From the IMG/VR virus record IMGVR_UViG_3300024518_002051, positions 1 to 36,062 of that record: a stretch of 36,062 bases of DNA; one strand, given 5' to 3'. The notes beneath the pieces are model-generated. The model saw only the letters and a program-made list of their open reading frames with translations. It searched no databases and was not told the DNA's origin. Position 1 is the stretch's first letter; each line of letters begins with the position of its first letter. Source of the stretch: a virus. The position numbers and the translations under genes are program-made. Below are positions 1 through 36,062 of this stretch, piece after piece.

Positions 1-66
1 GTGGAACGCGGCGCTCGCTCGTTTGGTACAGGAAAGCGACGTAAACGGTGCTATTACTACCAGCCT

Positions 67-666
67 ATGACGACGAAGCCCGAAGGGAAATGGGCGACGA
101 AGGAAGAGATCGCCGCAGTTCTCGGGCTCTCGGAATCCGGCTTCGAGAAGAGCATCCGCCGGGCGACGTGGTTCGACGCCGACGCGATGCTCGAGAAGCG
201 CGACGGGCGGAACTTCTACCGCTCGCCCGAAGTCATCGAAGCGTGGTCGGCGAACCGGAACGGCGGCAAGAACGGCGCGAGCTCGAGCGACGACGAGCAC
301 GAAGCGATGCGAGCTCGCGTCGAGCGGCTGAAGCTCGAGCGCGAGCTCGACCGTCTCGAGCTCGAGAGCGGCGAGCTCGTCTCGGCTCGCGATGTCGGCG
401 AAGCGCTCGCTCCGATGTTCTCGACGTTCGGCTCGGCGCTCAAGGCGCTCGAGCGTCGTCACGGCAAAGGCGCCGTCGAGATCGTCGCCGATGCGATCGA
501 CGCCGCCGAAGCGACGCTCGTCGCTCTCTTCCCCGATGTCGATCCGCCGCCGAAGCGAGCGAAGCCTGATGGGACCAAACGCGGCAAAGCTCGAAAGAAG
601 AAGAAGCCGAAGAAGGGCGGAGCTCGAGCGGCCCGTCGATCCGGTTCGAAGAAGGCGAGCTCGTGA
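67..666 (+). CDS. Terminase small subunit (putative)
   Basis: Likely DNA-recognition subunit of the packaging motor, called from its position directly upstream of the large terminase and its layout. The N-terminal ~70 residues (WATKEEIAAVLGLSESGFEK) look like the winged-helix/HTH of Nu1-type small terminases. A charged coiled-coil-like stretch rich in ELD/LEL follows, and the C-terminus is a lysine/arginine tail (KKKKPKK). I chose ATG 67 because the protein-like sequence begins there. A GTG at position 1 in the same frame is possible, and the gene could start left of the window. The 3' end overlaps the large terminase if that starts at 569, as in many terminase pairs. Family assignment is inference from context; the HTH-like pattern is visible. 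Confidence 0.75.
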   Translation: MTTKPEGKWATKEEIAAVLGLSESGFEKSIRRATWFDADAMLEKRDGRNFYRSPEVIEAWSANRNGGKNGASSSDDEHEAMRARVERLKLERELDRLELESGELVSARDVGEALAPMFSTFGSALKALERRHGKGAVEIVADAIDAAEATLVALFPDVDPPPKRAKPDGTKRGKARKKKKPKKGGARAARRSGSKKASS

Positions 667-2605
667 TCTCTGTCGCGACTCAGCTCGCCGGCTTCGTCCG
701 CGTCCGGTTCGCACGATGCGCGAGTTCGCCGAGAGCGAACTCGTTCTTCCCGATGGTCCGTTCAAAGGGCAGCGATTCAAGACGTCGAGACAGCCGTTCG
801 CGGCGCTTTGGTTCGACGCTTTCGAGTCGGGACAGTTCGAGCGATACGCCGCCGTCGGTCCGACGCAAACGGGGAAAACGCTGATGTGTGCGATCATCCC
901 GCTTCTCTACTTTCTCTTCGAGCTCGACGAAACGACGATCTTCGGCGTTCCGCACATGCTGATGGCTCGCGACAAGTGGGAACGCGACATCAAGCCCGTG
1001 CTCGAGAAGACTCGTTACATCGATCTGATGCCGAGTCGCGGCGGCGGCTCGCGAGGCGGAAGCGTCGAGACGATCAACTTCGAGAACGGCGCCGCGCTCC
1101 GTTTCATGAGTGGCGGCGGCGACGATCAGACGGTCGCCGGCTTCACGGCTCGATGTCTCGTCGCGACGGAAGTCGACGGTCTCGCGAAGTCGAAGAAGCG
1201 GAGCGCGGAAACGATCCGCATCAAACAGCTCGAAGCGAGGACGCGAGCCTATCCCGAGACGCGGCAGATCTTCCTTGAATGCACAGCTTCGACGGAAGTC
1301 GGTCAGATCTGGAAGAACTACACATCGGGAACCGAGAGCCGAATCGTGATCCGTTGTCCGAAGTGTCGCGGCTTCGTCTCGCCCGAGCGCGAGCATCTCA
1401 CCGGATGGCAAGTCGCCGAGGACGAAGAGACGGCTCGCGAGCTCGCTCGCTTCGAGTGTCCGTCGTGCTCAAAGCCGTGGTCGGAATCCGAACGTCACGA
1501 GATGCTCGAGGATTCGCGGCTTCTTCACGACGGCGAGACGATCGGCAAGCGCGGCGGGATCTCGGGAACGAGGAAGCGAACGCGGACGCTCGGCTTCCGT
1601 TGGAACTCGTTTCACTCTCGCTTCACGTCGGCCGGCGCTCTCGGCGCTCAAGAGTATCTCGCTCGAGCGGACGACGACGAAGAGAACGCCGAGAAGGAGA
1701 TGCGTCAGTTCGTTTGGTCGCGACCGTGGAAGCCGGCGATCGAAGAGATCGTTCCGCTCGACATCGCCGCCGTCTACGATCGATCCTGCAAGCCCGGACG
1801 CGGTATCGTTCCGAATTGGTGCGAGCGGCTGACGGCCGCCGTCGACTGTGGAAAGTACATCTGCCACTGGGTAGTCGTCGGATGGGCTCTCGACGGAACG
1901 AGTCACGTCGTCGACTACGGCGTCGAAGATGTCCCGAGCTCGGATCTCGGAATCGAGCGCGGACTTCTCGTCGCGCTTCGCTCGCTTCGAGACTGGCTCG
2001 AGCTCGGCTTCGCCGTCGCCGGCGCGACCGAAGGAACGCGGATGATTCCCGATCAAGTTTGGGTCGACTGCGGATGGAAGCCCGGCCCGATTTACGAGTT
2101 CTGCCGCGAGGCGGCGAAGGACTCCGGACAAGGAAGCTACGAACGATTCCGGCCGTCACGCGGACGCGGCCGCTCTCAGTCGCGGCGCGAGCGCTATCGC
2201 GGCCCGACGCGAACGACGGGCTCTCGCGTTCTCGCCGGCGCCGAGGGCGCGAACTATCACGGCGTAATCCTCGAGAACGAGCGGATCGGCGAAGTTCAGG
2301 TGAGCTCGGATCACTGGAAGACTTGGGTTCACGGTCGGCTCTCGGTTCCGCCCGGAAAGGATGGGAAGTATCCTCGCGGCGCGATGACGATCTTCGAAGC
2401 GCCGCATCGCGTCGAGCATACTTCTTTCGCGAAGCATCTCACGAGCGAGCGCGAGGTCGAGGAATTCGATCCGGCCGTCGGAACCGTCACGCGATGGGAG
2501 AAGCGCCGCGAGGCGAATCACTGGTTTGATGCTCTGTACAATGCGGCCGCCGCCGGTCACTTGTGCGGCGTTCGGCTTCTGAGCTCGAAGCCCGAAGAAG
2601 GATAG
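569..2605 (+). CDS. Terminase large subunit, lambda gpA-like (phage terminase GpA family)
   Basis: ATPase-nuclease that drives DNA into the prohead and cuts the packaged end. With the start at 569, a Walker A motif GPTQTGKT lies at about residues 97-104 and a Walker B-like VATEVDGL at about 198-205. A zinc-ribbon pair follows (CPKC 263-266 and CPSC 297-300), as in GpA proteins, and the C-terminal half has the RNase H-like nuclease start AVDCGKYICHWVVVGW. Length is about 678 aa against 641 for lambda gpA. The start is uncertain: ATG 716 gives 629 aa, but upstream residues LRPRPVRTMREFAES resemble the conserved N-terminus of the family, which favours 569. Neither start has a convincing ribosome site. 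Confidence 0.93.
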   Translation: MGPNAAKLERRRSRRRAELERPVDPVRRRRARDLCRDSARRLRPRPVRTMREFAESELVLPDGPFKGQRFKTSRQPFAALWFDAFESGQFERYAAVGPTQTGKTLMCAIIPLLYFLFELDETTIFGVPHMLMARDKWERDIKPVLEKTRYIDLMPSRGGGSRGGSVETINFENGAALRFMSGGGDDQTVAGFTARCLVATEVDGLAKSKKRSAETIRIKQLEARTRAYPETRQIFLECTASTEVGQIWKNYTSGTESRIVIRCPKCRGFVSPEREHLTGWQVAEDEETARELARFECPSCSKPWSESERHEMLEDSRLLHDGETIGKRGGISGTRKRTRTLGFRWNSFHSRFTSAGALGAQEYLARADDDEENAEKEMRQFVWSRPWKPAIEEIVPLDIAAVYDRSCKPGRGIVPNWCERLTAAVDCGKYICHWVVVGWALDGTSHVVDYGVEDVPSSDLGIERGLLVALRSLRDWLELGFAVAGATEGTRMIPDQVWVDCGWKPGPIYEFCREAAKDSGQGSYERFRPSRGRGRSQSRRERYRGPTRTTGSRVLAGAEGANYHGVILENERIGEVQVSSDHWKTWVHGRLSVPPGKDGKYPRGAMTIFEAPHRVEHTSFAKHLTSEREVEEFDPAVGTVTRWEKRREANHWFDALYNAAAAGHLCGVRLLSSKPEEG

Positions 2606-2683
2606 ACACGAAGACGGCCGCGAGCTCGTCGCGATCACGGCCGCCCGAACAACACGACGCGACTTCGACGAAAGGACAAGCCG

Positions 2684-3163
2684 ATGGCGAAGAGAAGCAA
2701 GGCCGGACCGAAGACGCCGGCGAAGAGCGCGGCCGCGAAGACGGCGCCCGGCGCGGACGCGGCGCCCGGATCGATGGAGATGTCAGGAGCGGCGGCGGCG
2801 CCGTCGAGCGACGCGGCGTCGGTCGACGGCTCGAGCAGCTCGACGAGCTCGCCCGGCTCGAGCTCGAGCTCGCCCAGGGCGACGACGAGCTCGGCGACGA
2901 TCGTCGAGAGCGAGCCGCTTCGAGTGCCGTTCCGACGGCCGCCGGGCGAATCCCATCAGAAACACATCGAAGTAGTTCTCGACCGTCGTCAGGCTTTCAT
3001 TCTGCGGGGCGTCGTCGAAGCCGTCGTTCCGCAAGACGGCGAGACGGTTCGGCGGCTGGCGAACGGCCGCGTCATCGGCGCCGGCCCGTCGAATACGGCC
3101 GACGTTCTTCGATGGCTGATCGAGCAGATCGACGCCGCGCTTCCCGCCGCGCTGACGAAGTGA
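2684..3163 (+). CDS. Hypothetical protein with low-complexity N-terminus, in the connector position
   Basis: A 159-aa protein not recognised by family. The first ~80 residues are low complexity: a Lys/Ala/Pro-rich start, then Ser/Gly/Ala runs. The last ~80 residues look folded (HIEVVLDRRQAFILRGVVEA, then VLRWLIEQIDAALP). AAAGGAC precedes ATG 2684 at good spacing. The Ser-rich stretch is encoded by GAGCTCG-type palindromic repeats, including one copy of the dispersed element noted in the findings (about 2866-2894). The stop overlaps the next gene's GTG (GTGA). Position between terminase and portal suggests a head-tail or accessory packaging role, but that is inference. Confidence 0.75.
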   Translation: MAKRSKAGPKTPAKSAAAKTAPGADAAPGSMEMSGAAAAPSSDAASVDGSSSSTSSPGSSSSSPRATTSSATIVESEPLRVPFRRPPGESHQKHIEVVLDRRQAFILRGVVEAVVPQDGETVRRLANGRVIGAGPSNTADVLRWLIEQIDAALPAALTK

Positions 3164-3552
3164 CGGCGATCGCTTGCGAGGGCTGGCGAGGATATCGGCG
3201 CGACGCTCGGCCCGTCGAGCGCGTCGAGCGCGTCGAGCTCGTCGCTCGCCGATGGCTCGAGCCGTGGTCGGGCGGAATCCCGGACGGATACGCGCTCGAG
3301 CGCGAGCTTCTCTTCTGGGCGACGCAGCCGCCCGACTACGCCGTCGGGACTTGGCGCGAGCCGTGGTCGCCGTCCGCGATCGCCGTCCGCGATCGCCGCG
3401 CTCGAGCTCGAGCTTCGGCCGCCGTGACGGGCTCGCGCTCGAGCGCCCGTCGATACGCTCGAGCGCGACGAATCGAGCGAGAGGCCCCGATTCAAAACCC
3501 CGATTCCGCCGGATTCGCCCGTTTCCGGCCGTCTCGCGCCGACGTGCACTAG
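3160..3552 (+). CDS. Hypothetical protein, GTG start coupled to the upstream stop
   Basis: A 130-aa frame starting at a GTG that overlaps the preceding TGA (GTGA), the coupling used throughout this phage. The first ~80 residues look protein-like, with aromatic and mixed content (WLEPWSGGIPDGYALEREL, then FWATQPPDYAVGTWREPW). The C-terminal third is Arg/Ala-rich and less convincing. No family recognised. The overlapping frame is Arg-rich, as shadow frames here usually are, so this frame is preferred. It could be an accessory protein or a decayed gene. Confidence 0.5.
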   Translation: MTAIACEGWRGYRRDARPVERVERVELVARRWLEPWSGGIPDGYALERELLFWATQPPDYAVGTWREPWSPSAIAVRDRRARARASAAVTGSRSSARRYARARRIEREAPIQNPDSAGFARFRPSRADVH

Positions 3553-3650
3553 AAGCCGGCGGCGATCGCGGAGCTCGAGCCGGAACCTTTCCGGCCGCCC
3601 GGAGCTCTTCGGGTTTCACGCCGAGCTCGCTCGACGCTATCTCTCGAAGC

Positions 3651-3944
3651 ATGAGCGATTTGAGTAGCGCGAGCACAAGAGACGAAGTCGATGACGCTTA
3701 CGACGACAACGCCAGTTGGTTCGAGGATGCGAGCGTCGCGAAGGCGAGGGCGTTTCACACTGCCGTGACGATCCTTCTTCGGCGCTCGACGACGTTCGCG
3801 TCGAAGGGCGGCGCGTCGTTCTCTTACAACGTCGAGCAGCTCTCGAAGCAACAGGCTTTGGCGGCTGAGTACATCGCCGCGTCGAAGCCGGTCGCGGAAG
3901 GCGGAACGGGAATGATCTACCACGACGTCTCGAAGGCTCACTGA
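3651..3944 (+). CDS. Small connector protein in the gpW position (putative)
   Basis: A 97-aa protein lying immediately before the portal gene, where lambda encodes the gpW head-tail connector. The sequence is helical and charged, with a central pattern typical of small gpW-like proteins: a helical hairpin, then a short GGASFSYNVEQLSKQQ segment resembling the Gly/Ser plus aromatic beta-hairpin. Its TGA overlaps the portal ATG by one base (TGATG). The ribosome site before ATG 3651 is weak, and the frame is open further upstream, so the start is uncertain. The function is inferred from gene order and size. Confidence 0.6.
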   Translation: MSDLSSASTRDEVDDAYDDNASWFEDASVAKARAFHTAVTILLRRSTTFASKGGASFSYNVEQLSKQQALAAEYIAASKPVAEGGTGMIYHDVSKAH

Positions 3945-5563
3945 TGGCACGTCGCAAGGTGAGCGCCTTCGACGCTCGAGTCACGGTCGAGGATCTGTGG
4001 CGCGATCAGAAGGCCGACTATGATTCGGCGAAGCCGTCGCGACTGCGAAAGCGTCCGGGCGGATTGCCGTCGGGCGGCGCCGGCGCCGACTACCACATCA
4101 GAAGCGAGAACGACTTCCTCTTTCTGACCGAGCTCGCCCGGTACTATCGCCGGAACGATCCGCTCGTCGGTCAGGGCATCCGACGGCTGACGTCGCTCGT
4201 CGTGCGAGACGGGATGACACTTTGGCCCGAGACGGGCTCGGCGGCCGCGAACGATCTAATTCGAGCGAAGTGGGAAAAGTGGTCTCGAGATCCCGGCCGA
4301 TGCCACGTCGCCGGCGAGCACAACTTCCACCGGATGGAAAAGCTCGCCTTCGGTTCGATGATCGGCGATGGCGATTGCTTCTTCGTGCCGACGATCGAAG
4401 GCTCGCTCGACGTCTTCGAGTCGCATCGATGCCGAACGCCGACTTGGAATAAGCGCGCCGGCATCGTTCACGGCGTCAAGGTCGACTCGCGAGGACGTCG
4501 CGAGAGTTACTTCTTCACGAACGCCGACGTCGATCCGCTCTCGCCCGTGAAGGTCGGCGCGATGACGGAAGTTCCGGCGAACGACGCCGACGGCTTTCGG
4601 CAAGTCTTTCACGTCTACGATCCCGACCGTCCGAGTCAGACTCGCGGCGTGACGGCGCTCGCGCCCGTGATGGACATCGCCGGCATTCTCGGCGACGTGC
4701 ATCTCGCGAAACTGATTCAACAAAAGATCACGTCGCACATCGCCATCATCCGCAACAAGAAGCGCGGGATGTCGGGAACGGCGCCGGGCGCCGGCTCGTC
4801 GACGAAGACGGAAACGAACGACGACGGGACGCCGAAGACGATCGTCGGAACCGAGCCCGGCGGCGAGTACGTCGGCAACGAAGACGAAGAGATCAGCGGC
4901 TTCTCGCCGAACATTCCGGGAACGGGTTACTTCGAACAGACTCACGTTCTCACGCAATTGATGGCGATCAATCTCGATCTTCCGCTGATCGTCTTCCTTC
5001 TCGATTCCGAGGCGACGAACTTCTCGGGCTTCAAGGGCTCGATGGACACGGCGCGACTTCGCTTCCGCACAATGCAGCGGAACCTAATCGACGCGCTGCA
5101 TCGCCCGACGTACGAATGGAAGATGCGAGACTGGCTCGCGACCGACGCCGAGATTCAGGCGCTCGCGAAAGACGATTCGATCGATCTCTTTTCGTATCGC
5201 TTCAACCCGCCGGCGTGGTCCTACATCGATCCGGAGAAAGAGCGGAAGGCTCAGATTCTCGCCGGCCGAAACGGCGCGAGCTCGTGGCGAAGGATTCACG
5301 CCGATCAGGGTCAGCACTTCCCCGAAGAGCTCGAGCACATCGTCGAAGACAACGCGGCCGTGATTCGCGCCGCGAAGCGGATGGCCGACGTGCTGAACGC
5401 CGAGCTCGATCTCGAGCTCACTTGGCGCGAGGTGTTCTCGCTTCCGCTTCCGGACGGCTTCCAGGTCAGCATCGGCGGCGAGACTTCTTCGGACGCGGCG
5501 CCGGTCGAGAAACGAACACCAACGACGGCCGGCTTCGGCGCGGCCGCTTCGCTCGAGAGGTAA
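3944..5563 (+). CDS. Portal protein, lambda gpB family
   Basis: Forms the dodecameric ring at the capsid vertex through which DNA enters and to which the tail attaches. The 539 aa match lambda gpB in length (533) and in recognisable segments: ARYYRRNDPLVGQGIRRLTS near the N-terminus, GDGDCFFVP around residue 145, QQKITSHIAIIRNKK, and an NFSGFKGSMDTARLRFRTMQ helix followed by the aromatic C-terminal region. It starts with one-base overlap on the preceding stop. The C-terminal ~40 residues are Ala/Thr-rich and probably disordered. The family call is firm; no biochemical property is visible beyond it. Confidence 0.93.
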   Translation: MARRKVSAFDARVTVEDLWRDQKADYDSAKPSRLRKRPGGLPSGGAGADYHIRSENDFLFLTELARYYRRNDPLVGQGIRRLTSLVVRDGMTLWPETGSAAANDLIRAKWEKWSRDPGRCHVAGEHNFHRMEKLAFGSMIGDGDCFFVPTIEGSLDVFESHRCRTPTWNKRAGIVHGVKVDSRGRRESYFFTNADVDPLSPVKVGAMTEVPANDADGFRQVFHVYDPDRPSQTRGVTALAPVMDIAGILGDVHLAKLIQQKITSHIAIIRNKKRGMSGTAPGAGSSTKTETNDDGTPKTIVGTEPGGEYVGNEDEEISGFSPNIPGTGYFEQTHVLTQLMAINLDLPLIVFLLDSEATNFSGFKGSMDTARLRFRTMQRNLIDALHRPTYEWKMRDWLATDAEIQALAKDDSIDLFSYRFNPPAWSYIDPEKERKAQILAGRNGASSWRRIHADQGQHFPEELEHIVEDNAAVIRAAKRMADVLNAELDLELTWREVFSLPLPDGFQVSIGGETSSDAAPVEKRTPTTAGFGAAASLER

Positions 5564-5567
5564 GCCG

Positions 5568-7232
5568 ATGACGCGAGCTACGACGCCGCCGTTCTTCCTT
5601 CCCGCGTTCGAAGCGCGAGACATCCACATCGAAGCGATCGATGCTCAGGAGTTCGAGCGCCGCTTCGCGTCGGGCGGGATTGTCGATAGCAAGATCCGCG
5701 AGCTCGTGACGCGCTCGAGCTCGCCCAGGGCGACGCCGAGCTCGGGCTCGGGCTCGGGCTCGAGCGGTCAGGACTTCTTCGGCGCGCCTTGGGCGATCAC
5801 CGAGGCGGGATTCGGCGAAGCGTGCTCGAGCATCCGACGATGGCTCGCCCAGGCCGACGGCGAGCCGGAAGCCGCTCGACGAAGCGAGCTCGAGATCCGG
5901 AACAATCGGCGGCCCGGTCAGTTCGCCGTGACGGCCGACGGCGTCGCCGTCATCGAGCTTCGCGGAACTCTGCTCAAGTACGGCTCGTGGTGGAGCTCGC
6001 TACCGTTCGGGACGCAAGGCGCCCGGCTCGCGATTCACAATGCGATGAGCGCCGGCGACGTGAACGGCATCCTTCTGTCGATCGACTCGCCCGGCGGGAC
6101 GGTCGCCGGGACGGCGGATCTCGCCGACGCCGTCGCCGCCGCCGCCGCGACGAAACCCGTTCACGTTCACATCGAAGATCTCGGCGCGTCGGCGGCTTAC
6201 TGGGTCGCGTCGGGCGCGACGCGGATCTCGGCGAACCGAACGGCGATGGTCGGCTCGATCGGGACGTATATGGCGATCCGCGACTTCTCGGCGCTCTTCG
6301 AGCGCGAAGGCGTGAAGACTCACGTCGTCAGGGCTGGCGAGGCGAAAGGCATCGGCGTGCTCGGAACCGAAGTAACGCCCGAGCAGCTCGCGACGCTTCA
6401 GGCAACCGTCGACGCGCTGAACGAGCAATTCCTGGCGGCCGTCGAGCAAGGTCGCGGAATGAAGCGCGATCAGCTCGAGCGGATCGCCGACGGCCGCGTC
6501 TTCGTCGGCCCCGAAGCGCTCGAGCTCGGGCTCGTCGACGGAATCCAGAATATCGAAGAAGCGCTGAGCGAGCTCGTCGTCGAGCTCGACGGTTCTTCTC
6601 AGTCATCAAGCCGTGCTCGTCGAGCAACGGCAGAACCGATGGAGGACGACACGATGTCGCAAACCACGGCCGCCGCGACGAGCGCGGCGACAGCTTCAGA
6701 GCTCGAGACGGCATGTCCGGGCGCTTCCGCCGATTTCATGTTTTCTCAGATGAAGGTCGGCGCGACGGTCGATCAGGCGACGGCTGCGTTCGCGACTGTC
6801 CAGCGTGACGAGCTCGCCGCGAAGGACGCTCGCATCGCCGAGCTCGAAGCGGCGGCGGCGAAGGCGCCGGCCGTGACGGTCGCCACGGAGACGCCGGCGG
6901 CGGCGGCCCCGACGGCCCCGACGGCCCCGAACCCGGCCCCGGTTCCCGATCGACCCGGCGTCGCCGTGATCGGAACTCAGCTCGCCGGCGTCGGCCCCGG
7001 TCAGGCGTCGGCGGGAACGGCGAAGGATCAGTTCGAGGCGCTCGTCGCGGCGAAGATCACCGCCGGCGCGCCGAGGTGGAAGGCCGTGATGGACTGTTCC
7101 GCCGAAGCGCCCGATCTGCATCGCGCTTACATCGACGAGCATTCCGTCGCTCACGGTCGCGGCGCGCTTCCCGAGCAGCGGCGCCATCCGAGCGTGACGG
7201 CCGCGATCACGGCTCAGGGCGCCGGCGTCTGA
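5568..7232 (+). CDS. Prohead S49 (SppA-like) protease fused to scaffold, lambda gpC-like
   Basis: Serine protease that matures the prohead, with a C-terminal scaffold region. The S49 domain (about residues 125-345) shows LLSIDSPGGTVAGT and the nucleophile segment LGASAAYWVAS. Ser208 and Lys260 are exactly 52 residues apart, the spacing of the Ser-Lys dyad in SppA-type enzymes. Residues 50-66 are a Ser/Gly linker encoded by a palindromic repeat. After about residue 362 the protein becomes Ala/Thr/Pro-rich with a helical stretch (DELAAKDARIAELEAAAAK), as in scaffolds. ATG 5568 follows the portal stop by four bases. A nested in-frame start at 6654 is annotated separately. Confidence 0.93.
   Translation: MTRATTPPFFLPAFEARDIHIEAIDAQEFERRFASGGIVDSKIRELVTRSSSPRATPSSGSGSGSSGQDFFGAPWAITEAGFGEACSSIRRWLAQADGEPEAARRSELEIRNNRRPGQFAVTADGVAVIELRGTLLKYGSWWSSLPFGTQGARLAIHNAMSAGDVNGILLSIDSPGGTVAGTADLADAVAAAAATKPVHVHIEDLGASAAYWVASGATRISANRTAMVGSIGTYMAIRDFSALFEREGVKTHVVRAGEAKGIGVLGTEVTPEQLATLQATVDALNEQFLAAVEQGRGMKRDQLERIADGRVFVGPEALELGLVDGIQNIEEALSELVVELDGSSQSSSRARRATAEPMEDDTMSQTTAAATSAATASELETACPGASADFMFSQMKVGATVDQATAAFATVQRDELAAKDARIAELEAAAAKAPAVTVATETPAAAAPTAPTAPNPAPVPDRPGVAVIGTQLAGVGPGQASAGTAKDQFEALVAAKITAGAPRWKAVMDCSAEAPDLHRAYIDEHSVAHGRGALPEQRRHPSVTAAITAQGAGV
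6654..7232 (+). CDS. Nested capsid scaffold, lambda Nu3-like, internal in-frame start
   Basis: An in-frame ATG at codon 363 of the protease gene is preceded by GGAGG at 6641-6645 with eight bases of spacing, one of the strongest ribosome sites in the window. Translation from here would yield a separate 192-aa scaffold: Ala-rich N-terminus, helix with alternating charges, Pro/Ala linker, and a C-terminal segment (KDQFEALVAAKITAGAPRWK) that could contact the capsid protein. Lambda makes Nu3 the same way from inside gene C. The site is visible; expression is inferred. Confidence 0.75.
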   Translation: MSQTTAAATSAATASELETACPGASADFMFSQMKVGATVDQATAAFATVQRDELAAKDARIAELEAAAAKAPAVTVATETPAAAAPTAPTAPNPAPVPDRPGVAVIGTQLAGVGPGQASAGTAKDQFEALVAAKITAGAPRWKAVMDCSAEAPDLHRAYIDEHSVAHGRGALPEQRRHPSVTAAITAQGAGV

Positions 7233-7298
7233 TCGTCGACGAGCTCGTCGCTCTCGTCCTCTCGCTCAACCGAAGAACCGAACAAGGAAACGAATCAG

Positions 7299-7658
7299 AT
7301 GTCGCAGCAAGTAGATGGCCCCGATCTCTCTCGCTTCGTCGCGAGCGAGACGATCCCGCAATTCCGGCGATGCCGGATCACGTCCGGGAAGCTCGCGCTC
7401 GCCGACGCGACGGCCGCCGAAGTCGGTCTCGAGGTCGGCGTCTCGCAAGCGCGCAAGGTGCTCGACGAGCCTCTGACCGTTCGCAACCCGTACGGCCGAA
7501 CGTGCAAGGTCGAAGCGTCGGCCGCGATTCTCGAAGGCGCCGCGATCGAGGCGGCGGCCGACGGGCGCGTCGCGCCGGAAACGTCGGGCGCCCATTGGGG
7601 CGTCGCGCTCGAGGCGGCTTCCGGCGCCGGTTCCATCATCGAGTGCATCCGCAACTAA
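7299..7658 (+). CDS. Head decoration protein (putative, gpD position)
   Basis: A 119-aa protein between protease/scaffold and major capsid, the slot of lambda gpD. It is rich in Ala, Val, Gly and Glu, with alternating hydrophobic residues typical of a beta-rich capsid-decorating protein (KVEASAAILEGAAIEAAADG, then ETSGAHWGVALEAASGAGSI). AAGGAAAC precedes ATG 7299. It may stabilise the expanded capsid from outside. Family membership is inferred from position and character; a DUF2190-type decoration protein is an alternative. Confidence 0.7.
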   Translation: MSQQVDGPDLSRFVASETIPQFRRCRITSGKLALADATAAEVGLEVGVSQARKVLDEPLTVRNPYGRTCKVEASAAILEGAAIEAAADGRVAPETSGAHWGVALEAASGAGSIIECIRN

Positions 7659-7720
7659 CCGACGTGCTCGAGCGTTCGCGGTAGCTTCTTCCCCATCAGA
7701 ACAGAAACGGAGACTTAGAG

Positions 7721-8692
7721 ATGTCCTTCACCCCTTCTTCCGCGCTCGCGACGCTCCGTCCGGATCTCGGCGGCTCGCTTCTCGAGTACGATCTCGCGTC
7801 GGCGATGAACGGCTTCATCGCCGCTCGCGTCTTCGCCGTCATCGAGTCGGCGACCGCGTTCGGCCCGTTCGGCCGATTCACGCTCGGCGCTCTTCTTCAG
7901 GACGTCGAGACGCGCCGAGCGCCCGGCGGGAACTACGGCCGCGTGACGGCTCAGTTCGAGCCCGACACGTTCGCCACAAGCGAGCACGGCATCGAGGAAG
8001 CCGTCGACGAGAACGAAGCCCGGATGTATCAGAACTACTTCCAGGCCGAATTGCTCGCCGCCGCTCGAGCTCGCTTCATCGTCGCGTCCGCGCTCGAGAA
8101 GCGCGTCGCCGCCGCGCTCTTCGATGCGACCGCTTGGTCGGCGCATACGACGGGAATCACCCACGAGTGGGACGATGCGACGAACGCGGTTCCGATCACC
8201 GACATCGCCACCGCTCGTCAAACGGTTTGGGACGCGTCGGGAATGTATCCGAACGCTCTCGTCATCAACCGCAAGGTCTTCAACAACTTGCGCGAGACGG
8301 ATCAGATCGTCGAGCGGCTCAAGTACAACGGAACGTGGAACCCGTCGACGAAGCCGTCGGCCGCCGCGCTCGCCGATCTCTTCGATCTCGAGGAGCTCGT
8401 GATCGCCGACTCGGCGAAGAACACGGCCGACGAAGGTCAGACGCCCGTGATCGCGCCCATCTGGTCGGACGAGTACGCCCAGGTTTGCAAGATCGCCAGA
8501 ACGGGCGACATCCGCGAGGCGTGCGTCGGTCGCGTCGTTCACTGGGGCGAGGACGGCTCGCAGCTCTTCGGCGCCGTCGAGACGTACCGGAGCGAGGAAC
8601 GGCGAAGCGATGTCGTCCGCGTCCGGAACCAGACGGCCGAGAAGGTGATGCTCGTCGCCGCCGGTCACTTGCTCTCGAACATCACGACGTAA
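7721..8692 (+). CDS. Major capsid protein, lambda gpE-like
   Basis: Forms the icosahedral head. The 323 aa sit in the gpE slot and show the features of this family: an N-terminal arm, helix-rich YQNYFQAELLAAARARFIVA, a central segment with ITDIATARQTVWDASGMYPN and ALVINRKVFNNLRETDQIVE (the helix-loop seen in gpE-like HK97-fold proteins), and a C-terminal beta strand set ending in VMLVAAGHLLSNITT. GGAGACTT precedes ATG 7721. A strong hairpin follows the gene at 8734-8766. The call is supported by order, size and sequence pattern. Confidence 0.9.
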   Translation: MSFTPSSALATLRPDLGGSLLEYDLASAMNGFIAARVFAVIESATAFGPFGRFTLGALLQDVETRRAPGGNYGRVTAQFEPDTFATSEHGIEEAVDENEARMYQNYFQAELLAAARARFIVASALEKRVAAALFDATAWSAHTTGITHEWDDATNAVPITDIATARQTVWDASGMYPNALVINRKVFNNLRETDQIVERLKYNGTWNPSTKPSAAALADLFDLEELVIADSAKNTADEGQTPVIAPIWSDEYAQVCKIARTGDIREACVGRVVHWGEDGSQLFGAVETYRSEERRSDVVRVRNQTAEKVMLVAAGHLLSNITT

Positions 8693-8733
8693 GCGGCGCG
8701 GAAGCTTACGTTCTCAGGAATGCTCTATCGCTC

Positions 8734-8766
8734 GCCCCGGCCGGGATTCCGCGTCTCGGTCGGGGC
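8734..8766 (+). terminator. Strong 14-bp hairpin after the major capsid gene (attenuator or stabiliser)
   Basis: GCCCCG at 8734-8739 pairs with CGGGGC at 8761-8766, and the pairing continues inward to 8747/8753 with only G-U wobbles, leaving a five-base loop. This gives about 14 continuous pairs in the 94-base gap after the capsid gene. The downstream U tract is poor (AACTTT), so partial termination or 3' mRNA protection is more likely than full stop. The next gene's ribosome site starts about eight bases after the stem. Confidence 0.65.
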
Positions 8767-8786
8767 AACTTTGAAAGGAGATGTCG

Positions 8787-9317
8787 ATGTCGACAGAAGC
8801 CGAAGTCGCGGCCGCCGCCGAGACTACCACCGAAGCAACGGACGCCGCCGGCGCCGAGACGAGCTCGAGCGCGGACGCCGCCGCCCAGGGCGACGAGAAG
8901 AAAGACGCCGCCGCCCAGGGCGACGAGAAGAAGGACGCCGCCGCCGAGACGCCGCCGGCCGAGTCGACGAAGTTCTCGATCGTCTCGACGCGGCCCGATC
9001 TGGCTCACGCCGGAAAGCCGGTCGCGCCGGGAACGGTTCTCTTCGATGGCTGCTACGGTCCGACGTACTCGCTCGAAGGATTGCTCGGCGCCGTCGAGAA
9101 TCATCTCGTTCAGTGTCGAGCCGGCGCGACGGCCGCCGAGGTTCTCGTCTACGGCCGCCGGGACACGTCGACAAGGTTCGGGGACTTCACGGCCGACGGA
9201 TGGGTCGCGAAGGGCGAGCTCGCCGAGGGCTTCACGCTCGACGCTGTCGCCCGGTACTTCCGCGATGGCAAGGCGGCCGCGAAGGCGCCCGAGCCGGCCG
9301 AGCCGCCGGCCGAGTAA
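8787..9317 (+). CDS. Hypothetical protein after capsid gene, with 10-residue tandem repeat
   Basis: A 176-aa acidic protein. I chose ATG 8787 over 8781 because AAAGGAG ends at 8780, six bases from 8787 but directly abutting 8781. The N-terminal ~60 residues are Ala/Glu/Thr-rich and contain two tandem copies of AAAQGDEKKD, encoded by a 30-bp direct repeat at about 8880-8939. The C-terminal part looks folded (FDGCYGPTYSLEGLLGAVEN, then VARYFRDGKAA). Lambda has FI, a packaging accessory protein, at this position. No family is recognised. Confidence 0.75.
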   Translation: MSTEAEVAAAAETTTEATDAAGAETSSSADAAAQGDEKKDAAAQGDEKKDAAAETPPAESTKFSIVSTRPDLAHAGKPVAPGTVLFDGCYGPTYSLEGLLGAVENHLVQCRAGATAAEVLVYGRRDTSTRFGDFTADGWVAKGELAEGFTLDAVARYFRDGKAAAKAPEPAEPPAE

Positions 9318-9332
9318 CGCAAGGGAAAGACC

Positions 9333-9659
9333 GTGTCGTCGGACTTCGACAATCAGTTTCGAGAGCGAGCCTTCCCGAAGATGGCGGACGTCTTCGGCGA
9401 GCTCGTTTGGTATCTTCCCGCCGACGGCGCTCAGCCGCCGACGCGGACGAAGCTCGAGAAGTGTCCCGTCTCGGAAGACCTTCTTCCCGATGGGATCGTC
9501 GAAGAAGGCGGCGACACGGTCTTTCGAATTATGGTCGCGAAGAGCGACGTTCCCGTCGTTCGCGAGGACGACGATCGCGTCGAGCGCGGCGGCGAGATCT
9601 TCCGCGTTTCGCGCATCGTGAGCGACGCCGGCGAGGTTTGGGATTTGGAGTGCGTATAA
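9333..9659 (+). CDS. Head-tail joining/head-closure protein (putative)
   Basis: A 108-aa protein with a GTG start preceded by AAGGGAAAGACC. Beta-rich sequence with the ending GEIFRVSRIVSDAGEVWDLECV, typical of small head-tail connectors such as lambda FII or SPP1 gp16-type closure proteins. It lies between the capsid region and the tail-completion gene, as expected for a connector. The next gene begins one base after the stop. Function is inferred from position, size and the C-terminal strand pattern. Confidence 0.65.
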   Translation: MSSDFDNQFRERAFPKMADVFGELVWYLPADGAQPPTRTKLEKCPVSEDLLPDGIVEEGGDTVFRIMVAKSDVPVVREDDDRVERGGEIFRVSRIVSDAGEVWDLECV

Positions 9660-9660
9660 C

Positions 9661-10287
9661 ATGCCGGAAACGCCCGGTCTGAAGCTCGCCGACTTTCGGA
9701 CGGCCGCGTTCAAAGAGCTCGAGCGCGAAGCGCCGCGAGCCTTTGGCGCCGCTCTGAACAATGGGATGCGGCTGATCGGCGCGGCGTACTCGCGACACTT
9801 CTCGAATACTCAGCTCACCGAAGCGGCGGGATACAAGGTCAAGCGGAAGGGGCGGATCAAAGGCAACCGACGCTATCAGCCGAAGACGTCGCCGAAGTGG
9901 CGGCGCGCCGGGCTTCGCGCTGTCCTTCTCGGCCAGGGCGAGATCGACGAGAAGCGTCTGATTCTCTACACGAAGAACCCGCTTCTCATTCAGCGAGTCG
10001 AAGGCGACACGGTTCGAGCTCAAACGTCGAAAGGGCTGCTGATCTATCAGGGCGAAGGCGGCCCGGTCTCGAGCGGTTCGGCGGGAAGCCCGATCTCGGT
10101 CAAGGCAAAGCGACTCGACACGTTCCGCCGCGTCCGCGAAGTTCGCATCGATGCGACGATCAAGTTCGAGAGCGACTTCGCGAAATGGGTCAACTCTGGC
10201 GAGGCGACGACGATCTTCGCGAAGGCGATCGATCAAGGCGTCGCTCGGCTCGAACGCTCGAAGTCGAAAGGGCGGCGGCTTAGATGA
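9661..10287 (+). CDS. Minor tail/tail-completion protein, lambda gpZ or HK97 gp10-like (putative)
   Basis: A 208-aa basic protein between the head-closure and tail-terminator candidates, the position of gpZ. It contains an N-terminal helical segment (FKELEREAPRAFGAALNNGM), a basic middle (KVKRKGRIKGNRRYQPKTSPKWRRAG) and a C-terminal helix with a KSKGRRLR tail. HK97 gp10-like proteins share this helical start and basic middle. The stop overlaps the next ATG (ATGA). Family assignment is mostly contextual. Confidence 0.65.
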   Translation: MPETPGLKLADFRTAAFKELEREAPRAFGAALNNGMRLIGAAYSRHFSNTQLTEAAGYKVKRKGRIKGNRRYQPKTSPKWRRAGLRAVLLGQGEIDEKRLILYTKNPLLIQRVEGDTVRAQTSKGLLIYQGEGGPVSSGSAGSPISVKAKRLDTFRRVREVRIDATIKFESDFAKWVNSGEATTIFAKAIDQGVARLERSKSKGRRLR

Positions 10288-10760
10288 GCCTTCCTCACGC
10301 AACACTGATCGGCCGACGGATCGTCTCGGACTGCAACGGCATCACCGTTCAATCCGGCGACGAGATCACCGTCGACGGCGCGAAGCGATTCAGCCGCGAC
10401 GATACGCCGGCGAACGATCTTCCCGCGTGTCGCGTCGGGACGATCGGACAGACCCGCGACAACACGTCGCCGAGCTCGATCGTTCGTCACACGTACGTCG
10501 TCGAGCTTCTCTATTCGAAGGCATGGGCGACGAATCCAGACTCCGGAGTGATTACCGACGAGATCGACGAAGCCTTCGCCGATGCTGTCGTCGCGATCGC
10601 CGGATTGATGACAGACGACCAGGCGCTCGCCGGTCAGTTTCACGTCGCTCGATGGGCGCCGTTCCATCGAGTCGATTCGAACGCCGGCGACTACGGCGTT
10701 CGCGTCGAGCTCGAAGCGACTTGGCGGCAAAACAGAATCACGATGGAAGTCATTTCCTAG
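10284..10760 (+). CDS. Tail terminator protein, lambda gpU-like (putative)
   Basis: A 158-aa protein starting in an ATGA overlap, directly before the tail tube gene, where gpU-like terminators that cap the tail tube are encoded. It has an alpha/beta pattern: a strand-rich centre (HTYVVELLYSKAWATNP), a helix (DEIDEAFADAVVAIAGLM) and a final strand (GVRVELEATWRQNRIT), as in gpU and related terminators. The assignment is based on position and secondary-structure-like pattern. Confidence 0.65.
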   Translation: MSLPHATLIGRRIVSDCNGITVQSGDEITVDGAKRFSRDDTPANDLPACRVGTIGQTRDNTSPSSIVRHTYVVELLYSKAWATNPDSGVITDEIDEAFADAVVAIAGLMTDDQALAGQFHVARWAPFHRVDSNAGDYGVRVELEATWRQNRITMEVIS

Positions 10761-10775
10761 AGAGGGACGAATTCG

Positions 10776-11960
10776 ATGGATGCCACAAAAGTACAAGTCG
10801 CCGCCGTGACGGAAGGAACGCCCGGCGAGGCCGAGTCAGTAACGGCGGCCGACGTTCTCGTTCGTCCGCTCGACTCAACCACGTTCGATGCGGAGTTCGA
10901 GCAGATCGATTCGCCGCGTCTGAAGTCGAACCAGTCGCCGAGGCCGGTCTCGATCTCTCAGCGGCTCGGCTCGATCGGGCTGGCGTACGAGCTCGCCGGC
11001 GCCGGGAACCTGACCGACGTTCCCGACTTCTCTCCGCTTCTGCTCTCGGCGATGTTGTCGCGCTCGGCCGTGAGTCTGCTCGGGCTGAACACCGTCACGG
11101 GCGGTCCCTTCCTCGCGAGCGAGACGATCACGCAAGCCGTGAGCGGCGCGACGGGCTTCGTCTGTCGACAGTACGACAATCCGTCGACGGGACAGATCTC
11201 GATCGTCGTCACGTCGGGTACTTTCAACAATTCCGACATCGTGACGGGCTCGGTCTCGGGCGCGACGGCGGCGGCGACGGCGCTCGTCATCGCCGGCGGT
11301 CATCTCTTCCGCCCGGACGATACCGACATTCTCACGACGGGACATTCGACGACGTTTCAGTTCCTCAACGATGGCGCCGCTTGGCTCCTCAATGGCGGTC
11401 TCTCGTCGCTCTCGATGGCGTTCCGCGCTTGCCAGCCGTGCGAAGTGACGCAAGAGATTCAAGGACCGATCGCCGATCCGACGAGCGATGCGCTTTACAC
11501 CGGCGTGACGTTCCCGGAAGAAGAAGGCGTCGGAGCGATCCCGAAGCTTTCGAACGACGCCGGCGTCGTCATCGGAACGTACTCGCCGACGGATCTCGAG
11601 GAAGTGACTTGGAACTTCCCCATCACGCTGACGCCGCGAGTCGACATCAACGGGACTTGGCCCGGATGCGTTCGACTGATGGGATTCGCTCGAGACGTCC
11701 CGACGATCGCGATTCAGCCGGCGCTCGTTCCGCCGAGCGTCTTCGACTTCTTCGGTTCGCTCACGGCCGAAACGCTTTACTACTTCGAAGCGACGCTCGG
11801 TTCTGTCGCCGGGAAACGTCACACTGTCATCGTCCCGAAGGCGCAGATCGTCGAAGCCGGATGGACGTCGAAAGATCCGAACTTGTCGACGACTCCGCTC
11901 GTTCTTCGCTGCACCGAAGGCGAAGAAGGAAACGACGAGTCGATGCTTCTCTGTCACTGA
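10776..11960 (+). CDS. Major tail tube protein
   Basis: A 394-aa protein that would polymerise into the tail tube. It begins KVQVAAVTEGTPGEAESVTA, the start seen in many siphophage tail-tube proteins (gpV-like and relatives), followed by long beta-rich stretches. The middle has repeated VSGAT motifs (two copies about 40 residues apart), suggesting an internal duplication or Ig-like turn repeats. GAGAGGGACG precedes ATG 10776. It lies immediately before the frameshifted chaperone, the invariant place of the tube gene. Confidence 0.85.
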   Translation: MDATKVQVAAVTEGTPGEAESVTAADVLVRPLDSTTFDAEFEQIDSPRLKSNQSPRPVSISQRLGSIGLAYELAGAGNLTDVPDFSPLLLSAMLSRSAVSLLGLNTVTGGPFLASETITQAVSGATGFVCRQYDNPSTGQISIVVTSGTFNNSDIVTGSVSGATAAATALVIAGGHLFRPDDTDILTTGHSTTFQFLNDGAAWLLNGGLSSLSMAFRACQPCEVTQEIQGPIADPTSDALYTGVTFPEEEGVGAIPKLSNDAGVVIGTYSPTDLEEVTWNFPITLTPRVDINGTWPGCVRLMGFARDVPTIAIQPALVPPSVFDFFGSLTAETLYYFEATLGSVAGKRHTVIVPKAQIVEAGWTSKDPNLSTTPLVLRCTEGEEGNDESMLLCH

Positions 11961-11978
11961 GAAAGGAACCCAAAGCCG

Positions 11979-12482
11979 ATGGGTCTCACCATTCGAAAGC
12001 CCGGCGCGAAGGTCCCGATCGAGCTCTTCGTCGACGGCGAAGCGACGGGCGCTTACGCCGTTCTGCTCTACCCAAACATCGAGCGCCGCAAACAATGCGA
12101 AGCGGCGATCGAGCTTCCGCCCGAGCTCGAGGATGCGGACGACGACGATCCTCTAGTCGAAGCCTTCAACGTCGAGCGAAGCCGGAAGATCGTCGGGCTG
12201 ATGCTCGACGGCTTCATCGATTTGTACGTCGACGACGATCAGACCGAGCTCTTCGTTCCGGAGTTCACGCCGGAAGGCTATCTGACCGAAGACACGTTCG
12301 GCGCGCTGATCGGGATGTCTGCGATGCTGCTCTCGCGTTGCATGGGCCTTCTCGGTTGCGACTCGATCACCGATGAAAAAAACTCATTGAGGCCGTCGGC
12401 GTCTACGTCGGAATCTTCCGAGACAACCGAGGATACAGATGTCCAGCTTGCGACGGCGACCGAGACGCCTTCCGAGAGCTGA
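11979..12482 (+). CDS. Tail assembly chaperone, gpG-like short form
   Basis: A 167-aa acidic protein between tube and tape-measure genes. It is the zero-frame product of a frameshifted pair equivalent to lambda G/GT, which coat the tape measure during tail assembly. The folded part ends near residue 132. The remainder after the slippery site is Ser/Thr/Glu-rich and looks like read-through filler. GAAAGGAAC precedes ATG 11979. The frameshifted long form is annotated separately. Confidence 0.88.
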   Translation: MGLTIRKPGAKVPIELFVDGEATGAYAVLLYPNIERRKQCEAAIELPPELEDADDDDPLVEAFNVERSRKIVGLMLDGFIDLYVDDDQTELFVPEFTPEGYLTEDTFGALIGMSAMLLSRCMGLLGCDSITDEKNSLRPSASTSESSETTEDTDVQLATATETPSES

Positions 12483-12787
12483 GCGGCGAGGACTGTTCTC
12501 ATTGTCACACCGATGGCCGCATCTACCCGACGAAGGAAGCGCGCCGAGATCGATTCGGACGCGAGCGGCGGCGACTTGTGGTCGACCGCGATGCGTCGAC
12601 GCTCGCTCTCTTCATCATGGCGGCTCGAGAGACACCGTGGAAACCGAACGAGTATCTCGAACAGCCGGCCGTTCTCGAGGCGGGATGGTTCACGCTGTTA
12701 CCCTATCTCGAGGAATTCGACGCACGAGCGGAAGCGCTCGAGGCGGCTGATCGAAAGCGTCGAGGCGACGAAGCCGCCGATCAATGA
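11979..12787 (+). CDS. Tail assembly chaperone, gpGT-like long form by -1 frameshift
   Basis: Ribosomes slipping -1 on A AAA AAC (12377-12383) leave the zero frame and read on to the TGA at 12785-12787, giving about 269 aa. The -1 frame has a stop (TGA 12374-12376) immediately before the slippery site and is open from there to 12785. Its extension is protein-like: a CPAC...CSHC zinc-ribbon-like pair, FIMAARETPWKPNEYLEQPA, and a charged helical end. This is the GT arrangement: the extension binds the tape measure. The slip site and open frame are seen; the efficiency is unknown. Confidence 0.88.
12377..12383 (+). promoter_or_regulatory. -1 programmed ribosomal frameshift slippery heptamer A AAA AAC
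   Basis: The zero-frame codons GAA AAA AAC (12375-12383) form a canonical X XXY YYZ heptamer. After slipping one base back, both tRNAs can re-pair almost fully. It is the only A7 run noticed in an otherwise GC-rich genome and sits at the place where tail chaperones frameshift in lambda-like phages. Confidence 0.9.
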
Positions 12788-12811
12788 GCCGATCCGGATC
12801 TGAGGTGAACA

Positions 12812-14872
12812 ATGGGAAAGAAGATCGAAGTCATTCTCGCGATGAAGGATGCGTTCTCGAACGCGTTCAAGCGACCGCTTCGGGCTGTCTCGACGTTCAC
12901 CAAGAAAGCCGGCGGGCTCTTCAAGAAGCTCGGGCGAGCAATCTTCAGCGTGAAGGGATTGCTCGCCGGGCTCGGCGCGGCCGTGACGGTCGCCGGCATC
13001 GTTCGGCTCGTGACGACGACGGCCGACTTCGCCGACAACATCGGCAAGCTCTCGACGCGGCTCGGAGAGACAACGGAATTCTTGAGCGAGATGGCATTCG
13101 TCGCCGATCGCTCGAATGTTCCATTCAACGCTCTCTCTCAGGGAATCCAAAGGCTCGGCCGTAGACTCGGAGACTTCCAGCTTCGGCGAGGTCTCGGCGG
13201 CGAGGCGAAGGCGGGCTTCGACGTTCTCGGGCTCAGCGACATCGCGCTGAACGCGAAGAGCGTCGAAGAGCTCATCCCGAAGCTCGCCGATGCGTTCGCG
13301 AATCTCGAGAGCTCGCAGCTAGCTAGCTTCGCCGCTCAGAAGCTCTTCGATTCCGAAGGCGTGGTCTTCCTTCAGTTTCTCAAGGACGGCTCGAAGGGGA
13401 TCGCCGATCTTCGCGAGGAAGCGAGGACGCTCGGGCTTCAGATCACATCGAAAGACGCGAAGGCGGCGGCGGAATTCAACGACGTTCTGACGAATCTCAA
13501 AGCGTCGTTCACCGGTTTGGCTCGGACGGTCATCCTTCCGAACCTTCCCGAGATCACGAAGGTGATGCGCGAGTTCGTCGAATTCGTCGTCTCGCATCAA
13601 GCCGAGGTTCGAGAGTTCTTCTCTCGCGTCTTCCAGACGATCAGAGAGAACGTCCCGACGATCATCAAGCTCTTCGAGAATCTCGTTCGCGCTTCGAGCT
13701 CGTTCTTCGAGCTTCCGGTTCGCTTCCGGATTCTCTCGATCGAGAAGGACCTCACCGGCGCGACGCTTCGCGAGGCGGCTCGCGGATTCGAAGCGAACGT
13801 GAATCAGAAGATTCTCGATTCGGGTCTCGGTCGCCAGGTTCATCGCGACGCCGTCGAGAGACAGCGAGCGGCGCAAAGGAAAGCGGCCGCCGAGATATCG
13901 GCGTTCATCGACGAGAAGAGCGAGCTCGAGCAAATCCTGAAGTTCCTTCAGGGCGGCGGCGGGCTGAGCGATCTCGGGAAACAGCTCGAGGATGTTCGCC
14001 GCAAGGCGGAAGCCGCCGGCGCCGCGAGCCGAGCGGCGACGAGCAACCCGCTTCAGGATCTCGCCGATCATCTCGGCGTCGATCTGAAGAAGCTCGGCGA
14101 GATGACGGAGAAGGATCGCGAGGCGATCGCCCGTCTTCATGGCGAAGCCTTCGTCGCGAATCAGGAAGTCTCGGAAGGGAAGAAGCGAACGCTCGCCGAT
14201 GTCCACCGAGAGCAAGAGGCCATCGTCGAGCTGACGACGATTTGGGATGACTTGCGCGAGAGCGTTCGCGCCGTCGAGATACAGAATCGCGTTCTCTTCG
14301 CGGCGCTCGATCAGGGAACGACGCAATTCGCCGACGCCGTTCTATCCTTCGCCGACGGAACGAAGAAGCTCGGCGAGGCTTTCGCCGACGCCGGGAAGTC
14401 GATCCTTCGGACGCTCACTCAGATTCTATTGAAGGCGCTCGCGACGAAGGCGATTCTCGCCGGCATCGGCGCCGTGAGCAGCTTCGCATCGTCGGGCAAC
14501 ATCGCCGACGGACGCTTCGACATCCCGCCGGGAGTTACGCCGACGGGCGACGAGATCGGTCCGCTTCGCCCCGATGGTACTTTCGCTCACGGCGGGATCG
14601 GGCATCACGGAAGCGGACAACTGATCGCCGCTCACGGAACCGAGGCACACATCCCGACGAAGCGCGGCGCGATCCCGATCCGCGTCGAAGGCGGCGGCTC
14701 GATGGGCGGCGGCGACACCAACATCTTTATGATCGACGCGATCGACGTTCAGTCGTTCGAGGATCGTCTCGGCGTCGCCGTCAATCGGAATCCCGAGCAG
14801 ATCGCCGCCGCCGTCGCTCGAGCGTCTCAGCGGACGCCCGGAATCGCTCGGAGCATGAGGTCTAAACGATGA
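12812..14872 (+). CDS. Tape measure protein
   Basis: A 686-aa protein that sets tail length and travels through the tube. It shows the usual composition: basic N-terminal helix region, hydrophobic segments (GLLAGLGAAVTVAGIV near residues 48-63; ATKAILAGIGAVSSFASSG near 545-563), long helical coiled-coil stretches, and a Gly-rich C-terminus (GGIGHHGSGQLIAAHGTEAHIP). The latter resembles the processed C-terminal end common in tape measures. GAGGTGA precedes ATG 12812. By the usual ~1.5 A per residue rule the tail would be about 100 nm, an estimate only. Confidence 0.92.
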   Translation: MGKKIEVILAMKDAFSNAFKRPLRAVSTFTKKAGGLFKKLGRAIFSVKGLLAGLGAAVTVAGIVRLVTTTADFADNIGKLSTRLGETTEFLSEMAFVADRSNVPFNALSQGIQRLGRRLGDFQLRRGLGGEAKAGFDVLGLSDIALNAKSVEELIPKLADAFANLESSQLASFAAQKLFDSEGVVFLQFLKDGSKGIADLREEARTLGLQITSKDAKAAAEFNDVLTNLKASFTGLARTVILPNLPEITKVMREFVEFVVSHQAEVREFFSRVFQTIRENVPTIIKLFENLVRASSSFFELPVRFRILSIEKDLTGATLREAARGFEANVNQKILDSGLGRQVHRDAVERQRAAQRKAAAEISAFIDEKSELEQILKFLQGGGGLSDLGKQLEDVRRKAEAAGAASRAATSNPLQDLADHLGVDLKKLGEMTEKDREAIARLHGEAFVANQEVSEGKKRTLADVHREQEAIVELTTIWDDLRESVRAVEIQNRVLFAALDQGTTQFADAVLSFADGTKKLGEAFADAGKSILRTLTQILLKALATKAILAGIGAVSSFASSGNIADGRFDIPPGVTPTGDEIGPLRPDGTFAHGGIGHHGSGQLIAAHGTEAHIPTKRGAIPIRVEGGGSMGGGDTNIFMIDAIDVQSFEDRLGVAVNRNPEQIAAAVARASQRTPGIARSMRSKR

Positions 14873-15630
14873 CGCTGATCGCGAATCCGCTTCTCTCGAA
14901 TCCGACTCTCGGCGGCGGCTCGCTCGTCATCGGCGAGACGGGCGCGCCCGAACCGACGTTCGCGCCCGATCCCGGCCCGGCGTTCGTCTATCCCGTTCGA
15001 TACCATCGCCCGGCGATCAGGGGCAACAGCATCAAGCCGTACGTCCGAATCCGTCCGCGAGGTTCGCGACGGCTGCGCGGCGTCCGTCTTCAGTTCGTCG
15101 GCGTCTCGCTTCGCGAGATCGATTACATCGTGACGTTCTTCGATCAGTTCGAAGGCGGCTCGGGTCCTTTCTTTTGGGCGCCGCCGATCCCGGTTCACTC
15201 GCCGCTCGGGATGTATCCCGTGCTCGGCGACACGGACGGCGCGAGCTCGAGCGAAGAGACGTACTTCGTCAAGTTCGCTTGGCGCCGCTCGGCGACGGGC
15301 GGCGAGACGGAAGGCTCGATCGTCAAGTCGAGAACGCGGCCGATCGGAAAGCTTCTCACCGTCTCGACGCCGGTCATCCCGAAAGGCGTCGATCAAGTTC
15401 GTCTCTACATCGGGACGGCGCTCGACTCAGAGTTTCTCGAAGTGACGCAAACCGTCCGAACGTGGACGGAACCCACGAGCGGCTTTCCCGCCGGCGGCGG
15501 CCCGTTGGCGCCGAGTGCGAACACGGCTTCGCCGCTTCTTCGCTGGCAGCTCGCCGACGACTTCGAGCCGACGATGGCTCGTCACGATGCATGGAACGTC
15601 GAGCTCTCGTTTCTCGAGGTGCTCATCTGA
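14869..15630 (+). CDS. Minor tail protein, lambda gpM-like, with inserted Fn3/Ig-like domain
   Basis: A 253-aa distal-tail protein starting in an ATGA overlap. Conserved ends of a gpM/DUF2460-type fold are visible: RLRGVRLQFVGVSLREIDYI and FFDQFEGGSGPFFW in the N-terminal half, and HDAWNVELSFLEVLI at the C-terminus. Between them, about residues 115-225, is a domain with ETYFVKFAWRRSATGGETEG and KGVDQVRLYIGTA. This pattern is common in phage fibronectin/Ig-like inserts. The insertion splits the tail fold. Its role may be surface attachment, by inference. Confidence 0.8.
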   Translation: MTLIANPLLSNPTLGGGSLVIGETGAPEPTFAPDPGPAFVYPVRYHRPAIRGNSIKPYVRIRPRGSRRLRGVRLQFVGVSLREIDYIVTFFDQFEGGSGPFFWAPPIPVHSPLGMYPVLGDTDGASSSEETYFVKFAWRRSATGGETEGSIVKSRTRPIGKLLTVSTPVIPKGVDQVRLYIGTALDSEFLEVTQTVRTWTEPTSGFPAGGGPLAPSANTASPLLRWQLADDFEPTMARHDAWNVELSFLEVLI

Positions 15631-16895
15631 TGGCGTTCAACGATCGGAAGAACGAGCTCGAGCAAGTTCCCATCCTTACGTTCTGGCAGATCGACGAGAT
15701 CCGCATCGTCGACTACGGCGACGAAGATCTCGAGTCGACCGTGACGCCGGGAACGATCCGCTTCGATGGACAGGATTACGTTCCCGGTCATCTGTCGGCG
15801 GGATCGAGAAGCGAGTCGATCGAAGGCGGCGAGCGCGATCTGACCGTCGTCATCGAAGATCCTTTCGGCGCGATCGCCGCCGCGCTTCAGGACGTCGACG
15901 GGCTCGCCGACACTCGCGTGACGGTTCGCAGCATCGCGGCCGATCAGCTCGCGACGCCGAGCGAGTCTCACGATGAGTTCTTCATCTGTCGGGCGCCGAC
16001 TTGCACCGAAGCCGGGATCGCCTTCCTTCTCGGCTCGCCGGCTCAAGTCGAGATCCAGTGTCCGAGAAAGAGGTTCGCTCGCTCGCGATGCTGGAACACT
16101 TGGGAGCGCCGACACGAATTCCGAAACCTTTGCAGCTATCCGAGCGATTGGTTCACCGAGCGAACCAAGCAACAGTTCAAGACCTTCAACGTCATCGCCG
16201 GCGAGACGGTTTGGAAGTATGGATGGCGAACACTGAACGCGAACTTCGCGACCGAGTTCGGCGTCGGTCAAGGGCTCTCGCCGGCCGGCGGATCGAACCC
16301 GATGCGGATCGAGCTCGGCGTTCAAAACGCATGGAACGACGGCGATCGCGACGGCCCCTTCGCCTACAAGCTCATCGACGGCGACTTCGATCTCGAGACG
16401 ACGATCGCCTTCGACGCTTCGAGCCGCGATGACTTGTACGCCGGGATTCTCTGTCAGGACGTCGCCGATGAAACGTCGTGGGTTTCGATCACCTATGCGA
16501 CGACGGACGGACATTCGCCGGGCGGCTCGCCGTTCACTCGCTTTCGAAAGACTCTGTCGGACGTCTCGACCGACACCGAGAGCGGGCTCGAGCTCGGCGC
16601 GACGTTCCGGCTCGAGCGCGTCGGCGACGTCTTCACGGCGTACCGGCTCGATGGCTCGACGTGGACGGTTCACCATTCCGAGACGATCGCTCTCGGCTCT
16701 TCGGTTCGGATCGGCTTGATGGTCGGAACCGACGCCGGCCCGAGCGGCCCCTTCCTTTCGTCGTTCGATCACTTCTGGTTCCACAAGGGAGGGGAAACCG
16801 AGTGCGATCGGACCGAGCCGCGATGCGTCTTCCTCAATAACTCGAACGACTTCAACGGATTTCCGAGGATGGGCGATGCGCGAGAGCGAGTCTGA
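15630..16895 (+). CDS. Minor tail protein, lambda gpL-like, with inserted lectin-like domain
   Basis: A 421-aa tip protein beginning in a TGATG overlap. The N-terminal ~145 residues match gpL layout. The gpL cysteine region is split: C144, C154 and C168 (CWNTWERRHEFRNLCSYPSD) lie before, and C392 and C399 (ECDRTEPRCVFLNNSNDFNG) after, a ~200-residue insertion. The insertion (about 185-388) has the beta-sandwich pattern of DUF1349/concanavalin-like domains (DFDLETTIAFDASSRDDLYA and FTAYRLDGSTWTVHHSE). Lambda gpL binds an Fe-S cluster through the equivalent cysteines. The long insertion is unusual and may act in sugar binding. The end overlaps the next gene by 20 bases. Confidence 0.85.
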   Translation: MAFNDRKNELEQVPILTFWQIDEIRIVDYGDEDLESTVTPGTIRFDGQDYVPGHLSAGSRSESIEGGERDLTVVIEDPFGAIAAALQDVDGLADTRVTVRSIAADQLATPSESHDEFFICRAPTCTEAGIAFLLGSPAQVEIQCPRKRFARSRCWNTWERRHEFRNLCSYPSDWFTERTKQQFKTFNVIAGETVWKYGWRTLNANFATEFGVGQGLSPAGGSNPMRIELGVQNAWNDGDRDGPFAYKLIDGDFDLETTIAFDASSRDDLYAGILCQDVADETSWVSITYATTDGHSPGGSPFTRFRKTLSDVSTDTESGLELGATFRLERVGDVFTAYRLDGSTWTVHHSETIALGSSVRIGLMVGTDAGPSGPFLSSFDHFWFHKGGETECDRTEPRCVFLNNSNDFNGFPRMGDARERV

Positions 16896-17298
16896 ATCTC
16901 TGCGCTCAGTCGTCGACGAGCTCGTCGGGCGACCGTACGAAACGCACGGGCGCGGCCCGTCGGCGTATAACTGTCTCGGCGTGATGCTGGCGATCTTCCG
17001 CCGCGTCGCCGGCGTCGAGCTTCCCGACGCGCTCGTCGTCGACGAAGCCGAGCTCGCCGATCTGCGATCGCGCTTCTTCGAGCTCGCGTCGCTCGCCGAG
17101 CTCGAGCCGCTCGATGTCCTTCTCAAGCGCGCCCAGGGCGACGAGAAGCTCGCCTTCCGAACGCCCGAGCTCGCCGTCGTGGAAAGCGGCCGCGACGCCG
17201 TGACGGCCGTTCACGGGCGCCGAGTGCAAAGGGTTCGCGTTCGGGACTTCGCCCGGCCCGGCGTTCGAGCCTATCGGCTGAAAGGGGCGACGGCGTGA
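16876..17298 (+). CDS. NlpC/P60-like tail tip protein, lambda gpK-like
   Basis: A 140-aa protein in the gpK slot. The NlpC/P60 catalytic-cysteine helix is recognisable as SAYNCLGVMLAIFRRV, with Cys33 as nucleophile candidate. Further on, PELAVVESGRDAVTAVHGRR aligns with the usual HVAIVEGG...VHA segment. The first His of that segment, normally part of the catalytic triad, is Leu here, while the second (His113) is present. The enzyme may therefore be weak or inactive, serving as a structural plug, or another residue may substitute. Only the peptidase domain is present, without the JAB-like N-terminal domain. Confidence 0.8.
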   Translation: MRESESESLRSVVDELVGRPYETHGRGPSAYNCLGVMLAIFRRVAGVELPDALVVDEAELADLRSRFFELASLAELEPLDVLLKRAQGDEKLAFRTPELAVVESGRDAVTAVHGRRVQRVRVRDFARPGVRAYRLKGATA

Positions 17299-19916
17299 TT
17301 CAGGTCATCCACGTTCCGGACATCTTCGCGACGGTCGATCGATCTCTCGTGTCGTCGGCGCCGCCCGGCGGGCTGATCTCGAGCTACGCGCCGACGGGCT
17401 TCGACTGCGACGCGAACGTCGTTCACGTCAACGGCTGTCGAGTCTTCGACGACGGCGAGCTCGGCGCCGGCGATCGCGTCGCCTTCGTCGAGATCCCGGC
17501 CGGACCGCTCGTCGCCGTCGCTCCGCTTCTGATAACGACGGTCGCTCTCACGGCCGGGCAGTTCGCGATGTCCGTCGGGCAGAACTTCGCGCCCGGCGTG
17601 ACGCCCGAGATCGAGCGCGAGCGCGAGGCCGGCTCGCCGTCGCGAGGCTTCAACGGCATCAACAATACTCGCGGCGCTGGATACGTTCTGTCGCGAGCTT
17701 ACGGCGAGCATCGAACCGGCGGGCAGATCTTCGATGAGTTCGAGCGGCCGATCGTCGGCGCCGGCGAAGCCGAGCTCGGGCAAACCGTCATCGAGCGGAA
17801 CGATCTCGCGGCCGGCTCGAAGAGCACGGTCTTTCGTCGGATCGCGATCGCCGGCGGCTCGAATGGCGGCGTCTCGGATGTTCAGTTCGACGACATCGGG
17901 ATCGACGACATCCGAGGCGTAACGACGTGGTCGAAGACGGGCGCGCTCACGGACGGCGGCGACAAGCAAGCGCCGCCGGCGTTCGACAAAGCCGGCATCA
18001 TCAACCCGGTCGATCTCGACGTCGACTTCGGCTCGCCGGTCGAGTTCACGACGCTCGGCGATGTCGATCAAGTCGAGATGATTCTTCGCCTTCCCGACGG
18101 GCTTTGGATTCGCGAATACGGCATCGTTCACGGCTGGGCTTTCGAGATCCGCATCGAGTACAAGGAAGATCACGCGAGCGCTAGCTACAAGACGCTGACG
18201 GGCGCCGACATCCGCATCCGCGAGCGAGCGATTCAGCCGCTCGAGTATCGCGTGAATTTTCCTCAGCTCGCTCGAGCGCCCTACAAGTTCCGCGTCACTC
18301 GCGTGACGACGGATCTCTTCCCGCCGCCGGCGCCGGCCGTCGGCGCGGCGCATCAGCGTTCGGCGTTCAAGGTGAAAGAGCTCGTCGAATACACCATCGA
18401 TCGGCGATCGCATCCCGGCGTCTGCGAGCTCGCCGTCGAACACGCCATCACGGACATCGATACTCAGCTCGTCCCGTCGCGGATCACGTCGCTACTTCGC
18501 GGCGCCGACGACGTTCGCGTTTACTCGGACGTCTCGACGTACGTCGAAGAGTGGACCGCTAACCCGGCTTGGTGCTGCGCCGACTTCATCGCAAATGAAG
18601 ACTGGGGAACGGGCCGGCTCTTCAGCTACGCCGACATCGACATCGCGTCGTTTCTTGAGTGGGCTCAGTATTGCGACGAGCTCGTCGACGACGGGAAGGA
18701 TGGGCTCGAGGTCCGATGCCGATACGACTTCGTTCAGGACATCCAGGAAGACGCGCAAGTGATCCGGAACCGGATCGCGTTCTGTGGCGACGCTTGGGTC
18801 GTTCTGTCGGGCGGCAAGTGGCGCGCCGTGATCGATCGCGCCGAAGCGTCCGTCGACATCTTCAACGACTCGAACATCGAACCGGGCTCGCTCAGTTACG
18901 GATACGTTCCGAGGCTCGAGCGAGCGAACGAGCTTCTCGGACACTTCGCGAATCTCGAGCTGAACTATGCTCGCGACTCGCTTCCGATCGCCGACGACAT
19001 CGCGATCGCCGCCGGCGCGAAGCCGGTCGAGGATGAAGTTCAATGCTTCGGGATGACGCGGCCGAGTCAGGTCGCGAGGACTTGTCGCCGGCTCGTTCGG
19101 GCGAACCGTCTCAGCGATCGCCGGCTTAGCTTCAAGTGCGGGCTCGAAGCGCTCTCGCTCACGGCGGGATCGGTGTTTAGCTTCGCGTCGCGATGGGCTG
19201 GCGTTGGTCTCGACGGCGGCCGCGTCGTCGAGCTCGGCGCCGGCGGCCGTCGACTCGTTCTCGACGGCTTCGTCGAGCTCGAGTCGGGCTCGACGTATGA
19301 AGTCATCATTCGCCACACTGCGACGAATAACCGTCAGACGAAGACGATCACGACGCCGGCGGGAAGGACTGAGACGATCGACGTCGGCTCGGACTGGGCG
19401 GAAGAGCTGAAGACGGGCGATCTCTATTCGGTCGGCAAGATCGGCGGCTCGACGCAGAAGTTCCGATGCGTCTCGATCGACGTCAACGAAGATCGCGTCG
19501 CGTCGGTCGAAGCGCGCCGATACTCAGATGCGATCTACACCGAGACGCCGCTCTCGGTTCCCGTCTCGACGCCGCTCACGAATGTGATCTCGCCGAGCTC
19601 GGTTCCGCCGGCCGCGATCGAGCTCACGCTTCTCGAGCACGAGCCCGAGAATTCCGCCGGCGACACTGTGAAGGCGATCGCTTGCGGATGGAACTCACCG
19701 ATCGGCGGAACGCCATCGCGTTGGGATGTCTACTACCGTCTCGAGGTCGGCGAAGAGACTTGGATTCTCGCCGGCTCGCCGACGGTTCGCGGCTTCGACA
19801 TCATGCCGGTCAAGCAAGGGCTCGAGTATCGCGTCGCCGTCGTCGCCGTCGGCCCGTCCGGGAACGCTCTTTCGATCGACGACTCGGCGCAAGAAACCAT
19901 CACCATCTCGGCGTAG
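17295..19916 (+). CDS. Tail tip/host-specificity protein, lambda gpJ-like with gpI-like N-terminus
   Basis: An 873-aa central tip protein, GTG start inside a GTGA overlap. Residues about 38-75 look like a beta-grasp (ThiS/gpI-like) domain (NVVHVNGCRVFDD...GDRVAFVEIPAG). A hydrophobic helix (LVAVAPLLITTVALTAGQFA) follows, so gpI and gpJ functions seem joined. The gpJ core shows GYVLSRAYGEHRTGGQIFDE and the characteristic EEWTANPAWCCADFI...WGTGRL block. The C-terminal ~100 residues form a fibronectin III-like domain (PSRWDVYYRLEVGEETWILA). It is shorter than lambda gpJ (1132 aa). Confidence 0.9.
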   Translation: MIQVIHVPDIFATVDRSLVSSAPPGGLISSYAPTGFDCDANVVHVNGCRVFDDGELGAGDRVAFVEIPAGPLVAVAPLLITTVALTAGQFAMSVGQNFAPGVTPEIEREREAGSPSRGFNGINNTRGAGYVLSRAYGEHRTGGQIFDEFERPIVGAGEAELGQTVIERNDLAAGSKSTVFRRIAIAGGSNGGVSDVQFDDIGIDDIRGVTTWSKTGALTDGGDKQAPPAFDKAGIINPVDLDVDFGSPVEFTTLGDVDQVEMILRLPDGLWIREYGIVHGWAFEIRIEYKEDHASASYKTLTGADIRIRERAIQPLEYRVNFPQLARAPYKFRVTRVTTDLFPPPAPAVGAAHQRSAFKVKELVEYTIDRRSHPGVCELAVEHAITDIDTQLVPSRITSLLRGADDVRVYSDVSTYVEEWTANPAWCCADFIANEDWGTGRLFSYADIDIASFLEWAQYCDELVDDGKDGLEVRCRYDFVQDIQEDAQVIRNRIAFCGDAWVVLSGGKWRAVIDRAEASVDIFNDSNIEPGSLSYGYVPRLERANELLGHFANLELNYARDSLPIADDIAIAAGAKPVEDEVQCFGMTRPSQVARTCRRLVRANRLSDRRLSFKCGLEALSLTAGSVFSFASRWAGVGLDGGRVVELGAGGRRLVLDGFVELESGSTYEVIIRHTATNNRQTKTITTPAGRTETIDVGSDWAEELKTGDLYSVGKIGGSTQKFRCVSIDVNEDRVASVEARRYSDAIYTETPLSVPVSTPLTNVISPSSVPPAAIELTLLEHEPENSAGDTVKAIACGWNSPIGGTPSRWDVYYRLEVGEETWILAGSPTVRGFDIMPVKQGLEYRVAVVAVGPSGNALSIDDSAQETITISA

Positions 19917-19924
19917 GTGCAACC

Positions 19925-21979
19925 ATGAGAAACTACGGAAACTTCGGCGAAGGGACTCTCGCCACCGGCATCAACGCCGGGCAGGGAACTTGCACGCTCA
20001 CCAACATCGCCGACTTGAATCTTCCCGCGACGCCGACGAACTTTTGGGCGGTCATCTACGACGATCAGTACCACGAGCGGCAAGCCGAGCCCGAAGGCGT
20101 CGGCCCCGGCGGCGACGTCGACGCCGAGATTGTCGAATGCTACGGCGTCTCGGGCGACGTGCTGACGATCCGCCGAGGGCAACAGGGAACGACGCCGGTC
20201 TCTCACTCGAACCCGTCGAACACGTATCGCGTCCGGATCATCTGGACGGCGACGGATTCGCAGCGATCGCAGCCGCGAGTAGATCTTCGAGACTTCGACG
20301 CCGATCCGACGGGAACGAACCCGTCGACGTCGGCGATCGACACGGCGATGACGCAAGCGGACGCAGCCGGGCTCGAGCTCTTCGCGCCGGCGGGAACCTA
20401 CATCGTCGGGGCGATATCGATGGCGGCCGGGCTCGACGCTCGCTTTCAAGGTCAGGGCGACGGCCGAACCATCTTCAAGGTCGAGGATTCGACGAACGCC
20501 GCGATGTTCGGCGGCGGCTCGGGCGACATCATCACGAGGCTTCAGTTCCGCGACTTGACGCTCGACGGCAACGCGGCGAACCAAGCGACGCACGACACAA
20601 GCGTTCTCTATGCGAACTTCAACCGCTTCGTCGCCGAGCGATGCTCGTTCATCAATTCGAAGCGCGCCGCCTATCGGCAATACGATCTCCAGTCGAAAGC
20701 GGAGTTTCACGGATGCCGGTTCTCGGGCGGCGCCGTTCACACCGGCGTCGGCGGCGAGGACACTCTCTACATCTTCGCGAATCAGTCGGCCGTTCTGGCG
20801 ACGCCGCCCGAGCTCATCGTGAACGACTGCGAGCTCGTCGGCGGCGTGACGGCCGGCGCCGGTCGCGGGACGGGCGGCGTTACCGTGAACGGGATCGTCG
20901 ACGGCGCGAACGTCAAGCTCACCGTCATCGACGGGCTCTTCGATCGGCTCGGATACAACGCGGCCGGGAACGTCTCGAGCGCGATTCACGTCTACATGTT
21001 CGGCGATGGAACTCGCGTCATCCGTCCGCGCTGTCGGCGCAACGTGAACGGCCCGATCCGAATCCAGAAGTCGACCGACGTTCGGATCGTCGACGCGGAC
21101 GTCGAAGGCGAAGACGCAAACTTCGCCGCCGGCGGCTCGGCGATCGAAGTCTCGGGACGCTCGGCGACGGGCGGCGCTCAGATCGACAAGATGCAAACGG
21201 TTCGCGGCTGTCACGTTCGCGGAATCCCGTCGGCGCTTTACGGCGTCTACGTCCAGGGCGACGACACCGGCGAGCAGCATCACGCCGCCGTCGAAGGAAA
21301 CACCATCGACGGAACCGAGCGCGGCATCGCCGTGCTCTTCGGCGGCCGCTCGGTCCGCGTCGGCCGGAACAACGTCGAGAACTTGACAGGCGTCGCCGCC
21401 GGCGACGAGAGCATCGTCGTCTCGGATCTCGAAGACGGGATGCTCGTCGACGTCTCGGAGAACTATCTCCGAAACTGCCCCGGCCGAATCCGCATCAACG
21501 TCGAAGGGACGAAGCGCGAGGCTCACGTCGTCGCGAAGGGGAACGTCTCGGACGACTGCGCGTCGACGACGCTCGGCGGATGCATCGACGTCGACAACGT
21601 CGCGAGCTTCACGCACGAAGGGAACCGATGTCCGAACCTTCCGGCGTCGGCCGTCGAGATCGAGGTCTCGAACATTACCGAGGCGGCGCAAGAGATCGCC
21701 GGCGGCGAGCTCACCGTCGCTTCGTGGTACGGCGCAAGAGCGATTCAGATCGAAGTCGAAGGCGCGTCGGGGACCGATCTTCTCCACACCATCAACGGGG
21801 GATGCGAAGGACAGATCGTCATCCTGTATACGACGGATGACGTTCGCGACGTCACGGTTCAAGACGGCGTTGGGAACTTCAACACGGTCGGGAATCGAGG
21901 GCTGAACTTGACGAGCTACCGCATCGCGCTTCAGAAGATCGGCGCGACGTGGTTCGAACTTTCTTACGCTGCGAACTAG
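19925..21979 (+). CDS. Tailspike, right-handed beta-helix (pectate-lyase-like) protein
   Basis: A 684-aa protein directly after the gpJ-like gene. An N-terminal ~110 residues (NFGEGTLATGINAGQGTCTL...RRGQQGTTPVSHSN) resemble the particle-attachment domain found at the start of phage tailspikes. Then VDLRDFDADPTGTNPSTSAI, the usual entry of pectate-lyase-like helices (gDG..DdT.Ai), is followed by many short beta-strand rungs with N, D and G turns (RFVAERCSFINSK, AAVEGNTIDGTERGIAV). Such spikes bind or cut host polysaccharides. Active-site residues cannot be assigned by eye. ATG 19925 follows the previous stop by eight bases, with TAGGTG as weak ribosome site. Confidence 0.85.
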   Translation: MRNYGNFGEGTLATGINAGQGTCTLTNIADLNLPATPTNFWAVIYDDQYHERQAEPEGVGPGGDVDAEIVECYGVSGDVLTIRRGQQGTTPVSHSNPSNTYRVRIIWTATDSQRSQPRVDLRDFDADPTGTNPSTSAIDTAMTQADAAGLELFAPAGTYIVGAISMAAGLDARFQGQGDGRTIFKVEDSTNAAMFGGGSGDIITRLQFRDLTLDGNAANQATHDTSVLYANFNRFVAERCSFINSKRAAYRQYDLQSKAEFHGCRFSGGAVHTGVGGEDTLYIFANQSAVLATPPELIVNDCELVGGVTAGAGRGTGGVTVNGIVDGANVKLTVIDGLFDRLGYNAAGNVSSAIHVYMFGDGTRVIRPRCRRNVNGPIRIQKSTDVRIVDADVEGEDANFAAGGSAIEVSGRSATGGAQIDKMQTVRGCHVRGIPSALYGVYVQGDDTGEQHHAAVEGNTIDGTERGIAVLFGGRSVRVGRNNVENLTGVAAGDESIVVSDLEDGMLVDVSENYLRNCPGRIRINVEGTKREAHVVAKGNVSDDCASTTLGGCIDVDNVASFTHEGNRCPNLPASAVEIEVSNITEAAQEIAGGELTVASWYGARAIQIEVEGASGTDLLHTINGGCEGQIVILYTTDDVRDVTVQDGVGNFNTVGNRGLNLTSYRIALQKIGATWFELSYAAN

Positions 21980-22027
21980 ACGTTGGCCAAACGAAAGCGA
22001 GCCCGATCGACGGGCGAGGAACTCGAG

Positions 22028-22321
22028 ATGAGCATGAAGCGGATGACGACAATCGGCGCCGCGATCCTGACGCTCGTCGGCGCCGCCGGCTCGGCCGGCG
22101 CTTGGCTTCACTCTGAAGTCTTTCTTCCGAGCGTCGTGAAGGTGGCCGTCGACGAGAGTCACGCGAAGATGATCGACGCGATCCGAGCTCACGAGGGGCG
22201 TCCCCACACGGGCGCCGTCACGGCTCACGAGCTCGAGCTCGTGATTCAGGCGATCGACCGAGTCGAGCGGAACATCGGCGCGAGGATGTCGACGCTCGAG
22301 CGCGCCGTCTTGTCGAAATAG
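22028..22321 (+). CDS. Small membrane-anchored protein
   Basis: A 97-aa protein with an N-terminal signal-anchor/transmembrane segment (TTIGAAILTLVGAAGSAGAW, about residues 6-26) and a periplasmic-type helical remainder (ELELVIQAIDRVERNIGARM). I chose ATG 22028, seven bases after GAGGA (22016-22020). A TTG at 21983 would add 15 residues. It is the last gene before a strong terminator. Size and topology suit a holin- or spanin-like lysis accessory, but no family is recognised, so this is inference. Confidence 0.7.
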   Translation: MSMKRMTTIGAAILTLVGAAGSAGAWLHSEVFLPSVVKVAVDESHAKMIDAIRAHEGRPHTGAVTAHELELVIQAIDRVERNIGARMSTLERAVLSK

Positions 22322-22341
22322 AATCCGAGCTCGGCTCGGAG

Positions 22342-22384
22342 CGGCGTCGCTCGGTTCTCGGCTTTACGGGCGGCGCCGTTTTTT
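22342..22384 (+). terminator. Rho-independent terminator closing the structural operon
   Basis: Left arm CGGCGTCGCTC (22342-22352) pairs with GGGCGGCGCCG (22368-22378) over 11 positions, two of them G-U. The loop is 15 bases, and TTTTTT follows directly (22379-22384). It lies 21 bases after the stop of the small membrane-protein gene and should stop late transcription. Confidence 0.85.
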
Positions 22385-22389
22385 CGTCT

Positions 22390-22545
22390 GCTCGAGGTGG
22401 ACGGGATTCCGCCGGCGATCGCGGCCGTCGTCCACCGGCTCGACGAAGCCGCCGAGCTCGGGCGCTCGAGCACGGCTCGAGGTGGACGAGATTCCGCTCG
22501 AGCTCGACGAGCTCGCCCAGGGCGACGACGAGCTCGGGCGAAAAG
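22390..22545. repeat. Repeat-containing spacer between two terminators
   Basis: A 23-bp direct repeat (GCTCGAGGTGGACG, then G/A GATTCCGC) occurs at 22390-22412 and 22475-22497, 85 bases apart with one mismatch. GGTGGACG (22396-22403) also pairs with CGTCCACC (22429-22436). A copy of the dispersed CGAGCTCGCCCAGGGCGACG element lies at about 22507-22537. No convincing gene is seen. Regulatory or recombinational roles are possible but not shown. Confidence 0.6.
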
Positions 22546-22580
22546 AAAGACGCCGCTCCGAGGAATCGAGCGGCGTCTTT
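22546..22580. terminator. Bidirectional terminator, perfect 13-bp stem
   Basis: AAAGACGCCGCTC (22546-22558) and GAGCGGCGTCTTT (22568-22580) are exact reverse complements with a nine-base loop. A-rich sequence precedes and T-rich ends follow, so it can terminate in both directions. It lies in the gene-free region between late and early modules. Confidence 0.8.
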
Positions 22581-22776
22581 CGTGGTTCGGTGGGTCTCGG
22601 CGCGAAGAGAAGGGAAGGACCGGATTCCCGGCGCCGGCCGGAAGCTACCGTGATTGGGCGCTCGAGTCAACGCTGAGACGGCTCAGGAGCGCCGTCACGG
22701 GCCGCGAGCTCGCCGAGGTCTGAGACGTCGCGTCCGCGATCGCCGGCCGAGAGCGGCGACGTCAGAGCATGAAAAC

Positions 22777-22801
22777 GGGCGCTCGTGGCATTCGAGCGCC
22801 C
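22777..22801 (-). terminator. Hairpin, 9-bp perfect stem, terminator-like on the minus strand
   Basis: GGGCGCTCG (22777-22785) and CGAGCGCCC (22793-22801) form a perfect stem with a seven-base loop. On the minus strand the stem is followed by GTTTTC, which suits a weak terminator of leftward transcription. No leftward gene is recognised, so it might instead end a short leftward RNA or protect the DNA/RNA structure. Confidence 0.5.
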
Positions 22802-22857
22802 AGGGAAGAACGGATTCGCAAACCGGCCCGAGAATCCTACCACGACGGCCCCGTCGG

Positions 22858-22924
22858 TTCCGTGACGCTTCCGTGACGCTTCCGTGACGGCGCTCGCTGC
22901 GACCGTCTCACGGCGCCGTCACGG
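22858..22924. repeat. 11-bp iteron-like tandem repeat with adjoining inverted repeat
   Basis: TTCCGTGACGC repeats three times without gap (22858-22868, 22869-22879, 22880-22890, the last ending in G). The third copy overlaps CCGTGACGGCGC (22882-22893), whose exact reverse complement is at 22913-22924. The same 12-mer GCGCCGTCACGG also occurs at 22689-22700. Such phased sites are typical of repressor, replication or excision protein binding. Function is inference. Confidence 0.65.
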
Positions 22925-22966
22925 CGCCCGATAACGCCGGAGTGTCCGCTCGAGTCGGCGCCAGTC

Positions 22967-22995
22967 TTGACGGGTCGCGTCGAGCCCGGTACTCT
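22967..22995 (+). promoter_or_regulatory. Sigma70-like promoter for the early operon
   Basis: TTGACG (22967-22972, five of six matches to the -35 consensus) and TACTCT (22990-22995) are separated by 17 bases. The start point would fall near 23002, at the edge of an 18-bp palindrome. It precedes the HTH gene by about 70 bases. The -10 match is weak, so activation may be needed. Confidence 0.6.
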
Positions 22996-23001
22996 GCCGA
23001 C

Positions 23002-23019
23002 GTTCGGGTCGACCCGAAC
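23002..23019. promoter_or_regulatory. Operator-like 18-bp perfect palindrome
   Basis: GTTCGGGTCGACCCGAAC is a perfect inverted repeat placed at the predicted transcription start of the early operon. A dimeric repressor bound here would block initiation. I noticed no second copy. The palindrome is seen directly; the operator role is inferred from its placement. Confidence 0.65.
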
Positions 23020-23072
23020 AGGGCGGCAAACGGCCGCGAGAATATTCCGAGGCCCCATTCACGAGGACGACG

Positions 23073-23399
23073 ATGGGACACGAAACGAAGGCGCCGGCGG
23101 CGACGTCGGCAGAGAAAGCCGTTCTGACGGAAGCCGAAGCGGCGGCGCTTCTCGGCGTCTCGACGAAGACGCTTCAGCGCGCTCGAGGTCTGCCGGAAGG
23201 CGAGCAGCTTCCGAGCTTCACCGTCGGCACGGGCGGCCGCTCGATCCGCTATCGACGCGACGCGCTTCTGACGTGGTTCGGCGCCGGCGACGGCGAGGCC
23301 GCCGCCGCGATCGACGAGCTCGAGACGGCCGGCCGAGATCCGGTCGGCGCCGAGCGTCTCGGATCGTTCGATCCCGTCGCCGAAGAACCCAGCGAGTAA
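23073..23399 (+). CDS. Excisionase/MerR-type helix-turn-helix DNA-binding protein
   Basis: A 108-aa protein, first gene of the early operon. Residues about 18-65 (LTEAEAAALLGVSTKTLQRA, then RSIRYRRDALLTWF) match the HTH_17/excisionase-type winged helix: helix-turn-helix, wing with R-x-R-Y, and terminal helix. The remainder is acidic. GAGGAC precedes ATG 23073. It may regulate this operon, or act in replication or excision. No integrase is present in the window to support excision. Confidence 0.8.
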   Translation: MGHETKAPAATSAEKAVLTEAEAAALLGVSTKTLQRARGLPEGEQLPSFTVGTGGRSIRYRRDALLTWFGAGDGEAAAAIDELETAGRDPVGAERLGSFDPVAEEPSE

Positions 23400-23409
23400 G
23401 GGTCGGGTT

Positions 23410-23784
23410 ATGGCGAACGACGAGCCCGTTCAGCAAGTCTTCGGCTTCATCTCACCGGCGCTCGAGCCGGGCGATGGACGCTCGGCCGGCGAGCGCGATC
23501 GCGACGAAGGACGCGGCAAGGCGGCGGCGAAGCGGCCCGAGCTTCTCGCGGAAGCTCGGCGCCGCGTCATCGAGATGGCTCGTCTTCGAGAGAGTCGGAC
23601 GGCGACGGCCGACGACGTTCACAAGCTGATGGTCGGCTCGCGTTGGGGCGAAGCGGAGCTCTCGGGCGTGATGGGCTCGGTCTTCAGCGATGGCAATTGG
23701 GACGACACGGGCGAACGAGTGCGGAGCTCGCGCCGGAAGCGGAAGGCCGGCGAGGTCCGAGTCTGGAAACTGAAAGAGCCGTGA
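23410..23784 (+). CDS. Hypothetical phage protein, possibly winged-helix
   Basis: A 124-aa protein. The first ~45 residues are charged and probably disordered. The rest (TATADDVHKLMVGSRWGEAE, LSGVMGSVFSDGNWDDTGER and the ending EVRVWKLKEP) forms a compact alpha/beta pattern like small phage DNA-binding proteins with a short wHTH. It follows the HTH gene by ten bases. No specific family is recognised; a role in replication is suggested only by the neighbours. Confidence 0.7.
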   Translation: MANDEPVQQVFGFISPALEPGDGRSAGERDRDEGRGKAAAKRPELLAEARRRVIEMARLRESRTATADDVHKLMVGSRWGEAELSGVMGSVFSDGNWDDTGERVRSSRRKRKAGEVRVWKLKEP

Positions 23785-23862
23785 TCGAGCGGCGCGGCGT
23801 TGGCATCGCCGTGCGATCGCGGAAGGTGGACGGCCGCAAGGCCGAGAAGGGAAGAACGGAAG

Positions 23863-24273
23863 ATGACGAAGCGGAAGGCGGACAATCCGTCGACGGCGCT
23901 CAGCGTCTTTCCGTGGTTCGTCGAGCGGTTCGCGAGATCGCCCGTCGTCCGCGAGATGGACGGATTTGAGCGCGGCGTCTACTTGCTTCTGCTCGGCGAA
24001 GAGTGGACACGCCAAGGGAAGGGACTACCGCCCGAAGAATGGAAGCTTCAGGCGGCGGCGAATCTCTCGCCGGAACAATGGGCGAGCGTTCGCGAGTCGA
24101 TCCTCGCGGCGTTCTCTGTCGCCGACGGGGAGAACGGGATGGAAGTCGGGCGGCTCTACCATCCGACGTGCGAAGCCGAGATCAGAACGGCGATCACCAA
24201 TCGAGACTCGGCTCGTAAGAACGGCGCGAAGGGCGGCCGTCCGAAGAGCAAGAAAGGCGAAGCCGATGAATGA
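23863..24273 (+). CDS. DUF1376-like phage replication-associated protein
   Basis: 136 aa from ATG 23863; an upstream ATG (23800) gives an Arg-rich leader I reject. The DUF1376 signature is visible: SVFPWFVERFARSPVVREMD, then GFERGVYLLLLGEEWTRQGK, LPPEEWKLQAAANLSPEQWA and VRESILAAFSV. A cluster RKNGAKGGRPKSKK follows near the end, the usual link to a longer Asn/Pro/Ser-rich tail in these proteins. Here the gene stops soon after, and a comparable NP-repeat and Ser-run sequence appears 500 bases downstream. Such proteins sit at the replication-initiation position in phages. The next gene overlaps by eight bases. Confidence 0.82.
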   Translation: MTKRKADNPSTALSVFPWFVERFARSPVVREMDGFERGVYLLLLGEEWTRQGKGLPPEEWKLQAAANLSPEQWASVRESILAAFSVADGENGMEVGRLYHPTCEAEIRTAITNRDSARKNGAKGGRPKSKKGEADE

Positions 24274-24766
24274 ACCCGAAGATCGGAACCGATACGACGT
24301 CGCGGTCCGAACGTCCCAGTCGATCGAGGGGCTCGCGGGAGAGATACACACTCTCGCCGAGCAACGGGTCGAGCACGGCGAAGAGCTCGTCGCTCACTCG
24401 ATCATCGTCGAAGACGATCACGCAAACCGCCGTCGGCGGTTCTCGGCGATCTGCTCGTTCGCGCCGCTCGAGCTCGAGCTCGACGACGCCGTCTCGGAGC
24501 TCGTGATGCTCGGCAAGGTGATGGCGGATCTCGGCGATCGCGGCCGTCTGATTCTCTCGCTCGATCTCTCGGCGGCGGGCGGCTCGACGTTCACGTTCAC
24601 GCCGAGGCGGCTCGATCTCGATACGGGCGCCTTCGAGCTCGACGAAGCGAACGCGTCGACGGGCGGCGGCTTGACGCTCGTTCAGATCGTCGAGCAGCTC
24701 GAGCAGCTCGAGCGCGTCGCGGCGCTGGGCGAGAGCGACGAGCCCGACGAGAGGCTCGAAGGCTGA
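24266..24766 (+). CDS. Hypothetical protein in the replication region
   Basis: A 166-aa acidic protein overlapping the DUF1376 gene end by eight bases and ending in a TGATG overlap. It has two helical segments and a strand-rich middle (RGRLILSLDLSAAGGSTFTF, then LVQIVEQLEQLERVAALGES). The C-terminal half looks folded. It separates the DUF1376-like domain from sequence that resembles its usual tail, so it could be an inserted gene. No family recognised. Confidence 0.7.
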   Translation: MNEPEDRNRYDVAVRTSQSIEGLAGEIHTLAEQRVEHGEELVAHSIIVEDDHANRRRRFSAICSFAPLELELDDAVSELVMLGKVMADLGDRGRLILSLDLSAAGGSTFTFTPRRLDLDTGAFELDEANASTGGGLTLVQIVEQLEQLERVAALGESDEPDERLEG

Positions 24767-24981
24767 TGCCAGAAACCCAAAGACGAACCCAGAACGAAAC
24801 CCGGCGGCGAAGCCGCGAGGAAACCCAGGATCGAACCCGGCGGGAAACCCGGAAGGGAACCGAAGAGCGAACCCAGAAAGAACCCGGAAGAGAAGCTCTT
24901 CTTCATCTTCATCTTCAGTCTTCATCCGCGAGGGGAACCCTTTCCTCTGGTCCTTTCCCGCGATCGAGGCGCGTCCGCTGA
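24766..24981 (+). CDS. Short basic repeat protein encoded by the iteron region (uncertain)
   Basis: A 71-aa frame linked by TGATG overlaps to the genes on both sides, which favours translation. The first ~42 residues are Thr/Arg/Glu/Gln four-residue repeats (ETQ, RTQ, ETR, RTR) imposed by the 12-bp DNA repeats. All three + frames are open through the repeats, so the coding evidence is weak. The frame-zero reading gives NPxx tetrapeptides and eight serines, closer to the tail of DUF1376-type replication proteins, but has no start codon before 24981. Confidence 0.4.
   Translation: MPETQRRTQNETRRRSREETQDRTRRETRKGTEERTQKEPGREALLHLHLQSSSARGTLSSGPFPRSRRVR
24772..24891. repeat. 12-bp iteron array, candidate replication origin
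   Basis: Ten consecutive repeats begin every 12 bases at 24772, 24784, 24796, 24808, 24820, 24832, 24844, 24856, 24868 and 24880 (last one shifted by one). Consensus is (G/C)GAA(A)CCC(A/G)G followed by variable bases. Units alternate GAAACCC and CGAACCC, making a 24-bp higher period. A pyrimidine-rich CTTCTTCATCTTCATCTTC tract follows at about 24898-24920. Iterons beside a replication gene, followed by an easily melted tract, are typical of origins such as that in lambda O. Confidence 0.65.
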
Positions 24982-25348
24982 TGGGCTTGCGACGACTGAC
25001 GACGACAGACCCGATCGGGCGGATCTACTTTCGCCGGCGATCGCTCGAAGGCGAACCCGGCATCGATCAGGTGCTCCTCTTCGAGCAAGCCGCGAACCAC
25101 GTTCACCGGCTCGGCACGGTCGAGCAGATGGGCGAGCGCTGGACGGGCGCATACAAGGCGGCCGGAAGCGTCGTCGACGCTCAGCCCGGCTTCGCTCTCA
25201 GGCGCGAGGCTGCGATGTGGGTGTTCTCCCGTTGGAAGGAAGATCAGGAGCTCGACGGCGAGCGTCTTCCGGTCATCCGCTCTACTTGCCGAAGACGGCC
25301 GAGCTCGAGCCGTTCTATCCCGGCCGAGAGGAAGGGGATGGCTCGTGA
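24981..25348 (+). pseudogene. Hypothetical protein with an apparent frameshift near 25277
   Basis: From ATG 24981 (TGATG overlap) the frame reads a protein-like sequence to about residue 99 (ERLPVI). It then turns Ser/Arg-rich and ends at 25373. The other frame continues naturally as LYLPKTAELEPFYPGREEGD and stops at 25346-25348, exactly overlapping the next GTG (GTGA). One extra C in the CC run at 25277-25278 would join the parts as PVIPLYLPK. So a one-base deletion or sequencing error is likely. The intact product would be about 122 aa. Upstream in frame lie the NP-repeats and Ser run, so it might once have been the C-terminus of a replication protein. Confidence 0.55.
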
Positions 25349-25848
25349 CGGATCTCGAGCGGCTGATCGCTGAGCGCTGGCCCCGTCTCGGGCCGGCTCG
25401 AAGGGCTCGCCTCGCGGCCGAGCTCGACGGGCTCTCGCTCGAGCTCGCCCGGAATCTCGTCGGCTCGCTGAGCGCTGGACGGGCGCCGGCGATCCGCGTC
25501 GTCCGGGCGGCTCGAGCGAGAGCCCGGCCGCCGGCGCTTCCGTGGATCGGCCCGGCGGACGTCACGTCTCGAGGTCTGCTCGGGCTGGCGATCGCGCTCG
25601 GCCGGCGAAGCGATCACGGCCGCTTCGAGCTCTTCGCGACGGCGGCGTTCGCCCGGCGGCGAGCGGGGAAAAATGCCCATCTCCTCGTTCGCCGTCTGCT
25701 CGAGCTTGAGCTCGCCCCGGCGACGGCGGCCGACGAAGACGCGGCGTCGGCGATGCTGAGACGGGCGCTCTCGGAGCCGTCAGAGCCCCGGAGCCGCGCG
25801 CAAAGCCGCGATGCGGCTGAGCGACCGAGCGGAGCGCCGAGCCCGTGA
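25345..25848 (+). CDS. Hypothetical protein, GTG start
   Basis: A 167-aa Ala/Arg/Leu-rich, mostly helical protein beginning in a GTGA overlap. Distinctive segments are IAERWPRLGPARRARLAAEL, PALPWIGPADVTSRGLLGLA and the helix NAHLLVRRLLELELAPATAA. The C-terminal ~25 residues are polar and probably disordered. No family recognised. Its place in the early operon suggests a DNA-metabolism or regulatory role, unproven. Confidence 0.65.
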   Translation: MTDLERLIAERWPRLGPARRARLAAELDGLSLELARNLVGSLSAGRAPAIRVVRAARARARPPALPWIGPADVTSRGLLGLAIALGRRSDHGRFELFATAAFARRRAGKNAHLLVRRLLELELAPATAADEDAASAMLRRALSEPSEPRSRAQSRDAAERPSGAPSP

Positions 25849-26048
25849 CAGCGATTCTCGGGCCGCTCAGCGGACGATGGGATGAATTGGGGAATTCGGA
25901 TGTCGCGAGCGATCGCGGCGAAGCTCGGCGGCTTGTACGTCGCCGAGGAGCACGGGCCGCGATCGCGGCTCTCGGGCGTCGCGGCTGGTCGGTCGACCGC
26001 GTTCGCCGAGCGATAGAGCATTCGACCGTGGAGATTCAAAGCCGATGA
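25845..26048 (+). CDS. Small hypothetical protein
   Basis: A 67-aa protein joined by GTGA to the preceding gene and by ATGA to the next. The second half forms a helix-turn-helix-like pattern (RGARAAIAALGRRGWSVDRV, then RRAIEH), which could bind DNA or a partner. Overlaps on both ends support it. No family recognised. Confidence 0.6.
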   Translation: MTAILGPLSGRWDELGNSDVASDRGEARRLVRRRGARAAIAALGRRGWSVDRVRRAIEHSTVEIQSR

Positions 26049-27442
26049 CGGAAGACGGAAACACGTTCGGGCCGCGACTGACGGCTCTCAAACTGGCGGC
26101 GCTCGACTGCGTTCGACGGGTCTCGGGCGATCGCGTCGAGGTGCGAGGTCTCGCCGAGCTCGAGCTGAGAAAGGCGCTCGAGCTCGACAACGGCGTCGGG
26201 AAGCTCGAGGCGTTCGCGCTGATGCTCGAAGTGACGGCCGGGAAGATGCGGCTCGTCGCCGCCGACTCGCTTCTCGCCGACGACGAGGACGACGAGGACG
26301 GCGCGACTCAGCGACGGAAGCATCTAAGTCTGATCGACGACGAGCCCGACGAGCGCGTTCCGCTCGAAGGGCGCGATTGCGAGGCGCTCGCCGCTCTCGT
26401 CGTCGGCGCTCGATCGCTCACGCGGGAAGATCTCAAGCCGAGCGACGGCGACGACGACGGCGCGGTTCCGCTCTCGAGCTTCCCGGCCGTCGACGACGAT
26501 CCGGTTCGCGATGGCGAGTGGCTGAAGCTCGATCGCCGCTCGCTGATCGCCGCCGGCGCCAATCCCGCCGATCTCGAGGAAATTATCGACCCGTTCGACG
26601 GGCGCGAAGGCGGCGAGGCCGTCGACGAGAGCCGGCTTCCCGAGAAGGCGCCGCCGAACGTCTGCGAGGTTCGCGGCGACGCCGGCTCGTCGTGCTACGC
26701 CGCCGGCGTCTTCCGCCTGAAGTGGGGATGTGTGATCTGCGATCACTGTCTCGAGGAGATCGGACAGCTCGATCGCGGCGAGCGATCCGACATCCGTCGC
26801 GAGATCCCGAGCTCGCCACGGCCGCCGCCGCTCTCGGCCGGAACGAGCGAGTCGTTCCCGTCGGGCGGAAAACCGCCGAGCTACGAAGGCAAGGTTCGCG
26901 GGAAGATGCGCGAGGCCGTCGACGAGGCCGTCGCCGAGGCCGTTCGGTTCTCGGCGAACGTCGCCGTCGTCGGCGCCTTGAACGAGGCGCCCGAGCTCGA
27001 CGGGCTGACGCCCGAGAAGAAGCTCGAGCTCGCGGCGAAAGTCTTCGAGAGCTCAGGCTTCCCGGCCGGTCTACTTCGAGAGCGGCCCGAGCTGATCCCG
27101 GCGCCGACGTTCGTCATCCGCGACGCGGACGCGCTCTCGTCGCTTCAGCAGCTTCTCGGCTCGCCGCTCACGCTCGAGGCGATGAAGTCTGACGTCGCCG
27201 AGCTCGCGATTCTCTTCCGTCTCGCTCGACGAGAGACGGGCTTTCTCTGCGACGCGAGCGGCGCCGCCGTCGAGCTCGTCATACTGCGATCGCCCGACTC
27301 GCTTCTCCGACAGAAGATCTCGGAGCTCGCCCGAGCTCGCGGGAAGGGCGGCTTCGCCGACGCGCTGTCGTGGTTCGACGACGTCGAGTCGATCGCGTTC
27401 GATCTCTTCAACGAAGCAACAGAGGAACAAGCCGATGCATAG
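26045..27442 (+). CDS. Large hypothetical protein with cysteine cluster
   Basis: A 465-aa acidic protein, the largest of the early module. An N-terminal helical part (to about residue 75) is followed by an Asp/Glu-rich linker. A likely metal-binding knuckle comes next: C207, C217, C229, C232 and C235 (SSCYAAGVFRLKWGCVICDH, then C). Then a Pro/Ser linker and a helical C-terminal half (EKKLELAAKVFESSGFPAGL, ADALSWFDDVESIAFDLFNE). I recognise no family. The metal-binding module between helical halves suggests a multidomain DNA- or protein-binding factor. It overlaps the next gene by eight bases. Confidence 0.75.
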   Translation: MTEDGNTFGPRLTALKLAALDCVRRVSGDRVEVRGLAELELRKALELDNGVGKLEAFALMLEVTAGKMRLVAADSLLADDEDDEDGATQRRKHLSLIDDEPDERVPLEGRDCEALAALVVGARSLTREDLKPSDGDDDGAVPLSSFPAVDDDPVRDGEWLKLDRRSLIAAGANPADLEEIIDPFDGREGGEAVDESRLPEKAPPNVCEVRGDAGSSCYAAGVFRLKWGCVICDHCLEEIGQLDRGERSDIRREIPSSPRPPPLSAGTSESFPSGGKPPSYEGKVRGKMREAVDEAVAEAVRFSANVAVVGALNEAPELDGLTPEKKLELAAKVFESSGFPAGLLRERPELIPAPTFVIRDADALSSLQQLLGSPLTLEAMKSDVAELAILFRLARRETGFLCDASGAAVELVILRSPDSLLRQKISELARARGKGGFADALSWFDDVESIAFDLFNEATEEQADA

Positions 27443-27884
27443 TCCGACAATTGCTCAGGCGCTCGCCTTCATCGACGCTATCACGAAGTCGAGCGGCTCG
27501 GTTCACTTCGACGCCGTGCTCGGCAAAGGCGCGACGATCACGTCGAAGGACATCGAGAGCACCGATCCCGACTCGCTCGATCGCGTCGAGATCTTCCTCG
27601 AACACATCGAAGACTGCGCTCGCGTGATCCGCTTGCACATCAAAGGGCGGCCCCGTCAGACGAAGCTCGTCATCACCGACGACAAAGACGGCGGCGTCGA
27701 GCTCACTGTGAAGGGCGCCGGCGAAAAGACGGACGTCGCGAAGGATCTCAAGTCGGCGAGCGAGTCGATCAAGAAACGGCTTCAAGGGAAGGGCTCGGCG
27801 AAGGCGACGCCGAAGAAGGCGCCGAAGAAGGGGGCGCCGAAGGCGACGAAGAAGGCGGCGAAGAAGGCGGCGATCGTCAAGTGA
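27435..27884 (+). CDS. Hypothetical protein with histone H1-like lysine-rich tail
   Basis: A 149-aa protein with a folded alpha/beta N-terminal domain (residues about 1-95, including VEIFLEHIEDCARVIRLHIK and TKLVITDDKDGGVELTVKG). A Lys/Ala/Pro tail follows from about residue 117 (GKGSAKATPKKAPKKGAPKA and on). The tail is like histone H1 or HU-type C-terminal extensions and would bind DNA nonspecifically. Starts eight bases inside the previous gene and ends in a GTGA overlap. Confidence 0.75.
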   Translation: MHSPTIAQALAFIDAITKSSGSVHFDAVLGKGATITSKDIESTDPDSLDRVEIFLEHIEDCARVIRLHIKGRPRQTKLVITDDKDGGVELTVKGAGEKTDVAKDLKSASESIKKRLQGKGSAKATPKKAPKKGAPKATKKAAKKAAIVK

Positions 27885-28378
27885 CGGGCTCGATCATCTG
27901 CGATCGATGCGGCGACGTGATCCCGAGACGCTCGGTCGGTCACAAGCGATGCGAGACGTGCTCGGAAGCGATCCGAATCGAGCGCTATCGCGAGCGCTAT
28001 CCCGCCGAGCGTCGATATGGCGCGACGTTCTCTTGCGTCGACTGCGACGCCGCCGTCGAGCGCGTCGCGTCCGGTCACAAGCGATGCCGGGCTTGCGCTC
28101 GGAAGATCGGGAACGAGCGCCGGCGCGATCACGGCCGCCGGCGAACGGCGTCGAGGCGAGCGGCGATCCCTTGCGTCGACTGCGGCGAGCGCGGCGGGCT
28201 TCTCCCGAGCCCGAGCACGAGATGCAAGGCTTGCGCCGAAGCTCATCTCGAGCGGAAGCGCGAAGGCTACCGAAGGAAGGCGAGAGCGATGCGGAACGAC
28301 GACGGGCTCGTCGCCCGTGGTCCGGCCGCTCTCGATCGAGTTCTCTTAGTTATGCGAAAGGAAGAGCGATGCGACTGA
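27881..28378 (+). CDS. Triple tandem zinc-ribbon protein
   Basis: A 165-aa protein with GTG start. Three modules share the spacing C-x2-C-x13-C-x2-C: C7/C10/C24/C27, C52/C55/C69/C72 and C98/C101/C115/C118, repeating every 45-46 residues. The first two share the sequence GHKRC before the second cysteine pair. Basic helices (IRIERYRERY, IGNERRRDHGRRR) separate the modules. Such ribbons usually bind nucleic acid. The C-terminal ~40 residues lack cysteines except near the end (EERCD). I know of no named family with exactly this three-module layout. Its 3' end overlaps the next gene start. Confidence 0.85.
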   Translation: MTGSIICDRCGDVIPRRSVGHKRCETCSEAIRIERYRERYPAERRYGATFSCVDCDAAVERVASGHKRCRACARKIGNERRRDHGRRRTASRRAAIPCVDCGERGGLLPSPSTRCKACAEAHLERKREGYRRKARAMRNDDGLVARGPAALDRVLLVMRKEERCD

Positions 28379-28962
28379 ACCGAGACAACTTCAGAGCGAC
28401 TTTCGAGCGTGCGATCTCGCGAGGCGAGAAGGCGCTCGCGAACGTGCTCGAGTGCTATCAATGGGCGAGCGAGAACGCCGACGCCGTTCGCGGCTCGTGG
28501 TCGGGCTTCACGCTCGACGGGCTTCGCGAGGAGATCCATCGCGTCTTCGGGATCGAGCCCGAGTCGGCGGCGTCTCTCATCGAGCTTTACGGCGGCGGCG
28601 ACGGGGCGAAGGGATGGGATCGCGTGAAGCGGCTCGGCGCCGCCGAAGCGTATCGCCATCAATCGGTACTCTCGCGGCCGCGCTTTCGCCGAGTGCTCTC
28701 GAAGATCGACAGTCTCTCGCGACGAGAGTTCAGGAAGGCGATCGACGCCGAGCGCGACGTCGCCGCCGAGGAGCAGAAGCGGAAGCGAGAGCGGCGATCG
28801 AAGGCCGGGCGCGATCTTCGATCCGGCGGCGACGGCGACGTCTCCCAGGGCGAAGCCGAGCTCGAGCTCGAGCAAGCGAAGGCGCGGATCACTGAGCTCG
28901 AGCGCGAGAACGAAGAGCTGAGGGCGCGTCTCGCGAAGTTCCGCGAGCTCGCCGAGGACTGA
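28369..28962 (+). CDS. Hypothetical protein with C-terminal coiled coil
   Basis: A 197-aa protein from ATG 28369, preceded by AAAGGAAGAG. The N-terminal ~110 residues look helical and folded (KALANVLECYQWASENADAV, LIELYGGGDGAKGWDRVKRL). A basic linker leads to a coiled coil (ELELEQAKARITELERENEE to the end), suggesting dimerisation. The linker holds a diverged copy of the CCCAGGGCGA sequence (encoding SQGEAELELE). No family recognised. Confidence 0.75.
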   Translation: MRLNRDNFRATFERAISRGEKALANVLECYQWASENADAVRGSWSGFTLDGLREEIHRVFGIEPESAASLIELYGGGDGAKGWDRVKRLGAAEAYRHQSVLSRPRFRRVLSKIDSLSRREFRKAIDAERDVAAEEQKRKRERRSKAGRDLRSGGDGDVSQGEAELELEQAKARITELERENEELRARLAKFRELAED

Positions 28963-29573
28963 TGCTGATGGCTCGCGAGAGAATTCACGCCGCCCGATAC
29001 GCCGTCGACGGGAAGCCGGATCACTTCCGCTTCCCCTTCGACGTCAAGCCCGAGTCGCTCAACCGAACGAGCGGCCGGCATTGGGGGACGAAGCATAAGA
29101 CGGCGAAAGACTGGCGGCTCGAGATCCGCTCGATCTGCGGGCTTCCGCCGTCGGATCTCTGTCGCGAGCAAGTCGTGAACGGGCGGCCGATACTGTCGAT
29201 CGACTCAGTCGTGAAGCTCACGATCACGATGAAGTCGGCGAGGAGGACAGGACGTCGCCGAGCTCGCGATCGCGTGAACCGATACGCGAGCGTGAAGCCC
29301 GTCGAAGATGCGCTCGTTCACTGGGGATGGATGTGGGACGACGACGATGTCGATCACGGCGGCTTCTGCGAGCTCGAGGTTCTCGAGGTCGCCGAGCTCG
29401 ACGTCGCGATGGTGATAGAGCTCGAAGTGGTTCGAGGTTCGCGGGGCGCCGAGGGCGGCGTCTCGCGTGGTGGTGGCAGACCCTTAGAAGGGGAAGCCGA
29501 AGAGAAGCGGGAAGCGTCGGCCGGTCGCTCACGGGCCGGTCGGCGCGGATCGTTCAGAAGGGGAAGGCGATAG
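28962..29573 (+). CDS. RusA-like Holliday-junction resolvase/endodeoxyribonuclease
   Basis: A 203-aa protein starting in a TGATG overlap (a second ATG is at 28968). RusA-like features: N-terminal FDVKPESLNRTSGRHWGTKH (N..R..HW), then a strand KLTITMKSARRTG. The metal-binding block follows: D103-R-V-N106, K112, D116-ALVHWGWMW, and D126-D129. This is the D-x-x-N/K/D-AL/DDD pattern of phage RusA-like enzymes that cut branched DNA during replication or packaging. The C-terminal ~55 residues (from about 150) are Arg/Gly-rich and not part of the fold. Usual length is 120-150 aa. Confidence 0.85.
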   Translation: MLMARERIHAARYAVDGKPDHFRFPFDVKPESLNRTSGRHWGTKHKTAKDWRLEIRSICGLPPSDLCREQVVNGRPILSIDSVVKLTITMKSARRTGRRRARDRVNRYASVKPVEDALVHWGWMWDDDDVDHGGFCELEVLEVAELDVAMVIELEVVRGSRGAEGGVSRGGGRPLEGEAEEKREASAGRSRAGRRGSFRRGRR

Positions 29574-29649
29574 AGCGATGCGGTATTGGCAAGGCTTCAG
29601 AGGGCCGCCGATCTACTTACACGGTCGGCGCCGAAAGAAAAGGGAACCG

Positions 29650-30090
29650 ATGACACCACAGAAGAAGCGCGGCGAGCACGGCGTCGAGGTGACAGGCGAG
29701 CTCGAGGTCGTGACGGCTTGCGAAGCGTCCGTCGAGGTCGGCGGCCGGTCGTTCTTCGCTCAGCTCGAGGAGCTCGCGAAGCTCGCTGGGCGGACTGTCG
29801 AGACGATCGGGAAGGTCCGGATCACCGTCGAGTCGTTCGAGCCGCCGATGATCGAGTGGCGAAGCGTCGTCATCGTCGCGCTCGGGAAGGCCGTATACGA
29901 CAACCGAGAAGGGCTGAAGAAGGTCGGCTTCCGTTGGAACCCGCAAGCGCCGAGCCCGTTCGACGCTCGCAAGGATGGACGCTGGGAGAAGGGCGGGACG
30001 CCCGACGGCGTCGAGGCGAGCATCAAGGCGCTGAAGTTCCGCTTCCCGAATCTCGGCTTCGAAGCGAAGGAAGGGACGGACGGAAGATGA
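29650..30090 (+). CDS. Hypothetical protein
   Basis: 146 aa from ATG 29650, preceded by AAAAGGGAACC. An upstream ATG at 29578 gives 170 aa and also has GGGGAAGG before it, so the start is open. Beta-rich N-terminal half (VEVTGELEVVTACEASVEVG, IGKVRITVESFEPPMIEWRS) and a later GLKKVGFRWNPQAPSPFDAR that might form a binding loop. ATGA overlap with the next gene. No family recognised. Confidence 0.7.
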   Translation: MTPQKKRGEHGVEVTGELEVVTACEASVEVGGRSFFAQLEELAKLAGRTVETIGKVRITVESFEPPMIEWRSVVIVALGKAVYDNREGLKKVGFRWNPQAPSPFDARKDGRWEKGGTPDGVEASIKALKFRFPNLGFEAKEGTDGR

Positions 30091-30797
30091 ACACGAATAG
30101 ACTTCACGCGCTCGCGATTGCGGCGCAGATGGACGACGCTCGACGCGGCGAGGTCGGCCTTATCTGGGATCGAAGGGACTCAAAGATTCTCGACGCGCTC
30201 TTTCTCGAGCTCGAGGCGCTCGATCTGAAGCCGGCCGGCGGCGCCGATCCCGGCGGCTGCTATGCCGAGCTGACGAGAGTCATCCCGCGAGCAGCTCACG
30301 AGCTGATGCAAGTCGGACCCGTCGTCGCCAAAGGACGAAGCGACGATCAGGACCCATCGAACCTTTACCCGTTCGGCCGCGCTCTCATCCGGGCTTGTCT
30401 CGAACACTGCGAGGCGGCCGACACTCTGACCCTTCCCGAGATCAGCGATCGCTGTCGCGGCTCGAGCGTCCGGCTCGCGTCGACGCTTTGGAATCAGCTC
30501 GGGAGCGCCGGCGACGACGGAACGTCGATCTTCAAGATCCGCTATCGGACGATCGCGCTTCCGAACGGGCCGACGGACTACCGCGATCGCTGTCTCGAGA
30601 ACTTCGCGCAAGTGATCGAAGGCGGGCGGATGGCCGGCGTGCTCGAAGGGATGCGGCTGATGCTCGAGGCGATCGCCGGCGCCTTCGACGACGCCGCGAA
30701 CGATCCGGATCGAAAGGAAGTCGACTCGCTGATCGACGTTCTCGATATGTTCGAAGCGGCTCTCGTCACGAAGGGCGGCGCCGATGGTGAAGCGTAA
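30087..30797 (+). CDS. Hypothetical helical protein
   Basis: A 236-aa mixed protein from ATG 30087 in an ATGA overlap. Segments include SKILDALFLELEALDLKPAG, YPFGRALIRACLEHCEAADT and a long C-terminal helical stretch MAGVLEGMRLMLEAIAGAFD. Cysteines are scattered rather than in a zinc pattern. It overlaps the methyltransferase gene by 14 bases. No family recognised; placed among DNA-metabolism genes. Confidence 0.7.
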   Translation: MNTNRLHALAIAAQMDDARRGEVGLIWDRRDSKILDALFLELEALDLKPAGGADPGGCYAELTRVIPRAAHELMQVGPVVAKGRSDDQDPSNLYPFGRALIRACLEHCEAADTLTLPEISDRCRGSSVRLASTLWNQLGSAGDDGTSIFKIRYRTIALPNGPTDYRDRCLENFAQVIEGGRMAGVLEGMRLMLEAIAGAFDDAANDPDRKEVDSLIDVLDMFEAALVTKGGADGEA

Positions 30798-31455
30798 GAA
30801 GGCGCCGCCGAAGACGGCGACAGAGAAGGCCGACGGGACTGAACGATGGAAGGCCGAGATGTCAGAGTGGCAAACGCCGCGACTGATTCTCGATCCCGTC
30901 GACGCCTACTTCGAAGGGAAGATCGGGCTCGACCCGTGCTCGTGTGACGGCAACCCGACGCGAGCTCGGCGCTTCTTCACGCCGTCGGATGACGGGCTCT
31001 CGAGAGCGTGGTCTCGCGGCGGCGATCGCGCCTTCCGTCGCGAGCTCGTCTTCGTCAATCCGCCATATAACGATCTGTGGCGATGGGTCGCGAAGGCGCT
31101 CGCCGAAGCTCTGCTCGGACACGAAGTCATCCTTCTTCTGAGTTGTACGGCGCGACAGTCAGACCCGCGATGGGCGGCGATCCGGCGCTGTCCTTCGCTC
31201 GAGACTCAGCTCGAGCTCGAAGGGCGCGTCGCCTTCATCAACCCGGCGACGGGCGAGCCCGTGAAGGGAAACAACCATCCGAGCGCGCTCTTCTTCTTCG
31301 GCGCCGAGTCGGTCGAGCGCGTCGTCGATCACTTCGGCCATCTCGGGCCGGTTTGGCCCTACTGGCAGAAGCCGCCGATTCCGGGAACGCGGCCGCGCTT
31401 TCTTCCGGGCGGCTGGCGACGGCTCGAGATCGGGAACGGAGCGAGCGATGGCTGA
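30784..31455 (+). CDS. Phage N6-adenine DNA methyltransferase (Dam-like)
   Basis: A 223-aa enzyme of the phage Dam-type family. Visible motifs: SEWQTPRLILDPVDAYF (the W-x-TP opening), AdoMet-binding GLDPCSC at residues 48-54, and catalytic NPPY at 92-95. A later segment GNNHPSALFFFG is also typical. It would methylate adenine in a short site of phage DNA, perhaps to protect it from host restriction or mark it for packaging. The target is not readable. The N-terminus has a basic stretch MVKRKKAPPK. Overlaps neighbours on both sides. Confidence 0.88.
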   Translation: MVKRKKAPPKTATEKADGTERWKAEMSEWQTPRLILDPVDAYFEGKIGLDPCSCDGNPTRARRFFTPSDDGLSRAWSRGGDRAFRRELVFVNPPYNDLWRWVAKALAEALLGHEVILLLSCTARQSDPRWAAIRRCPSLETQLELEGRVAFINPATGEPVKGNNHPSALFFFGAESVERVVDHFGHLGPVWPYWQKPPIPGTRPRFLPGGWRRLEIGNGASDG

Positions 31456-31732
31456 GCGCGGATGGTGTTGGGAGGCGGCGAACCGGATGCTCATCGTCGA
31501 GCCGAGAGAAGGCGGCGTCGCCATCATGCTTCGGCCGGCGCGTCCCGATCTCGCTGTCGAGCTCGACGGCGAGGGCATCGGCGAGGGGCCGCCATTGTGC
31601 GGCGTCGAGCTCGCTCGCTTCGTCGGAAGACACCGACGCGGCGACGTGACAGACGCTCTCGAGGATCTCGCGAGGACGCTCGCGGCTTGTCTCGCCGAGG
31701 CTCAAGACGCCGCGCTCGAAGGCGGCGCATAG
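31448..31732 (+). CDS. Small hypothetical protein
   Basis: A 94-aa protein starting eight bases before the end of the methyltransferase gene. A strand-like start (NRMLIVEPREGGVAIMLRPA) is followed by an acidic helical end (ALEDLARTLAACLAEAQDAA). It is the last gene before the hairpin and promoter region. No family recognised; co-expression with the methyltransferase is likely from the overlap. Confidence 0.65.
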   Translation: MAERGWCWEAANRMLIVEPREGGVAIMLRPARPDLAVELDGEGIGEGPPLCGVELARFVGRHRRGDVTDALEDLARTLAACLAEAQDAALEGGA

Positions 31733-31742
31733 ATAGAGAAAA

Positions 31743-31801
31743 CCCCGGCGCCGCTCGTCTTCCTTGCGTCACATCGAAGACGGAAGCTCACGGCGTCGGG
31801 G
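31743..31801 (+). terminator. Nested hairpin, likely terminator of the early operon or structured leader
   Basis: Outer arms CCCCGGCGCCG (31743-31753) and CGGCGTCGGGG (31791-31801) pair with one mismatch. Inside, CGTCTTC (31756-31762) pairs perfectly with GAAGACG (31776-31782). The structure starts ten bases after the stop and is preceded by AAAA and followed by AATTCCTTT. It could end early transcription despite the poor U tract. Confidence 0.6.
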
Positions 31802-31808
31802 AATTCCT

Positions 31809-31838
31809 TTGTCACTCTGACGGCTCGAACCGTAGTAT
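31809..31838 (+). promoter_or_regulatory. Sigma70-like promoter for the lipoprotein/fibre operon
   Basis: TTGTCA (31809-31814, five of six) and TAGTAT (31833-31838, four of six) are separated by 18 bases. A start near 31845 would give a leader of about 50 bases. It follows the nested hairpin by eight bases and serves the last gene cluster. Confidence 0.6.
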
Positions 31839-31896
31839 CGCGCCCGACGCAAGGAAGGCGATAGAGCGCGGCCCCTACCAATACCGGAGGTTCCCG

Positions 31897-32484
31897 ATGC
31901 TACGCTGTTCTCGCCTTCTCATCCTTCCGCTTCTCGCCGCGCCGCTCGTTCTGTCGGGCTGTCAGGGTCTCAACGGGCTCACGAAGGAAGACGGCCGGGC
32001 GATCCTCGGCTCGGTCGGCGTCGTCGCCGAGCTCGTGAAGGGATTCGATCCCGCGGGCAAGGCCGGGAAGATCGCCGAGCTCGTCTCGAGAGCGGCGACG
32101 CTCGCGCTCGAAGCTCAGCTCGTCGAGAAGTTCGACGCGATGTCGAAGGCGCTCGAGGAAGACAGCGACGACGCTCGAGCGAAGATGGAAGCGTTCATCA
32201 CGGCGTCGACGGCCGCCGGCGCCGAGGCGACGGCCGAGATCCTCGAGAAGCGACGCGAGCCCGGCGAGGACGCGAGCGCGCTCGAGTCGTTCTTGACGGA
32301 CTCAGGAAAGACGGCGACGGGCGGCGGCGTGATCGGGCTTATCGCTTGGCTCGCTATGCGGAAGCGACTCTCGCCGAAGAACGGCGGCGTCGGCGGCTCA
32401 GGGATTCCGCCGAACCCGGCCGGCGGTCTCGCGGGACTCCCGCCCGGCGCGACGATCACCGTTCCGGACGCGCCGACTACATAA
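31897..32484 (+). CDS. Lipoprotein with C-terminal transmembrane segment
   Basis: A 195-aa protein from ATG 31897, six bases after GGAGG (31886-31890). The N-terminus is a lipoprotein signal (MLRCSRLLILPLLAAPLVLS-GC) with lipobox Cys22. The middle is a helical, charged region (LVEKFDAMSKALEEDSDDAR). Near residue 150 is a hydrophobic helix (TGGGVIGLIAWLAMRKR), and the C-terminus is Gly/Pro-rich. It would be lipid-anchored in the host envelope, so it may be involved in lysis (spanin-like) or superinfection exclusion. Neither is shown. A 16-bp inverted repeat follows. Confidence 0.78.
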   Translation: MLRCSRLLILPLLAAPLVLSGCQGLNGLTKEDGRAILGSVGVVAELVKGFDPAGKAGKIAELVSRAATLALEAQLVEKFDAMSKALEEDSDDARAKMEAFITASTAAGAEATAEILEKRREPGEDASALESFLTDSGKTATGGGVIGLIAWLAMRKRLSPKNGGVGGSGIPPNPAGGLAGLPPGATITVPDAPTT

Positions 32485-32491
32485 CGACGGC

Positions 32492-32532
32492 CGCGCTCGA
32501 GCTCGCCCAGGGCGACGGCGAGCTCGAGCGCG
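32492..32532. repeat. Perfect 16-bp inverted repeat, best copy of the dispersed palindromic element
   Basis: CGCGCTCGAGCTCGCC (32492-32507) and GGCGAGCTCGAGCGCG (32517-32532) are exact reverse complements around a nine-base loop CAGGGCGAC. It lies in the 72-base gap between the lipoprotein and the next gene. There is no U tract, so it is unlikely to be a simple terminator. Related copies are at about 2866-2894, 5717-5745 and 22509-22537. Confidence 0.75.
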
Positions 32533-32556
32533 ATCTCGACCACAAAGGACGAAGCG

Positions 32557-33039
32557 ATGGCGACACGAATCGATAAGGTCGAGACGGCGATCCGGCGCGA
32601 GCGGACGGCCGGAACGACGGGATGGGGAAGCTCGGACGCGGCCGCGCTTCAGACGCTCTTTCACGCCGACGTCGGCGGCGCCGCTCACGAAGACACGCTT
32701 CAGATGTCGAGCGTTCTTCGACGATTCGGCAACGGTCCTACGCTCAGCTTGATGCGGAAAGAGGTCGACTCGCCCGGCGCGTCCGACGACGTGACGTCCG
32801 CTTGTGTGTTCTTTCTCGGGCAGCTCGGCGGCTTCGACACTGAAGCGAATACTCACGGCGGCCCGATCGGCGCGATGCTGACGACGCTCAACACGGCAGA
32901 CCCGAAGATCGTCGCCGACGCTTTGCTCGCGAACTTGCGGCCGACGCGATCGCGGCGCTTCTGCGAGGCGGAAGGGATCGTCTTCCCCGTGAAACCCGGC
33001 GAGATCACAAACGCTCTCGACCGCATCAAAGGACGCTAA
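32557..33039 (+). CDS. Hypothetical protein in the fibre operon
   Basis: A 160-aa protein, AAAGGAC before ATG 32557. Helical start (RIDKVETAIRRERTAGTTGW), a Gly/Asp-rich middle and a helical end (EAEGIVFPVKPGEITNALDR). Cysteines at two places, not zinc-like. No family recognised. Its position between the lipoprotein and likely structural genes suggests a virion or lysis accessory role, by inference. Confidence 0.7.
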   Translation: MATRIDKVETAIRRERTAGTTGWGSSDAAALQTLFHADVGGAAHEDTLQMSSVLRRFGNGPTLSLMRKEVDSPGASDDVTSACVFFLGQLGGFDTEANTHGGPIGAMLTTLNTADPKIVADALLANLRPTRSRRFCEAEGIVFPVKPGEITNALDRIKGR

Positions 33040-33042
33040 TCG

Positions 33043-33561
33043 ATGGCTGGCGAAGTTAGAGTTCTCGAACCGGGCACCGTCATCGTATGGGGCGCGACAG
33101 GGCGAACGAGCCCGGCGCCCGACGAGCTCTTCACCATCACGAACTTGGCGATCGACGGAACTCGCGTCGGCGCTCAGGCCGATCTCGGCGTTCTCACGGC
33201 CGGGCGCGGCTTCCTTTTTCGATGGTGGCTTGAGTTCAAGCCGTCGGCGACAGTCGAGCTCGATGAGAGTTTCGAGCTTTACGGCGCGACGGGCGACTCG
33301 GAGCTCGCGACGAGAGTCGAAGGCGACGTCGGTCAGGCCGATGCGGCGATCCCGGACGGCGCCGGTCAAGCTCAGCTCACGACGCCGATCGATACGATCA
33401 CCGGTCGCGGCAACGCATCGAAGCTCGTGAAGACGGGCGAGATCGTCATCACGGAACGCTACTTCTCGCCCGTCTTCGTCGGCGGCGCGTCGGCGCTGAG
33501 CTCGACGGACAACGACCATCTCTTCAAGCTGAAGCTTCTCGAGATCGTCAAGCTCGCATGA
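33043..33561 (+). CDS. Beta-rich probable structural protein
   Basis: A 172-aa protein made almost entirely of beta-strand-like segments (EVRVLEPGTVIVWGATGRTS, FLFRWWLEFKPSATVELDES, GEIVITERYFSPVFVGGASA). This is typical of fibre-associated or decoration proteins with a jelly-roll fold. It precedes the fibre gene with an ATGA overlap, so the two are probably co-translated. No family recognised. Confidence 0.7.
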   Translation: MAGEVRVLEPGTVIVWGATGRTSPAPDELFTITNLAIDGTRVGAQADLGVLTAGRGFLFRWWLEFKPSATVELDESFELYGATGDSELATRVEGDVGQADAAIPDGAGQAQLTTPIDTITGRGNASKLVKTGEIVITERYFSPVFVGGASALSSTDNDHLFKLKLLEIVKLA

Positions 33562-36062
33562 CGCTACTCTATTCCCCGACACGAAGGACCGAAGGACAGA
33601 TCGCGAAGCCGCGCCGATGGGACTGGCGCGCTCGAGATGTCCGTCGAGACTTTCGCGGCGAAGCTCAGTCGATGCACGCTTGCATCCCGTTTTGGGAAGA
33701 CGCCGGCGAGCCGTTCGACATCGTATCGCGTCTCAAGTGCTCGTGGTCGGGGACTCACTTTCAAGAGCATAGCTGGCAGAACGCGAGCGGCTCGCATGAT
33801 CGCCGCCGTCGGTTCGGTCCGAGGATGTCGAGCGACAACAGCTCGAGCACGTCGACGCTTCTCTTCCCGCGTCCGATGCCGATCACGACGGCTCACGGTT
33901 ACACGTTTCAAATCGTCTTCACGCCGAATCAGACGACGACGCCGAATTACGTCTTCGGCGGCGACGGCGCCGGCAACCGTCAGATGTGTTGGTTCTTCGG
34001 CTCGGTCGTCTACCACCGGCCCGGCTCGGCGTTCGACGCTCACGGCCCCGTCGGCGGCTTCGCCGAGGGCGAGACGTACAATCTCATCTTTACGAACGCG
34101 GCGACGTACGGCGCTGGCTGGCAAGGCCGGCTCTTCGTGAACGGCGATCACATCGCGAGCTACGCCGCGTCGACGCCCGACGCTTGGCCTGATGGCGGGA
34201 TCTCGCGGCTTCACGGCTTCGGCTCGAACTATCCCTTTTACGGCGGGATGCACTTCATCGCGTTCCACAAGTACCCGCTGAGCAATCAGCGAGCGCGGCG
34301 CCGCTCGATGCTGAACGGCTGGCAAGGTCTGTTAGAGCCGGCTCGAGACTACTTTCGCGGCGTGCAGTTCGCCGCCGGCGCCGGCGGATGGTTCGAGAAG
34401 AAGACCTTCAACGAGTGGCACGTCGCGACGCAGAACATCCAAGAGAAGAGCGGCATCGCCTTCGACGATCGGTCGGGCGAGCGCTACTTCTACACTCACA
34501 ACAACGCCGGGCAAGCGACGATTCAGCGACTCGATCTCGAAGGCGCGAACGTCGGCGCGAGCTTCACGCTTCCCGCCGCTCTCGGCTCGAACGACATCGA
34601 ATCGATCGACTTTCTCGGCGAAGACGGCTTCGACTACGACGACGGATCAGGGACTCGAACTTTCCGATGGGCCTTTCTCGAGGAAGGCGAGGGAGCGGCG
34701 CCGAACGATCATCCGCGCATCTACTTGCTCGAGGACATGGATTCGACGACGACGTCGCTCGACGGCGCCGACTTCGCGACGCTCGAGCTCGACGACATCA
34801 CGACGGAAGCGAGCTACGGCGCGGAAGGGCTCGCGCACCGTCGCGGGACGAACGAGTTTTACATCGTCGTTCAGAAGGTCGACTCGGAAGGCGCTCTCTG
34901 GAAGGTCGAGGTTCACGATTCGCCGACGGCGCCGACTCAGACGAAGATCGTCGACACGGACACATATTCGACGGCCGGTCTGATCTCCTCGGCAGCGTTC
35001 GCCGGCGATCTCGCGATCGGTCAGAGCTGGATGGGCTCGAGCGCCGACTCGCTCTTCATTCTCTTCAACGATGGGCAGAACTCAGCGAGCGGCGACACGG
35101 GTCGAAAGATTCTCGAAGTCGATCTCGCTGGCGGCTTCATCTCGACGTTCACGCACTCGATCGAGTGGCAGTGTGAAGGGCTTTGCTTCACGGACGCGAT
35201 CGGCGGCGACGAAGATGACGGCGTCGACTTCGTGCTCGTTCAGGAGCAGCAGAGAGGCGCGTCGACGAACTTCGCGCCGAGCTTTTGGCGTTTCTCGACG
35301 CGCTCGACGACGGTTCTTCCCTGGCTCTCGACGGGTCACAAGTCGGATGACGACACCGATCAATATGCAGCGTCGCTGGCGTTTCACGATCTCGCGGACG
35401 ACGAAACGGGATGGGATGCGTTCACCGGACCCGGCGGCGACGCGACCATCACGAACATGCGCGACACGTATCACGAAGCGTTTGGCTCCAGCTTCAATAC
35501 GGCGCTCGATCCGACGGGCCGCAGAACGGTTTACGTCCGTTACTACTTCGAAGTGACGGCCGCTCAGCTCGCAGCGTGCGACGACATCCGTCTCGCGTAC
35601 ATCGTCGACGCCGGCGCCGACGTCTATCTGAACGGGACGAACGTACTCGAGTACAACTGTCCAGCGACGAAGAACCACGCCGGGCGAGCGCCGGCGGCGA
35701 TCGGCGGCCAGGAAGAAGGAAACAAGCATCAGAGCATCGTCGCGAAGACGGCGCTCGTCGCCGGGACGAACCGACTCGACATCGGCGGCTTCAACGAAGG
35801 CGGCGCCGACGTCTGTCAAGAGTGGCGCGTCGATCTGAGAAGCGACGAGCCGTCCGCTGGCGCCGTCGAGATCACGCTCGGCGCGAACGTCGCCGCTCAG
35901 GCGTCGGCCGCTCTCACGCCGTCGAAGCGGATCGAGGTAGGCGCGAACGTCGCGCCGCAAGGTTCCGCCGCGCTGATCGTCTCGCGTCTGCTCGAGCTCG
36001 GCGCGAACGTCGCGCCGCAAGCGTCGACCGTTCTCAGCGTCTCGCGTCTGCTCGAGCTCGGC
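33558..36062 (+). CDS. Large fibre/adhesin-like protein, partial, runs off the window
   Basis: Open from ATG 33558 (ATGA overlap) for 835 codons to the window end without a stop. Domains in order: residues about 40-245, a concanavalin/LamG-like lectin (HGYTFQIVFTPNQTTTPNYV, WQGRLFVNGDHIASYAAST). Then about 285-600, a repeating-strand region (SGIAFDDRSGERYFYTHNNA, FWRFSTRSTTVLPW) that may be a beta-propeller of the SdiA-regulated/esterase-like type. Then about 620-770, a jelly-roll-like domain (VYVRYYFEVTAAQLAACDDI, DAGADVYLNGTNVLEYN). From 775, 20-residue repeats (GANVAPQASAAL, then VSRLLEL) begin. It probably binds host or environmental glycans. Domain names are judged by eye. Confidence 0.8.
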   Translation, partial: MTLLYSPTRRTEGQIAKPRRWDWRARDVRRDFRGEAQSMHACIPFWEDAGEPFDIVSRLKCSWSGTHFQEHSWQNASGSHDRRRRFGPRMSSDNSSSTSTLLFPRPMPITTAHGYTFQIVFTPNQTTTPNYVFGGDGAGNRQMCWFFGSVVYHRPGSAFDAHGPVGGFAEGETYNLIFTNAATYGAGWQGRLFVNGDHIASYAASTPDAWPDGGISRLHGFGSNYPFYGGMHFIAFHKYPLSNQRARRRSMLNGWQGLLEPARDYFRGVQFAAGAGGWFEKKTFNEWHVATQNIQEKSGIAFDDRSGERYFYTHNNAGQATIQRLDLEGANVGASFTLPAALGSNDIESIDFLGEDGFDYDDGSGTRTFRWAFLEEGEGAAPNDHPRIYLLEDMDSTTTSLDGADFATLELDDITTEASYGAEGLAHRRGTNEFYIVVQKVDSEGALWKVEVHDSPTAPTQTKIVDTDTYSTAGLISSAAFAGDLAIGQSWMGSSADSLFILFNDGQNSASGDTGRKILEVDLAGGFISTFTHSIEWQCEGLCFTDAIGGDEDDGVDFVLVQEQQRGASTNFAPSFWRFSTRSTTVLPWLSTGHKSDDDTDQYAASLAFHDLADDETGWDAFTGPGGDATITNMRDTYHEAFGSSFNTALDPTGRRTVYVRYYFEVTAAQLAACDDIRLAYIVDAGADVYLNGTNVLEYNCPATKNHAGRAPAAIGGQEEGNKHQSIVAKTALVAGTNRLDIGGFNEGGADVCQEWRVDLRSDEPSAGAVEITLGANVAAQASAALTPSKRIEVGANVAPQGSAALIVSRLLELGANVAPQASTVLSVSRLLELG
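35881..36062 (+). repeat. 60-bp in-frame tandem repeat at the window end
   Basis: Repeats start at 35881, 35941, 36001 and 36061 with exact 60-bp spacing, each beginning GCGCGAACGTCGC. The second and third share GCGCCGCAA and end in CTCGCGTCTGCTCGAGCTCG. The encoded unit is 20 residues. The fourth copy is cut by the window edge, so the real number of copies is unknown. Confidence 0.9.

What the first reader, a model, noticed from the sequence alone, without database searches (positions are those of the whole stretch)
24772..24920. Ten 12-bp phased iterons: candidate replication origin between replication genes
Seen: AACCC or its variants recur every 12 bases ten times, with a 24-bp alternation of GAAACCC and CGAACCC, then a pyrimidine tract. 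All three + frames are open here, and the encoded peptide is a by-product in each frame (NPxx, ETQ/RTR, KPxx). Known: phage origins such as the one inside lambda O use iterons plus a melted tract. Inference: this is the origin, bound by a product of the adjoining operon. A 12-bp period is short (just over one helix turn) and would place many protein contacts nearly in phase.
Basis: partly seen in the sequence, partly recalled or inferred. Interest (0 to 1): 0.75.

Follow-up and report, generated by a model that had tools for sequence, protein, structure and literature searches.

The report
Phased iterons beside a phage initiator
A phage genome carries ten short DNA repeats, one helix turn apart and followed by its most meltable stretch, next to a gene for a likely replication initiator; comparison with over a hundred related genes suggests this is where the phage starts copying its DNA.

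Summary
The repeat is real: ten units, 24772-24891, eight with exact AACCC, spaced 12 bp (last step 11 bp). Shuffled sequence never gives this. All three + frames are open, but none has the codon usage of this phage's genes, so the block is probably non-coding DNA. The 40-mer directly 3' (24886-24925, TCTTCA tract) ties for the AT-richest of the 36-kb window.

The gene two upstream, 23863-24273, has the DUF1376 domain of phage primosomal proteins. In 115 non-redundant DUF1376 genes the linker after the domain carries DNA repeats of 11 or 12 bp beyond what the protein demands. The 11-bp period breaks the reading frame, so these are DNA elements. A 6-bp tandem tract often follows. The window's exact alternation occurs in one other IMG/VR virus, inside a replication initiator gene beside a primase. 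In two actinophages the repeats or tract lie after a short initiator gene's stop, as here.

Best reading: an iteron-type origin, lambda-like in plan, with iterons one helix turn apart and outside the initiator's reading frame. Protein binding and origin activity are untested; no close relative of this phage was found. Probability about 0.7.

The parts
24772..24891 (+). Ten tandem iterons, alternating GAAACCC/CGAACCC, spacing 12 bp (8 steps) then 11 bp (last step)
   Evidence: 0 of 100 shuffles match
24886..24925 (.). AT-rich stretch 3' of the iterons (40 bp at 40% GC in a 65% GC window), tied for lowest GC of the window; putative unwinding element
24900..24926 (+). 6-bp TCTTCA tandem tract (4.3 copies), analogous to the 6-bp tracts after iterons in relatives
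   Evidence: relatives
23863..24273 (+). DUF1376-domain protein, 136 aa, no C-terminal domain; candidate initiator / iteron-binding protein
   Evidence: Pfam PF07120 E 1.1e-7; PHROG primosomal proteins; AlphaFold2 pLDDT 87
24266..24766 (+). Gene of unknown function between the DUF1376 gene and the iterons (MNEPEDRNRYDV...RLEG)
   Evidence: strong coding score 0.45 per codon; no family match
24766..24981 (+). Open frame over the iterons (MPETQRRTQ...), TGATG junctions at both ends; probably a by-product
   Evidence: per-codon score -0.27; all three + frames below the 5th percentile of real genes (0.18)
23073..23399 (+). HTH_17 / excisionase-like DNA-binding protein, first gene of the operon
   Evidence: Pfam HTH_17 E 1.9e-8; phrog_66 E 1.1e-6
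23410..23784 (+). Unknown protein of the same operon
   Evidence: coding score 0.33; no family match
24981..25373 (+). Next gene downstream of the block, unknown function
   Evidence: coding score 0.18, borderline

Best explanation
24772-24926 is most likely the replication origin, or its initiator-binding core: ten iterons about one helix turn apart, followed by an AT-rich 6-bp tandem tract that melts. The likely binder is the winged-helix-like DUF1376 protein (23863-24273). Bound side by side on one face of the DNA, it would bend the iterons, open the AT-rich tract and let the replicative helicase load, as lambda O does. In most DUF1376 genes these elements lie inside the initiator's linker. 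Here the initiator is a short domain-only protein and the elements lie in an effectively non-coding gap about 500 bp downstream, past one extra gene. Shown: the repeat, the AT minimum, the coding statistics, the family-wide frame-independent DNA periodicity, and parallel split cases. Inferred: binding, melting and origin activity.
For: Repeat beyond chance. AT-richest 40-mer directly 3'. Block not coding-like in any + frame. DUF1376 upstream. In 115 non-redundant DUF1376 linkers, lag 11 z=14.1, lag 22 z=5.6, lag 12 z=6.0 against synonymous shuffles; 38 loci significant at period 11 and 13 at period 12, about 1 expected, most other periods 1-3 and period 7 in 7. The best 11/12-bp repeat of a ~4-kb locus lies in the linker in 59 of 107 loci; for period 11 alone 48, for other single periods 7-20. 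Within these genes the AT-richest 40-mer clusters at residues 100-150 (72 of 112) and near-perfect 6-bp tracts lie in the linker in 18 of 20. The exact alternation of the window occurs in one other virus, in a replication initiator (E 1.4e-69) beside a primase/helicase. Mycobacterium, Gordonia, Arthrobacter and Microbacterium phages of that initiator family carry similar elements, in EastWest and R1 after the stop of a domain-only gene.
Against: No close relative with this block was found. GC skew gives no switch. No helicase, loader or primase recognised in the genes tested. Phased AACCC repeats alone are not diagnostic: CGAACCC x3 mostly finds EPEP/NPNP repeats in unrelated proteins (1 of 85 with a GGRP linker) and AAACCC x3 beats its reversed control only modestly (11 against 6 of 95). 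TGATG junctions at both ends of the small ORF look gene-like. The structural match to known initiators is weak.
Confidence: 0.7

Rival explanations
1. The block is a small Arg/Glu-rich coding gene (24766-24981, MPETQRRTQNETRRR...) or a detached linker of the DUF1376 protein; the DNA period merely reflects a 4-residue protein repeat.
For: TGATG overlaps at both ends; frame open for 71 codons; same frame as the DUF1376 gene.
Against: Codon score -0.27, in the off-frame range; the last step is 11 bp, which breaks the protein repeat; in the family the 11-bp period cannot be protein-driven.
Confidence: 0.12
2. A slippage-born minisatellite without function.
For: Units are similar and tandem, which slippage makes; another 12-bp repeat of equal score exists in a protein tail.
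Against: Diverged spacers beside conserved cores, alternation of two cores, placement near an initiator gene and the window's AT minimum, and the same plan in other initiator loci.
Confidence: 0.08
3. A DNA site for another purpose: operator of the early operon or a partition centromere.
For: Phased repeats also occur in operators and centromeres (general knowledge); the operon encodes an HTH_17 protein.
Against: No partition gene recognised in the genes tested; the site lies inside the operon, not at its start; a separate operator-like cluster sits upstream of the operon at 22858-22929.
Confidence: 0.1

Closest known systems
Phage lambda origin inside gene O (and Stx phages), PMC7466680
   Same: Iterons next to an AT-rich stretch, at the initiator gene; extra iterons simply lengthen the O protein. 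Lambda iteron starts lie 20, 24 and 23 bp apart, so they ignore the frame too.
   Different: Lambda iterons are 18-19-bp imperfect inverted repeats, four, inside the O reading frame; here ten shorter units about one helix turn apart, outside any coding-like frame; initiator family DUF1376, not O.
DUF1376 / YdaU primosomal proteins of phages (Rac prophage ydaU; Azospirillum phage Cd gp15)
   Same: Same Pfam domain; linkers of this family carry 11/12-bp DNA repeats and 6-bp tracts.
   Different: In most members the elements lie inside the gene and the iteron sequence is clade-specific (for example GTTCAACGTTC in L242); here they are separate and of AACCC type. No paper on their origins was found in the library.
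Actinophage replication initiators (phrog_3171; GUmbie, Love, EastWest, MoxS-R1; IMG/VR L556)
   Same: 12-bp AACCC-like units then a 6-bp pyrimidine tract; L556 has the window's exact alternation; EastWest and R1 have elements after a domain-only gene.
   Different: Different initiator family; most have the elements inside the gene.
Mycobacteriophage Miko/Rachaly/Jeeves RepA origins, PMC7157519
   Same: repA plus flanks suffices for plasmid replication, and the authors place the origin in or beside repA.
   Different: They identified no repeats there; membership of that RepA in any family here was not tested.

Membership tests
DUF1376 (PF07120) primosomal protein | Pfam domain above gathering score | tested here: met
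   32.6 bits against 30.1; BFVD neighbours are DUF1376 proteins
DUF1376 (PF07120) primosomal protein | Linker and C-terminal domain after the DUF1376 domain (common, not universal) | tested here: not met
   Protein ends 24273, KGGRPKSKKGEADE; short members also exist
Iteron-type origin beside an initiator gene (lambda kind) | Tandem direct repeats beyond chance | tested here: met
Iteron-type origin beside an initiator gene (lambda kind) | Adjacent AT-rich unwinding region | tested here: met
   lowest-GC 40-mer of the window, tied
Iteron-type origin beside an initiator gene (lambda kind) | Initiator gene at or next to the repeats | tested here: met
   DUF1376 gene two genes upstream, about 500 bp from the iterons
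Iteron-type origin beside an initiator gene (lambda kind) | DNA repeat conserved independently of the encoded peptide | tested here: inconclusive
   Met for the DUF1376 family as a whole; for the window itself no close relative exists to compare
Iteron-type origin beside an initiator gene (lambda kind) | Specific initiator binding and replication from the site | not testable with these tools
   needs bench work
Lambda O family | Initiator homologous to lambda O | tested here: not met
   Matches are DUF1376 and primosomal families, not Phage_rep_O

The most novel reading that the evidence does not exclude
Several unrelated families of phage replication initiators carry their origin as 11/12-bp (one helix turn) iterons plus a 6-bp melting tract in the DNA of their linker, kept as DNA through any reading frame; some phages, including this one, have moved these elements out of the initiator gene altogether. 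If so, origins can be read off many phage and prophage genomes.
Probability: 0.5. Interest if true: 0.75.

Novelty: new variant of a known kind. Interest (0 to 1): 0.62.

Why it matters
Origins are unknown for most phages. DUF1376 is a common replication-module protein annotated as unknown function, with no origin described in the papers searched. A frame-breaking repeat in its linker gives a sequence rule for finding these origins, would explain the odd TDTDTD/SPSPSP/NPNPNP linkers as by-products of DNA, and can be tested in laboratory E. coli, whose Rac prophage carries a DUF1376 gene (ydaU) with similar repeats.

Tried and rejected
Close relatives by the DUF1376 protein: none in viral contigs, one distant phage. 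Relatives by terminase: 40-51% identical, but no DUF1376 and no AACCC pair at 12 bp; phased repeats in three of them were weak and nothing like the block. DNA similarity of the block to phages: none. GC skew: no switch. Blind AAACCC x3 scan as proof: found several replication initiators in all three frames, but the reversed control finds some too and CGAACCC x3 is mostly low complexity, so it is only suggestive. Lambda O as a positive control for the autocorrelation test: weak (z up to 2.9), because its spacings vary. Fold search in the PDB: only weak winged-helix hits, some of them plasmid initiators, E 0.4-0.9. No solved relative by sequence. RefSeq lists no oriJ feature at ydaU, so the Rac origin could not serve as a control.

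Full report
What is there. The window is a 36,062-base virus record, 65% GC, with terminase, portal, head protease, major head protein, tape measure and tail fibre genes. At 24772-24891 ten units lie in tandem: GAAACCCAAAGA, CGAACCCAGAAC, GAAACCCGGCGG, CGAAGCCGCGAG, GAAACCCAGGAT, CGAACCCGGCGG, GAAACCCGGAAG, GGAACCGAAGAG, CGAACCCAGAAA, GAACCCGGAAGA. Eight steps are 12 bp; the last is 11 (AACCC at 24870 and 24881). Shuffling the window never gave three AACCC in this phase, and the period-12 score is 9.86 against at most 5.97 in shuffles. A second 12-bp repeat of equal score is a lysine-rich protein tail, so a 12-bp period by itself proves nothing.

Is the block coding? Against codon usage of seven genes of this window (six with PHROG matches), the DUF1376 gene scores 0.28 per codon and the next gene (24266-24766) 0.45, while the block 24766-24981 scores -0.27, -0.01 and -0.15 in its three + frames; 71-codon windows of real genes have a 5th percentile of 0.18. 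The block therefore behaves as non-coding DNA, although an ORF with TGATG junctions at both ends spans it. Its 3' neighbour 24886-24925 is, with 12798, the lowest-GC 40-mer of the window, and contains a TCTTCA tandem tract.

Neighbours. 23863-24273 encodes a DUF1376 protein related to PHROG primosomal proteins. It ends in KGGRPKSKKGEADE, where most relatives run on into a linker and a C-terminal domain. A predicted structure (pLDDT 87) resembles DUF1376, Lin1244-type and replisome-organiser proteins of phages and, weakly, winged-helix domains including plasmid initiators and ORC2.

Family test. Loci were collected by the DUF1376 domain alone, so the linker was not used to choose them: 80 from bacterial genomes, 80 from viral contigs, 37 from two phylum-wide draws and named phages. 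In 115 non-redundant linkers, base identity at lag 11 exceeds synonymous-codon shuffles of the same protein by 14 SD, at lag 22 by 5.6 and at lag 12 by 6.0; lags 13 and 14 are negative and lag 10 gives 2.8. In the domain and after the linker, lag 11 gives 4.6 and 2.5. Per locus, 38 are significant at period 11 and 13 at period 12, with about 1 expected. An 11-bp period shifts the reading frame at each copy, so it cannot come from a protein repeat; L242, L201 and L298 show it plainly. Iteron sequences differ by clade. The best 11/12-bp repeat of the locus lies in the linker in 59 of 107 loci. A 6-bp tract (GATACA, CACCTT, CATTCA and others) often follows, and the AT-richest 40-mer of the gene clusters in the linker. 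The loci are not fully independent by descent, so the z-scores are not probabilities.

AACCC-type elsewhere. The window's exact alternation, GAAACCC-N5-CGAACCC-N5-GAAACCC, occurs in the viral collection in one distinct virus, L556/L557. It lies in the linker of a replication initiation protein (E 1.4e-69), next to a primase/helicase gene (E 1.1e-41), and is followed by a CCTACT/CCTGCT tract. Named actinophages with the same initiator show 12-bp AACCCC, GACCCC or AAGGGT units and a CTACTCC-type tract, read in different frames, for example T-P in GUmbie and N-P in Love. In Arthrobacter phage EastWest the initiator gene is domain-only and its 12-bp units start right after the stop; in Microbacterium phage R1 a CTACAT tract fills the gap after a domain-only gene. 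These are parallels for the window, where the elements have left the initiator's frame. Homogeneous AACCC repeats are not diagnostic.

Mechanism. Lambda's origin lies in gene O: iterons bound by O, then an AT-rich region (PMC7466680); lambda iterons also ignore the frame (starts 20, 24, 23 bp apart). By analogy the DUF1376 protein would bind the iterons, spaced about one turn so that contacts fall on nearly the same face, bend the DNA, open the AT-rich tract and admit the helicase. Binding, opening and replication are inferred. For mycobacteriophage RepA, repA with its flanks is enough for replication and the origin was placed in or beside repA without repeats being found (PMC7157519). Papers that mention DUF1376 or YdaU, and searches for phage iterons, gave no description of this arrangement in the held library (search lists were read, and only a few papers opened); subscription papers are not held, so an earlier report cannot be excluded.

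Limits. The window has no close relative in reach, so the conservation test was made on the family, not on this phage. GC skew is uninformative. A second cluster, 22858-22929, upstream of the operon, has three 11-bp CCGTGA units and two inverted ones but no AT-rich stretch; it looks like an operator and is the main alternative site for initiator binding.

Noticed in passing
window 22858-22929: Three perfect 11-bp CCGTGACGCTT-type repeats (CCGTGA at 22860, 22871, 22882) and two inverted TCACGGCGCCG units, in the gap before the operon, upstream of a TTGACG...TACTCT promoter-like site; operator-like, or a second binding site.
   Followed up: partly
L150, L151, L271, L277, L278, L423: DUF1376 proteins with what looks like a GIY-YIG-type domain inserted between the DUF1376 domain and the linker (judged by eye); L150 and L151 keep a GATACA-type tract after the insert but with other repeat units (CTACG-type).
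   Followed up: partly
window 35876-36062: 60-bp tandem repeat, 3.1 copies, running to the end of the record.
   Followed up: no
window 27811-27873: 12-bp repeat that is a KKAPKKGAPKATKKAAKK protein tail; scores as high as the iterons and serves as a coding counter-example.
   Followed up: yes
L013 and L567 (E. coli ydaU): The Rac prophage ydaU linker has repeats of the TGTTCAAACA type; Rac is reported to have an active origin, oriJ (PMC3945230), whose exact place could not be checked here.
   Followed up: partly
L216:2337-2420: Seven near-perfect 12-bp AATGCTCCAAGC units in a DUF1376 linker of a Rhodoplanes MAG.
   Followed up: no
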